DNA of 64,000 bases, taken from Diphasiastrum complanatum (taxonomy: Eukaryota; Streptophyta; Lycopodiopsida; Lycopodiales; Lycopodiaceae). A program made the translations under genes and the position numbers. Position 1 is the first letter of the stretch, and the number at the start of each line of letters is the position of its first letter. The DNA lies in the NCBI GenBank assembly GCA_029204225.1, contig CM055092.1:82105786-82169785 (forward strand). The letters run 5' to 3'. Shown here in pieces: positions 1 to 64,000 of the stretch. Below the pieces are notes generated by a model. That model was not told the DNA's origin and ran no database searches. It saw only the letters and a program-made list of their open reading frames with translations.

Positions 1-188
1 TCTGTATCAGTACAACCCCATATCACTACATCAGGGGCAAAGTTCTCAACAAGGAGGTGAGCTTAACGTACTGCAGAACATAGGACATGGTTGCAAATAT
101 ATTCACGAAGGCATTAAGTGTTAATGCACACAACAAATTTTGTGCATTGCTCAGTCTGAAGATCAAGGCATTCACGGATCCAGATTAA
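1..188 (+). pseudogene. 3' end of a Ty1/copia pol (RNase H end)
   Basis: Read in frame, the stretch encodes the usual copia tail, with the segment IFTKALSVNAHNKF matching the conserved DIFTKAL region just after RNase H. One in-frame TAG lies before DMVANIF, so the frame is dead. It terminates at 186-188. A purine-rich tract (AAGGAGGGG, about 187-195) follows directly and abuts an LTR start, the expected order RNase H, stop, polypurine tract, 3' LTR. The rest of this element lies to the left, outside the window. Confidence 0.75.
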
Positions 189-195
189 GGAGGGG

Positions 196-305
196 TGTTG
201 GATTTATCTCCTCTACTCTCCTAAATCCTATTTTAATCTGTCTCCATTCATGCTACATTTTTAGTCATGTTGTCGCACAGTCTGCATATTTACATGTAAA
301 ATAAG
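196..305 (+). repeat. Copia-A 3' LTR, left part
   Basis: It starts TGTTGGATTT immediately after the polypurine tract and matches the LTR beginning at 14185 over about 110 bp. The LTR is interrupted at 305 by a 4.26-kb nested element and resumes at 4562. The interrupted copy shows that this copia insertion is older than the nested one. Confidence 0.8.
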
Positions 306-508
306 TGTTTGCAAGGAAAAAGACCCCTTTTTCAGGTTGTTTTTGACGGAAAATCATCACCATGAGCTATTACACCAATGCGGAACTGCTTAAAACTGAC
401 GCGTAAATGGCCCATTATGGCCGGTTGCACTTTTATTGAAACTGTGTTTATTTATTGATTTACGCTGGACTTAAATTGACCTTTTATTGATTTACGCTGG
501 ACTTAAAT
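306..508 (+). repeat. Truncated 5' LTR of the nested element
   Basis: About 200 bp match 1772-1960 (the shared run begins around GAAAAAGACCCC and continues through TGGCCCATTATGGCCGG). The rest of the LTR, the PBS and the start of gag are missing. A 26-bp segment at 451-476 is repeated at 483-508, right at the deletion junction. Confidence 0.7.
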
Positions 509-538
509 ATGAAAGTTGATATTTTCATATGAAAATTC

Positions 539-1207
539 ATGAACTTCTCTTTTCTAGATGGTTTCTCACAACTTGAGGATTGGAAATTGTTATTTCCATT
601 ATACCTGACCAATGAAGCTCGAGATTGGTATGATAATGTTGAAGCTTTTGAAATCCATTTTCTTGACTCATGGGATACGTTGGTAAAAGCGTTCTTGGAT
701 GAGTTTTCACCTAGAATGAATATAACGGTTGCTTGTTACCATTTGGTAACTATCAGACAATGTGAAGACGAGTCTGTGGTGGAAAGATATTCTCATGAAT
801 TTAATTGGTTTGTGCAAAAGCACATATCTATCTATGCGCTTCCAATTGAATTGATATTGGATTGTTTCATAAGTGGATTGCAAATAGAGATGCAAGTCCA
901 TGTGAGACAGAAGCATCCGACTAGTTTGGATTATGCAATTGAAATTGCATCCAAATATGAAAACGCTCTGATTGATACTCGTATATCCACATTCTATAAT
1001 AGCCACAACCAATCTACAAACGATCAGTTCCTAGTTGAGTCAAGCTTGGGACCAAATGTGAAATTAGAAGTGGATTATTTCCATTGTCAGAGACATCAAG
1101 TCGATTGTGTGATATCGAAAGACCATAATTTGACTAAAGGGTTGGATGCTAACACTCGACTTGAAGATGATTGGGAATGGAAGCCAAGAGCGAAGCAAAA
1201 GTTTTGA
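539..1207 (+). pseudogene. Gypsy-type gag fragment (retrotransposon gag domain)
   Basis: The 222-residue frame begins inside the retrotransposon gag domain. EARDWYDN matches the usual ARDW signature of plant gypsy gags, followed by a helical region (LVKAFLDEFSP) and a conserved CEDESVVERYSHEF segment typical of capsid-like gag. The normal N-terminal third is missing and no CCHC knuckle follows before the stop at 1205-1207. The first Met is only where the open stretch happens to begin. It lies between the two LTR copies of the nested element. The match is to a domain family; the exact lineage is not clear. Confidence 0.65.
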
Positions 1208-1423
1208 CCTAGGAGTTCATCCCGCCTCTAAGGCCGGAAGAAATTGACCAACCATAAATCTGACAAGTAGTATAATTACTACTTTACCCAGCCAGTAATT
1301 CCACAACGTGAGGTAACCAACATTCATGTTGGTTTTGCAAATTTAGCACCTGGCGCTTTTGAACTCCATATGATATGTGAAAATTTGAAACCCTATGATG
1401 ATTTGCCCTATGATTTGTGACCG

Positions 1424-1735
1424 GACTCCATAGCCCAATGGATAAGGCACTGGAACTTTAAATGATGATTGAAATGGAACTAAGCTACTAATTGTGATCT
1501 GATTGTGTTATAGTATTATCAAGCCTTGTATGCAGGACCTGAGATGTTGTTCTTCATGAAGATCTTATGCTGATTGGAACCCTTTTGGGTCGGCCTAGGA
1601 TGCTATTGGCCGGTCCAAGAGGGTAATCTGTTGCTGCTTATCTTGAAGACATGTTGCTGTATGGCTTTTGGGTCAACCTAGGATGCTAATGGCTGGTCCA
1701 TTGGTCTTTGTGTAACCAGAGATACCGAGTTCGAA
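1424..1735 (+). pseudogene. Split tRNA-Arg-like sequence
   Basis: Positions 1424-1453 closely match the 5' half (acceptor strand, D arm, A box) of plant tRNA-Arg starting GACTCCATGGCCCAATGG; I recall only two differences. Positions 1705-1735 resemble the rest of the gene, with AACCAGAGAT and the B-box-like AGTTCGA. About 251 bp (1454-1704) separate the halves, flanked by CACTGG (1448-1453) and CATTGG (1699-1704), like an insertion with an imperfect duplication. The 3' acceptor strand is not convincing. A diverged SINE head is the alternative. Confidence 0.45.
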
Positions 1736-1771
1736 GAATGGGGGCCATTCTTTACCCGTGAAGGTCGCCAC

Positions 1772-2226
1772 TATTTGTGAAGAAAAAGACCCCTTTTTGA
1801 GGTTGTTTTTGACAGAAAATCATCGCCACGCGCTACTACGCCAATGCAGAACTGCTTAAAACTGATGAGTAAATGGCCCATTATGGCCGGTTGCACTTTT
1901 ATTGAAACTCCATTTATTTATTGATTTACGTTGGACTTAAATTTATTTAAGAGGCCTATGCCTCTAGTTCCCGGGTTTGTCGGGACTAGGAGGTGCCAGT
2001 TTGTCTTAAAAACCAGTTAAATGACAATTTTATTCACCGTAGGCCACTTTAGTAATTTAAAACCAAATTTGGGACTCAGCCCTTAAGTTTGGGCCCAACT
2101 GCCAAAAAGCCCCTATTGGTGCCCATTCATGAAGAGGTGCACCTCTTTGGGTCCCAGCCCTCCGAAGCATTAGAGGGGGCCAGCCCTGTACGTAGCAATC
2201 ATTCATCTTCTTGGAGAGAGAGAGAA

Positions 2227-2266
<40 letters not shown>

Positions 2267-4561
2267 CTTGTAGAGAGAAACTTATGTGTGTAGAGAGCTT
2301 TTGGTGAGAAGGTGAAGAGAGAAGGAAGGAGAAGAAGTTGTGCTTGGTGCCTCCACTCTCAGCCTCTTCCACCTTGCTGTCTATTCCATTTCACTACTAT
2401 TGATTCACTAGTTTGATCTTTAGCATTGTGTTTTCACAATTTCATTTTTGGAATCAGATTTGGTGTTGTTTACTTTTGCAGTCTCTCTAATCGTGATTGC
2501 AAACCCTGCTATTGTGGGACTTCATTTAGTATCTCTTTGTTGTCTCTGACATGTGTTTGCAGATTGTGGAGATTAAGAGATCACTTGCTGTCCATTAACA
2601 GATTTATTTCTTGTCTTTGGGCCTCTAACCCTGTGGTTGCAGGTGTTGAAAGTGTGGAAAGCTTTGTTATCCCATTTGTAAAGATTTAAGTGTGCAAATT
2701 AATCTCTAACTACTTTAAAAGTGTTGGAACCACTTTCTTATGTACTGTCAAAAAATCTTGGATCAATGCGATCAGTTTCATTTATGCAAACTATGTATCT
2801 CACCTCTTAGAGATTATTTGAATGTGCGAATTCAATCATTACCTTGTTGACGTGATTCACACAACGTTGAATGTTATATGAACACTAAAAGATGTATTAA
2901 CCCTACCTGCATGGTTTAGGAATTTCTATGGACCTGTCTGAGTCCCTGCCGTTGAGCTAGCATCTGTATCAGACCCGTTTTGGATCTGAAAAAGATGCGG
3001 TTAAATCGGTTTTATGCCTCAGACCTGCGGGCATGTGTACAATATCAGACCTGAGGTACTTGATGAGTTAGGATCTGCACTGCTCTGTGAGATGGTGTCA
3101 ACAAGCGATCTATTGAGGCTGCGCCATGTTGTCCTATCTCTGTTAGGACCCTGAGACCTACCCATGACAGCGTGAAGGAGCAGTTGGAAGGCCGTTGGTG
3201 AAAAGCTTGAAAAGTTGATGCCGTGTTGTACATCACTGAAGCTCTATTTCCGCTTCAAACCTATCTTGGAGACATGTTCCAAAAGGGCAGATCTACATTG
3301 TTGGAGCGGATGACCATGCTGTGAAAGTCCGACCTCTCATGTTGATGGCATGTTTCATTGTTGTGGTTTTGAAAAGCACGTTGGCTTACACGTGAAGGGC
3401 AGTTTAGCTGTATTAATCAAAGTAGATGAGATGCTGACTTGCGACTCCCTTCCAAAAATTTGCCTATGGATCTGTGCATCCCAAACACCTGCTATCAGCG
3501 GCCAGCCATCCCTACCTCCGTTTGTGCCCTCCGGCTTCCTCTTTTCCCTGCCCTGCGGCTACCCTGCAGTCAGCGCCCATCCATTACCTGCCTGCAGTTT
3601 CTTCCTTTGTCTGCAGATCTGCTAGGCGACTATTTAGTTACCTGTGGGTCTACGCTCACCCTTCCAACGGCTCGCTCTACCCTCCTTCTTACCTCTCTAC
3701 CCTGCTCGCTCATCAGCGGCCTCCTACATTCTCCTATGTATGCCTTCCATGACCCTGCTTGTGGCCATCCCCTTCTCTAGTTCTACCTGCAGTTTAATCC
3801 TAACCTGATTTGCTCCCCATCTCTACTAATGTCTACGTCCAATACTGTGGGCCATGCCTTCAGTTTTGTGCCCTGGTTTTCCAGTTGTGTGGCCAGCCCT
3901 TGTGGATGCCCAGCCGCCCAATTGTGATCTGTGATCAATCTCAGATGTGAGGACTCTACGTATCGCTAGAAATTAGGCCATCGTGAGAATCGAATGTTTG
4001 TTTGAAATCACAAGTCTTTGAAGGTCATTTTATGCCTGTCCATCGCTGCTCGGATTGTGGCCTATGAAGATTTGGTCCTACGGTCCTCATAGAGGTTGCA
4101 ATTTTTAGCTTAGGGATTTCTATGATCTCAAAACTTGTGAATCTGTATACTATCTTTATTGTATTGCAAACCATACTACTACTATATTTTTGAAGCCTAT
4201 GCAAATGGTTCAGATGAAGATTAGGTGTTTATTCAAGATCTAAACCTATTTTACCTCACTCGTTAAGTGAATTTCAGCTTATATACGAGTCATGCTTGTA
4301 CGTCTCATCGGTATCTCAAAAGCCAGAGCTTACACGCGTGACCTCTTGTCCATTTCAAAGTTCCTTACTCTATTTGAAAATTGACGATAGACCGTTAGGA
4401 ATGTGCCTTGCGGATTGCCATGGAAGTTCCTGTGATCATGAACAGCCTTATTTTCGACTCCATACCCAATGGAGCTTGAGCTGTAATTGTGGTATAGACC
4501 GACTTCCGTTAGCATTTCCTTAGATTGGTAGTCTATTTGGGGGTCGTTTTATAATCCTTCA
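1772..4561 (+). repeat. 3' LTR of the nested element (about 2.79 kb)
   Basis: The start is placed by alignment to the 5' LTR remnant (TATTTGTGAAG against TGTTTGCAAGG at 306), the end by the target duplication at 4562. The terminal TG has become TA. The LTR holds a GA microsatellite and a C-rich stretch around 3440-3790 whose overlapping open frames show no protein-like composition. A length near 2.8 kb is long but within the range of some plant gypsy lineages. Only the first 200 bp have a second copy here, so most of its extent is inferred. Confidence 0.55.
2213..2271 (+). repeat. (GA)n microsatellite
   Basis: An almost uninterrupted GA/GAAA run inside the LTR of the nested element. Confidence 0.9.
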
Positions 4562-5210
4562 ATAAGACAGGCGAAAAACTCGTCTGTCTGCATAAATACA
4601 AGTAAATTTCCACAGGCGAAAAAGGTGAAAAACACGACACTGTGTTTTTACACGTGATTTGTGACCGACAAAAAAGACAACACTACCTTACAAAATGCTG
4701 AAGGTGTCCTAGGAAATGCGAAGACACCCTGTAAATCAAATATTAAGGCATTTCATCAGAGTGTCGCATTTTTCACATCTTCACCAACGTTTATTTCAGC
4801 AAAGGCTGACGTCGCGGCCTTTTCACGCTCATCCCATGCAACTGTGCTAACATATTTGACAACGACAGTAGCCACCCACGATCTCCTACAGACAGCACAT
4901 CCACTTTGTACTTTCTTCATCTACACACTTGTAAAATTGTGTATATATTGAATACCACTTGCGTATTCAGTGTGTGTGAAAATAATTGCATTAGAAGATT
5001 ATCAGAGATAGACGAAGTAGATGCCTTGCGCATTGATTCTTTTGTATTGTCAATAATAGGTTCATTCCTTTCTACAGATTGAATTAGCTGCGTAGAGCAT
5101 GCGGTTTCGTCTGCTATTGTCTTGTGCTCCACAACATTATTGTCATGTATATTTTGCCATACTTAATCTGATAACAACTCTGTTGATCTGCGTTCAAATT
5201 TGTGTCGATA
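4562..5210 (+). repeat. Copia-A 3' LTR, right part
   Basis: It matches 14285-14952 almost throughout, including the TATA-like TTGTGTATATATTGAATACC near 4930 and the AGATAGACGAAGTAGATGCC segment. The homology stops at about 5210, before the true LTR end (15437 in the other copy), so the last 500 bp are lost or replaced by the next repeat. Confidence 0.8.
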
Positions 5211-5886
5211 TGTAAAAATTACAGCAAATAAGGATCCTAAAACACTTGAAATGATGAGGGAAACAATAGATTATGATTTCATAAGATTAGCACAAGTTGA
5301 ACCATCAAAATCCATCAAAAATCTATGCTTGAACCTCACGTCCAAATCCTTGAAGAAGGCTTCACACGTGTGAAAGTACGGCCTCCCACAGTCTGAGTAC
5401 TGTACACCAGACCTACATTCAATCCTATAATCATTAGTAATCACAAGTACTCAAACAATTATGAACATAGAGAGCAATTGCACCATTATGAGAGAAAAAA
5501 CATGAAATTGCTTGATTGATTTTGGTGAGATATCATCACCTATATATACATGATCCATCACGGTTTTGGGCAGGTATGAGTAGCCCTAAACCTATCCCTA
5601 ATGCTAATTTTGGTGGATCTTTCATCCCTACCAAGTTAGGATTGGAATCTTGGAGATCCCTCAACAATGCAAAAATTACCAAAAATAGCTCCTATTTTTT
5701 CTCCCTTGTATCTAAGCATAATTTGGACTCATTCCAAAGGTTCTAACACTTAGGTCTACTTGAGAACATTCTTATGAATGGAATCCTATGCTATTTGGCA
5801 CGTGTGACAAGCCACATCATGACCATCTAACTATTTACAAGTCATATGACCAAAACTAGTCAAGCTAGAATTGTGAATTTTTAACA
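5211..5886 (-). repeat. Copia-type LTR remnant, minus orientation
   Basis: In plus orientation it ends TTTTTAACA followed by a pyrimidine-rich ACACCCTCTTTCTCC. On the minus strand this is a polypurine tract followed by TGTTAAAAATTC, the same arrangement as Copia-B at 35798 (TGTTAAAAATATC). The left edge coincides with the point where Copia-A LTR homology stops. No target duplication was found, so it is probably the 3' end of a truncated minus-strand element. Confidence 0.4.
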
Positions 5887-7640
5887 ACACACCCTCTTTC
5901 TCCAATATCAATTACTCTCAATGTCGACCCCCAGTCTATCTGGTTTCAAGATAACTGCATGTGCATGATTGGGAATCCTATGTTCCAAGGAATTGTTTCA
6001 ACCATGGTGTATCTATATAAAAGATGACTGGGTTGATTCTTAGCTTGTGACAATGTGTTCCAATTGTCGCAAGTATAATCCTCACTCCTGTGTTCCAAGG
6101 AGATGAGGGTTGGTTTCATTAACTGACTAAAAGACACCTATATCTCATACACTCGACAATTCACACTTAGGAAAATTTACTTAAATTCCCACACATTCAA
6201 TCACTTCAAGTCTAATGATGACTGTTAAGCATGTCAAAAAGATATGTGATAGCATGTAGCCTATGAGTTTTCTAAATGTGGCACAACCTTTCCATATGAT
6301 TAATTTTGCGTTAATCCTGACCTTGTACGTGTGGTACCTTGGTACAGGAAGTAAAAGCGTGTCTTCGCCGCGTCTCAGGTGGCATAAGCGTGAAGGGCGA
6401 GGCCCATGTTAATTTCAGAATGGAAAAGCACCGGGAAAAAACCCATTGTCTCAAGAAGTGGGCCGGCTGTCTAAAGCCATGGTTGAATCAGAGCGTTAGA
6501 GGGTAAGGGCCAAATCTGTGCGGCTGAGGAGATTTCACGCTGGATCACCTGCTTGGTGTTAGAGTCTTTAGAGGGTGAGGAGGCCATGTTAGCAGTGATA
6601 GCTAAAGGGGAAAAAAGTAGGAAAAATGGTGGAAAAGGTAAAAAGGTATGGAAATGATGGAAAAATATGAATAACGAGTGTTGGATGGCGAGAACTGTAG
6701 TTCAGAGCGCAGATTTGTGTTCAATATAAGCAGATGATAGCTTGTAAGAAGTTTGGTCGCAAACAGAGAACTTGGAAATTTCAGTGAAAATTTGAGCAGA
6801 GCTTCGCCAACAAAAGTGACAAATGACTCGAAATCAGCCCTTATATAGCGAAATTTAGAGTGCATATTAGGTGAAATCCACTTTTCCTTGTTCAGTTCCA
6901 CCCAAATTTTGGCAGGGACCTTCTTCACAAAATTCTAAGACCTCAAAGAAGTCTGCGAGAGTTTAGAAGGTGATTTGACTGCCCTGCGAAGGTTCTGCGA
7001 GGGTTCAGACTGTCTGCGAGGGTTCAACTCTCGCAAGAAGTGATCTCTCGCACAACATGTTCCTATGATTGGATTTTCAAGATCAGACCATGTAGGCAGG
7101 CTAATTTCACTGTTCTGATTCCATTTAGGTACCTTGCGAGGGTTGGTAGGATGATCTTGATGCTCTACGAGGGTTCTGAAGATTTAGCTTCTAGGAACCC
7201 TCACACACACTCAAAAATAAAGATTTTCTTATCAAGAACTCTCGTAGAGATTTTTATGGATGCATCTGGGTTCTATCTAGTGATTGTCCAAGTTTCAAGA
7301 GCTACCTCCTAGGGATCTCCAAAAATCATGAAAGAGGTACTCTTTTAGAGTGTTTTTTGACGAGATCTGGAGATTCTCTGATTTTTAACTTTTGCAAACT
7401 GGTATTTAGCTTCATTGATGCTTGATCTGACTGTTGGTAGTTCTCTGGAAGTTCTGATGGACATTTGGTATAGATCCATCAGTTTTGGATGAATTTTGCC
7501 CTTAATTTTCCATAGTTACTGAGATCGAGGTCTCTGATCTGCAAATTTAGGGGACTTATTGGCATAATCTGATGATCTGCTTCCTTCTTGATCCCATATG
7601 GATATGGATCCGGATCCCTCTCGAATTTTGATGGATTTCT
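5887..7640. other. Non-coding stretch, probably retroelement UTR/LTR debris
   Basis: No convincing gene was found. The first 300 bp continue to the right of the minus LTR remnant and may be its 3' untranslated leader. From about 6350 to 7640 the sequence carries repeated CTGCGAGGGTTC-like phrases (6936-7175) and lies 3' of the minus-strand gypsy that begins at 7771, so it may be that element's 3' UTR and LTR, but I could not find matching LTR ends. Confidence 0.3.
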
Positions 7641-7770
7641 CCGATCTTGTCAGATCTGGACGAATCTTGATGGATCTAGCTTGATTTGGCTTGATCTTCC
7701 TAGATCTAGTGGTGATGGCCTAGCAGAATAGCTTTTCGTAGCGTGCCACCACCAATCTGGATCTATCTCA

Positions 7771-8513
7771 CTACGGTGGCCAGTACTTGTGCAATCGGCT
7801 ACCGTTGATAGGTGTATCGAACAATGTCCCATCTAGCTTCTCTAAATTCACGGCTCCATGATTAAGAATTTCTTTGATTTGATAAGGACCTTCGCCTGTG
7901 AATTTTAATTTCTCCTTGATTGCCTTGGTTTTATACATCAGGACCAGATCTCCGGAGCGAAGATCCTTCTTTTGCAACCTGCGATCATGCCATGCTTTGC
8001 GTGATTTGGATTCATTCAGGCGTTGCGTTGCAGCAATCCTTAATGAAGGGACTAAAAACTCTACTGACATCACAACATCCTGACTATATACCAATTGAAA
8101 AGGTGTTTGATCGGTGCTTCCCTTATATGCTGTCCAGAATGCCCATAGAGCAGCATGCAACTTATGTTCCCAATCTGATCTGCTAGCTTCAACTGTTTTC
8201 GTGAGCACAATGATTCTGCTTGCCCATTACCACCAGGATAATAAGGCCTACTGGTTCTATGGATCATGAAGAATTCCTCCAACAGGACCTTGATGGTCTC
8301 ATTGATGAAATGACTTCCGCTATCGCTGACTAGCTCCACCGGGCATCCAAAGCGCACAATGATATTTTCATAAAGGAACTTGGTAGTGGTCCTAGCATCA
8401 GCTACTCTTACTACCTTGGCTTCGACCCACTTGGTGAGATAGTCCGTGGCTACAATTATGTATCGAGCCTGGGAACTCCTTGCTGCAGGGTGAATTGGAC
8501 CGATGTAATCCAA
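7771..8513 (-). pseudogene. Gypsy-1 integrase core and C-terminal domain
   Basis: The core begins MDYIGPIHPAARSSQ with the first catalytic Asp in the MDYIGP motif. The second Asp is in LVSDSGSHF and the Glu is expected in the YYPGGNGQAES region, where GNGQAE is retained. A frameshift near 8200 moves to the next frame, which continues through AYKGSTDQTPFQLVYSQD to a basic C-terminal domain with a GPYQIKEI segment typical of the gypsy integrase C-terminus. It ends at 7771. Integrase would insert the cDNA into chromosomes; this copy is broken. Confidence 0.75.
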
Positions 8514-8539
8514 TCCCCACTTTTCAAATGGTGCTTGGG

Positions 8540-9460
8540 CTAATCATAATTCAATCTTGTCGGTCTCCTCGCCCTTTGGCACACATCGCACTTTCTCAAG
8601 TATTCCTCCATATCCTTATGAATTGGTGACCACCAACATCCTGATTGCAAAATCTTGCGAACTGTAATGTTAGATGCAAAATGGCCTCCACCCATGCCTT
8701 CATGTGAAAGTGAAATGGTCTGGGTGGCCTCATGAGGGAGAATACACCATCGAAGAATCCCATCTGGTCCTCTTCGATACAATTGGCCGACAATCAGTTG
8801 ATAAGGTCTATCATTTAGGATCATTTTTCTCTGATCCGCCTTTGGTAGTGATTTGTCTTGTTGGCCTCGCATTAGAAATTCAACAATGTTGGCAGCCCAT
8901 TCTGGTACTGTGTCCACGTAAAATAAGACAACATTGGTCAGCTCATCATTGGGTTGGGTTGCAATCTCCTTTCCCTTGGTTCGCGACACATGATTTGCCA
9001 TGTAGTGTTGTTTTCCCTTGCGAACTACTATCCGAAAATCAAACTCCAACAACAGAAGTAGCCTTCTGGTGATTCTCCCGGTGTTGCAAGTTTTGTTAAC
9101 GAGATAGAACAAGGGTTGATGGTCCATATAAAAAACGAAATGTGTGGCCATCAAGTAGTGCCAAAATTTCTTAACCGATAGATCATCGCTAGTGCTTCCC
9201 AATCTGTGGTTGAATAATTCATTTCTATATCACTGAGCTGTCGGCTTGCAAATCGGATTGGAATCCTTTTTGTGTTCACCTGGCTGGGTTAAGATTGCTC
9301 CAACTGCATACTTTGATGCGTCCGTATGCACATGAAACTCAATGGACCAATTGGGTGGATGTAAGATTGGTGCTGAAACCAATGCATCCTTAAGCTTTTG
9401 GGTTAACTGCTCTCCCACATGCACTATCTTTTCTTCTTCACCTGGCTCGGCAAGGTTCAT
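8540..9460 (-). pseudogene. Gypsy-1 RNase H and integrase zinc-binding region
   Basis: The upstream frame (9460-9230) starts at the RT thumb/connection and enters RNase H with HVHTDASKYAVGAILTQPGE, which includes the first catalytic Asp. After a stop near 9230, the next frame (9202-8540) continues with KKFWHYLMATHFVFYMDHQP, the conserved RNase H segment that contains the DH(Q/K)P motif, and ANHVSRTKGKE. The integrase HHCC knuckle follows (HEGMGGGH, then CDVCQRARR). All are canonical gypsy features. Confidence 0.75.
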
Positions 9461-10108
9461 CGGCTATGTTCGCGCAGATCCTTTGAAGACTTGTTCCGCT
9501 GCTGTCTGACTTTGATCAGGTTCTCACTGAGCTTGCGGCATCATAATTACCATGTCGTCCAAGGTATAATTCTTGAAAGTCTCAAACATCTCGTGAATCG
9601 GAGCTCGTCGAGATTCCTCTTTTAGCATATTGATCTTAGCCTGACGAGTGATCTTTTGGTTCTATGTAGAAGATGACGCTGTATCTGAGTCCATCTTGAC
9701 TGACTTCAAGGAATCCAACACATTTTTTTTGTCCTTTTTGGTCATTTTGGTGGATTCGTCCTTGTTGTCTTTCATCAAAACTGCCGTGACATTCGCCTTG
9801 TGGTTGCGAATATTGACATCCACTGTAGCTATTGCCTCTTCGGGTAGATCACTCCACCGGATCACCTGGTTGTAGTGTTGTTTCAATTGATTCTTCTTAT
9901 TCGTAGGTGCCTTGGGTGGATCGATCCTTGAGACCTTCACCATAGCAGACTTTTGCGGTGGTTGAGCTGGTACCTTCTTGATTCCGTAATGATCTGGGTC
10001 CATGTGGCGTAGGACCTGCTCATCAGTCAGTTCAATCTCCTTATTATAAGTTAGAGCATGTTGCCAAGGGACTAAATCATCGTCCACTTGGTTCTCAATA
10101 GGTTCCAC
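9461..10108 (-). pseudogene. Gypsy-1 linker between protease and RNase H (RT deleted)
   Basis: The 148-residue frame (10108-9662) begins MEPIENQVDDDLVPWQHA and is rich in Lys, Asp and Ser at its end. It contains no RT motifs. Frame 9661-9461 continues with degenerate coding. In an intact element this interval should hold the RT palm with its YxDD box, which I do not find in any frame, so the element carries an internal deletion. Confidence 0.55.
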
Positions 10109-10114
10109 TGATAG

Positions 10115-10678
10115 TCATGCTACGTTTATCATATTCATGCCAAATGTGATTGGTGTGTCCATAGTGTAACACTTGGGTGAAGATGTACTGGGTTCAAGAT
10201 CTGATTCATATTGAAATGCCCGGTAGTCAATAGTTGCTAATACATCCATCCATCTCATGACATCCGTCTCTGAATCATAGTGACCTCCCTTGGATGGCCT
10301 TGGGCGATCAATCGTGTGATCTATCGTGGATGATCCGTCATCAGCTTTGGGTGCAATAGGTTTCACCGCCCATGTGGTTGGATCAACTTTCACAGCCTGC
10401 TCTCTGTTCTTGAAGGTGAGTTTTCCCATACCCCAGTTGTGTACTACTTGCGCAGTCCTCAACCATGGTCTTCCTAGTAAAACACGATATGCAATTAGAA
10501 ATTCAGGTATATCCATGACTACAAAAGTGATCACGAACTGCATGCCTGTTATTTTTACAGGGATATTGACAACTACACCTTTTGGTTTTACACAAGATTG
10601 ATCTGCCAGCTTGATGGCGAATCTTGCTGGCTTCAACCCTTGTAAACCCCACTTTTCATACAAAGTAGTGGAGATCAA
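10115..10678 (-). pseudogene. Gypsy-1 retropepsin-like aspartic protease
   Basis: The frame carries FVVMDIPEFLIAYRVLLGRPWL, of which the LLGRPWL signature is the conserved end of plant gypsy retropepsins, preceded by VNLISTTLYEKWG, the helical part after the usual DxGAx active site. The active-site loop itself is disrupted by a stop just upstream (10707-10720). The same protease family appears on the minus strand at 56572-56850, so two copies of this lineage are present in the window. Confidence 0.65.
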
Positions 10679-10717
10679 ATTGACACCTAATCTTCCATCT
10701 GCTACTGCTGCCTCGTC

Positions 10718-11168
10718 CTAGTATCTCTTGTGTTTGATTGACAAAGTGATGTTGTGTTCGTCACTTTCCCATGTTGTCCCAATGTGGAGGACGTTACTTG
10801 TTTCTTCATAGCTTGTACAATATATGGGCTCAAGCGCTACTGGCTCCTCATCTGCTTTGGCCCATTCAACTAGAAGGCTTTTCGCTTGTGGTGCAATCCG
10901 CAGTAGTTCCTCGAGTGGTAAACTAACACGGCTTGCCAGTAAAAGTGTGAGTCTTTTAGTGCATGGTTCCTCGGGCTCCACCATGTGAAAAGGTGGTTCA
11001 TGTTGGTGCAATCGATCATTCTGATCAGTGTGCAGTGGTGACCCCGCCTGCGGTTCGCGTTTGCCGCCAACTGGAGGTTCCGTGGGATTGTCCTTTTCTT
11101 GCTCTTTTTTCTCCGCTTGGGCTCTCTGTACCCAGTGTCGTATTTTTTGGTATTGTCTTCTTTCTTCC
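10718..11168 (-). pseudogene. Gypsy-1 gag/protease junction region
   Basis: The frame MHQHEPPFHMVEPEEPC to SIKHKRY (11011-10718) leads directly into the protease; the continuation past the stop reads DEAAVADGRLGVNLISTTLY. A Lys/Arg-rich overlapping frame upstream (11225-11025) looks like a basic gag tail. No CCHC knuckle is visible before the LTR junction at 11169. Confidence 0.45.
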
Positions 11169-12140
11169 TATTGGATTTATTCCTTCTATTCTCCTTAAAT
11201 CCCATTTTAATCTGCCTCCATTCATGCTGCATATTTACTAACGTTGTCGCGCAGCCTACATATTTACACGCAAATTCACTTAGACGAATAAAAGACGAAA
11301 GAATCACGACACTGTGTTTTTACACAAGTTATGGTGACAGGCAAAAAGGAGACAAAAAAAAAAACACCTGACGGGAAGACACGAACGTGAAAGATTCGTG
11401 AACGAAAATCATTTGCGGTCCAAGACGAGAAAGTCCGATGACAGAAACAAAACCAATGACGTGACACAAAAAAATGTCGCGAAAGACTTTCTGCCCTCAC
11501 GCTCCAAAGAGTACCAGCCAAGATAATGCAAGTACCCAGAAGTATAGATATCTGATCTGATGGCATGACGTCAGCAGATACAATCTAGGTCGTGGCTAAT
11601 CCGCCACTCTTGTAATTTCCTGATTAGTTGTAGATGGTTAGTCACTCTAATCTTAAAGTTACGTAGAGCGACTATATACTTACTGGATGATACTTGACAT
11701 ATATAGAATACACATACAATGTAGCAGTCTGATGCTAGTAAGCAATCAAGACGAAATACAGACAAGAAGTCCGCCTGCGTGTGAGACGAGTTCTGTGATC
11801 AGGATCCATAGAGATCCACAAGTCCGCTAGTAAGCGAGACATCTATTCATGAGATAACTGCATTTCTCTCACGCCAACGCACTGCGTGGATCTGCATGCA
11901 GTGCTTGAAGAATCAAAGAAAATCAATAGATGATCTTGTAGCCATTGTGCACATGTCTTCTTTTACGTTGTATCATCTCGAATGCAAATGTTTCTGCTGT
12001 TATTCGTATGTCTGATTCTCCCATTCATTTCAATTTCGCACATTGGTTGAATTTGTTGAATGCTGCATTAATTTATAAACGTAGATCAGTAGTGCCTGAC
12101 TACACTCTGGAGACTGTAGGAGTGATTCAGCTGGCAGTAT
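11169..12140 (+). repeat. LTR related to Copia-A
   Basis: It starts TATTGGATTTATTCC, a degraded form of the Copia-A TGTTGGATTT end, and matches the first 200 bp of the LTR at 14185 (CCCATTTTAATCTGCCTCCATTC; CACTGTGTTTTTACAC). Beyond 11360 the match is lost, though a TATA-like ACATATATAGAATAC near 11697 sits where the Copia-A LTR has its own. It is probably a sister family. The right end is uncertain. Confidence 0.5.
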
Positions 12141-12191
12141 CCAACGACCACATTTGAACTCCATCGGAGTCGCGTTGCTTCGTTTTTACGA

Positions 12192-13187
12192 TTGTTTCTC
12201 GACCACAAATTTTTTTTGCATTCATTACTATTAAAGTATTCTTCTTGTTTTTATGATGAGCTACCAAAGTCCTTACCCCCTGAAAGACCTGAAGATCATA
12301 CGATAGACATTATTTCTAGAAGTTCCATATCCAATAGACCTCCTTATAGGGTAAGCCATTCTCAACAAGAAGAAATTTCTAAGCAAATTAATGACTTGTT
12401 AGAGAAAGGCCTTATAAGACCCAGTAACATCCCCTATTGCTCTCTTGTACTGGTACAAAAGAAAGATGGCAGTTTTAGGATGTGTGTGGACTATTGTGCT
12501 CTAAACAAGATTACAGTTAAGAACCGTTTTCCTATTCCAAGAATAGATGATAGAATAAATGGATCTTTAGTAGAATTGATACCACCCAAATCCGAGTAGC
12601 ACCTAAATATGTCCATAAAACTGCTTTCAGGACTAATTTTGGCCTTTATGAATTTTTAGTGGTACCATTTGGTCTTACTAATGCTCCCGCAACATTCAAT
12701 AGAATGATGGAACGAGTCTTTCGACCCATAGACGTTTTGTAGGAACATTCTTTGATGATATCATAGTGTTCTCAGTGCAAATGAAGAAGAACATAAAAGA
12801 CATCTAGATATCATCTTTAGAACCCTACAAGAAAACTCACTTCTCATAAAAGGAAAGAAAAGCGAATTCTTCCTAGAAAAGATACACTTTCTAGGACATA
12901 TGATTTCTAAGGAAGGAATACAAATGGACCCTTCAAAGATTAAAGCCATACAAGACTAACCTAAACCAATAAATATTCATGAAGTTTGGTCTTTTCTAGG
13001 CTTATGTTCCTATTATAGAAAATTTATTCGCCATTTTTCTCATATAGCCTCACCACTACATGAACTCACTAAGAAGAGGGTAAAATATCATTGGTATAAG
13101 AAAGAGCAAAATTCCTTTGATACTCTGAAGCATGCCCTTACCACGGGACCCGTTCTTATCATTCCCGATCTTCGCAAGCCTTTCTTT
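12192..13187 (+). pseudogene. Gypsy-2 reverse transcriptase
   Basis: It encodes the RT fingers with LPPERPEDHTIDI, then EKGLIRPSNIPYCS, VQKKDGSFRMCVDYCALNK and FPIPRIDD, all canonical Ty3/gypsy. A deletion and frameshift at about 12560-12600 remove the first catalytic Asp region; the palm continues as [28 protein letters not shown] and FFDDIIVFS, the last standing for the YxDD box (12745-12771). Further frameshifts occur near 12735 and 12770. After GHMISKEGIQMDP and SFLGLCSYYRKFI, the thumb and connection run into RNase H. Confidence 0.8.
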
Positions 13188-14184
13188 GTGGAAGTGAATG
13201 CAAGTCTTGACTGTATTGGGGTAGTCCTAAACCAAGAAGGTCATGCTGTAGCCTTTGAAAGTAGACGACTTCAAGGGGCAGAAGTACAATATGACATTTA
13301 TGAAAAAGAACTTTTGGCCATTATTCATGCCCTTAAGTTATGGAAGCACTATCTTCTAGGAAATGATTTCCTAGTTAAAATAGATCATCAAAGCCTTAGG
13401 TACTTTCTCACCTATCAATTAATTCAAGAAAAACATCTAAAATGGGCTAACTACCTTAGCACCTTCCATTTTCAGTTACTTCATCACCCAAGAAAGGAAA
13501 ATAAGGTCGCCGATGCATTATCAAGAATCCCCAAGGTCAACCATATTTCCCTAGCATATCATGAAGATTTCCTTCCTATGAAAAGTATGTATGCTACTGA
13601 TTCAGACTTCCAGCATATCTTTGAAATACCTGAAAGAAATCAAAGTCATAAAGACTATGTTTTGAAAGAAGGATATTTATTCAAAGAAGATAAGCTATGT
13701 ATTCCCATAACATTTAGAACTAAGATCCTTCAAGAAACCCATAGTCCTCTCTATGTAGGACATAGGGGAATTCCTTCAACTCTGAAATCTTTGAAAAGAT
13801 TTTTTCATTGGCCTACCATGCATCGAGACACAAGGCATTTTATAAATGCATGTCTAGTATGTCAACACAATAAAGATGAGCGAAGAATAAAAACTCCAGG
13901 ATTACTTCACTCCTTGCCTATTCTTGAAGCTCCCTGAGAACATATTACCATGGACTTTGTCTCTGGGTTCCAAAAAACCAAAAATGGGAATGAGATGATA
14001 TGGACTGTCATTGATAGATTTAGCAAACAAGCTCATTTTATCCCCTATAAGAGAAAGCTTAAGGGACTCAAAGTTGCTCATTTGTTTATCCGTCACATCT
14101 TTAGGCTGCATGGACTACCCAAGAGTATAGTATTTGATCCGGATACAAGACTTACTAGTAACTTTTGGAGAGCCCTTTTTTGAT
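13188..14184 (+). pseudogene. Gypsy-2 RNase H and integrase
   Basis: The longest open stretch here (249 residues) begins inside RNase H: VEVNASLDCIGVVLNQEGH, then YEKELLAIIHALK, IDHQSLRYFL and NKVADALSR. The integrase HHCC knuckle follows (HRGIPSTLKSLKRFFHWP, CLVCQHNK). After a TGA at 13935-13937, the core starts at TMDFVSGF (first Asp), and VFDPDTRLTSNFW carries the second, with DRD changed to DPD. The domain is cut at 14184 by a Copia-A LTR, so the catalytic Glu and the rest are missing. Confidence 0.8.
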
Positions 14185-15437
14185 TGTTGGATTTATCTCC
14201 GCTACTCTCCTAAATCCCATTTTAATCTGCCTCCCTTCATGCTGTTTTTGTACTCACGTTGTCGCACAGTCTGCATATTTACATGTAAAATAAGAAGACG
14301 AATAAAACACGACTGGCTGCATAAATACAAGTAAATTCTCACAGGCGAAGAAAAGACAAAAAACGTGATACTGTGTTTTTACACGTGTATTGTGACAAGC
14401 GAAAAAGACGACACTGCCTTACAAAATGCCAAAGGTGCCCTAGGAAGCGAAGGCACCCTGTAAATCAAATCCTAAGGCATTTCGTCAGAGTGATGCATTT
14501 TTTTGCATCTTCACCAACGTTCACTTCAGCAAAGGCTGACGTCGCGGCCTTTTCACGCTCATCCCATACAACTGTGCTAATGGATTTGACAACGACAGCA
14601 GCCACCCACGATCTCCTACAGAGAGCGCAACCACTCTGTACTTTTTTCATCTGCACACTTGTGACATTGTGTATATATATAGAATACCATTTGCATATTC
14701 AGTTGATGAAGATAAAGTGTGTGTAAAATAATAGCATCAAAAGCTTATCAGAGATAGATGAAGTAGATGCCTTGCGCATTGATTTTTTATTGTCAGTAAT
14801 ACGTTCATTCCTTTTACAGATTGAATTAGCTTTGTAGAGCACGCAGTTTCGTCCGCTATTGTCTTGTGCTCTACCGCATTATTGACATGTATATTTTGCT
14901 ATACTTAATCTGATAACAGCTCTTTTGTTTTGCATTCAGATTTGTGTCCATATTGCTATGCTTATTTTCATTCTGCTTGACTTTCTTGTTGCTCAATCTG
15001 GTAATCTGTTTTTAGCGAGTTATTATTCGTCTTGTTGCTGACGACTAATATTTAGTCTTGCCTTTCATGAATTATTCGCGACTAATTATCAGTCGAGCTC
15101 AGTCTAGCTCTTCGCAAATCATTTGCGATAAATAATTTGTCTAGCTGTTCACGACAAATTATTCTTCTAGTGTTTTATTAATGTTTGGCTACATAATCAG
15201 AACGACCGTGATTTCTATCACTAACGTTCTGTTCGTTTCTGATAGGCGTAGTCATGCTTAGAGAAAGAGTAATATAGCTTATGCCGCTACGCACGAACAC
15301 TTTCCATTCGAGTTTGTTTCTTGTTCGAGTTTCGAGTTTGTTTCTCGTTCGAGTTTCGAGTTCTCTTCTTTTTCGTGTTCGTTTTCTTTTTGACCTATTT
15401 TTGTTTCTCACGCACAATACACCCTCTTTCTCCAACA
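14185..15437 (+). repeat. Copia-A 5' LTR (complete)
   Basis: The 1253-bp LTR has perfect 7-bp inverted ends, TGTTGGA and TCCAACA, and is followed with no gap by a primer-binding site. TATA-like GTATATATATAGAATACC lies near 14671. It matches 196-305 plus 4562-5210 and shares its first 200 bp with 11169. It interrupts the Gypsy-2 integrase. Confidence 0.9.
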
Positions 15438-15449
15438 TGGTATCAGAGC
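15438..15449 (+). other. Copia-A primer-binding site
   Basis: TGGTATCAGAGC directly follows the LTR and is complementary to the 3' end of initiator tRNA-Met, the usual plant copia primer. Confidence 0.92.
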
Positions 15450-15591
15450 AATTTTCCTAGCTTGATAAGCTTCCACAGTACAAGACTCTACTAGCCGATA
15501 GAGTAATTGTCTTCTTGGTTTGTAACTCAGTGCCAGATTCTCATACTTAAGTCACTGATAGTTTTTCCTATCACTTAGACTAATCTTCCAC

Positions 15592-16278
15592 ATGGATTTC
15601 CAAGGGAAAGACAGTCGCATCATGGACAAGCTTGATGGAGCCAATTACCATCTATGAAAATTTAAGATGAAAACTATACTAATGGCTAAAGAATTGTATG
15701 ACGTTGTTATAGGTGTAGAAGGAAAACCCGAAGCAGACAACACAACCATCGCCAGATGGAAGCTGAAGGATGGAAAGGCTTTCGTGCTGATTATCCTCAA
15801 CATTACGGATACCCAGATCAGCCATGTATCCGAGGCCCAGACATCGAAAGAATTCTGGGACATCTTGAGCACACTATACGAAGTGCGAGATATAGCTTTC
15901 AAACTACATCTCAGGAAGAAATTTTACTCCCTCAAGATGACAAATGGTGATTCCCTGCAAAATCACATCAATCAATTCAAGAACCTACTAAGGCAAATGG
16001 TCGCTATCGAATATGTCATAGATGATCAAAACGTAGTGATACAACTGCTTACAAGCTTGCCAAGCTCATACGATAGCTGGGTGATGATTATCACGACACA
16101 TCTAGAACTGACTCTTTCGATAGTCATTACTATGTTGTTGCAGGAAGACACGCGGAGAAATTCTTCAGTTGATTCTCACACTTTATACACCAACAAGAGC
16201 ACGACTAAGCATAAGAAAAAGAAAGGCCCGAAGCAATCAGAGCCAGACCAGAAACCAGTACAACACAAAGAACAGTAG
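15592..16278 (+). pseudogene. Copia-A gag
   Basis: The likely start is the ATG at 15592 (MDFQGKDSRIMDKLDGANYH), in the usual distance from the PBS. The codon for the conserved Trp of the WK motif has become TGA at about 15655, so only the downstream 203 residues are open. They contain the copia gag (UBN2-like) features AKELYDVVIGVEGKP, SKEFWDILSTLYE, LRKKFYSLKM and LLTSLPSSYDSWV. A Lys-rich tail precedes the knuckle region. It would form the capsid if intact. Confidence 0.8.
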
Positions 16279-16530
16279 AATCCGCAGACGAAGAAGAGCT
16301 GTTCTGCAGATACTGCAAGCGAAACAACCACGAAATTCAAGACTGTCGGATACTACAAGCAAAGAACAACAACAAGGGACAGTCGAATCAAGTGGCAAAT
16401 GTAGCTGCGGAAGTTCCACAGCCTATTCAAGAAGCGGATCATAATGCCTTCATGACCAGCCATCAAGGAGCATCCGACGATAGTTCTTGGTTCCTGGATT
16501 CCGGAGCCACTCAGCACATGAGCAGCCTCA
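16279..16530 (+). pseudogene. Copia-A CCHC knuckle and protease start
   Basis: After a frameshift, the sequence encodes CRYCKRNNHEIQDC, a perfect C-x2-C-x4-H-x4-C nucleocapsid knuckle (about 16306-16347). The protease active site follows as SSWFLDSGATQHMS (DSGA). Another frame break at about 16530 leads to the integrase part. Confidence 0.8.
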
Positions 16531-17859
16531 TTGGTTGTATATACATCTTATAGTACCCAGAAATATGTTCACCTTGGCAACAATAGCACACAAGCTATTA
16601 AACTTGAAGGTACTGTAAGATTAAGATTTGCAAATGACCAGTCTAAGCCACTTCCTAAAGTCCTGCATGTACCAAATTTGTCTGCGAATATACTCTCTAT
16701 AAGCATAATCACAGATCTAGGACATAGAGTAGAATTCGAATGTGATCAGTGCAAAGTAGTTGATAGGACAGACAAGATCCTAGCACTCGGAAAGAGGCAT
16801 GGATACTTGTATAAATTAAGTCATTGCTTTTCTGCCTCTAGTCAGACACTCAGTATTTCTATTCATGCAAATAAAAATTTACTTTGGCATTATAGACTTG
16901 GTCACTTGAATCATGCTGCTGTACACCAAATGTCTAGACAATCTATTGTTCTTGATCTCGACTATCCTCGTGATAAAGTCGAGTTACCTATCTGTCAAGA
17001 CTATCTAGTTGGTAAACAGACTAGGAAACCATTTAAATCAAGCCATCAACACATTGCTAGAGGATTGTTAGACATTGTACATTCAGACATTTGTGGCCCG
17101 ATAAAAAATCCTTTGCTGAAGGATGAAAAGTATTTTATAACTTTTATTGATGAATTTTCTAGAAGGACTATGGTGTACTTTATAAACACAAAATCAGAAG
17201 CCTTCAACTACTTCAGAATCTCCAAGGAGCGTGCATAAAAGGAGACTGGATGGACGATCAAGGCTTTGGCTTTGGCAGTACTTCTTAAACTTGATAGAGA
17301 TATATTCTCCACCATTTTCTGACCATAGAGTCCTTACAGTCCTCAGTCTAATGGCTTAGCCGAGAGGAAGAACCATACCCTGGTTGAATCAGCCAAATGT
17401 ATGCTGGCGCATGCATCGCTACCCAAAAGATTTTGGGCCGAAGCTGTCTCCACTGCAGCTTACATCCAGAATAGATGTTTGACCAAGGCCCTCTTAGGCA
17501 AGACACCCCACGAGGTGTGGACATGCTCTAAGCCTTCTGTGAAGAACCTAAGAGTGTTTGGGTGCGTTGCCTACGAGCAGATCCCAAAAGACATGAGGAA
17601 GAAATTGGACTTCCAAGGTCTCAAAACACTCCTGATCGGATATACTTCATCTGATAATACATACAAGCTGTATGATCCCCGGGATACAGTCTTTATCGAG
17701 GATCAGTTTGTCGACATCAAAGGCAAGGATATTGCTCCAAGAAAACCTTCATCACCTGCCATTGACACGACTGTCCAAGCGTCTGGCTTAGGCATGTCTA
17801 TTGTCAGCCCACTTCTTGACAACAAATCAGACGAAGATGTTGCTACTACCCAGCAATAA
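16531..17859 (+). pseudogene. Copia-A GAG-preintegrase and integrase
   Basis: The first frame (16531-17238) includes LPKVLHVPNLSANILSIS, LLWHYRLGHLNHAAVHQM with the HHCC His residues, and the integrase start HSDICGPI with the first catalytic Asp. Between 17238 and 17340 the sequence is scrambled and the second Asp (normally in SDNGGEF) is lost. The second frame resumes with PQSNGLAERKNHTLVESA (catalytic Glu), RVFGCVAYEQIP and ends near 17859 with a Ser-rich linker. A nonfunctional integrase. Confidence 0.8.
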
Positions 17860-17868
17860 GTCCTAGGA

Positions 17869-18935
17869 GTGGTTCATCGGTCAAATCCTCCCAGAAGATC
17901 AAGCCGAGTGCGCACACCGCCCACAAGGTATACTCTTGAGTCTGCATGTCTCTTGATACAAGAACTGACGACAGTCAAAGAGGCACTCAGCCAACCAGAC
18001 TCTGATCTCTGGAGAGAAGCCATGGAAAAGAGTATTCCTCTCTGCTCAAGAACTAGACGTGGTCACTAGTCGAAGCTCTTATTGGCTGCAATATCATTGA
18101 TTGCAGATGGACCTTCAAGATCAAATACAATGCCAATGGAGCAATAGATCAAAGGAACACAAGACTGGTAGCACGAGGATTCACTTAGATGTCCAACATT
18201 GACTACAACAAGACGTTCAGTCCAGTAGTCAAACATTCATCGATCCGAACGCTCATGTCTTATGCTGCGACTGCCGACCTCGAAGTACATCAACTTGATG
18301 TACAAAGAGCCTATCTGAATGGAGTTATACAAGAAGATATTTACATGATCCAACCCGAAGGATACATTCTGAAAGGTATAAAGAATCATGTCTATAAACT
18401 TCACAAGGCACTTTACGGCTTGAAACAATTTGCCAGAGCTTGGTTTTAGAGAATCAACACATTCCTCATCGAACAAGGATTCAAACCAAGCAGTGTTGAT
18501 TGCAACTTCTATTCCAAGTCAGTGCATCAATCCTTCATTATCATCACCTTATACATGGATGATATGTTGCTCTTCAGCAACAATACCAATATGGTCAAGG
18601 ATTCAAAGCAGATGCTGTTTTTAGAGTTTGACATGACTAATCTGGATGAAGCTCACTTCTGTCTAGGAATTCAAATCCATAGAGACAAAACGAAACGACT
18701 GATTTACATTTTTCAACAAAGGTATCTTCACAATGTTCTTAACAGATACAATCTAATGAATTGTAAATAAGCTCACTCACCGATGGATCCAGGCCTGCAT
18801 TTGTCAAAGCACCAATGTCCCCAGACCAAGCATGAAGAAGAGCAGATGAGAGAGTATCCTTATCGATCAATACTTGGATCTCTCATGTACGCAATGGTCT
18901 GTACAAGACCAGATATCTCTTTTGCAGTAAGCTCA
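17869..18935 (+). pseudogene. Copia-A reverse transcriptase, 3' truncated
   Basis: The upstream linker RRSSRVRTPPTRY leads to WTFKIKYNANG, LVARGFT, NKTFSPVVKHSSIRTL, LDVQRAYLNGVI, LHKALYGLKQFARAWF and LYMDDMLLFS, with YMDD instead of the commoner YVDD at about 18551. Stops interrupt at 18070, 18187 and 18447. RPDISFAV marks the start of the connection to RNase H, but at about 18935 it jumps to a short tail and an unrelated LTR, so RNase H is missing. Confidence 0.8.
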
Positions 18936-18945
18936 GGGTGATAGG

Positions 18946-19220
18946 TGTTGTTGAGTTGAACAATCTGCATGCATAGAGTGATCAAAACAACCAAAAGGTC
19001 TTAAGTAACTAGCTCCTTAGAGTTAGTGATATATACATAGAGAGAGAGAGAGAGAGAGATCTAGAACTGTAGCTATTGTTTTGAGTCTGTAATTAGGAGC
19101 ATGCTCTTATCAGCACTATTGTATTGTGTTCCGATTCTCTTTTATATATACAGATTCGCTATTGTTCAATCCTTACGTTCTTGATTGAATACAATTGTCT
19201 CTCTCACTCTCTTGCACACA
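18946..19220 (+). repeat. Short copia LTR (Copia-C) with an AG repeat
   Basis: It starts TGTTGTTGAG after a purine-rich AGGGTGATAGG and ends CACACA, about 275 bp. It holds a pure (AG)n run (19041-19060) and a TATA-like TTTTATATATACAG near 19140. TGGTTATCAGAG, a one-base-insertion variant of the initiator-Met PBS, follows at about 19225. It is unrelated to the Copia-A LTR that opens the same block, so the join is a recombination or nested event. Confidence 0.6.
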
Positions 19221-19529
19221 AAAATGGTTATCAGAGACAGAGGATCACATGGCTGTCCAAGATGCCTAATGCTTCACAATGCTACTGTTACGGCAGTCTC
19301 AGACTCCTACTCTGATGACCCAAAAGGGATAACAAGCTTTTGATTCCGTTCCTAGTCAATCCACGTTCCTGAAATTGCAGTTACTATTGTGTTCATTGTT
19401 TTTCTTACTGTTGGTAGAGACATCATTTTTATCATAATCGCCTCTTGTGTTCTGCTTTTGTCACGTCCGCTGCAATTGTAATCAATCGTAGACCAAACAA
19501 CCCATCGTTTATACACCAACAGAAGCGTA

Positions 19530-19815
19530 GTTGATTGCAAATGGATTTTCAAAGTCAAGTACAATGCAGATGGAAGCATCAACAGGAGAAAGGCACAACT
19601 TGTCGCCAGAGGATTTTCTCAGGTATACAACGTCGATTACACTGAGATCTTCAGTCCAGTAGTCAAGCATTCTTTTATTCGACTTTTGCTATCATTTGCC
19701 GCTGCAACAGATTTGGAAATACATCAAATGGATGTACAAACAACATATCTCAATGGAGTTATTAAAGAAGACATTTACATGGTGCAATCCGAAGGTTATA
19801 TTATCGAGGGCAAAA
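19530..19815 (+). pseudogene. Copia-C reverse transcriptase fragment
   Basis: It encodes VDCKWIFKVKYNADGSI, LVARGFSQVYNVDYTEIFSP, VVKHSFIRLLLSF and HQMDVQTTYLNGVIKEDI, the N-terminal half of copia RT. The palm with YVDD is missing because the sequence switches at about 19816 to another element. It is close to the Copia-A RT in sequence. Confidence 0.8.
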
Positions 19816-20019
19816 TAAGTGGAATTTTGGTTTGTAACTCAAGAAACAATTTGCTAGCCATTTGCATACCTAATCTACGTGCCTTTATGATAGCGGTCAT
19901 TTCTTTGCTATGATAAACCAATGGTAATCTTGTTTTACTAAATTTATTTGCTATAGTAAGAAAAAAAAATATTATAAAGGATTGGGGATAGGGTTTGCAT
20001 ACTATTAAATTGTAGATTG

Positions 20020-20665
20020 TAAAAGCACACCGGAACAATGTGGGAGTGTAGTAATGCTCTTGATCTTTTTGCCAGTATCCTTCTCTACACACTTCCTGAA
20101 CACCTTGAAGAGGTTGTATGCCTATGATTTGCGTTTGATAAAATACATTGCTATTTTTCTAGAAAATTCATCAATAAAAGTAATAAAATACTTGACGTCT
20201 TTCAATGAAGGATTCTACATTGGGCTACATATGTTTGAATGCACAATTCTAGTAGATCTTTAGTGACATGTTGATGACTTGATCTAAAGGATTTCCTAGC
20301 CTGCTTTTTGACTATATAATCTTGGCAGATAGGCAATTTGACTTTCTTATCTGGGTAGTTGAGATCAAGCACAACTTAGCTCTAGTGGCTTGTCCCTTTG
20401 GGAATCTTGATCTAGGTTGTTTTCCTAGTAAGCACATCTCACAAACATGTCGAATGTCAGTGGAAGCAACATTAATACTTAAATCCTTAACCATGCTATT
20501 GTGATGCATATACAAGATTGCTCTCACGTTTAAATGTCCTACTCTTTGATGCCATAACTGAGTATTAGAAGTACTCACATTGGTAGAAAGTGCATAATCA
20601 TAACTCAAGATATACAAATTGTCTTTTCTATTTGCAGAGAGGATTTCATTACAGTCTTTATTCAA
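20020..20665 (-). pseudogene. Copia-D integrase fragment
   Basis: Minus-strand frames give ANRKDNLYILSYDYAL, LWHQRVGHLNVRAILYM and CEMCLLGKQPRSRFPKG (the HHCC knuckle), then after a break a core-like segment with MYFIKRKSQAYNLFK (about 20150-20080). The gene runs leftwards and is cut near 20020. The second catalytic Asp and the Glu are not seen. Confidence 0.75.
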
Positions 20666-20829
20666 AATAGTACATTGCTATGAATTGAACAAAGCTCTAC
20701 AACCTTATTATGTGATCTTGCTAATAAACAATAATTTTTTTGTCAATTTGGGTACATAAAGTACACCATTAAGCAATGTCATGTTATCATTTGGAAGTGA
20801 CCGAGATAAAATAACATGCAATCTCTACT

Positions 20830-21551
20830 TTTTTGATCGTGTACCATCAGTGGTGTTATGTCTTCATGAGAGGTTCTGGCAGAATCAGATCTCCCCTCCT
20901 ATTGTTGCATCTTCTTCTTTGCTTCGTTGTGCTTGAGAACTCGACAATCCTTGATGTCATGGTTGATTCTCTTGTAGTACTTGCGAAAGAGCTTGGATTT
21001 TGGCTTCTATTGTTGTTGATCATGCGGCTAATGTCATTGGTTTGAATAAGTCTGCTTAGCTTTAGTCTTCTTTTCCTTTGAAGTTTTCTTCTTTTAGGAC
21101 TGTTGCTTACTTGAATAGAGGGTGACTGTCTTCATATTCGACATCGATAAGCTTTTCCTTCTTACTTCTTCTTGTAATAAACTTGCTGTCAACTTTTGTA
21201 GAGACAGGTCAGGAGCATTGCTCAAAAGCAATACTAAATTGTCATAGGAGGGAGGAAGACTGGACATAAGACACATGTTAGCATCTTCGTCCGACATTGG
21301 CGAACCTACTACAACTAGCTGATTAAGCAACTGCTTGAATTCATTCAGATGATTAGTGATCGAGGTCCCTTCACTCATCTTGAGCGACAGGTTCTTTCTC
21401 AATGAGTATCATTCTCATCTTGAATTTACACGTGGAAATCGTCACCATTGAACTTATTGATCAACCGGATCTTTGAGGATGTACCTTTCATAATTAATGA
21501 ACAATCTAAGAAATGGTACTTGGTCGTGAATACTATTGATAATTCGAACTT
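20830..21551 (-). pseudogene. Copia-D gag with degraded zinc knuckle
   Basis: The 21402-21094 frame has RKNLSLKMSEGTSITNHLNE, QLVVVGSPMSDEDA and MSSLPPSYDNLV, the copia gag core. Downstream on the same strand a knuckle is recognisable as RKYYKRINHDIKDC, with the first two Cys lost. The N-terminal end lies before 21551, directly beside a PBS. Confidence 0.7.
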
Positions 21552-21565
21552 GGGCCCTGATACCA
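21552..21565 (-). other. Copia-D primer-binding site
   Basis: The reverse complement reads TGGTATCAGGGCCC, an initiator-Met-type PBS variant. It sits between the gag leader and an LTR to the right. Confidence 0.75.
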
Positions 21566-21566
21566 C

Positions 21567-22701
21567 TGTTGGTGGTACATGATTATCAGCTATGGTACCA
21601 CTCTTGTTGAATATGGTATCCAAACAAGAGAAAAAAAAACTGAAATTATTACAAGATCGATACAAACTACAAGATTCAGATTATTAATTAGATCATTCTT
21701 TCAACCAGAAGAATATCTATGTAGGTGTCTGAGACACTCATGAAGAGAGCGATGCAATTAGGCATCTATGACAACCATGCTTTCTTTGTGTCAAATATTC
21801 TACGTGAGTCATAGGAGCAAGTATCAGTAACGGAGAAAGAAATTATTCAAAAGCATTCGATAGTACAAGTATACATAGAGAAAATAAAAAATCTATATAT
21901 TAGCTATTGTGATAACAATGATCATATCATGATCCTATGCTTGAGAATGGTTCACAGTACTAATGCGATGTGCGTTGTAATCCTACTATGCAGGTTATAG
22001 ATTAAGTCATATCTCTACTTTTTGAATTGGTTTCACTCTCTCTTGTGATAACAATGATCAGATCACGATCCTGTGCCTAAGAATGGTTCACAGTACTAAT
22101 GCAATGTGTGTTGTGATCCTACTATGTAGGTTATAGATTAAGTCATATCTCTACTTTTTGAATTGCTCTCACTCTCTCTTGTGATCTCTGATTCTGTGGA
22201 ATCAGATAGTTTGATACAATGGATTTCACGTAGGAACTCTGATTCATGCTTCTTGATCTTGATCTCACGTATCTATATATGTGTCATCATTTTATTGTAT
22301 ATATACATCAGTTGTAATGGTCATGAAGATTACAACTAGGCCTTTTAGTGTAAAATATGTAGGTAACAGTCATGAAGTAGTGCATCTACTACATGGTAGT
22401 AGTTTGAACGGTGATGTACTCTGCATTGGATAGAGTAGAGGAAGAGCTCCCTTTTGAGAGGTGACAGTCGACAGGTCGAGGGTGTCGAATGAGTTGATTC
22501 CCCCGTATTTCCTTAAGTCGATGTCAATAGATTTGAGGTTGAGTGTGTCGAGTCGACCCTGCTCTGCTAAAAAAATTGATGTATATACAGACTATTCGAC
22601 TATGCGAGTAAGGCCGCAGACTATTATAGAGATTGGATATTTACATAGTTTAGGAGTACTCTCAGGAGAAGGTGAGTAAGAGTAAAGATTAAACTCCAAC
22701 A
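21567..22701 (-). repeat. Copia-D 5' LTR with internal tandem duplication
   Basis: In plus orientation it starts TGTTGGTGG and ends CTCCAACA, so the ends are inverted (TGTTGG/CCAACA). The left end abuts the PBS. A 136-bp unit is tandemly duplicated at 21907-22042 and 22043-22178, with few differences. The right end is inferred from the terminal repeat only. Confidence 0.55.
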
Positions 22702-22759
22702 ATGATAGCCCTAGTGTCGGACATCCGAGAATTCAGAAGACCTATGAGCTTCTTTTTCT

Positions 22760-23115
22760 TCTCGTTCAATATGAAAAAGGACATCCAATAGTATGTAACT
22801 AGTTGCCATAAGTGTTAGATTAACAAAGCAGAGCATCTAAAGACCCGGCCTCCTACCAAAAAGAGCTTCAAAAGGTGTCTTACCATTCAATGGTACACTC
22901 GACCACCCATTCCAAAGATAAGTTGCAATGCCAAGGCTTCACCTCAAAAGGATTTAGGAAGATTGGCACTTAATCTCATAGCTTTGGCACTTTCACACAA
23001 AGTTTGATTCTTCCTCTCAACCACTCCAATTTGCTGTGGAGTGCTCCCCCTCTTGATCCCATGTGCATCACAAAACTCCTCTCAATCATATGGATCAAGC
23101 AAGGCAAGTTGTCTT
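22760..23115 (-). pseudogene. Copia integrase C-terminal fragment
   Basis: The minus strand encodes GVVERKNQTLCESAKAMRLS and LPKSF followed by EALALQLI, the region around the catalytic Glu of copia integrase, with stops and frame changes. Orientation agrees with the Copia-D LTR, but the order is wrong for one element, so it is a separate insertion remnant. Confidence 0.65.
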
Positions 23116-24522
23116 CGGCAAAATTAGTATGCACTTAATAGTGTAATTGATGTATCTTCAAGTACACAAAATGCTTTTGATTCATGGCCTGGCATGATGT
23201 GTTTTAAAGTGTAATACATGTATTTAGACACACTTATGGAACATCTTGTAAGGGATCCTTTAAGAGGTGGTGAAAGATCCTTCATGGACATCATTCTCTA
23301 TTGGAGTCTCAAAAGTTCCTTGTTTGTAGCTGGATGTTTTAGACACTTCTAAAAGCTTTCATTCATCTACCAAGAGATTTGTAAATAAATCAAGCTAAAT
23401 TTGAGGAGTGTGAAGAATTGCCAAAAATTGGCAAATCTAGCTTGATAAAAAACCATGTAGTATAATGTAAATTTTGTACATAAGTGGATTCCACACATGT
23501 GAGGCCAAGATGCCACTTGGCAATCCACTCCTAATGTAGGCTAGCTCAAGTCCATATGATTGGTCATGTCATTTTGGTAGTGATTCCTAGTTTATAGGAC
23601 CTAAATCCTAGATTTAAGGTGAAAATTGACCAACTAGCTTTCTACCAAGCATGACTCTAGGAAATAGACTAGGGTTTTATTTTAGGGCAAAAAGGCTGAG
23701 TTAGCTTCCTTATTACATGCTAGAAATCCACCTTTCACAAAGGAAGTCAAATTTGCTATGTATTCCAAGTTCCCATAGTGAGAAGATAGAATATTTTTGG
23801 AGCTCATTGGCAATTTCAAGCTAGTTCATTATGTACATTGAGTTTTTGTGATCCAAATGAAACCAAATCAATTTCTACTTATTTCTGAGCTTGAAGGCCA
23901 TACTACAGCCTATAGTACACACGTGTGGGCTCAGATTTCAATGTTGATCAATGCTTTTGATTGTTAATGCTTGTTGTTTGTTGTGAAGGATTTCAGATCA
24001 TTCAAGATCCAAATCCATGTCCCTGATCTTTGGTTACAAAGAGAGCAAACCAACAATCCTAAAAAATAGCATATACATACTAAATGAGATGAAAAATCTA
24101 AGAGACACTGATCAAACATGAACCAAACCATAAAATATAGTTGTTGTCCATACAATTATAGTATCCTACTGTATTTCACACGTGTGGAACCAAAAATAGC
24201 AATAAATGATCATTCTACACATAGAATTGCAAGATAACATCATGAGAGTGCACCAATGAGTAGTAGAACCCAAAGAGAATCATGTATAATAATGAAATGA
24301 GAGAAAGAAGAGAGAGTATCCCTTTCTCCACAAGTTACAACAATATATAACATGTCCAAACCCTACTTTGCCACTTGGCTTTCCCTCCAACATGGAAAAC
24401 CCTACTATTTTGGGACTAGAAACTAATATAACTTCAAAAAATTTATCTCTAAGTCTAAAATGAGTTTTGGCCTCAGTTGACAATTTACCAAAATATAACT
24501 AAACTTGTTGAAATCTCTCACA
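23116..24522. other. Paired copia LTR-like sequences in opposite orientation
   Basis: At about 23340-23407 a plus-strand copia 3' end is recognisable (LKAFIHLPRDL, then AKFEEC), followed by TGTGAAGAATTGCC as an LTR start at about 23407. At 24522 the sequence ends GAAATCTCTCACA followed by CTCCCTCTTC, which on the minus strand is a polypurine tract and an LTR start TGTGAGAGATTTC. The two LTR starts are similar, so two related elements face each other. No gene is visible between them. Confidence 0.4.
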
Positions 24523-25000
24523 CTCCCTCTTCAACTAGTTTTGGCATAGTTTTAACCATACCAGTTTGATCCAACTTTAGAATGATCTCCATCCTAAGTA
24601 TAGATCTCCTTTCTAATGTTCTAAAGTAGTTTCCACAATTGATATAGAGAATATTGTCCAAATTGGATGTTTCACTATCTCTTACATCAATTTTACACAT
24701 TAAGATATAACTAGAACATGAAGAACCAAATAGCATGTGAATAAAATTATCCCTCCATGTTTCAAACTTTGAACTCTCTGGATAATCACAGCAACCAAAC
24801 AATAATTGTGAGTGATGACCATTTTCTTGCTTGTCTCCTCCAACTTTGTCTTTTCTTGATATGTCTCCACCATAAAACTCCATGAATGAGCCTCCATCTC
24901 CATCTTGCCACAGGATATCATCAATACTTGATGACTTGGCCGTGAATGAGTGACATAATGAACCTCCAATAGCTTCATTCCCATCGGGAAAACCAGCCAA
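24518..25000 (-). CDS. Unrecognised 160-residue ORF next to a copia 3' LTR
   Basis: The frame opens at 25000 with MAGFPDGNEAIGGSLCHS and ends with KTMPKLVEEGV at the polypurine tract of the minus-strand LTR. I do not recognise a domain. The composition is protein-like (acid and Gly-rich first half, a Leu/Ile-rich second half). Its position is where RNase H of a copia should end, but no RNase H motif is seen. It may be 3' internal sequence of a non-autonomous element or chance. Confidence 0.2.
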   Translation of the reverse strand: MAGFPDGNEAIGGSLCHSFTAKSSSIDDILWQDGDGGSFMEFYGGDISRKDKVGGDKQENGHHSQLLFGCCDYPESSKFETWRDNFIHMLFGSSCSSYILMCKIDVRDSETSNLDNILYINCGNYFRTLERRSILRMEIILKLDQTGMVKTMPKLVEEGV

Positions 25001-25668
25001 GAATGCTAGTACAATCCAACAATAAGATATTGCAAGACAATGTAGCTAGTTTGTCCATATATTGACAATTTGCACACATTCACATGAAATAGCTCAAACA
25101 TGAGATAGAACAAGTAAAGTTTTTGCAAGTAGAGGTGAGGAAGTCCTCCAAATCCAAGGTAGAGCCTCCATATGTCCTCCAAGCAACCTGCAAGCTTCAA
25201 GATCTCCCCAACTCCAAGCTGAGATGCCTCCACCTGCAAGTAAGGATCTGCAAGCCTCCAAGGATCTCTCCTCCACCTGTGTCCCTACTCTTTAAACTCA
25301 AAGATAGATAACAAGTTGGCCTCAAGTATTCACCACCCAACCATAGCTAGATCCAAGCTCCAAGCAAGACCTATCTAGCACCCCCTTGCTAACCATAAAC
25401 AAATCACAAGCATACCACAACACTCCATAGCATACTCAAGATCCAAACCCTACTTATGTCCCATACCATAAGCAAGATTCAAACCTCAAGCATACTACCA
25501 CAAGAAATCACTCTACACACTAGTAGCAACACTAGAGCATAAGCAAAGCAAACAAGAGAGATCCCCCCCCCCCTCCCCCCCAATGGGCGCCCTACTACCC
25601 TAATGCACATCCAATGAGGGAGCATTTAAATTTGTGTGGTCCCCTGCAGATTAGATCTACAGGGGGCC
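25001..25668. other. Non-coding, with CAAGC-phrase repeats and a poly-C tract
   Basis: Loose repeats of CCTCCAAGC, CAAGCATACCA and GATCCAAGC phrases occupy 25130-25560, followed by a C-rich run at 25564-25580. No gene is seen. The poly-C tract is close to the proposed left edge of the gene island. Confidence 0.4.
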
Positions 25669-26177
25669 TACTACTTTTTGATTTTCATGGATGAATTTTC
25701 ATTGAAGGACTTAGAGCCCAACGAGGGCCTTTGAAAAAGATGCTTTTTTATTTTTTTTCTTATTTTCGTTGCCATGTGGACCAATTGAAACCTTAGCTTC
25801 GGGGTTCTACGTATTGTAGAATTTTCCAAATATAAATAAAATAAAAACTTTTTAAATATATTGTTGTTTTGTCAAGCAGCATGTGGAAATGCTATTGGTT
25901 GATGAGGCTTGCCCTTCCAGCTCATCACTGCCCGAAGAGACCCAAAAATATTGAAAATGAATATGACAGATGGTTGAAAAGAGAAAATCGATGTACCATT
26001 AATGTATATGCATTGTCAAATCATGGTTAACATGGATAACCGGAGTTAATTTGTGGGGCCAAATAGATCAGTGTTTCAAATTTTCGCCAACACTTTTTTT
26101 CAAATTCATGGCTTTTTGTCTACGCAAATTTTCAGATTCATAGTTCATTGTTTCAGATTTTTGCATGCAAATTACGA

Positions 26178-27542
26178 ATGGTGCCATCAAGGAAGCCGTG
26201 CTCCTCAATCGACTATGTGCTCCTATTCAACGAGACAGATGATAATGGATTATGGGTGCCAAGAAAATATTCAAAAAACTCTTGGGTTTTGATGCATCCA
26301 TCATCACGAGGAGCATTTCGAAAAAGGAAAAGGTCAAAACTATCATTTCGATCTTATTGGAAGGCCAAATTTTTGGATTTCAGAACATCATCAGGAGAGA
26401 AATCTACTTATGAAATTCTAGTCCAACATGTATATATGCATTCAGAGATGAATGTGCAAGGATTCAACCGTCAGGATCACCAAAAAAACAATTGTGAGTA
26501 TTGATATTTTTGATACTTTGATTTTTGTAATTCATAAATATCTATAGTAAACTTGCCAATCTGATCATTTTTCTCTTGCAGATTTATATCCATCCAACAT
26601 AAATGAATGGGAACTGAGTGAATATTTAGCAAATGTATTAGATGTTATTCACACTGATATTGGACAGCTGCAATATCGAGGTAGAACTGCAAAAGATCTA
26701 GCTGATAGTAGAATCTTTTTTTATGAATCAATGTACATTCTTGATACAAAAGGAAATTTTGGACAAATAGTACCAATTTCATTACCTAGTTTTTAAAGTG
26801 ATAAATGGATTGCATCAGCTGCTACAGTTTCAGAATCATTTCGTTGCAAGATATATAATGATGTAAAAAATTCATTAAAAATGAACACGGGATCAAAAAT
26901 AGTCAAATTGAGTTGGTTTATTTCCTTGAATATATTTGTGGATTTCTTTTCAAGTGTCAATGTTCACAAAACCCCAACGATGTTTGTATGCAAAAATTTA
27001 TCAGATAGTTTATTATTTGAACTTATGGATGAAGGATGGGACAAAAGATCAGATGGAGAAATAGAATGCAAAATTAAAATGTCTTCCATGTACTTTTGTT
27101 ATCAAATTGAAAAACAAATGTTAAGCTTATGCTTCCATTATCAAAGATGGAAAAGAAATAAAGGTAAATGGGTGCCACTCGATCAAGACTTGGAAGCCAG
27201 TGGACATTCAAAACGAAAAAATATTGAAATTATATACAATGATGCCGTTTTGACATGTGTTGAGGTGGAAGAAGATTGGAGTCTAAACTACATCCGGCGG
27301 GAACTATTTCTCCTATAAGATGATGTACTTTCAGACTTCAGATTCATTTTCAATGGTAAACTCGTAAGTAGTTGTAAACACTCGATCTTTTAAGAATAGT
27401 TTCAATCAAAACTTTCTAATACAATTTCTGTACTAATTCTAACTAACTTTGTATTAGTTTTATGCAAGTACGTAAAAGACATGAGCTCGAGATCAAATGC
27501 AGAGATATTGGCAAAACAATCCAACTTATGGAAGAATATTGA
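26178..27542 (+). pseudogene. Multi-exon gene of unknown function, broken
   Basis: The ATG at 26178 opens MVPSRKPCSSIDYVLLFNET. A clean GT-AG intron lies at 26494-26581 (GTGAGTATTG to TTCTCTTGCAG) and the reading frame joins in phase to LYPSNINEWELSEYLA. The frame runs through an in-frame TAA (26794-26796), a long open stretch (26881-27315), another TAA (27316-27318) and a second donor-like GTAAGT at 27364, with an acceptor at 27457. The last part, with WSLNYIRRELF and SDFRFIFNGK, has the look of a small ubiquitin-like fold, but this is only an impression. I do not recognise the family. It converges on the minus-strand C48 gene. Confidence 0.5.
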
Positions 27543-27741
27543 GATTCAGTATCAACAAATACATGCCAATCATCATGTCTTTTTATCATTATAGGAAAAT
27601 TGAATTCCATTATTAGACTATGGACATAGATTGATTGTAAGAATCTATTGTGATATCAATAAAAAAACTCATAAACGGGTTGTTTACAAGTAAAATGATT
27701 GTATCTTTTTTTTTTATCTCTCTCTATTTACAAATAGGTCT

Positions 27742-29018
27742 CTATTTAATCAATTTTTCTATATTTTCTATATCAGTATTAGGAACTAATAAAGCAACAA
27801 CTCCTTCTATAATCTCCCTCTCCTCTGTTTCGGGAAGGGCCTGAATGCCTTTTAAGGCAAGAGGAATATCTGCTACAAAATTGCCTTCCTCTGTATTAGG
27901 AAGGACTTTTATTCCTTTTTGATCATATAAAATAAGATCTGCATCCTGAAGAACTTGAAAGGCTGTTAAGGCAGGAGCAGATTTCTTTTGAGGGCCCTCG
28001 ATTGCAGGTGCAACGCTTACACCGTATTGGGCAAAGGTTTTGATCAACTCTTGCCGAAATCTATATACATCACCAAGAGTATACAGCTCAAGAGTGAACT
28101 GTCATCACAAAACACAAGAATCAGCAAATTACAAACAATGATAGTAATAAAATATGAATCAGAATGAAATGAACTACAAATGAATAGAATATTACCTTTT
28201 CGATATCTACATCCGTTTGTAATATATACCATTCAAAAAATAGCTTCGTATTGTACAGGACGAACCATGCACAACTAAAAGCGTCATTTTGCTGTACACA
28301 CTACATATAGAGAACAGATATTAGTTATATTATGATAGAAGTTTTATTTATGCTATGATGATACATTTGATTTAAGAAAAGAAATACATGCATATCAGAG
28401 ATAAATTGAATATACCTTCAGAGATTTGATGGTTATATCTCCAATTGAAGTTGCCGTTGTCGGTATTTCCCGAACGACATCATGAACTAGAGAATCAAAT
28501 TCTGTATGTGTATTTGCAGCTGAGTTTAATTTTACACAAAAAATTTGCCTCCTTATTTATCTTTACAAAAAGAATGTTAGGGCTCCAATGCCGACTGCAA
28601 CAACCAAGATACAATTATCGATAAATTCATATTTATGAAAAAATTCCGTTCTTATTAACGCAATGAGGCATGCAACAATCCAGAATAAAGCAATAAAACA
28701 AAAGAGCAATCCTTACTTATTTTCATATGGAATCAAATAGAATTTTGCCATAGGATTGCACTCGATAAAATAGACAGTCTTCTCAAAATTGGCTTCTTTC
28801 GCCTTTACCGCTCCCATGAAAAATGGACTAACTACAAAAACTGTACCATGGGAATCGAAACTAATACTATTCTGCAAAAATGAAACACCGGCCTCTACTA
28901 TTGCATCTGAAATTTTTGAGGTCCTATCTTTAAGCTTGGCACAAAATTTAGGACCTAATCTAAAGGTTCTACATATATCTGGAAGAAAAAAAATCAAAAA
29001 AGTTGCCGAGAAGATCAA
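27742..29018 (-). pseudogene. Ulp1/SENP (peptidase C48)-like cysteine protease, four exons
   Basis: Four exons are supported by GT-AG signals and matching phases: about 28978-28717, 28594-28416, 28300-28196 and 28098-27742. Motifs occur in C48 order: FYLIPYEN joined by splicing to NRHW (catalytic His-Trp), FDSLVHD (catalytic Asp), then QQNDAFSCAWFV (oxyanion Gln and nucleophile Cys). Such proteases cleave SUMO or related tags, and transposon-borne versions are known. A one-base frameshift lies within exon 2, between the NRHW and FDSL segments. The C-terminal exon has an unrecognised region rich in Ala, Leu and Glu. The first acceptor has a strong T-rich tract (28979-29010), so the gene must have an upstream exon, most likely the H3-like ORF. 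Confidence 0.65.
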
Positions 29019-29184
29019 TTTTGTTAGCTAGGTAGGCCTCGTATTGATTATAATGGTTAGAATAAAAAAAAACCTAGGCTGGATCGTATGGAATTCTCAC
29101 AAAAAAATTATGTACAGGAGGGGCAGAAAGAGAAGTGGAAACAATATTTACATATTTCCTTGTTATTTTGTCTGATGAAACCTG

Positions 29185-29808
29185 CTAAGGAGCTGGACGA
29201 ATAACAGGAGGAGGACTGGGTGAAGATTCTCGATCTGAGTCAGATTCTCCAGCATCTGACTCAGAGCTCAAGATGACACGGGGTCTTTTGGCAGGGATAT
29301 GTCTAGGAGGAAGGTAAGCAACTGGCCTTCGAGATCCAGCCTTCTTGGGGACAGCCTGCTTTTTCTTCATCCTAGAGGTAGTCGGCACGTCGGTTCTATC
29401 CAGGGACATGTTTCTGGAGGTGCTGGCATTATCTACATGCAGACCAGAATATCTGTCCTGAAGCTTTTTGAGAATGACGAAATCCTTTGGCATGATGGTG
29501 ACACGCTTACCATGCACTGCCAAAAGACAAGTATCTTCAAAAAATTGGGACAGAAAATCTTCTACAGCACCTGGCAAAGCCTGCATGGCTGTCACGACAA
29601 AACGAACATCAAGCCCAAGTGACAGAGTGACATTTTGGACAGATCGACCGAAAGGAGTCCTAGGGATCATTAATTTAGTTGATCTCTGGAATTTTCTGAT
29701 CTCCGTAAGCCAGACCTGCTTCCTGTCATGCCTACGGCCAGTACCAGGGGGAACATGGGAATGCGATGGCTATACAGTGGTGATGGCACGAGCGGTGAAT
29801 TTAGTCAT
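29185..29808 (-). pseudogene. Divergent histone H3-like protein with long C-terminal tail
   Basis: From the ATG at 29808 the frame begins MTKFTARAITTV, echoing the H3 tail, then a TAG (codon 13). Reading on, TEIRKFQRSTKLMIPRTPFG corresponds to the alpha-N helix, VRFVVTAMQALPGAVEDFL to alpha 2, and FFEDTCLLAVHGKRVTIMPK to the loop and alpha 3 region of H3, collinear and without gaps. Loop 1 has the length of ordinary H3, not the longer loop of many CENH3 proteins. After KKLQDRYSG comes a tail of about 85 residues rich in Lys, Arg, Ser and Pro, absent in ordinary H3, with SDAGESDSDRESS. It ends with TAG at 29187-29185, but the same frame stays open for some 35 further codons. Confidence 0.75.
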
Positions 29809-29879
29809 GACTATCATTCTCGGAAGAAGAAAATTAACAAAAAGAAGTTTGAAATAAACAAAAGTGGATCAAAACAAAA

Positions 29880-30250
29880 AAATTTGCGACGAAAGGGAGT
29901 TTGAGATCGATACCAACACTGAACATCGGTCTCAAGCGCAAGATCTACAGAGATTATATGTAGAAAAAAGATGTGCGCTTGAAAGCGATATTGCACAGCA
30001 GGCAGTATCGGATTCAAGCGCACTGTGAGAGAGCGGAAGCCTGAAGGATGAAAGATTGCGCTTGAGAGCGATATCGGGAGCTAAAAGCGAGAATTTTGCG
30101 AAGAAAAATAAATATTTTTAGGGCTTATATATACGAAATTTTTGCACGTGTGAAAAAACGGCCGAGACATGTGTCGTCAAATTATTAGACCACGTGGAAT
30201 GTCCGTTCTGATTGTGATATACCAATTATGAGGCCACGTGGGCTGAGACA
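29880..30250 (-). promoter_or_regulatory. Promoter region of the H3-like gene
   Basis: On the minus strand TATATATAAG (30124-30133) lies about 320 bp upstream of the H3-like ATG, with CACACGTGC just upstream of it (30146-30154). The stretch between TATA and ATG has three copies of GCGCTTGA-like words. CACGTG G-boxes are dense from here to 30960. The proposal that one intergenic region serves both directions is an inference. Confidence 0.4.
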
Positions 30251-31345
30251 TGTGTGCGAATCCTTGATCGACGCGTGTCATTCTCGCACGTGACAGATGT
30301 CAGATCTATCCTTTTAGGTACGGTGCATTTATTTTGCCAATCAAAAGTCGACACGTGTTCCTTCGTCACTTTTCCTCACGTGCAAAATAATTTTATAAAT
30401 AGATCTTTTTGGGCATGGATTCTCGCGCAAATTCACGATTGCTTTGCCGGATATCGATTTCAAGTGCGCCGCTTGCTCTCATTACAACTCGTTGGCTATT
30501 ATGCGCCTGGGTCTGATACTGCATCGTATGGTATCGAATTCAAACGTGTCTCGCATACCTTTTCTTTTCTGGTCGTTGTTCTTGTGCTCGGATCTGATAC
30601 TCCAACTTCAAAAACCTCTCTCGAGCACTCGTTGATTGGACGTGCTTGTCGGACCAGGGGTTTGCGCCTGAGAGCGATATCGTTTTTTAAAATGTCTAAT
30701 TTTGAATCCAGTTTACTTTTTTTTTTTAATGAATTTTTGAGACACATGTCGTCTGATGATTAGTCCATGTGGAATGTCCATACTGACAATGATGACCAGA
30801 TTATAAGGACACGTGGGCTATGACACGTGCGCGAATCCCTTGACGACACGTGTCATTCTCGCACGTGACAGATGTCAGATCAATCATTCAAGGTACGGTG
30901 CATTTATTTGGGCCAATCACATATTGACACGTGTTCCTTCGCCACTTCTCCACATGTGCAAATTTTTTTTTATATAAATAGGTATTTTATGGCTTGGATT
31001 TTCATGGAAATTTACGATTGCTTTGCCGGATATCGATTTCAAGCACGCCGCTTGCTCTCATTGCGTCTCGTTGACTATTATGCGTCTGGATCCGATACTG
31101 CATCCTCTGGTATCGCATTCAAGCGCGTTTCGTATCCCTTTTCTTTCCTGCTCGTTGTTCTTGCGCTCAGATCCGATACTCCAGCTTCCAATATCTCTTT
31201 CGAGCGCACGTTGCCTGGACTCGCTTGTCTGAACTGGTGTTTGCGCCTGAGAGTGATATTTGAAATTTCAGTTCTGTTATTTATGTTTAAAATGTCTAAT
31301 TTTGAATCCAGTTTGGTTTTTTTTTTTAATGAATTTGGTATTACT
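30163..31345 (+). repeat. Tandem 0.6-kb duplication of promoter plus gene start
   Basis: Two direct copies with a period of 600 bp (ATGTCTAATTTTGAATCC at 30692 and at 31292). Unit 1 is about 30163-30748, unit 2 about 30749-31345. Both contain CACGTG boxes, a TATA box (TATAAATA at 30394; TATATAAATA at 30971), the segment GATTGCTTTGCCGGATATCG and the start of the plus-strand acidic gene. The long open frames in each copy (169 and 172 residues) run antiparallel to this logic and are unlikely to be proteins. Confidence 0.75.
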
Positions 31346-32240
31346 GATAGGTTGGACTATTTCAAATCCCTTTTTTCTCCTTTTTTTTAATTCTACCTTC
31401 TATAACTGAGGACCCTGGTGTGGAGGCATTTTCTGAGATATATCTCAAATTTAAGTCCCTACTTAGTACTCCGTTATTCAGGTCTCAAAATAAAGACATG
31501 ATTCATTATCAAGACTTGGTGGCACTCGACAAGCATATCTATAAAGCTAAGCTTGACAGAATGTTTACCAAGTTAAGTAATGATTTCAAGTCGTAGATGA
31601 GTGCCCAATTCATAATAAAAAATGTAGATTTGTTGATTTTCAGTCTGCCTTTTTTTTTTTTTTTTTTTTTCTTTTGTTAAATATTTCTGACGATTCGGAC
31701 TCTGTGCCCTCCACTTCTGAAGCAGCTTCTTCTAGTGGTACAAAGTCTGAAAAGTCAAAGATTGTAGATATAGAAACCTTTTTTATTGATACGAGTGTTG
31801 ATTTAGATGACTGTTCTGATTTTGATCCTGCTCGAGATAGGTCTACCTTTATAGGCCCTAGAACACCCACCACCCTTTCTCCTTCTGATAAATGTTTGAT
31901 CACTTTGCCTACTTCTAATATAGATAATAATTTCTTTTTGACAATATCGGATATATCAGATTTTTTTGACTTCACTAAAGCTGAGACTCTTTGTATTTTG
32001 AGCAAAAAGCTTGATGAATTTTCGGATATTATTGATTTTGATGCTGATGATCTTCTCCCTAGTGTTGACGATGTACATAATGATAAATTTTATTCAGGGA
32101 AAGATTGCTTGAAAATGGCTATGGAGGAAGTGCGCAACAAAGAAGATGATCTGCCTTCTGAGGAGGAGTTTCTTAGAATCCAAAGTCAACTTGCCAACTG
32201 TCTATTCACCAACAATATTGACATCAAAAGGTGGACATAA
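31292..32240 (+). pseudogene. Acidic Ser/Asp-rich protein of unknown function
   Basis: The ATG of the second promoter copy opens MSNFESSLVFFFNEFGITDR. After a T-run frameshift near 31390 the frame continues with EDPGVEAFSEIYLKFKSLL and LVALDKHIYKAKLDRMF, a stop at 31595, and after a 22-base T run (31651-31672) a 188-residue frame with NISDDSDSVPSTSEAASSS, then many Asp/Glu/Ser-rich stretches to LPSEEEFLRIQSQLANCLF. No known domain is visible. Homopolymer T runs are the sites of the frame breaks. It is divergent from the H3-like gene, with which it seems to share an intergenic region. Confidence 0.4.
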
Positions 32241-32348
32241 TATTGACGGTGAGATAGTAATCAGAGAAGACAAAGCCGAATGTGTAAGTTTTTGTCTCTT
32301 ATCAAGTACTAGTAGATTTTTTATGTCAGATTATATACTGGAGCTTAC

Positions 32349-33890
32349 TTGTCATCGTTTTTTATTTTAATGTGGCCTTTATGTAAGCCTGCTTTGGACA
32401 ACACATCCTCTAATATGGAAATAGCTTCCTTTACAGAGGCCTCTGGCTTGGAATTCCATGCAAACAAGATGTGAAGATATATTATTTTTTTTATAATACG
32501 CACATCCGCATGCAACGTACAGATATGAACATTTCATAGAGGAATCGGTAGTACAGGTTTCCAATTAGGATCTTCTCGATCTCTTGATATTCCTGTACTC
32601 CTTGTGATGTTTGCTGTTTTCATGCAGTACAAACAAGGGTGGTTAGAGTTGGTGCCATGAGATACATTGAACATACATTTTAATGTCTTCAGATCTCCTG
32701 CTAAATGCCATTCAATGTTGAAAGTGCCAATTCCAGGAATATTGAGTGTAACTCCCTCCATGTGATTTTTTATGGTGGCAGGATATGATGTTCTATCAAA
32801 TATCCATGAGAGAATGTTATTATCTTCTTTCAACACCTATAAGAGAATACAAAAACGTGATTAGCCTCATAATATGAACACGGAGAAGATTTTAGATATG
32901 AAATCCATATTCAAATGATTATCCCTATTTACTATGCGAAGGAACTGCTATACCTGAAATGCTGTCAACCACCAGATATCATTTTCTGATTGAACACTGA
33001 ATATTGAGGCCTTTTGAGTCCTCTGAATTTGAAAGTGCTCCATTCATGATTGTGAGACAACTCTTTCCATTTTTTGTCCTTTTATAATTTCAGACTCATC
33101 TAACTTGAGAACAACCACCAACTTATTATTGACATTCTCATTTGTAATACCGTAAAAATCTATGATGAATGTTAATAACTGATTAATGTCAATAAATAAA
33201 TTGTTGGAATTGTTATATGCTAGACTTTGTCCTTTTGAGCAATACACTTCATTGATATGAGATGGATTACCAACTATTGTCTACATACCATGGTCTAACA
33301 TGTCTCCTTTTTTTTAAAAGATGAAATGGTCGTGGGATTGGAAACTTTTTAATATTTACCTGTGCAAATGCCTCCTTTACCATCTTTAATAAGAGACAAA
33401 TATGAGATACGTATGGATTGAAATGCAATTTTTATCTCATCAATACTAGTTGTATAATGATGCAAAGAAGATTTCAACCTTTGGATCTCCTCTTTGAGCA
33501 TCTCATTTTCATCCAAACAAGTTTTTATCTTTGTAGATTTTTCTTCGCACTCCTTTGATATTTTCCTTGATTCCTCTTCCAAATAATGTATCTTTGCATT
33601 GAATGTGCATTCCTATAGAGCATCAAATTCTCAGAGTAACCCAAAAGGCCATTTTTACCATGACACATATAGATTATTAACTGACTCACCGAATGAAAAT
33701 TTGGATGTTGCAATGAACATGGATCAATAGGATACAATGTTCCTGATGACCATAAATCTACATGTTTTAGCTTTTCCTCCCTGTATCGGACCATATCAGA
33801 AGTTGACAATTTGGGTTGCTTTGAATTTCTCGTCCTGAGCGGAGCATATTTTGGTGACAGATCCACATGAAGATGATAAAGCTTTGTCAT
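32349..33890 (-). pseudogene. Multi-exon transposase-like gene (GDLK/CxxC/LH family)
   Basis: Exons at about 33890-33690, 33612-33360, 33280-32954 and 32836-32349, separated by GT-AG introns (for example GTGAGTCAG to CTCTATAG). The first encodes MTKLYHLHVDLSPKYAPLRT; the second a coiled coil (CLDENEMLKEEIQRLKSSL); the third KLVVVLKLDESEIIKGQKME; the fourth EWHLAGDLKTLKCMF, HPCLYCMKTAN and ICTLHADVRIIKK. The pattern GDLK, CxxC and a following LH/R helix recalls a widespread, poorly characterised transposon-derived family. I do not claim the superfamily. In-frame stops occur in exon 3 and near 32538, and the join of exons 2 and 3 is out of phase by one base. Confidence 0.55.
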
Positions 33891-34143
33891 CAGTACAGTA
33901 ATATAGTAACAAACAACACAATGACAATAACAAAGCTGGAGATGGCGCTAATGACTCTACTGGAGATAGAGATGGCATAGGCTTTCTTTAGAAATGTCAC
34001 TTCTAATTCAAATTTTTGAGTGTTCCCAACTATTAAGAGGAAATGTTTCAGCATTTTGAGAGATTATATTTTAACTATAGTTAAACACCAATGAAGTTTG
34101 ATGTGACGAAACTAAGGTGCATTCATCTACATGGAAAGTAGTG

Positions 34144-34945
34144 GGGGCAGATGCGTAAAGAAGTTAGAAAATGATATTATAATTACTTTATAGTTATTTT
34201 TCTCTCTCCTACATGGCATTTCTTATAGGGCCCTCTTTGGGCCCACTCTAATGAGAGAAGCCTAGGAGAGTTAAAGAATCTCCAAGAGCCTCCATAGGCT
34301 TATGGAATGTCAAGAGACTCCTTCCATAACCTATGACTCTTTGAATGCCTTTCTTGTGGGAGTTGGGAACTCAATGGACACTTTAGAAGGGCGCCCTCCT
34401 ACTAGGTCCCATTGCCCAAGTTGTGCATATATACTTTGGTCCTAGACCAATTAAGTGATATGGTTCAAGGTTGAGACCCAAAGTTTAGAAAAGCATCATA
34501 AATGCCTCTACTCGGCTAGAGAGAGAAAATAGCAAGTACAAAACTCGTGGAGAGAGAGAGGGCACAAAGAGCTTGTCTCCAAATTTGCATTACACACAAA
34601 TTTCATCATCTTCTCAATGAGAGTACATCACATATATATAGATCCATGGACTCTTCTCCTACTTTGAGTTGAATTGGAGTTGTGGATCCACCTCTCAAGC
34701 TATCTAGACTTATCCAAGCCACCTCACTATGTCTAATTGTGCCACATAGTCTTTTCATGCATTAAATGTGGCATGTAAAGTACAAAATGGCAATTCCTAT
34801 GGTAGATCGAGTTTCTACTTCTACCTACCTTGAATATTTTATTCTAAGATGAGTCTATACTAAGCCAAAAGAGCTCAATTCATCTTTGGCATTTTTAGGA
34901 CACATACAACATTAGATAGATTTTTCAATATTTTGACATTCCACT
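34144..34945. other. Non-coding between the gene island and Copia-B
   Basis: No gene was found. It contains GGGCGCCCTCCTACTAGG near 34390, a phrase similar to GGGCGCCCTACTACCC at 25585, which raises the possibility that the same older repeat flanks both sides of the island. A short GA repeat lies near 34550. Confidence 0.35.
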
Positions 34946-35798
34946 TGTCAATTTTCAGAGAAAAAGGACAATCATAATTGCACTTATCAATCATTAAGAG
35001 TTATTGATTGATTAATCCAAAGATCTATCAAGCTCTAGGTGTTAGATCTTGATCTAGATGGTTTACACTATGATTTAAGCAAAAGCAATGGATCAAATGA
35101 TTAAAAACTTGGATGAGCAGCCTCACACATGTGGAGGATAGTACTTGTACAGCCTGCTTACAGATAGTAAAGTACTCAAGCTTAGGAATGCATTTCAATC
35201 ACAAAAACACAAGACAAATGTGGAAATTACAAGCAAACTAGAAACTGCCAATGTCACATCAACTTCTCATTGATTTGGTTGATCCCTTTATAGATCAAGT
35301 ACATTCACGAGCTGTGTACTTTCCAGCAAGCCTTGACACGTGTGAAGAGTTCCTAGTCATCCAGATCCACCAATGGGAGCCATATGTGCTCATTTCCCAA
35401 AGTTGACTATTCTCTTTGACTAGAAAACAAAAAGTTAGTCTTCCACATTTATAGAAATATTATCTATAAAATAGGATCTATTAGAATCTTCCGATCTTAT
35501 AAACTAGAAGCTTATCCACACGTGTGAATGATATCTTGACATGTGTGAGTAATAACTCATTCACATGGAAGTCCAATCTATTTACATAAAGTTTGACCAA
35601 TTTGACCAATTTCAAGATTCTACTCAAAGATCAATTTCACACTAGTGTAGGTATAGCTAAAATTAATCTAACTTTATTAAAGTGACTTATGTACATTGTT
35701 TCACACATGGGTACAGACTCCACATGTGTGATATCCTATCAAGATCAATTATCTTAAGATCTACAAAGTACATCAAGTTGCAAGTGATATTTTTAACA
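34946..35798 (-). repeat. Copia-B 3' LTR (complete)
   Basis: In plus orientation it runs from TGTCAATTTTC to TTTTTAACA (853 bp). On the minus strand it follows a polypurine tract (GTGAGGAGGAG) directly. Its first 330 bp (plus orientation) match the other LTR at 40357-40681 with few differences, indicating a fairly recent insertion. The 5 bp before it are CCACT. Confidence 0.85.
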
Positions 35799-35812
35799 CT
35801 CCTCCTCACTTC

Positions 35813-37374
35813 TAACTTGGCAAGTCTAATGTACATCTATCTACAACTCCAAGAGCATCTCTTAACTTGAAAAATGAATCTTTAGCCAAAGGTTTGGTTA
35901 AAATATCAGCTATGCACTCGGATGATGGCACATGATGAAGTTGAACCTCCTTGGATTACACCTTCTCCCTCACAAAGTGATGAGCTATCTCAATATGCTT
36001 TGTTCTAGCATGGAAGATCGGATTGGTAGCAATTTGTTGAGAAGCTTGATTGTCACAATAGATGCAAGGGATCTCCTCAGCCTTTAGCACTTGAAGCTCC
36101 ACCAAAAGTCTTCTTAGTCATAGGAGTTCTTTGGTTGTTGAAGTTAATGCCTTGTACTCGGCTTCATAAGAGGAAAGAGAAATTGTATCTTGCTTTTTGG
36201 AAAGCCAAGATATCACTCCTCCACAAAGAAAAGTGACAAATTCACTTATGGATCTTCTATCCATCTTGTCTTCTGCAAAATCTAAATCCGAAAATGCCCT
36301 CAAGTACAAGTTAGATCCTTGATAGAGAATGCCAAAAAATCTAGTAGAAGAGACATATCTAAGCACTCTCTTGGCACTTTTCCAATAATGCATCAAAGGA
36401 CCTTGCATATATTGACTTAACTTGCTTACACTATAACTCAAATCTGGTCTAGTGATTGTCAAATAGATTAAGGAGCCTATTAGCTTCCTAAAGAGTGTGA
36501 TGTCCTCAAAGGATGCTTCATCGCAATCATTAGTAACTTTACAAACTTGCTCCATAGGGGTGTCAACCCCCTTACAATCTTTCATGCCAAACCTTTCAAG
36601 AATGGAAGTAGCATACTTTGATTGACTTATAAAAGTAAAATCACTACCTCTAGTAACTTCTATTCCAAGTATGAACTTAAGAAGTCCTAGATCTACCATC
36701 TTGAATTCACTAGACAGAGAAGCTTTAACATTTCTTATGCCTTCACCATCATTTCCTGTCAATATGATATCATCAACATAAAGTACTAAAATGATGATCT
36801 TTCCATCATTACATTTTATGTACAAAGAAGGCTCATAAGATCTAATCAAAAAGCCAAGAGAGTAGAGAAAATCATGGAACCTAGAGTACCAAGCTCTAGG
36901 TGCTTGTTTCAAGCTATATAGGCTCTTCCTTACGTGGCAAACCTTGTCCTCCTCACCATCCTTGATGAACCCCTCAAGTTGCAACATGTATATTTCCTCC
37001 TCCAAGTAGACATTGAAGAAGGCATTGGTCACATCCATTTGATAGAGATTCCATTGAACAAAGTAGCAATACAAATGATCAATTTAATGGCTACAAGCTT
37101 TGCTACAGGAGCAAATGTTTCTTCATAATCTATGCCTTTAGTTTGAAGAAATCCCTTAGCAACCAATCTAGCTTTGTACTTACTTATAGATCCATCTTGA
37201 TTGTACTTTAATCTATAGATCCACTTACATGCAAGGGGCTTCTTCCCATATGGAAGGTGTACAAGATTCCAAGTTTGATTATCTATCAAGGCATCAAACT
37301 CTACTTGCATTGCATCTCTCCAAACTTGTGATCTATTTGCATCTTCATAACATGATGGCTCTTCAAGCATTGTG
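35813..37374 (-). pseudogene. Copia-B reverse transcriptase and RNase H
   Basis: Two frames joined by a frameshift at about 37070: the N-terminal part (37370-37029) has [20 protein letters not shown] and [20 protein letters not shown]; the rest (37074-36118) has [44 protein letters not shown] (YVDD at about 36785) and RNase H with SSYEAEYKALTS. A nonsense codon replaces a conserved Trp after KELL at 36118. The frame continues with HIEIAHHFVREKV and ADILTKPLAKD up to the polypurine tract. Only a few lesions are present. Confidence 0.85.
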
Positions 37375-37385
37375 GTTAGAAAAGA

Positions 37386-39232
37386 TTAAGAGGTAGAAGG
37401 AGTTGTGTCTTCCCTTTGCTTCCCTTTCTCAAAGTATGTGAGCCTTGAAGGCTCGACCTTGCTCCTTGTGGATCTTCTCAGCTCCTTTGGAACTTGATTT
37501 TGATATTCCAAAAGATCATTTTCAAGAGGCTCCTCCTCGGATGTTGCAAGATCTTCATCACCTAAAAGATTAGATGCATTTAAAGACAACTTGTAACTTT
37601 GAGATTCATCAAATAAGACATCCTTGCTAACTTTTACTTTGCTTGAAATAGGAACAAATATCCTATATCCTTTGCTATTTTCACTATAGCCTACAAATAT
37701 TCCTTTGAAGGAAGTTGCATCTTCTTTCCTTCTAGTTTTCAAAGGAATGTGGACATAACATATACATCCAAACAATTTAAAATCTTTTAAATTGGGCTTA
37801 TTGCCAAACAAGGCTTGAAATGGTGAGATCCCACCAATAGCACTGCTAGGAAGCCTATTACATAAGTAATTAGCACAAGTTATGGCCTCCCCCCAAAAAG
37901 AGATGGGTAGAGATGCATCAAGTCTTAAAGACTTTGCACATTCACAAAGGCTCCTATTTTTCCTCTCGGCCACCCCATTTTGTTGGGGGGTGTAGGGACA
38001 AGTGAGCTCTCTCTTAATGCCATTGATCTCACAAAAGTCTCTCATCTTGTTGGAGATATACTCTCCTCCATTATCACATCTTAGAACTTTAATGCAAAAA
38101 CAAAGTTGCTTTTCCACTAGAGACTTAAACTTTACAAAAGCTTCATATACAAAGGCAATAATTCAATCCAAGTGTATCTAGTACAATCATCTATAAAAGT
38201 CACATACATTAAAGCACATCCATTACTTTCATGAGAAAAAGCATGTACATCCGAATGGATAAGACCCAAAGGTGAGGTAGATCTTGTTAAAGATCTCTTG
38301 TAGGAAGTCTTGTGTGACTTTGCAAGGCCACATGCCTCACATACTTTGCCACACTTCTTAAAAGCTTTTGGTAGACCAATAGCTAGCTCCTTTGATGCCA
38401 TGGATTCCATTGATTGAAGATTAGGATGGCCCAATCTTTTGTGCCAAAGCTCCATTTGAGTCAACTCCTCCCTAACCATATTCATACTTTCAATACCCAC
38501 ATTAGCATCCAACTGAAAGAGCCTTCCTTGCTTAATGCCACTAGCTATGCACTTATCTCTTTTCAAGATGGAACACAATCCATTTTTTAAATGTACATCT
38601 AGTCCATTGTCCATTCTATTGACCAACACTAAGCAAGTCTTTTTTGTAATGGATGGAACATACAAAACATTATGAAGATCTATCCTCTTAGATGATCTTA
38701 AGCATAATGGAATAGATCCTATGTCATCTATCTTACATTCTTGATCACTAGCAGTGTAGATTGACTTTTTAGAATCATTACAAGAAAGTAGAGTAGAAAA
38801 ATAATGCTTGTTGAATGACACGTGGGAACTAGCCCCACTATCAATCCACCATGTCTCTTGGCTTGATCTTGCTGTATATGCGACCATGAAGGATGTGTTG
38901 AAGCCATCCTCTTCCTCCTCCCCTTGTGCAAGATTGCCTTGATCTTCACTCCCTTGTACATTCTTCTTCTTATAACATTCGGAAGCAAAGTGTCCTTTAT
39001 TCCCACAAAAGAAACACTTTAGCTTGGCTTTGTTCTTTTGCTTCCCTTTGGAGGTAGATCCTCCATCCTTTGCCTCGGCCTCCTTGCCTTGGATCTTCTT
39101 GAAAGGATGAGTCTTCTTTTTGCCTTTAGATGTGAAGTTTGCTTCCTCATCACCATTATGTAGTGACAAGGATCCCATTCTTGTTTTGAGGTGTAGAAGC
39201 CTACTCTCCTCGGCCACAAGAACATTATGCAA
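37386..39232 (-). pseudogene. Copia-B knuckle, protease and integrase
   Basis: The upstream frame (39232-38132, 366 residues) contains CFFCGNKGHFASEC, a perfect CCHC knuckle, WWIDSGASSHVSF (protease DSGA), MELWHKRLGHPNLQSM and IHSDVHAFSHES (first integrase Asp). A frameshift at about 38125 leads to the second frame (38117-37386) with LRCDNGGEYISN (second Asp), QQNGVAERKNRS (Glu), and LFGCICYVHIP. All three DDE residues are kept, so the ancestor was autonomous; a single frameshift separates them. Confidence 0.88.
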
Positions 39233-39256
39233 TTTATCAATTGATGGAAGTTGGTC

Positions 39257-39765
39257 TTGAATAGCAAAAGATTAAACTAGATTAGAGAACTCATCTCCTA
39301 ATCCATTCAAAATTACTTGTACTAGCTCATTGTCTTGGATCTTCTCTCATATAGATCCCAATTCTTTGTTCAAAGATTTTATCCTTAGGACACACTCTTG
39401 TCCATTTTCTCCACTTCCCCTCATGCTTTGCAAGATCAAGCTTCTTAGCATAAGCACTATTGAAGTCTTATTGGATTCATAAATGTTCTTTAGTGAATCC
39501 CAAGCCTCTTTTGATGAGGTACAAGAAGCCACCTCCTTCAAGAAGTCATTGCTTACATCAACTTTAAGCAACGTAGGGCTAATCTAACCCTCTTCTTGTA
39601 TTTTTGTTGTTCTTGGGCAGCTTGAGGCTCTTCCTCAACTCCTAAAACAATACCAAAGAGGTCATGGACCACAAGTAGTGATTCCATCCTGACTTTCCAA
39701 ATGGAATAGTTTGTGAAAGTTAGTTTCTCACTAGATTCTAACATATATCCACCCATGGATGACAT
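39257..39765 (-). pseudogene. Copia-B gag
   Basis: From the ATG at 39765: MSSMGGYMLESSEKLTFTNY then WKVRMESLLVVHDLF, the copia gag start. A frameshift near 39560 moves to LKVDVSNDFLKEVAS and KEAWDSLKNIYESNK. The stop at 39345 precedes the rest of gag, which joins the knuckle frame. A gag with the same layout is encoded by the plus-strand element at 61265. Confidence 0.8.
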
Positions 39766-40343
39766 TGTGAATAAAAGCCTATGAGATACACAAATATCTC
39801 TTGATAAAGAGTGATCTAAGATAGATTTCTAGCTTTCCAAGAATCCTCTAATCTCGGCCCAATCAATCCTAATTCAACTTGGATGATGGTATAATAGATC
39901 TACTTCAAATATCCTAGCAAATCACTCCGCCAAAAAATTGATTCTAGTACAATTTTGATATTTCACACACACTTAAGATTTGAACAAATCAGCCTTATAG
40001 ATCTGATCTAATGATTCAAAATGAATTGCTTCAATGACTCAAATCACTATTTGATCATTAGCATTCAATAGATTGAACCTAGATCTAGGCAATGCACAAA
40101 AAACCTTGAATTTTGGACTAATATGCACATTTTTGAGTAAAAAACATGAAAGGAAGTTAATTTGAAGGTTGTTGTACGGTTTCACACGTGTGGACAATAC
40201 TTCAACAGCCCAAAAATTGACCTTGACCAAAAATAATAATGATACATCTCTCCTTGAACTCGCCCTGTCAAGTAAAACTCAACAGCAACACATTGTCAAT
40301 GATTTCACAAGAACTATTAATCATTTAGATCACTCTTAGAATT

Positions 40344-40356
40344 GGCTTTGATACCA
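40344..40356 (-). other. Copia-B primer-binding site
   Basis: On the minus strand TGGTATCAAAGCC, an initiator-Met-type PBS, sits directly inside the LTR that begins at 40357 in plus coordinates. The identical PBS occurs on the plus strand at 57816. Confidence 0.9.
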
Positions 40357-40681
40357 TGTCAATTTTCAAAGAAAAAAGACAATTATGATTGTACTTATCA
40401 ATCATTAGGAGTTATTTATTGCTTAATCCAAAGATCTATCAAGTTCTAGGTGTTAGATCTTGATCTAGATGCTTTACACTATGATTTAAGCAAGAGCAAT
40501 GGATCAAATGATTAAAAACTTGGATGAGCAGCCTCACACGTGTGGAGGACAGTACCTGTATGGCTTGTTTACAAAGAGTAAAGTACTCAAGCTTAGGAAT
40601 GCGTTTCAATCACAAAAACACAAGACAAATGTGGAAATTACAAGCAAACTAGAAATTGCCAATGTCACATCAACTTCGCAT
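40357..40681 (-). repeat. Copia-B 5' LTR, truncated by a hAT end
   Basis: It matches 34946-35272 until CAACTTC, then stops at 40681. TAGAGTGTTATTAG, the outer end of the left hAT arm, begins at 40682. About 530 bp of the LTR are missing, including the outer end, so no target duplication of Copia-B can be read. Confidence 0.85.
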
Positions 40682-41639
40682 TAGAGTGTTATTAGTCCAT
40701 GTGGCCTTTTCCTAACATACATGCACTATCACATGTTCTCTAAATTGTGTTCAATACATGGAGCTTTTTGTGGGCTTAAGATGCCCATTCATTTGATAGT
40801 CGTGGTTGTATTATTTTATGATTTGTCATACAATTCCACTAGATGGCATCACAAGTTCAATACACAGGCCACGTGGCTTTACTGAAACTCGGTTACATTA
40901 TGTTGACCACACAAATGTCGTATATGAATCTCAAGGTCATTCATATTTCTAGCATATTGACTTTGGGACTTACCATTGTATTGTTGAAGGCAAATAGGAA
41001 GTAGTTGTGGACTGGGAGCTTTAGTATTATGAAAATTGATGTCAATTTCTTTGAGCCCATGAGCGGGATCCCTTCTATCATGGGGGAGCTTATCCTCTTT
41101 TATTACAATGTAATCTAATTGATTCTTTGGATATGAAGTTGAGATAAGTTCTAAGGTTAGTCATTTCTTTTACACATAGATGCATCTCATTCCAGAACAC
41201 AACAATCCAAGAGCATTGTGAAATGGTTCCGGAATTCTGTAGGGTTCAGAAACATTGCAATTTTTTTTTTGGAAACATGTGTGGAGTGGGGAAAAACAAC
41301 ATATAGCCTTGTAAAAAAAAATCTCAAACACATTACAAATTCGCAAACACTACTTACTAACTGAACATGCTGCATACCAAAAGTTAAAACTAAAACTTGA
41401 AGGTTTAAAGGCAATCACATAGTGCATACTACAATGCTAAGTGTATATGATACAAAAGAAAGACTACTGGTCCACATTCCACACATGCCTCATGAGAATG
41501 ATCAAGATGTCTGATATCATAAATGTTAAAGCCCTGATATACACAATGAGTGGGCGAATGCCCAAGTACATGAGTATAATAGATGGACAATGGACAATAG
41601 ACTCATAGACCGACAATGGACAATAGACTCATAGACCAA

Positions 41640-42175
41640 TGAATCTCTATGACTCAGATTCATCATGGTCAGATGGGGATTCCTCCTCATCACAACCACT
41701 AGTAGATGAGTATGAAGATAAGGAATCCTCCTCAAGTATATGTGGTTGTGTCAATGAACCTCTGCCTATTCCTATGCCTCTGCCCTTGCCCTACCTCCCT
41801 TGACTCTCCCTTTGCTTCTGCCCTCTGCCTTTTGCTTCAGCCTCTGACTCTAGGTTTACCAAGGCCTCGCCGGAGGGCCGCTGCTCGCTCCGCCTATGAT
41901 GCTCTTGCCTTGGGCTCACCATGTAAATCCATCAAGTGTACCCTACACCTACCTAGCCAAGTACATGAGTATGATAGATGGACAATGGACAATAGACTCA
42001 TAGACCAATGAATCTCTATGAATCAAATGCATCATGGTCAGATGGGAATTCCTTCTCATCACTATGACTACTAGATGAGTAGGAAGATAAGGAATCCTCC
42101 TCAGATATGTGCGGCTGTGTCCATGAATCTCTGCCTCTGCCTATATCCATGCCCTTACCTCTAGGTCTATTTGTT
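41640..42175 (-). repeat. Duplicated tail segment in the left hAT arm
   Basis: Two copies of a 210- to 240-bp segment (about 41640-41890 and about 41960-42175) share GATGAGTA.GAAGATAAGGAATCC and TCTATGA.TCA. On the minus strand they encode an Arg/Gly-rich then acidic tail ending in DEEEFP. The same duplication occurs in the right arm, so it predates the inverted duplication. Confidence 0.6.
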
Positions 42176-42788
42176 GAGAAATATTAGGGTTGGCTGATAA
42201 TCCTCGGTGCATGAATTTATCAGATTCAAGCTTTGTTTCGATCGCTCAAAGATAGTTGTACTTGATCTGAGCTTCGAAGTCACTTGAATCCATACAATCA
42301 ATTTTGTAGACATGCATGAAGTAGATTGATTTAGACTTAATTGTGAAAGTGAAAAAGAACAAATGTTAGAGCATTACAATGACACGTACTATCATTCATA
42401 TTAATACTTTAATCTACGAATCAATTTATCTGCATGACTACAACTCACATGAAAATATAGATAATGCAAACGACACGACACGACAAATTTTGAAGTTTTG
42501 AAACAATTTTGACTTAGTCGAAGAATGCATACAAGTCTGAATGCAGTTGCATGCACAATCTTTCTAACACAATCCTCTATGATAACATAGAGAAAGATCA
42601 AATAAGGCACAACTGAAAAGTAACGTATCATTAGAATAAGAGTAACCCTTTTGTCACGTGAGCAAATAATGGATGGAGACATAGAAATCCAACACTACCA
42701 AGGCCTCGCTGGGGCCGCTACTACTCCCTTTGCATGTGATGTTGTTGCCTCTGGCTTGACATCTAAATTCAACAGGCGCACCCTATGC

Positions 42789-43471
42789 CTACCCCCTACC
42801 TCTTTGTATAGGCTCAGCTTGTGTCTTGACATCTAGATCCATCCACCCCACATCATCTCCAATGTCCATCTCCATCGTCATCCAAGGCCTCATCCTCATC
42901 ATCATCCAATCCCCCCTCAACCTTATCCTCACCCTTCTCTCCTGCATCTTTTGCATCAACTTTGGCCATGGATCTATTGTCTTGCGTTGCCTCCTATCAT
43001 GACATGCCAGTTCCCGATGATACTCTAATATCTCATCATCATCCACAACATGTGTGTGTGCATGGCCTGCTGCAATATCCAAGGATCTAAGGCATTCATT
43101 GGGATTCACCTGTCTAGGTGTACCATCTCTCTACATGTGCTTGACTAGCCTCAAGTTGGTGGTGCAATAAACTAACATGTTCAGTTGGAAAACGTTGAGC
43201 CACTTGTGTCTCTTTGTGTGCATAAGAGACAAGTGCTCCAGTTTCACTCACAAGCCGAAGCAGAATAATTCTAAACAAGGATGTGAGTGGCAAGAGCAAT
43301 GATATCAGGGGTAGATTTGCCTACCGCACCCCACCATGTGAGCGGCTTTGGCAAAAACTCATCATACTCACCTTGACATCCAATGAAACATCCATGTCTA
43401 CTCTCAAAATCTAGCATATGTCTCTTGATCCTGCGCAACAAGGGGCCATGACTTGCAATAAGACGTGACAT
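42789..43471 (-). pseudogene. hAT transposase C-terminal dimerisation region (left arm)
   Basis: From 43471: MSRLIASHGPLLRRIKRHML, then FLPKPLTWWGAVGKSTPDII (the WW motif of the hAT dimerisation domain) and, across stops and frame changes, NYSASACE and NWST, matching the SSACERNWS signature of DUF659-type hAT transposases. Next come AQRFPTEHVSLLHH and the frame NPNECLRSLDIAAGHAHTHV with a Met/Arg/Asp-rich end. The N-terminal BED finger and the catalytic core are absent. Confidence 0.75.
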
Positions 43472-43787
43472 TGTTAGATTCTCAAAATGAACTGGTCATC
43501 AAAAAGCACATGCCAAAAATGAATTGTTCACAATTAAATGAGTGCTTGGAGGACAGCCGTGACCTGGATACACATTCTGTGTGTATGTCCTCTAGCCGTC
43601 GACATATGTGTGTATGGCCCTAGTAGCCCACATAACGGTGAAGCAAATGAGCAAATGTGTGTATGGGCTTATGGAAGAAATTCCATCTGTCAAACCACTT
43701 CACTCAGATAGCTAATGTCCTACATAATAGAGAAAAGAAATCATTGTATTGTAGGAACAAAAAATTCAACAATGCTAAAAGCTTTCA

Positions 43788-45460
43788 CAAATCAAATGCA
43801 CCAAATAGCTTTCACCTTTTTAAATGGATGATGTCACCTGTCCGTGCATAAAAAAAAAGAAGCATAAAGCAGACATCAAATTCCGACGGATAATACAGAT
43901 GTTGGAATCTGACATCCGTGACCGAATTCTCAAAGCCGCATCATTTTTCTAGGGTTTTCTTATTTTTTTATTCTTGCAGGAGATTGTTGGAGATTGGCTT
44001 TTGGCGCTTCTTCTCAACTCTATCAATTCCATTTCTCTCATTCCAAGTAGGATTCTTTTGTTTTGTTTGTGCAACTAAGATTTCTTTCTTTGTAACTTTT
44101 TCTTGTACACTATCGTCCTTGTATTGTATATTTTGTGTAGTTAAACACAAATATGTGTCTTAGTGATTTATGATCATGAGCGAATGAGAGAGGAAGAGAA
44201 GGATGTGTGTGAGAGACAAAAAGAGCAAGAAAAATACTGATAGAAGAGTTTGATTTAATATTATGTTCCTTGTAAATTTTAGGGTTTAGATTTTATGTTA
44301 TGTTCTTTGTGAAATAGTGTGAGACTGAGAGCTCTTGAGGTTTGAATGAAGATCATAACCAGCTCCACCATCAAAGATGTAGAGCTACCACTTTTTCTCA
44401 CTGATTGATCCAGTATGGCTATCTTGTTGCTAATCCCTATCGAGCCATAAAGGGTAATCCATCGTTGCCTGATACATGTAAAATGAGATATTAGCTAGAG
44501 AAAGCTAGTGAAGCGTGTTTGGTATGATGGCATTTATGTTGAAAATCAGAACTCAAAATGAACTTTGAAGAGTGCCATTGACTCACTATCTCCGTTGCAA
44601 GCTTGAGATTTCTTGGATATGGGGTGCTTAATTATCTCCGCTCTATGAGTTAGAACCCAGTTTTCCTTGCAAGATATATGGAGAGCTGGCCTACCATCGT
44701 TGCTAGATGAGTGAGTCATCTAACCATTCAATCACATTATAGCCGTTGAGGAATTGAACGTTGACTTCCAAAATACTGAAAGATTATTGCTGATTTCCAA
44801 AAGAGAGTTGAGAGATGCGATTATTAACATCGCTACCTCTATAATACATCTGACCATCGCTGCTACTACTTTGCAAGCCTTCACTATGCCTATGAGTATT
44901 AGATATGAAGGAAAGCCATCACTGAAGCTAGTTGTCAGATCATAGACTTAGCTAACTGAGCCTTCACGACCATGAACAAGGAGTTTGCAACTGTTGTCTA
45001 AAGCTGATCTATCAACGACTTGAGAGCACTTCTTCGCTTTCCGGCTACATGCATATGTACTCAGAAATAGGTATGGCTTTATCTATTTTCAGTTCGTTTT
45101 ATCTGTCATTTTTCGTAATTTTTTATTTTTCGTATGCACTTCGAATTCCTGTCGATTGGAGTATGTTTGGTTGCAATTATGCTAGTTTCCATACCAGTTT
45201 ACGAATGGGTTCGTAGTGTATTAGTGACTTGATTAATATTGTGAATCATAGTTGATCTAAATATTCATTCTGTGTGTTTGAAACGATTGTAAGAGGTTAA
45301 TTGCTATGTAGTACTATATGCCATACATAGTATATTTGCGGTTCTTGTCATAATCTCCACACTGAAGTAAAAATTCGTATCATGATTTTAGCTTTTTAGC
45401 AGTGTCTAAATCTCGACACATTTAAAATCCATCAGATTTCGAAGGAAGAAAAAAAAAAAG
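43788..45460. other. Spacer with no recognisable gene
   Basis: No protein-like ORF beyond about 80 residues. It starts with AAATTCCGACGG and GTTGGAATCTGACATCCG near 43880-43910, words that also compose the array at 45461. A region around 44340-45010 has loosely repeated phrases (AGCTCCACCATC, TATCTCCG) of unknown meaning. Confidence 0.4.
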
Positions 45461-45732
45461 TGTCGGATTCCGACGGCCATGTGGCAAAAAAAAAAAAATG
45501 ATTTTATTTTTTTGTCGGAATCCGATGTCCACGTGGAAAAAAAAAATAAGTAATTTTTTTTCATGGTTTTCTTTTTGCCACGTGGACGTCGGATTCTGAC
45601 GGCCCGGTCACGTGGACGTCGTATTCCGAAGTCCACGTGGCAAGAAAAAAAAAAATTTCAGGTTTTTTTTTTTTTTCACGTGGATGTCGGATTAAGATGG
45701 CCGGGCCGGCCACGTGGACGTCGGACTCCGCA
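45461..45732. repeat. Array of G-box/ACGTC-containing units separated by A/T runs
   Basis: Six diverged units of about 40-60 bp, in both orientations, built from CCACGTGGACGTCGGATTCC and its complement, with A- or T-runs of 8-14 bases between them. CACGTGG is the core of G-box/ABRE elements bound by bZIP and bHLH factors. The array lies 470 bp downstream of the CXE stop codon. Confidence 0.65.
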
Positions 45733-46205
45733 CAAGTCAATTTGAATGCTGTTCTTACTTCGAATCTCATATATATAATATAAGCGCAATTCCATATTTA
45801 TCTACAGATGTGTAGTTTAATCATGAAGATCTCAACGCATCTGAAAAATGCACAGAAAAGATGGACATTGGAATATTAGACTCTCTCTGGACTGCATGTA
45901 TGTATGTAGACAGTTAGCAGCAGCAATACTGAACTCAGATGAGAAGATCAACTCTTTAATAAACCATGGATATCAGCTCTTCCATGAAGATGAAATAAGC
46001 AACAGAGCAATTTTCAAATTCTAGTTTTGCTTCAACCGCACAAACCATATCACACTTATTGCTCTAATTCCATATTAACAAGGCTGTTGCATCTCCAGAT
46101 TCTCCACAGAGAATGAGAACAGCAGCAAACAGTTTAGCGAGTGCTCGATGACGATTAAACACCAAAACAAAGAATAAAAAGAAGCCAAAGGTGTGTGCAA
46201 CCTCT

Positions 46206-47240
46206 TCACTCAGTTTCTGTTAGGATTAATTCACCCATGCACTTTGCAAGGAACTCTTTCAGGCGCGAATACGCATCGGCGACGTCCTCTGCGTTGTTCA
46301 CCTCAGGATACAAGATAGCATGGTCATATTGGGGGTACTCCAGCAAGGTCACAGAATGACCGGCTTCCCGCACAAATTCTACGTATTGGATCTGGCGGTC
46401 ATACATGAGATCTTCAGATCCTATCACCACCAGCGATGGGGGAAGCTTCACACTTTGTAGCAAAGCGCGTGTCTCTGGAGTGCAGAAAGTGCAGTACGGG
46501 TGGCTTCTGTCTGCTCCCTCCGCAGGTAACGATACAGCCCAGAAATTGTCAGTGTCTTGCAGAGTCATCTTCACGTTATCTCCATACAGGATTTCTGAAT
46601 TTGATCGCTCCACACCCCCAAAGAAAGGAATGACCAAAATTAGGCCGCTGATATGCAATGGATGTACTCCCTCGCTTGCTGCTCTTACTCCCAGATGAGC
46701 AACAATATTGCCTCCAGCACTATCGCCCATGAGGAAGCAGTTGCAGAAATCTGCGTGTGAAGAAAGCCAGGGCTCCTTCCAATCAGATCCAGTGGCTTGG
46801 GCTTGCTGTTGCAGCCACCTCAAAGCTGCTATACAATCATCAAAAGGAGCAGGAAGCTTGTGCTCAGGAGCAAGCCTGTAGTCCACAGATATGACAATGA
46901 CTTCTGCACCACCAGCTAGCTTGCTACAAAAGTCGTGATACCACACCGATGCTGCAGAACATACAACAAAGCCGCCTCCATGATAAAAGAATAGCACAGG
47001 CAGCCTCTTCTCCCCGGCCTGGGCCTGGGAAGCCGCTGCTGATTCGGGCAGGAAAATTCGAGCCCAGCAGCCAGTGCTGCTGTCAACCACAACATCCTTG
47101 GAGTAGGCACCCAAGTAGGCTTGCTGGGCGTTGGCGGATGCTGTGGGAAAGAGCTCATCGTGCTGAGTTCTGTCAATGAAGCCATCAGAGTAGACCTTGA
47201 CTCCAAACAACTCACACTTGAGTTCCCGTGCTATCGCCAT
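46206..47240 (-). CDS. Plant carboxylesterase (alpha/beta hydrolase, CXE/GID1-like family)
   Basis: An intact, intronless frame of 344 residues, the usual family length. The protein has LPVLFFYHGGGFVV (oxyanion HGGG at 87-90), FLMGDSAGGNIVAHL (nucleophile Ser174 in GDSAG), VIGSEDLMYDRQ (acid probably Asp277) and YPQYDHAILYPE (His307), a complete catalytic triad. The family hydrolyses short-chain carboxylic esters; the related receptor GID1 has lost the catalytic His, so with His present this is an enzyme-type CXE. No signal peptide or membrane segment, so probably cytosolic. The substrate is unknown. Start: first ATG of the frame (MAIARELKCELFGVKVYSDG), with the usual family N-terminus. GC content is higher than its surroundings. 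It lies between the hAT arms. Confidence 0.93.
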   Translation of the reverse strand: MAIARELKCELFGVKVYSDGFIDRTQHDELFPTASANAQQAYLGAYSKDVVVDSSTGCWARIFLPESAAASQAQAGEKRLPVLFFYHGGGFVVCSAASVWYHDFCSKLAGGAEVIVISVDYRLAPEHKLPAPFDDCIAALRWLQQQAQATGSDWKEPWLSSHADFCNCFLMGDSAGGNIVAHLGVRAASEGVHPLHISGLILVIPFFGGVERSNSEILYGDNVKMTLQDTDNFWAVSLPAEGADRSHPYCTFCTPETRALLQSVKLPPSLVVIGSEDLMYDRQIQYVEFVREAGHSVTLLEYPQYDHAILYPEVNNAEDVADAYSRLKEFLAKCMGELILTETE

Positions 47241-47683
47241 ATTCGAGAAAACACTGCACTAGTATTGTTGGAAATTGAAAATGAAGATCACAAAAAGGAA
47301 GGATGCATTGCAAGTTGCCACATCCAAACAACAATGATGCACCTTCACTTGTTCACATATTCAAGAAAAGAAACATTTATACTAATGAGAAAACTATGCT
47401 ATGAACACAAGTCATATAAAAAGACCCACGCCATCCATGTACACAAGTCACATTTGTCATGCTCACATTTGAGAAACTATGTTATGTACGCCATGTACAC
47501 AAGTCACATTTTTCGTCCTCACATTTCACAAACTATGCTATGTACATTATTCACATTTCTTTATTGAAGTAAACAAAATAAGTGGGTTGTGCCTTGAATG
47601 GCATCCTTCACAAATTCTAAGTACAATTAAACACAAGAAAAGAAACATTAATAATAAGAATACTATGGAAAGAAACTCTGCTT
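47241..47683. other. Upstream region of the CXE gene with ACACAAGTCACATTT repeats
   Basis: Repeated phrases of TACACAAGTCACATTT and AAACTATG.TATGTAC at 47400-47560. Presumably 5' leader and promoter for CXE (minus strand). I see no convincing TATA box at a fixed distance. Confidence 0.4.
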
Positions 47684-47819
47684 TGTATACAAATCACAAT
47701 TATTTAGTGAAGTGTCATTATCATGGCATCCTTCAAAGATTTTAAGTACAATGTATACAAATCACAATTATTTAGTGAAGTGTCATTATCATGGCATCCT
47801 TCAAGGATTCTAAGCACAA
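47684..47819. repeat. 68-bp tandem duplication upstream of CXE
   Basis: Two nearly identical copies (47684-47751 and 47752-47819) beginning TGTATACAAATCACAATT and containing AGTGTCATTATCATGGCATC. Situated 440-580 bp upstream of the CXE start. Confidence 0.85.
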
Positions 47820-47846
47820 TGAAAACAAGAAAAGAAACATTTATAA

Positions 47847-47988
47847 GGGTGGTTTTACATTAGGGGCAAGTCACTTTGCCTGGCCCTTTGGCTTGCCACC
47901 CTTTTTTTTTTTTTTTTGAAAATCTGACCTTAAATTATTGACCTTAAAGTTGAATCTTGGCAAGTGAGTTGCCAAGTATCTACCACCC
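47847..47988. repeat. MITE-like sequence
   Basis: A 142-bp segment starting GGGTGGTTTTACATTAGGGG and ending CTACCACCC, so the outer 7 bp are inverted, with a looser inverted match of GGCAAGT.ACTTTGCC further in. A run of T lies in the middle. A related sequence starts at 58260. No clear target duplication. Confidence 0.45.
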
Positions 47989-48715
47989 ACCTTCACATTT
48001 GATTGGTAAGTGTAAACATCTTGGCATATCATTGGTCCATTTTAATGTCTTGTGTTTTGAAATGCAAGTATATAGTTTCATGTTAAAAGGTTGAAGGCTC
48101 AATGATAAGCACCTCCACCTCCTCACATTGTACTGTCTAATTTCTATAGTAAGGTAAAAATTGAGGAGATATTGAATGGGCCTCCGATTTTGACTAATTC
48201 TAGCATTTGGTTGCCCCCATATGTTTTTGGGAATCAAAAGAAGACTAAAATGACATATTTATATTTATCTTTGCAACAAGCATGGACACGTGATGAAGTT
48301 ATACCCATAGGGGAAGAAGCCCATAGCTCAAGTCATTAAGATGCTAAAGAGTAAAGAAAATTGGCATAGAAACTAAACTCCACAATAATTAATTGAAATT
48401 ATATCTAGCTTTTACGAGCTGAGTTGGAGACTTGGGATGTCATAGTACCGAATCTCCTAGTAGTGATACAGGAGGATCATATATACACATTTTAAACGTA
48501 GCACGTACTAATTCAATTTTAAAAATTCCTATTTGAAAAAACTCTTTCTCTAGATATTGCCTTTGAGAAACATGTGCTCTCATTCAAAAAGGAAGATAGA
48601 ATAGTTACACTTATAGAAATATATATGTACTTCCATATGAGATGGTTTCTATAGCAAGGTTTTGATATATTTTTATGTGATGTATATTAATTATTTGATT
48701 TCTATGCCTATTAGA

Positions 48716-49300
48716 TCATGGTGCCATCATATTAGAACTCATCCAAGTGACATGCAAAAAATTGGTTTTCGGATGATCTTCAAACATTATGACTTCTTAG
48801 TGTTACCTTTTTAGTAATGAATGCACTTGTGACACTCCAATATATGATGAATGATTTGTTTCATCCATATATGAAAAAAATTATGGTGATATCTTAGATG
48901 ATTTAAGATCCTTGAGCAGATAAATCATATCAAGACTGTCTTGTGGACTCTTAGGCAAGAGAAACTTTATGCTAAAGAATCCAAAAGCAAATTCTTTAAG
49001 CATGAACTGGTTTTTTGGTCATCAGATGAAGTCTTTCAGTGGGTTGAAAATAGTTGAAGATAGCATCAAGACTATAGTTAAGTTATTGATACCATTAACA
49101 ATTAGATAGATTGAAGTTTTCTAGGATTTACTATGGGTTTTGTTTTTTTAAGGATTATGCCAAGGAAACAACATCCCTAAATTAAAAAAAAGAGGACAAT
49201 CTAGCCCACCTATTATATGGAAGGACGAACTAAATCAATGTTTTGAGAAAGTCAAAATTCCAAATTTCTTCCAAATGCATTGCAAATACTTTTTTTGGCT
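48716..49300 (+). pseudogene. Degenerate gypsy reverse transcriptase fossil
   Basis: In shifting frames it encodes IRTHPSDMQKIGFRMIFKHY (palm, after the usual GYHQIR), DFLVLPF, then a YMMNDLFHPYMKK segment and a remnant of the YLDDILVFS box, with many stops. Continuation with RQEKLYAKESKCKFFK-like reading supports the call. Too decayed for lineage assignment. Confidence 0.55.
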
Positions 49301-49394
49301 TTAAAAAAATTGTTTTCTTGGCTCTATCTCAGAGGATTTGAATGCTAAGCATATAATGAACTAGTTCAAATTTGTCATGTTAACCTGTGTAGAA

Positions 49395-49776
49395 AAATAT
49401 GATTTGATACTTTTTAGTAGTGAAATACAATTGCTTAAAAGAAAAAAGTCGTTGACATAAAGAGCAATGATTATTTAATTTGGACCATCATATTTAATAT
49501 AGACATTCGAGTTAACAAGATTCGAATAAAAGTCAAGTTATAAAAGGTAATTATTGATTCATTGAAACCAAGCCTTGGCTGCTTATTTGAGCCCATATAG
49601 AGCTTTATGAATCTTAGAAACTCAATACTGAAGACTTTTAATGACAACCTTCAAGGTGTTGCATATAGATATCTTCATGGATAAAACCATTCAAGAATGC
49701 AGTCTGTACATCCATATGTTGTACTTCAAGGTCTTCTGCTACTGCAATTGCCAACAAGATTTGATTAGATGCAAGT
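49395..49776 (-). pseudogene. Copia reverse transcriptase fragment joined to the hAT arm
   Basis: On the minus strand ASNQILLAIAVAEDLEVQHM leads to DVQTAFLNGFIHEDIYM and LEGCH, then after a stop IHKALYGLK-like sequence and ALYVNDFF, where YVND stands for YVDD. At 49776/49777 it fuses to the inner end of the right hAT arm (the joint reading KSFQLASNQ), so the junction is a recombination breakpoint or an insertion edge. Confidence 0.7.
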
Positions 49777-50092
49777 TGAAAGCTTTTAGCATTGTTGAAT
49801 TTTTTGTTCCCACAATACAATGATTTCTTTTCTCTATTATGTAGGACGTTAGCTACCTGAGTGAAGTGGTTTGACAGATGGAATTTCTTCCATAAGCCCA
49901 TACACACAGTTGCTCATTTGCTTCACCGTTATGTGGGCTACTAGGGCCATACGCACATATGTCGACGACTGGAGGACATACACACAGAATGTGTATCCAG
50001 GTCACGGCTGTCCTCCAAGCACTCATTTAATTGTGAACAATTCATTTTTGGCATGTGCTTCTTGATGACCAGTTCATTTTGAGAATCTAACA

Positions 50093-50775
50093 ATGTCACG
50101 TCTTATTGCAAGTCATGGCCCCTTGTTGCGCAGGATCAAGAGACATATGCTAGAGTTTGAGAGCAGACATGGATGTTTCATTGGATGTCAAGGTGAGTAT
50201 GATGAGTTTTTGTCGAAGCCACTGACATGGTGGGGTGCGGTGGGCAAATCTACCCCTGATATCATTGCTCTTGCCACTCACATCCTTGTTTAGAATTATT
50301 CTGCTTCGGCTTGTGAGTGAAACTGGAGCACTTGTCTCTTATGCACACAAAGAGACACAAGTGGCTCAACGTTTTCCAACTGAACATGTTAGTTTATTGC
50401 ACCACAAACTTGAGGCTAGTCAGGCACATGTATAGAGATGGTACACCTAGAAAGGTGAATCCCAATGAATGCCTTAGATCCTTGGATATTGCAGCAGGCC
50501 ATGCACACACACATGTTGTGGATGATGATGAGATATTAGATTATCATCGGGAACTGGCATGTCATGATAGGAGGCAACGCAAGACAATAGATCCATGGCC
50601 AAAGTTGATGCTAAAGATGCAGGAGAGAAGGGTGAGGATAAGGTTGAGGGGGGATTGGATGATGATGAGGATGAGGCCTTGGATGACGATGGAGATGGAC
50701 ATTGGAGATGATGTGGGGTGGATGGATCTAGATGTCAAGACACAAGCTGAGACTATATGCAGAGGTAGGGGGTAG
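50093..50775 (+). pseudogene. hAT transposase C-terminal dimerisation region (right arm)
   Basis: Same reading as in the left arm: MSRLIASHGPLLRRIKRHML, LTWWGAVGKSTPDIIALATH, a TAG in place of the codon before NYSASACE, then a TGA before NWST, and a frame with RLNVFQLNMLVYCTTNLRLV followed by HMYRDGTPRKVNPNECL. Stops sit at the same places as on the left, so the lesions predate the duplication of the arms. Confidence 0.75.
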
Positions 50776-51399
50776 GCATAGGGTGCGCCTGTTGAATTTA
50801 GATGTCAAGCCAGCGGCAACAACATCACAGGCAAAGGGAGCAGTGGCCCCAGCGAGGCCTTGGTAGTGCTGGATTTCTATCATCTCCATCCCTTCTTTGC
50901 TCACGTGACAAAAGGATTTCTCTTATTCTGACGATACGTTACTTTTCAATTGCGCCTTATTTGATCTTTCTCTATGTTATCACAGAGGATTGTGTTAGAA
51001 AGATCGTGCATGCAATTGCATTCAGACTTGTATGCATTCTTCGACAACGTCAAACTCATTTCAAAAACTCAAAATTTGTCGTGACATGTCGTTTGCATTA
51101 TCTATATTTTCATGTGAGTCATAGTCGTGCAGATAAATTGATTTGTAGATTAAAGTATTAATATGACTGATAATACGTGTCATTGTAATGCTCTAACATC
51201 TGTTCTATTTCACTTTCGAAATTAAGTCTAAATCAATCTAGTTCATGCATGTCTACGAAATTGATTGTATGGATTCAAGTGACTTCAAAGCTTGGATCAA
51301 GTACAACTATCTTCGAGCTATCGAAACAAAGCTCGAATCCAATAAATTCATGCACCGAGGATTATCAGCCAGCCCTAATATTTCTCAACAAATAGACCT

Positions 51400-51942
51400 A
51401 GAGGTAAGGGCATGGCAAGAGGCAGAGGCAGAGGCAGAGGCAAAGGGCAGAGGCAGAGATTCATGGACACAGCCGCACATACCTGAGGAGGATTCCTTAT
51501 CTTCCTATTCGTCTAGTAGTGATAGTGATGAGAAGGAATTCCCATCTGACCATGATGCATTTGAGTCATAGAGATTCATCGGTCCATGAGTCTATTGTCC
51601 ATTGTCCATCTATCATACTCATGTACTTGGCTAGGTAGGTGTAGGGTAAGCTTGATGGATTTACATGTTGAGCCAAAGGCAAGAGCATCATAAGCAGAGG
51701 GAGCAGTGGCCCTCCAGCGAGGCCTTGGTAGACCTAGAGTCAAAGGCAGAGGCAAAGGCAGAGGGCAGGGGCAAAGGGAGAGTCAGGGGCACATCAAGGG
51801 CAAGGGCAGAGGCATAGGAATAGGCAGAGGTTCATTGACACAACCACACATACTTGAGGAGGATTCCTTATCTTCATACTCATCTACTAGTGATTGTGAT
51901 GAGGAGGAATTCCCATTTGACCATGATGAATCTGAGTCATAG
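51400..51942 (+). repeat. Duplicated Arg/Gly-rich and acidic tail of the hAT ORF
   Basis: Two copies (about 51400-51575 and 51715-51942) encode a GRGKGRG-like run, TQPHI.EEDSLSSYSS and a DEEEFPFDHDESES-like end. It resembles the C-terminal tail of a transposase rather than an independent gene. Confidence 0.55.
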
Positions 51943-52968
51943 AGATCCATTGGTCTATGAGTCTATTCTCCATTGTCCATCTATTATACTCATGTACTTG
52001 GGCATTCGCCCACTCATTGTATATATCAGGGCTTTAACATTTATGATATCAGACATCTTGATCATTCTCATGAGGCATGTGTGAAATGTGGATCATTAGT
52101 TTTTTTTTTTTGTATCATATACACTTAGCATTGTAGTATGCACTATGTGATTGCCTTTCAACCTTCAAGTTTTAGTTTTAAATTTTGGTAGGCAGCATGT
52201 TCAGTTAGTAAGTAGATAATTTGTTTTGCAAATTTGCAATGTGTTTGAGATTTTCTTGCAAGGCTATATGTTGTTTTTCCCCACTCCACACAGGTTTCCA
52301 AAAAAAATTTGTAACGTTCCGATTCAGAACCCTACAGAATTCCAGAACCATTTCACAATGCTCTCGGATTGTCGTGTTCTGGAATGAGATGCATCTATGT
52401 GTAAAATATCAAAAGAAATGAGTAACCTTAGAACGTATCTCAACTTCATATCCAAAGAATCAATTAGATTACATTGTAATAAAAGAGGATAAGCTCCCCC
52501 ATGATAGAAGGGATCCCACTCATGGGCTCAAAGAAATCGACATCAATTTTCATAATACTAAAGCTCCCAGTCCACAACTACTTCCTATTTGCCTTCAGCA
52601 ATACAATGGTAAGTCCCAAAGTCTAGACTATAGTGAATGTCCTCTAAACATATTCCCTTCATCAACAATGTGAAACGAGGGGTATTTTTACACAATCTAC
52701 TCAATATGCTAGAAATATGAATGACCTTGAGATTCATATATGACATTGTGTGCTCAACATAATGTAACCGAGTTTCAGTAAAGCCTGTGTATTGAACTTA
52801 TGATGCCATCTAGTGGAATTGTATGACAAATCATAAAATAATACAACCACGACTATCAATGAATGGGCATCTTAAGCCCACAAAAAGCTCCATGTATTGA
52901 ACACAATTTAGAGAACATGTATTGTGCATGTATGTTAGGAAAAGGCCACATGGACTAATAACACTCTA

Positions 52969-54116
52969 AGTTGGTCTTAGCCAAAGGAGGTATGCTTTTA
53001 TATTGTATATATATTCAATAATATGTCTCTTCCATGATTGGTCTTATGCTTCATCAAGTGGATGGCTAACACTAGTCAAACATCCACCTATTTTGGATTA
53101 ACATCGCTTGAACTCACGTGCACATCACATGCTTTAGGTCCACAAAGGAGGTCAAGGGTTTGAGGTAGGTGGGTTGAGAGAGAGTGTTTAGGAGTTTAAA
53201 TACATAGTATAGTCATCATGAGAGTTACGTCCAATTAGGGTAGACAAAGGGGTTTGGTTCATGTTTAGTGAAAAGTGGAAAGAAAGTGAGCTCTTCGAGG
53301 TTGAAGCTAGGGTTTTAAAAGAAGCTCAAGTGGGCATTGTTTTTTAAATACTAAGGACCTAGTATAAGGCAAACACAGTGAAACAAAATCATTCTCACAA
53401 TGACACAATCCCAAGAGCAAGTGGGGGACAATGGTCACTAGATGACATGTCGGAGATAGGGTCAAGAATGTGATTTTTCTTTTGACCGGGATCAAAGGGG
53501 TTGAAGGTACCCCTAGACAATCCCTTATAGCCATGTTGATAAGCTTAATTGTTGTAAGAGTACAATTGAGGTCTAGGAGGGGAGGGAGGGAAGGTGACTG
53601 AGGTAGGGAAGGTGACTAAGCATCCTTTCAACCCTGATGCTAGGTGGCTAAAGAAGGTGATAGATAAGTGGGTCTTTAAGTCCCAAAATTTGACCCCTCA
53701 AAGATTTTTTCATTGAAGAGCATGCTAAGGTTTATAACTCTCATGCCTTTACCACGATTGGCAAACATGACATAAATGCAAATTCTTAAAAATACTCAAT
53801 GCGCACAATCATTGCAAAATTGATTTCGATAGATTTATACATTTTCACTTTTCCAACCACATCCATGAGATCCATAGTCTATCAAGTTTAGCATCCAATT
53901 GTAGCTGTTGCATTTACAAGAACCATCACTCAATTCTTGTCTCAATCTGATCAATCTTTTTACTTTGTCCATTTATAGGATCATTTTCTTGCTTCTTGTC
54001 TTCATATTGTTATTGTTTGTCCAATTCTATTTGACTCTTTCTCAATTAGTTTTTACTTTTACTTTTTGTTGTTGACATACATTTGTCTTTAAGGAAAACT
54101 AGAATCTTATGACTTA
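52969..54116. other. Non-coding flank
   Basis: No gene is recognisable; the only long frame (53534-53307, minus) has no protein-like features. It precedes a long gypsy LTR. Confidence 0.45.
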
Positions 54117-55983
54117 TGTGGTGACCCGGTTTTGGCAATTAGTTAATGGTTTTAGCCTTTAATTGTTAAATTCTAAGTCTTTCTATTTACCGCAGTGCAC
54201 AACAAACTCTTAAGAGATATTTAATGCTTTGTGTACTAAAATTGCTTTTATGGCACTACTCTGGCATATGGCGGCTATGCCTAGCCTTTACTCTTTAAAG
54301 TGATATCTGAACGACATAGTCTACACAAAGACCATTTGTACTCAATACTGAGTCAATGCTTATTTACGACTCAGCCTTCATTGTTTTCTCAAGGCTCTGA
54401 TCCGTATTAAGTTCAAGCATGCACCTATTATGAAGAGATGCCTTTTCGTGGCTTAAACAATTTACTCAAGGCATGATCTTTGTTATAAAAGAAATATTTA
54501 TTTGAGGGCCTTGTTCACTAGTTACTTTTCGAGGGCACTTTTTAAAGGCAGCTTCGCCTTTCCAAAGGGCAACTGTCGCACTCCTCTCTCTGTCTCTCTT
54601 CACGTTTTTTCAGGGCAACGAAGAGCGGTTATCCATCCACGCAAGTCAGAAGGCAGATCTGGCAACCATCGCACATCAGTTTTGACAGTTTCAGGGTAGT
54701 TTCCAAGGTAGCAAAGAAGCTTCAGCTCCATATTCAACCATCTCTAATGTGGGCAACACACCTTTAGCGGTTGTTCTTGTTTTCCAGGCACTTTCAAACG
54801 ATTTTTATGGGTAGTAAACAAGCAGATGCAGCCAGAACAAGCCTTCCAAGCACCTACTTCCAAGTGAATAGCCTTCAACGAGTTTCATTGGGTTGTTTCT
54901 CTTTTCTATGGCCATTCAAACTGCTCTACAAGTTTTGCTAGTGCATTTTCTAGGGAAGTGTTCTCCCTTCTCTCATGCATTTCGTTTCCACCCAGGCACT
55001 TTCAAATGACAGATGGTTGCTGTTTTTCCTTCTTCTATGTAGTTAGGCCAGCGGTTATCTAACCAGCTCTATTCATACAGAAGCATAGCGGCTATTTTTG
55101 GAGATTTCCTGACAGTTTCAAGCATGTTCCAAATGTCAGATCCTCATTTGTTCTTTCTTACAAATAGTTGCAGAGCCCTCTTCCCTCTAGCATGTTTTCG
55201 GTGGCTATATCATGCCAGGCTTATGCCATTGTAAGCCATACAGAGGCTCAGAAGCTTTGTTGGTGCTATAATGTAGGTTTTCAGATTTGTTATTCATCTA
55301 CAAGTTCAGAACCTTTGTGTTCTCTGTTTCTTGTATAGAGGTGTAGCAATCCCTCTTCTTTGTAGTGTCTAGACTGTAATGCACATATCTTTGTACTCTG
55401 CAAATGGTGAATACTAATAAAATTTAAATTTGAGTGTTCTGAATCACACAACTTGTTTATACTGTGAATACCTTCTATGCTTTTCATGGTGATTCAATTT
55501 GGTAATAGGAAGTTTATGGCACTGTATGCTAATGCTTATTACACAGTGTTTGGACTGGAATTGTCTAGTGAAGTGTTTCTAGCCTACAATCTTATGATTT
55601 TCACAGGTCATAGGAGTTAGATTCATGATAAGCTACTGTCAAGATAAAGGAACATATTTCACAGTGTAGCTTCTTCTTTGCCGAAGTATTTGCTTCCTTG
55701 AGTTCACTCCCATTTGAATCTGAAAACCATAAAGAAGTATTCATTATCTTTCTCCTGAGCATTTTGTTTTCTTTATAAGGTTGTACTGGCAGCCCCTTAC
55801 GGAAACATTTGTTGATGACCAGATTGCAAACATTTTATATTTCACTCCATTCATTCTTGGTTATTCTCTGTTTTGCACTAATAATGACAGTAATAGCCTT
55901 TTTATTGCTCTCTAGTAGGAACGATACCCATTTATACTACAAATATCAATCATTTTGCTATTGGTATGCCATGATATATACCA
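54117..55983 (+). repeat. Gypsy-type LTR (about 1.87 kb)
   Basis: It begins TGTGGTGACCCGG and ends ATATATACCA, 4 bp before a PBS. TATA-like TTATAAAAGAAATA lies near 54483 and a polyadenylation-like AATAAAATTT near 55415. Long LTRs with this PBS are typical of the Athila/Tat branch of plant gypsy elements. No second copy is present in the window, so the left end is inferred from the TG start. Confidence 0.55.
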
Positions 55984-55987
55984 ATTT

Positions 55988-56000
55988 TGGCGCCGTTGCC
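55988..56000 (+). other. Gypsy primer-binding site
   Basis: TGGCGCCGTTGCC followed by AGGGAGCAA, the PBS sequence seen in Athila/Tat-type plant gypsy elements. It marks the LTR/internal junction and a plus-strand element, yet the next coding sequence is on the other strand. Confidence 0.85.
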
Positions 56001-56571
56001 AGGGAGCAATGCCAAATAGGATGTTCTATCATTATTCTGATTTTTGTTTGTATTTTTCAGATTCACAGGTTATTGTTCCGGTTCTTCAAGTATTTCAGAA
56101 GGGGAAGAGTGAAATCTGAGTTTTGACCACCCTGACTCGTCATTCCACTTTTGATTATCTATTTTCAATTTTTGATAGAGTTCTTAAAACTATTTATAGT
56201 TTGTAAAATGTGTCAAGTTTCTGTACTATTATAGATTGAAGATTCTTCGTCATGTGAATAAGATTCTGGTTTTCCATGAGCAAACCTATATCTATGCTTT
56301 TCCAGAATCAGGGTTTTGTTTTTCTTTTTCTGTTTTGCTTTGTTTTAGTTTTTCACAGGATCTTCAAGCTAAAATAAAAGCCTGTTCTAAGGCTTTGTTG
56401 TCCAAGATGTGATGATGCTGTCTAAAGACTGTTGCTGACAAATGTTGATTTTCTATGTTCTGCTCATAGTTAATGACTTGTCGATGCTGTTGTTTGAAAT
56501 CACATAATTTTTATGATGTAGAGCCAAGTTTTTTAAGCTGATTTTTTGTTCTACATCTGCTCATAACTATG
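56001..56571 (+). other. 5' leader of the truncated gypsy, no gene
   Basis: T-rich sequence without an open frame of note. The gag that should follow the PBS is absent, so the element is cut here. Confidence 0.5.
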
Positions 56572-57669
56572 TCAAATGGTGCTAACTTTTGAAAGTAAAT
56601 ATGCTGAAGTATTATTTGTTGAAGATTGTATAATCAATGCTTTGGCTTGTCGAGGCTGCAGACTATGGCAAGTCAGATTCTCTTCAAAGCTTCGACAATG
56701 GTTCCTACCAAAAGTGAGTCGCCCTTTGCTCCAGTCATGAACGACCTTTGCATTGGTGAGCCATGGTCGACCAAGTAGTAATTCATAAGAATAGGCGGTA
56801 CTAGGAATATCGAGTACAACCAGGTCTATGGTGAATTTCAGGCCCCCCAATTTAATCAGAATTTGGGAGAGGAATCCTACAGGCTGGCCACACTTTGATC
56901 AACCATCCTAAGCTGACAAGTGGGTTTGTCTTTCAGGTTCCATTCCAACGTGAGAGACATGGAGATGATATTGACAATTGAGCCACCATCTAACACAACT
57001 AATACTTCTCGGGAGTTGGCAATGAGTAGTTGGAATCTTGATATTGCCCCTTTCACTAAGCAGATTGGTTAGGTGTAATGGCATTTCAGGTAGCTCATCA
57101 AGGCTGGTGGTTTCGATGGATTGAAATTGTTGTTTCCATTGATGCGCATGCTTCCATAAAACGTGGAAGGGAAGTGTGACATTAGCTTGTAGCAGATCTC
57201 CCCAGACTTCAGTGCCTTCAAGTGTTTTATTCTCGAAAGGCATGTGAGGTACGTTATGGGAGGTGGAAGAGTGTTGGTTTGCATTTTGAATCTGTTGATG
57301 ATATTTGTGATGCAACATAATTTCTTCGGATGGTTGAGGACATACAATGGGTGCAGAGCCTTCACTCGAGGGTACGGTGTGCTTTTGGGTTTTGTTGGGT
57401 GCAATGGTAGTGGCTTGGTGTTGTTGTGCTCGAGTCATGACCCATGCTGGTAGAGTTTCTACTTGCACAGAGCTACCATGAGTAGTTGGTTGAGATCGTG
57501 AAGGACAATCCTTTACATGGTGTTCAATGCCACAGTTTTCACAAGCTGGTGGGAAACGAAGTTTGTCTGGGCAGCGAATACTAGGATGTTTACCTACGCG
57601 TATTGCAGATAATTGTTGCGTTGCAAACATAGCTTGGTTTGGATCGTATATTTTGGGCATTTGGGTCAA
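56572..57669 (-). pseudogene. Gypsy gag C-terminus and protease, minus strand
   Basis: From 57669: MTQMPKIYDPNQAMFATQQL, then CENCGIEHHVKDCPSRSQ, a knuckle with altered spacing (C-x2-C-x3-H-x4-C), a Gln/His-rich region, and LDELPEMPLHLTNLLSE. A frame break at 56908-56850 leads to a retropepsin with FTIDLVVLDIPSTAYSYELL and LLGRPWLTNAKVVHDW, close to that of Gypsy-1 at 10115-10678. RT and beyond are missing, so it is a 5' fragment of a Gypsy-1-like element. Confidence 0.75.
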
Positions 57670-57815
57670 TCACTTGAGCAATAGGATCATACAAATAATA
57701 TACTATTGTCTCAGAGGAGTATCATGGTTGAGTAGTGTCTTCCACATAATAAGTTGCTAACAGTTTTCTCATCATTCTAAGTGCTTTAGGGTCCCTTTTT
57801 GCTATAAATTTCACA

Positions 57816-57828
57816 TGGTATCAAAGCC
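57816..57828 (+). other. Copia primer-binding site (plus)
   Basis: TGGTATCAAAGCC preceded by TTTCACA, the end of an LTR. This is the same PBS as Copia-B. The LTR to its left is only partly recognisable (about 57700-57815). Confidence 0.75.
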
Positions 57829-58259
57829 TAAATGTTGAAATGAGTTAAATCCTTGCTTTTCATTCAATTTGATCACAATTTTTGTTCTAAATCTAGGGCA
57901 GATTGGATCTTGACATCTAGCATTGATTCTAGAACTCAAAGTGAGTCAATTCCATTAGAGATTGGTGTTGTGTGACTTCATTTGCAGGCGTTTAGGTGTC
58001 TCGGGGGGAGAAAATCAGGATATTAATTAATTAATTAATTAATTAATTTCTTAGGTGAACCGTACCACGGTTCAAGGAACTGTGGCACGGTTCCTGCCAC
58101 GGTTCTCAGAACCCACGGTGGGTTCTAGGAACCGTGGATTCTATGATACAACCTAAGAGACTCTCAAAATTTTATAAGAGTTTTACTCAATTTGAAAGGT
58201 GCTATAACTAAGGTTTCTTTTTAAAAGATTAATCACCTTTCACATAGAAAGACTAATAA
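57829..58259. other. Non-coding, with (ATTA)n and CCACGGTTC hairpin words
   Basis: A (TTAA/ATTA)n microsatellite (58021-58048) is followed by repeated, inverted CCACGGTTC/GAACCGTGG words (58064-58137), including the near-palindrome GAACCCACGGTGGGTTC. No gene seen. Confidence 0.7.
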
Positions 58260-58346
58260 GGGCGGTTTCAGATTAGGGCAAGTCCTTTTGCTTGGCCCTT
58301 GAATTGCTGCCATTTTTTGAAAGTTTGACAAGTGAGTTGTCCAAAT
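58260..58346 (+). repeat. Second copy of the MITE-like sequence
   Basis: GGGCGGTTTCAGATTAGGGC and TTGACAAGTGAGTTG align with the corresponding parts of 47847-47988; the right terminal repeat is not found. Confidence 0.4.
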
Positions 58347-59440
58347 TCCTTTCAACTTTGGCTAACAAGTGCCAAATGAAGGGCCACAATTTGATTCGCC
58401 AATTTCAACTCTTACGATATGATTGATCCATTTTTGTGAAGTTTCACCTAGCAACTCAACATGATGGGCAATGTCCCCAGGTCCCAAAAAATTGTGGCAT
58501 GGGTTTCATTCTACCACATGGTGGCAACTCAAACTAAGTGTGAAAGGGGGGAGGGTCCATTTTTCAGTTATATGTCTTTGAAATTAAGGGTTTGAACTTT
58601 AAAAGATATAATAATATATTATTATATCTTGCAAAAATAGATTAAAATAACTTATTGACATATTGATATCACGTAAAGGATGTGCTTAAAAGATTTATTC
58701 TTCTGAATGAAGAGTGTTACACAAAAGAAAAATGTTGATACTTTAGAAAATAGTGTTTGAAAACCATATTTGCAAGAGTGCATGAATGGAATAAGAATGT
58801 ACAACTTTAGCCAACATATTATGGAAAGTGAAAATGACCTCACTTACTTTCTTGAAAGACTCTTAAATCTTTATGAAATTTCAAAATGATTTCACCTAAT
58901 TTTTGGCATATTATTAGATTTTAACCTCATAAATGATAAACAAAAAGGTTTTTGGAATATAAAATTATGCACAATTATAATAAAATTTTAGCACATATTA
59001 CTTTATATGACAATATTGCAAAAATATACATATACTAAAGAACATTGTTGCATTGATATATTTCTACGATAATAATGACGCCTAAGTGATTTGTTTATAA
59101 TAGGTAGATGCAATACTATTAGCATTTTATCTTTTTATATAGTAAAGACCTATAATATATTAACAATATAGTTATAAACTAATATAACATTTGATGTTAA
59201 TACTATCATTCTTGGCCTAAGATCCATTATTGAAACATCTTCTGATATAATTTTTCACATAGTATCAGATGGGTTAGTTGACAAAAATAATAAGGTTATT
59301 ATATTTAGTGGAGATTTTAGGACGACCTTAAATTTAGCATGCTTTTATGCATTTGTGTTAAAACAAAATCATTACTAATACTTTGATGGGAGTGGATTCT
59401 CAAAATCAAAAAGCATTTACAGCTCAATTGAAGATTAGAA
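58347..59440. other. AT-rich non-coding stretch
   Basis: Very AT-rich, no protein-like frame of note, no repeat recognised. Confidence 0.5.
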
Positions 59441-59449
59441 GTAGGAGTA

Positions 59450-60440
59450 AGGCTATTTTATTTTATTTTCGAGATTGTCCTTATACTCTGCTTCTGTTGT
59501 GGACAAAGCAACTATACTTCGCTTCTTACTAGACCAAAAAAAGCAGTTGCTACAAACTGGAATACATACCCTGTGGTAAATCTACGATAATCACAATTAT
59601 CTCTTCAATCTGCATCCACTTAGCCACATAGCTCAGCTGAACTTCCTTGCTTCTTGTCAACCAAGCCATAATCAAAAGTGCCTTTGACATATTGCAAGAT
59701 GTGTTTGGCTAGCTTCCAATAAACTGACTTACAAATACCAACAACATAGCATATATTTGGTATAGTCATGGTAAGGTTAATCAGGCTCCCTACTAACTGC
59801 CTATACAACGTAGCATCAAATGGCTGTGATTCATCAAGCCTAGAAAGATTTTTACCTGGCTCAATGAGTGTTCACTGGATTGCAATCTTGTAGCCTGAAC
59901 CTGTGCAACAACTCTCTGATATACTTGACTTGTGTTAGTCTCACTTCATGTCCTTTTTGCCACACTTCCACTCCAAGGCAATAATGCATTAGGTTGAGAT
60001 CTGTCATCTCAAATTGATCCATGAGATCTTTCTTGATCATATTTATCATCTCTTGATTATTTTCGGTAATAATCAAGTTGTCAACATAAAGAGCAACCAA
60101 GGCCATCATACCATTAAAGCATAAGACATAACGGTTTCGGTCAGAGTGTTTTCTCACCATCCCCTTAGAACAAAAGTAAGCATCAATCATGCTATACCAT
60201 GCATGTGGTGCCTTTCTTTAAACAACATACTTTATGCTCCCGTCCTTTCGTTACAAAATCTTCAGGTTCATCCATGAACACCTCTTCTTCCAACTCACCA
60301 TTTAGAAAAGTAGATTTTACATCCATCTGATGTAAAGGCCAACCAAAATGTGAAGCTAAAGCAACAAGTAGACGTAGAGTATTCAACTTACATACTGGTG
60401 CAAAGGTCTCCTTATAGTCGATGCCTTTACTTTGTGCATA
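59450..60440 (-). pseudogene. Copia reverse transcriptase and RNase H, degenerate (Copia-E)
   Basis: From the right, minus-strand frames give LNTLRLLVALASHFGWPLHQ and MDVKSTFLNGELEEEVFMDE (RT fingers), then a break and LVALYVDNLIITENNQEM, where YVDN replaces YVDD, and DLNLMHYCLGVEVWQKGHEV. After another break comes MYRQLVGSLINLTMTIPNIC and an RNase H-like end. The catalytic change YVDD to YVDN alone would inactivate it. Confidence 0.8.
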
Positions 60441-60559
60441 AGAGTTTCTGCATCAATCTATCATGATTTTTTGTATTTTTTTTTTGTCTTTGATCAAATC
60501 TCTTATAGCTGAGGAAGGTGCAATAGTCATCTGAAGCCATATAAAAGTAGATGCAAAAA

Positions 60560-60780
60560 ATAACATGTAGAGTCAAGCCAGCATCTTTCTATACTAAAGT
60601 GTTCAGCCTGTATAAGCCATCCTTAACATCTCTCTGTCCGTTAGCAATGACTTTGTAATTATGATCCATGTCTTTTATAAGGCATTTGTCATTGAAGAAT
60701 TCTACTTTCAGGTGTTGATCCGTCATGACAAGTTAGGCACATAAAACACATTTTGGATCAACCGCATCTTAAACGTAAGG
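60560..60780 (-). pseudogene. Copia-E GAG-preintegrase remnant
   Basis: The minus strand reads DQHLKVEFFNDKCLIKDMDH and KDGLYRLNTL, a degenerate GAG-preintegrase segment. The whole integrase and the RT start are deleted between this and 60440. Confidence 0.5.
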
Positions 60781-61264
60781 TACTATCCCTATCCATACAA
60801 CAACAACAACAGAAAGGCTTTTTATTTGTTGAAAAGTTTGTGTACATTCAAGCTTCATTATTGTTTCTAGCTTTCAAATTGACAATCTCCACTAGTGAGT
60901 GAGCTTTGCTCTCCTTTGTAAATGAGCTTTGCTCCCCTTGGAAGAAAAGTCTCCCTATATGGATGAACACTAAGATTGTCAATTATTTTGCATATAGTTT
61001 CTTATTGATTCAATAGGATCGGTTCTAATAAGCTCTCCAAATTGTGTGTGAGTCATAAATTTTTAGATCTTAGTTTCAATTTATTGTAGTTTAATCATTT
61101 GCTGATCAAGATTCATCAAGACCTACAAGTAAGTTCCCTAGTTTCAAGAGGGCTAGTCTTTCAATGTTCTATATCATAGTGATTTCACTATTCTTTCATG
61201 TTTTGAGAGGAGTGTGAGTGCTCTTTCAAAGAATAGGTCCAAAGATAAGGAATAACCATTATAC
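60781..61264. other. Non-coding junction between two copia fragments
   Basis: The sequence contains GAGTGAGCTTTGCTCTCC and a nearby near-copy GAGCTTTGCTCCCC. Probably LTR or leader of the plus-strand copia that follows, but no PBS is recognisable. Confidence 0.35.
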
Positions 61265-63003
61265 ATGATGGCTACTACAAGTGGGATCATGTTGGAAAGT
61301 AATTATAGGCTCAACTCACCGACCTATTCAACTTGAAAAGTAAGGATGAAGTCCCTACTTGAGTTGAATGAGTTGATGGATATTGTTGCAAGTGTGGAAG
61401 AGAAGCCTTTGGTGCTTTAAGACCAAGTGAGGTATGATAAGAGGGCCAAGAAGGCACTCCACATCATAAAAATGAATGTGACAAATGAACTTCTTAAGGA
61501 AGTTGAGACATGCACTTCTTCAAGTGAAGATTGGAATGCCTTGAAGAAAGTGTATGAAAGCAAGTCCACTTCTAGGGTCCTAACCCTAAGAAGGCACATA
61601 TTCCAATGTATCCAAAAGGAAGGAAAAAGTTCTCATGTTTTTATCTTAAGAGTCAAAAGCTTAAATGATGATGTAGCATGTGTTGATGATAGCATTAAAG
61701 AACCTTGTACAAGGAATGCACAATGGATTGTTAGATGATCATGCTAACCTTGTGCACAGATTTTCCATCCAAAAGATATTGCAAGTGTGGACTTGCAAGA
61801 GGTCTTTGTGGCTAAAGAACATAGGCTACAAGCAAGAGGAGGAGCCACTTCAACTCGAGGAGAAGAGACATTGTTCTATAAGGGCAAAGGCAAAGGAAAA
61901 AGCAAAGGTAAGGGCTTCAAGAAGCAAAGAACTTGGATTAAGTTGAAACATCCTCTTTTGGTGGTAAGACAAGTCTAAGCTTAAGTGTTTTTATTATGGA
62001 ATGAAATGACACTTTGCTAGTGAATGTTACAAGAAAAAGAGAGATCAAGGAGAGAAGCAAGGAAATCTAACTCTAGATGATGATGATGTTGAACAAAATG
62101 ATGATTCCTTTGTGATGTCTTCAAGTTTGTTGTGACGTGAAGGTGATATTGATCCATGGTGGATTGATATATGACAAGTCATAAAAAGAGTAGTTCCCTT
62201 CTCTAATGAATTTTGAGGACAAATGATGGTGAGTGCGCCATCAAGGGCATTGGTACAATTCCTATTTCAATTTCCAGAAATAGGAATGTCAACTTGAAGA
62301 GTGTTTTGTGCATATCATCAATAACTAAGAATCTTCTTAGTGTAAGTCAAATGCTTGACAAGGGTCTAGAGGTGGAACTTGTTAGAAATTCTTGCTTGAT
62401 AAAAAAGAAAGGAGTCTTGATTGCAAGAAGAAAAATACAAGATAGATTGTTTAAACTTGATGCTTGTGTTGTTGCTAACCAAGATGGATTTGTGGCAAAA
62501 GAGAAATTGACAAGTCAAGAGGTTTGACATAAGAGGTTGGGTCATCTCAACTTCAAGGCTATGGAAATGATGGCAAAAAGAGACATAGCCATTGGTCTTC
62601 CTAAATCACTTAGAAGTATCAATCATGTATGTGAACATTGTGTTTTTATCTAAGTCACATAGACTACCTTACAATAGATCTACCTGAAGATCTAGTAAGC
62701 CCTTTTAACTTGTACATTCAGACATTCATAGTATGAGTACAATTAGCAATGGTGGTGCTAGATGTATGTCACATTTATTGATAACTTTAGAAGATTTACT
62801 TGGGTATATCTTCTAAAGAGCAAAGATGAGGTGTTTGATGTTTTTGTCAAGTTCAAGAATGCAAGCTATAACCAATTCAACACCATGATCAAGTGCTTGG
62901 GGAGTGATAATGGTGGTGAGTACATTTCAACCAAATTCCAGGAGTTTTGTGATGCACTTGGGATGAAGAGGGAGCTATCAAGCCCAAGGATCCACATCAA
63001 TTA
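61265..63003 (+). pseudogene. Copia gag to integrase, 3' truncated (Copia-F)
   Basis: Start at the ATG 61265 (MMATTSGIMLESNYRLNSPT). A Trp codon is TGA before KVRMKSLLELNEL, and stops follow at about 61420 and 61737. The knuckle is reduced to CFYYGMK then HFASEC, and the protease shows DPWWIDI with DSGA lost. The GAG-preintegrase frame has GTIPISISRNRNVNLKSVLC and, past a stop, HKRLGHLNFKAMEMM. The integrase core has MYVTFIDNFRRFTWVYLL and LGSDNGGEYISTKFQEFC (second Asp). It ends abruptly at 63003. The gene order and motifs make it a relative of Copia-B. Confidence 0.8.
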
Positions 63004-63130
63004 GAGCTCAGTTCATTCCCCCACATGAACATGTGTGTGCGACGGATGCTTGGTTTTTGCGCGTGCGCTCTCTATTTCTCTCGATCAATTCTCTCTCTCT
63101 TTCTCTCAATCGCGAGCAAGCGGGATGCGG

Positions 63131-63282
63131 GTCTCTCTCTCCATTGTCTTCTTGCTCTCTTCTATCTGATTGCATCCGCCAACTGCAATATCCATAGCAT
63201 GGCCGGGTCTCTCTCTCAATCGACTTCTTGCTCTCTTCTTTCTGATTGCATCCGTCAACTGCAATATCCATATCCATATCCA
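63131..63282 (+). repeat. 76-bp tandem duplication, CT-rich
   Basis: Two copies with TTGCTCTCTTCT and CTGATTGCATCCG.CAACTG as common parts, period 76 bp. The surrounding 63060-63300 is CT-rich. It could be an LTR or leader of another element. Confidence 0.7.
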
Positions 63283-63460
63283 TGCTACAAGATAAGGTTT
63301 GTACCTTAACAAGCTTGAATCCTTTTTTTTATGGTTACCTTTACATGATCCCAGAAACAAGAAAGCTTAGAGTAGATGAGAGAGTGACAATAGCTCATCC
63401 TACGTGGAGGAATCAGAGTCCTCTAAGATGGCCGAAGACAGAGCTAACAATGGCAAGAAT

Positions 63461-63760
63461 CCAGTAGCTTACTTGTGTGCTGATGTTTGTGCAACATCAA
63501 CTTCAGATACACAAGAGATAATTATTGATTCAGGTGCAACGTGACACTTCGTGACACATGATCACTGATTATCAAGAATCAGAGTCTTCTTTGGGTTGTG
63601 GCACATGTGTCATTGTTAAGGCAACAAGACACTCCGGCAGACCATCTTTATCAGTTGACATGGATGAGATGCTAGTCAGGGAATATCTATCTCTAATAAT
63701 ACACAATATCGAAATAAATGACAATACAAGAGGAAAAACTCAAGGACCAAGATGGGGATG
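63461..63760 (+). pseudogene. Copia-type protease fossil
   Basis: In one frame EIIIDSGAT then a TGA and HFVTHDH give the copia protease active site (DSGAT.HF, about 63519-63563). The downstream open frame of 67 residues begins out of frame. It is not connected to the preceding Copia-F, which ends in the integrase. Confidence 0.5.
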
Positions 63761-64000
63761 AATCCATTCAATTTTAGATTCCAATGGACTGGTAAGTTTT
63801 TTTTGTGGTCGTTGTGATTCTTGTTCTTTTTCTACCACTATGTATTTGGCATACACATCTAGCTATAATGATTTACACTATTTTATTGCAACTTAATTGC
63901 TTCACTTAGAATGTTGGTTGACTGCTACACAAAATAAAGCTCAACATGGGCATTAACTTTGTTGTATCAAACAACCAGCCCACTAATTAGACGTACACAT
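63761..64000. other. Window end, no gene seen
   Basis: AT-rich sequence with no recognisable feature. Confidence 0.5.

Follow-up and report, generated by a model that had tools for sequence, protein, structure and literature searches.

A histone H3-like fold fused to a Ulp1/C48-type protease in a transposon gene of Diphasiastrum complanatum

On one strand of a 64,000-nucleotide stretch of Diphasiastrum complanatum DNA (C1:82105786-82169785; hereafter the window), a frame encoding a histone H3-like fold is followed directly by exons that resemble a Ulp1/C48 cysteine protease. A preliminary description of this locus, made from its letters alone, proposed that the two may form one fused gene, which raises the questions of whether the fusion is real, what kind of gene carries it and what a histone joined to a protease could do. 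These questions were addressed by searches of the 1.74-Gb assembly (5176 contigs). The gene in the window, here called gene B, is a decayed copy of a four-exon H3–protease fusion gene (Table 1), and it belongs to a repeated mobile element rather than being a lone host gene.

The exon borders, starts and stops of the window parts were verified letter by letter. Gene B begins at 29817. Within exon 1, whose donor GT lies at 28716-28715, the H3 fold occupies about 29458-29720. The H3 frame contains three in-frame TAGs (29770-29772, 29185-29187 and 29074-29076), and the gene carries two frame lesions, one near 28990 and one near 28545 in exon 2, where an alignment with four other copies shows a gap of 8 bases; the two TAGs and one frameshift counted previously are thus too few. 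At these TAG sites, the open copies L009, L010, L012 and L014 carry Gln (CAA or CAG), except for L009 with Lys at the first site (29770-29772). The preliminary description had also read a T-rich tract at 28979-29010 as the splice acceptor of a protease exon, separated from H3 by 167 bp and requiring a further exon upstream. However, this tract is coding (about NFFDFFLPD) and lies beside the frameshift of the window copy, and the supposed 167-bp gap does not hold either. Neither the acceptor nor the upstream exon is needed, because exon 1 runs from H3 into the protease unbroken in open copies. Wherever both parts were seen, the DNA between them contains no intron, and an intron ahead of the protease, which no open copy needs, was ruled out.

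Table 1. Positions of the element, its genes and related features (window coordinates unless a locus is named).
Feature	Position	Strand	Remarks
Whole element	25700..34253		8554 bp; bounded by inverted repeats that start with CATTAGAG (CATTGAAG at the left end of this copy)
Gene A fragments, conserved protein near left end	26067..27318	+	ORFs; family 2 homologue, 54-60% identity
Gene B, H3–protease fusion, decayed	27742..29817	-	3 TAG and 2 frame lesions; open relatives
Gene B exon 1	28717..29817	-	N-tail, H3 fold, long linker, protease start
Longest open H3-like stretch, window copy	29185..29769	-	194 aa, then TAG
Gene B exon 2	28416..28594	-	HW (catalytic His) motif; GT-AG borders; four-copy alignment
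Gene B exon 3	28196..28300	-	QQND...SCAWFVL, i.e., oxyanion Gln and catalytic Cys
Gene B exon 4	27742..28098	-	Protease C-terminal part and tail; stop TAG 27742-27744
Region between divergent genes B and C	29861..31250		Two direct copies and 11 CACGTG
Gene C fragments, conserved protein, divergent to B	31331..32383	+	tblastn to other copies; family 2 homologue
Gene D fragments, presumed transposase	32348..33392	-	LKLDESE ... GDLKTLK ... PCLYC
Third family example	L013:4829-6079	-	H3-like, long polyproline runs

A Pfam histone search of the genome gave 6325 rough candidates, and the best 153 matches listed comprise 13 ordinary H3 genes at 163.7-165 bits followed by a long tail at 110 bits or less. 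With the window H3 protein as query, the weakest of the best 150 matches listed (from 7549 rough candidates) is 75% identical, with an E value of 1.1e-90; the first protease exon gave a best 150 matches from 3967 rough candidates. To examine whether the two parts are joined elsewhere, 29 sequences were compared, i.e., the window, L002-L004, L009, L010, L012, L014, L018 and L019-L038, of which L009, L010, L012, L014 and L018 had been picked for long open frames and L019-L038 had been sampled stepwise down the H3 match list, not for openness. Using a 370-aa L010 query, a one-frame alignment without stops was obtained across both parts in L009, L010, L012 and L014, and a fifth stop-free copy, L037, aligned from residue 11. 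The remaining 24 of the 29 sequences show stops, frame breaks or partial alignment, with L018 and L026 reaching only residues 289 and 293, respectively. The same exon borders were found in an alignment of five copies. In L012, the gene encodes 591 aa in four exons (4873-5999, 6123-6309, 6424-6528 and 6626-6982), and all of its introns are GT-AG. L037 and L009 are not intact genes, because acceptors are mutated from AG to AA (the first and third in L037, the second in L009).

Used as a single query, exon 1 of this family (family 1) gave at least 110 matches at at least 109 loci. Among the 109 loci listed, which are the best-scored places, favouring open frames, and include some near-identical duplicates on small contigs (as does the corresponding list for family 2), 98 carry stops and 11 have a stop-free matched stretch. 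Residues 1-375 are covered in full without a stop at five of these 11 loci, the query's own copy included. C117 and C10, both among the five, share 99.7% identity over 10 kb, flanks included.

A second family with the same layout of H3, linker and protease was found in five (L047, L049, L050, L053 and L054) of 16 diverse histone-bearing stretches examined (L039-L054), with frame breaks in L047 and L049. L054 encodes 470 aa, with introns placed as in L012; the two proteins are 38% identical over 502 aligned columns and share the exon plan. Exon 1 of family 2 as a single query gave at least 122 matches; among the 122 listed, 24 are stop-free, all covering residues 1-327, and the other 98 carry stops. 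When viral contigs were scanned for relatives of the family 2 protein, five pattern matches were obtained, none of them related.

The search of this genome for intact copies, suggested in the preliminary description, thus yielded copies open over all four exons in two families. The fusion is not a product of chance, because the fused exon is found at at least 122 (family 2) and at least 109 (family 1) places. Two neighbouring genes or an assembly accident might be suspected from the window copy, which has TAGs and a frameshift between the parts, but one open frame spans both parts on different contigs and in two families, making this reading extremely improbable. It is almost certain that gene B fuses an H3-like fold to a C48-like protease in one protein, as proposed at the outset, since the frames are continuous in other copies and two families only 38% identical retain both parts and the intron positions, with selection on both parts as described below.

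The assignment of the first part to H3 holds well by sequence. The longest open stretch of the window copy matches the Pfam Histone family PF00125 (E 6.7e-21, 75.2 bits, cut-off 26.4), the H3 chains of solved structures match the window H3 part at about 71-72 bits, and the best 60 of 176 matches to structure chains are all H3 types. A single-sequence structure model of the window H3 part had a pLDDT of 48.9, was unusable and gave no structural match. Residues H113, D123, R129, R116, V117 and T118, which belong to the H3-H3/H3-H4 interface and the DNA-contact loop, are retained in the five transposon rows tabulated. The same alignment shows three exceptions, since R129 is Lys in the window copy, D123 is His in L047 and V117 is Gly in L049. 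R63 is replaced by Pro in four of the five tabulated rows and by Leu in the fifth, R83 by Pro in the open copy L012, and C110 by Leu in families 1 and 2. The layout of H3, with about 136 aa and a full lysine-rich tail, was not encountered. The N-tail is shortened and lysine-poor, with K9, K27 and K36 missing in the rows alignable there, and a long C-terminal fusion follows the fold. The protein starts with MARTKxTAR in family 1, which is H3-like including K4, and with MDRRKQTRR in family 2. As judged from these residues, nucleosome assembly by the transposon histone appears doubtful, because of the changes at R63, R83 and R129/D123 and the missing tail lysines.

Two further types of transposon histone were encountered. 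The third family comprises L013 and ten of the 16 diverse stretches (L039-L041, L043-L046, L048, L051 and L052), and L042 represents a fourth type. The third-family protein ends with the H3 fold (RRERN or similar) and, where its N-terminus is in view, begins with MARTKQTAR (L013, L041 and L052) or MAQTKQTAR (L040), after which comes a long stretch rich in proline. In the stretches of 2.7-10 kb around the third-family H3, no protease was detected.

The transposon histone fold is 45-53% identical to the genome's own H3, and relative to H3 and CENH3, family 1 adds a linker of about 170 residues and the protease. LIPxAPF (families 1-3) and Thr at Q85 (families 2-4) are reminiscent of plant CENH3. 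In the rows compared, identity to H3 equals or exceeds identity to CENH3, except in F4_L042 (45% to H3, 47% to rice CENH3). A small tree placed ordinary H3 and two plant CENH3 together, apart from the transposon histones (0.947), and separated families 1 and 2 from the rest (0.967). A CENH3 origin of the H3 part, at which single residues hint, was rejected, since the tree does not suggest it, though long branches may affect that tree. Host CENH3 was not found as a separate match in the genome; the gene is spliced, so this says little. Likewise, the way in which the family 1 H3 matches are spread gives, by eye, no support to centromere targeting. The tree would fit one capture of H3 followed by one fusion (or a loss), a weak reading because the branches are long.

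The spliced protease part of L054 matches PF02902 Peptidase_C48 (E 2.7e-11, 44.2 bits, cut-off 20.7). The protease part of L012, which is of the window's family, falls below the Pfam cut-off (14.4 bits, E 0.034), and the protease stretches of the window, scanned singly, gave no accepted Pfam match; the family 1 protease is tied to C48 through its 38% identity to family 2. The Ulp1 chains 6dg4 and 1euv match the family 2 protease at E about 1e-3, and HW, Gln and Cys of L054 align with Ulp1 and SENP2 chains. His, Asp, Gln and Cys motifs in C48 order had been reported for the window. Three of these stand, as the His, Gln and Cys motifs occur in order (RHW/DHW, QQND and SCAW/NCGW), in the window exons also. 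However, the Asp is not clearly present, the candidate catalytic position being Asn in both families (INSAANTH and MNSTRNTH) in a part where the alignment is gapped. The protease is thus like Ulp1/SENP enzymes in the order of its HW, QQND and Cys motifs and, for family 2, in its PF02902 match, but it differs from them in the Asn at the expected Asp, in a divergent N-terminal half and in the attached histone fold.

That gene B lies in a transposon can hardly be doubted. The element is 8.5-9.9 kb long and carries four genes, A(+), B(-), C(+) and D(-), between termini CATTAGAG; homology among copies ends at the two borders given for the window. Exact ends were found in the genome 184 times for the left and 465 times for the right, and 0 times for reversed controls; the element is present in hundreds of copies at least. 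Among the ends listed, three copies have both exact ends paired (8.5, 8.9 and 9.3 kb); a listed H3 match lies inside two of them (C1:33132269 and C2:45470317), and the third is C2:32225474-32234744. The flanks around these three and around a 9.9-kb copy on C577 are unrelated. The family 2 element around L054 measures 8681 bp between perfect 35-bp inverted repeats, also starting with CATTAGAG; it contains homologues of A, C and D, whose order and relative orientation match those of family 1. The element thus shows the terminal inverted repeats and the dispersed copies in unrelated flanks that characterise a TIR DNA transposon. No target-site duplication was seen by eye in four two-ended family 1 copies or in the family 2 element. 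Four copies that share the window's flanks (C1:82.05, 82.09 and 82.13 Mb, the last being the window, and C10:23.38 Mb) were ruled out as separate insertions; they are segmental duplicates, one of them on another large contig. As a separate observation, C1:48.4-50.3 Mb (1.9 Mb, mid-contig) contains 14 exact left ends out of 26 listed for that contig but none of the C1 right ends listed; the left ends possibly form a local array.

Gene D is conserved and multi-exon, and is presumed by inference to encode the transposase. The scanned pieces of genes A, C and D gave no accepted Pfam match, and the Pfam matches of gene D pieces of both families included no MULE family at a threshold of E 10, where HMMER filters drop most weak matches. 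A homologue of gene C was also found beside a third-family H3 (34% over 64 aa, E 4e-12). At L063:1182-1604, the start of gene A reads in-frame into the presumed transposase, apparently by an internal deletion or rearrangement. Outside the left end of the element, L010:8818-9399(-) and also L011 hold a 194-aa open frame with IADIPYGF, which by eye resembles a DPPY-type methyltransferase.

Genes B and C diverge from a common intergenic region in which two direct copies, 30164-30736 and 30739-31336, are 80.5% identical, the second reaching about the start of gene C. The CACGTG (G-box) sites of this region run from 30145 to 30933 and occur nowhere else in the element; a further 24 lie in the remaining 55 kb of the window. 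With palindromes counted twice, the region has 22 occurrences, compared with an average of 0.5 and at most 6 in plain shuffles. The three further copies in which G-boxes were counted have arrays as well (4, 6 and 5 sites), and the family 2 element has six sites within about 236 bp of its B-C interval. In addition, TCAAGCGC is repeated in the shared B/C promoter region of the window (29861-31250).

Pooled pairwise dN/dS was calculated for 26 family 1 copies (27 minus L002, a duplicate of the window copy). The H3 fold gave 0.42 (0.26-0.67; the ranges cover 95% of codon resamples) and protease exon 1 gave 0.39 (0.26-0.58), compared with 0.91 (0.72-1.18) in the linker and 0.61 (0.33-1.38) in the short N-tail; the pairs are not independent, and the contrast within one gene is what counts. 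Ten copies chosen to be stop-free gave 0.48, 0.49, 0.93 and 0.59 for the H3 fold, protease, linker and N-tail, respectively. Both folded parts were under purifying selection, and the linker was not. The H3 fold is not poorer in stop codons than the linker (15 in 2259 codons and 19 in 4430, respectively, with 4 in 1961 for the protease and 3 in 813 for the tail). By eye, TAG is the commonest stop in the decayed copies among the matches listed. This excess could stem from C-to-T change of CAG in methylated copies; against a CAG origin, the first TAG site of the window reads CAA or AAG in open copies.

These values bear on the reading that the H3 and protease pieces are passengers of passive capture, as in a fungal hAT element. 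Capture of host genes by transposons is described as common (PMC13317346), and most of the places listed carry stops. However, dN/dS is about 0.4 in either domain but 0.91 in the linker, and families only 38% identical retain the fusion, the exon plan and the order of the genes, which makes passive capture quite improbable.

For the function of the gene, the best explanation is anti-silencing, in which a transposon-encoded, histone-guided Ulp1-type protease counters silencing; we put its probability at about 0.45. H3 pairs with H4, and Ulp1-type enzymes remove SUMO. The H3 part would pair with H4 or bind H3 chaperones or readers, and would thereby bring the enzyme to chromatin, where the protease would remove SUMO or a similar tag from silencing proteins present on the element. 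Removal of the tag would allow the element's genes to stay expressed, and the stretch kept open may be the G-box-rich promoter common to genes B and C. The protein would then be a VANC/KIU-like anti-silencing protein of the Vandal type, but one that addresses chromatin through a histone. SUMO has been reported to promote silent chromatin in yeast, plants and animals (PMC8131101). Counting against this explanation are the Asn at the candidate Asp position, the family 1 protease score below the Pfam cut-off, the altered H3 residues and missing tail lysines, and the stops in most of the places listed.

An alternative is that gene B serves transposition itself, the histone part tying the complex to nucleosomes or H3-H4 chaperones for target choice and the protease trimming the element's own proteins or regulating the complex. 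Gene B travels with the presumed transposase and with genes A and C, an arrangement that two families share, and proteases that process a mobile element's or virus's own proteins are common. However, the family 1 H3 matches listed are spread over many contigs with no obvious target by eye, and a transposition role seems unlikely. A slightly less likely alternative is self-processing, in which the linker would be cleaved and the free H3-like histone would replace H3 or act as a decoy for H3K4 writers or erasers. The nearly neutral, spacer-like linker would suit such a role, as would the family 1 start, which resembles the H3 tail including K4, and the third H3 family, which keeps MARTKQTAR where seen (once MAQTKQTAR) and has no protease detected nearby. 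On the other hand, no cleavage site was seen, Ulp1-type enzymes usually cut after the Gly-Gly of a SUMO-like fold, and the family 2 start is a poor mimic.

Returning to anti-silencing, a more far-reaching version, which we hold only tentatively, is that DNA transposons of one lineage, perhaps a superfamily not yet described that makes no target-site duplications, captured H3 a single time and made their own variants from it, and that in one branch such a variant was fused to a SUMO-type protease to give a histone-addressed enzyme that edits host silencing chromatin. If true, the histone would be the homing device of a parasite's effector and, as far as we know, the first histone encoded by a transposon to have a task in the life of its element. 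Such a protein would also be a natural reagent with which the part played by SUMO in silencing transposons could be tested directly.

To our knowledge, transposon-borne H3 has so far been known from fungi only. No fusion of a histone to Ulp1 was found in the titles and abstract openings listed by searches of an open-access library. Among plant elements, Vandal VANC proteins counter silencing, and some of them carry a Ulp1 domain of unknown function (PMC13317346; PMC10398659). Like the Vandal and KIU (Kaonashi) MULEs, the element described here is a plant multi-gene DNA element with a Ulp1-type domain joined to another part (PMC13317346), and in both cases the domain resides in an accessory gene; a VANC-like role is proposed here by analogy. 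In contrast to those elements, no MULE transposase match was found here, and inverted repeats form the ends (CATTAGAGAAA for copies of family 1 and 35 bp for the family 2 element), whereas Vandals are described as non-TIR (PMC13317346). The pieces of genes A, B and C gave no VANC-type Pfam match, where Pfam may hold no VANC model. Furthermore, the partner of the protease here is an H3 fold, and the word histone is absent from the main text of the Vandal and KIU review (PMC13317346).

In fungi, a hAT element of Pseudocercospora and relatives amplified H3 to hundreds of RIP-inactivated copies, and tens of H3 copies in Pyrenophora tritici-repentis may be active, according to the abstract of PMC6710886. 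The hAT element and the element described here are both DNA transposons that carry and amplify an H3-like sequence. However, that abstract mentions no protease fusion, and the histone here is a diverged variant that is fused and whose fold is constrained. Transposons with H3 (in fungi) or with Ulp1 (in plants) are known; in the element described here, the two are joined in one gene that is open in two families and whose two domains are under selection.
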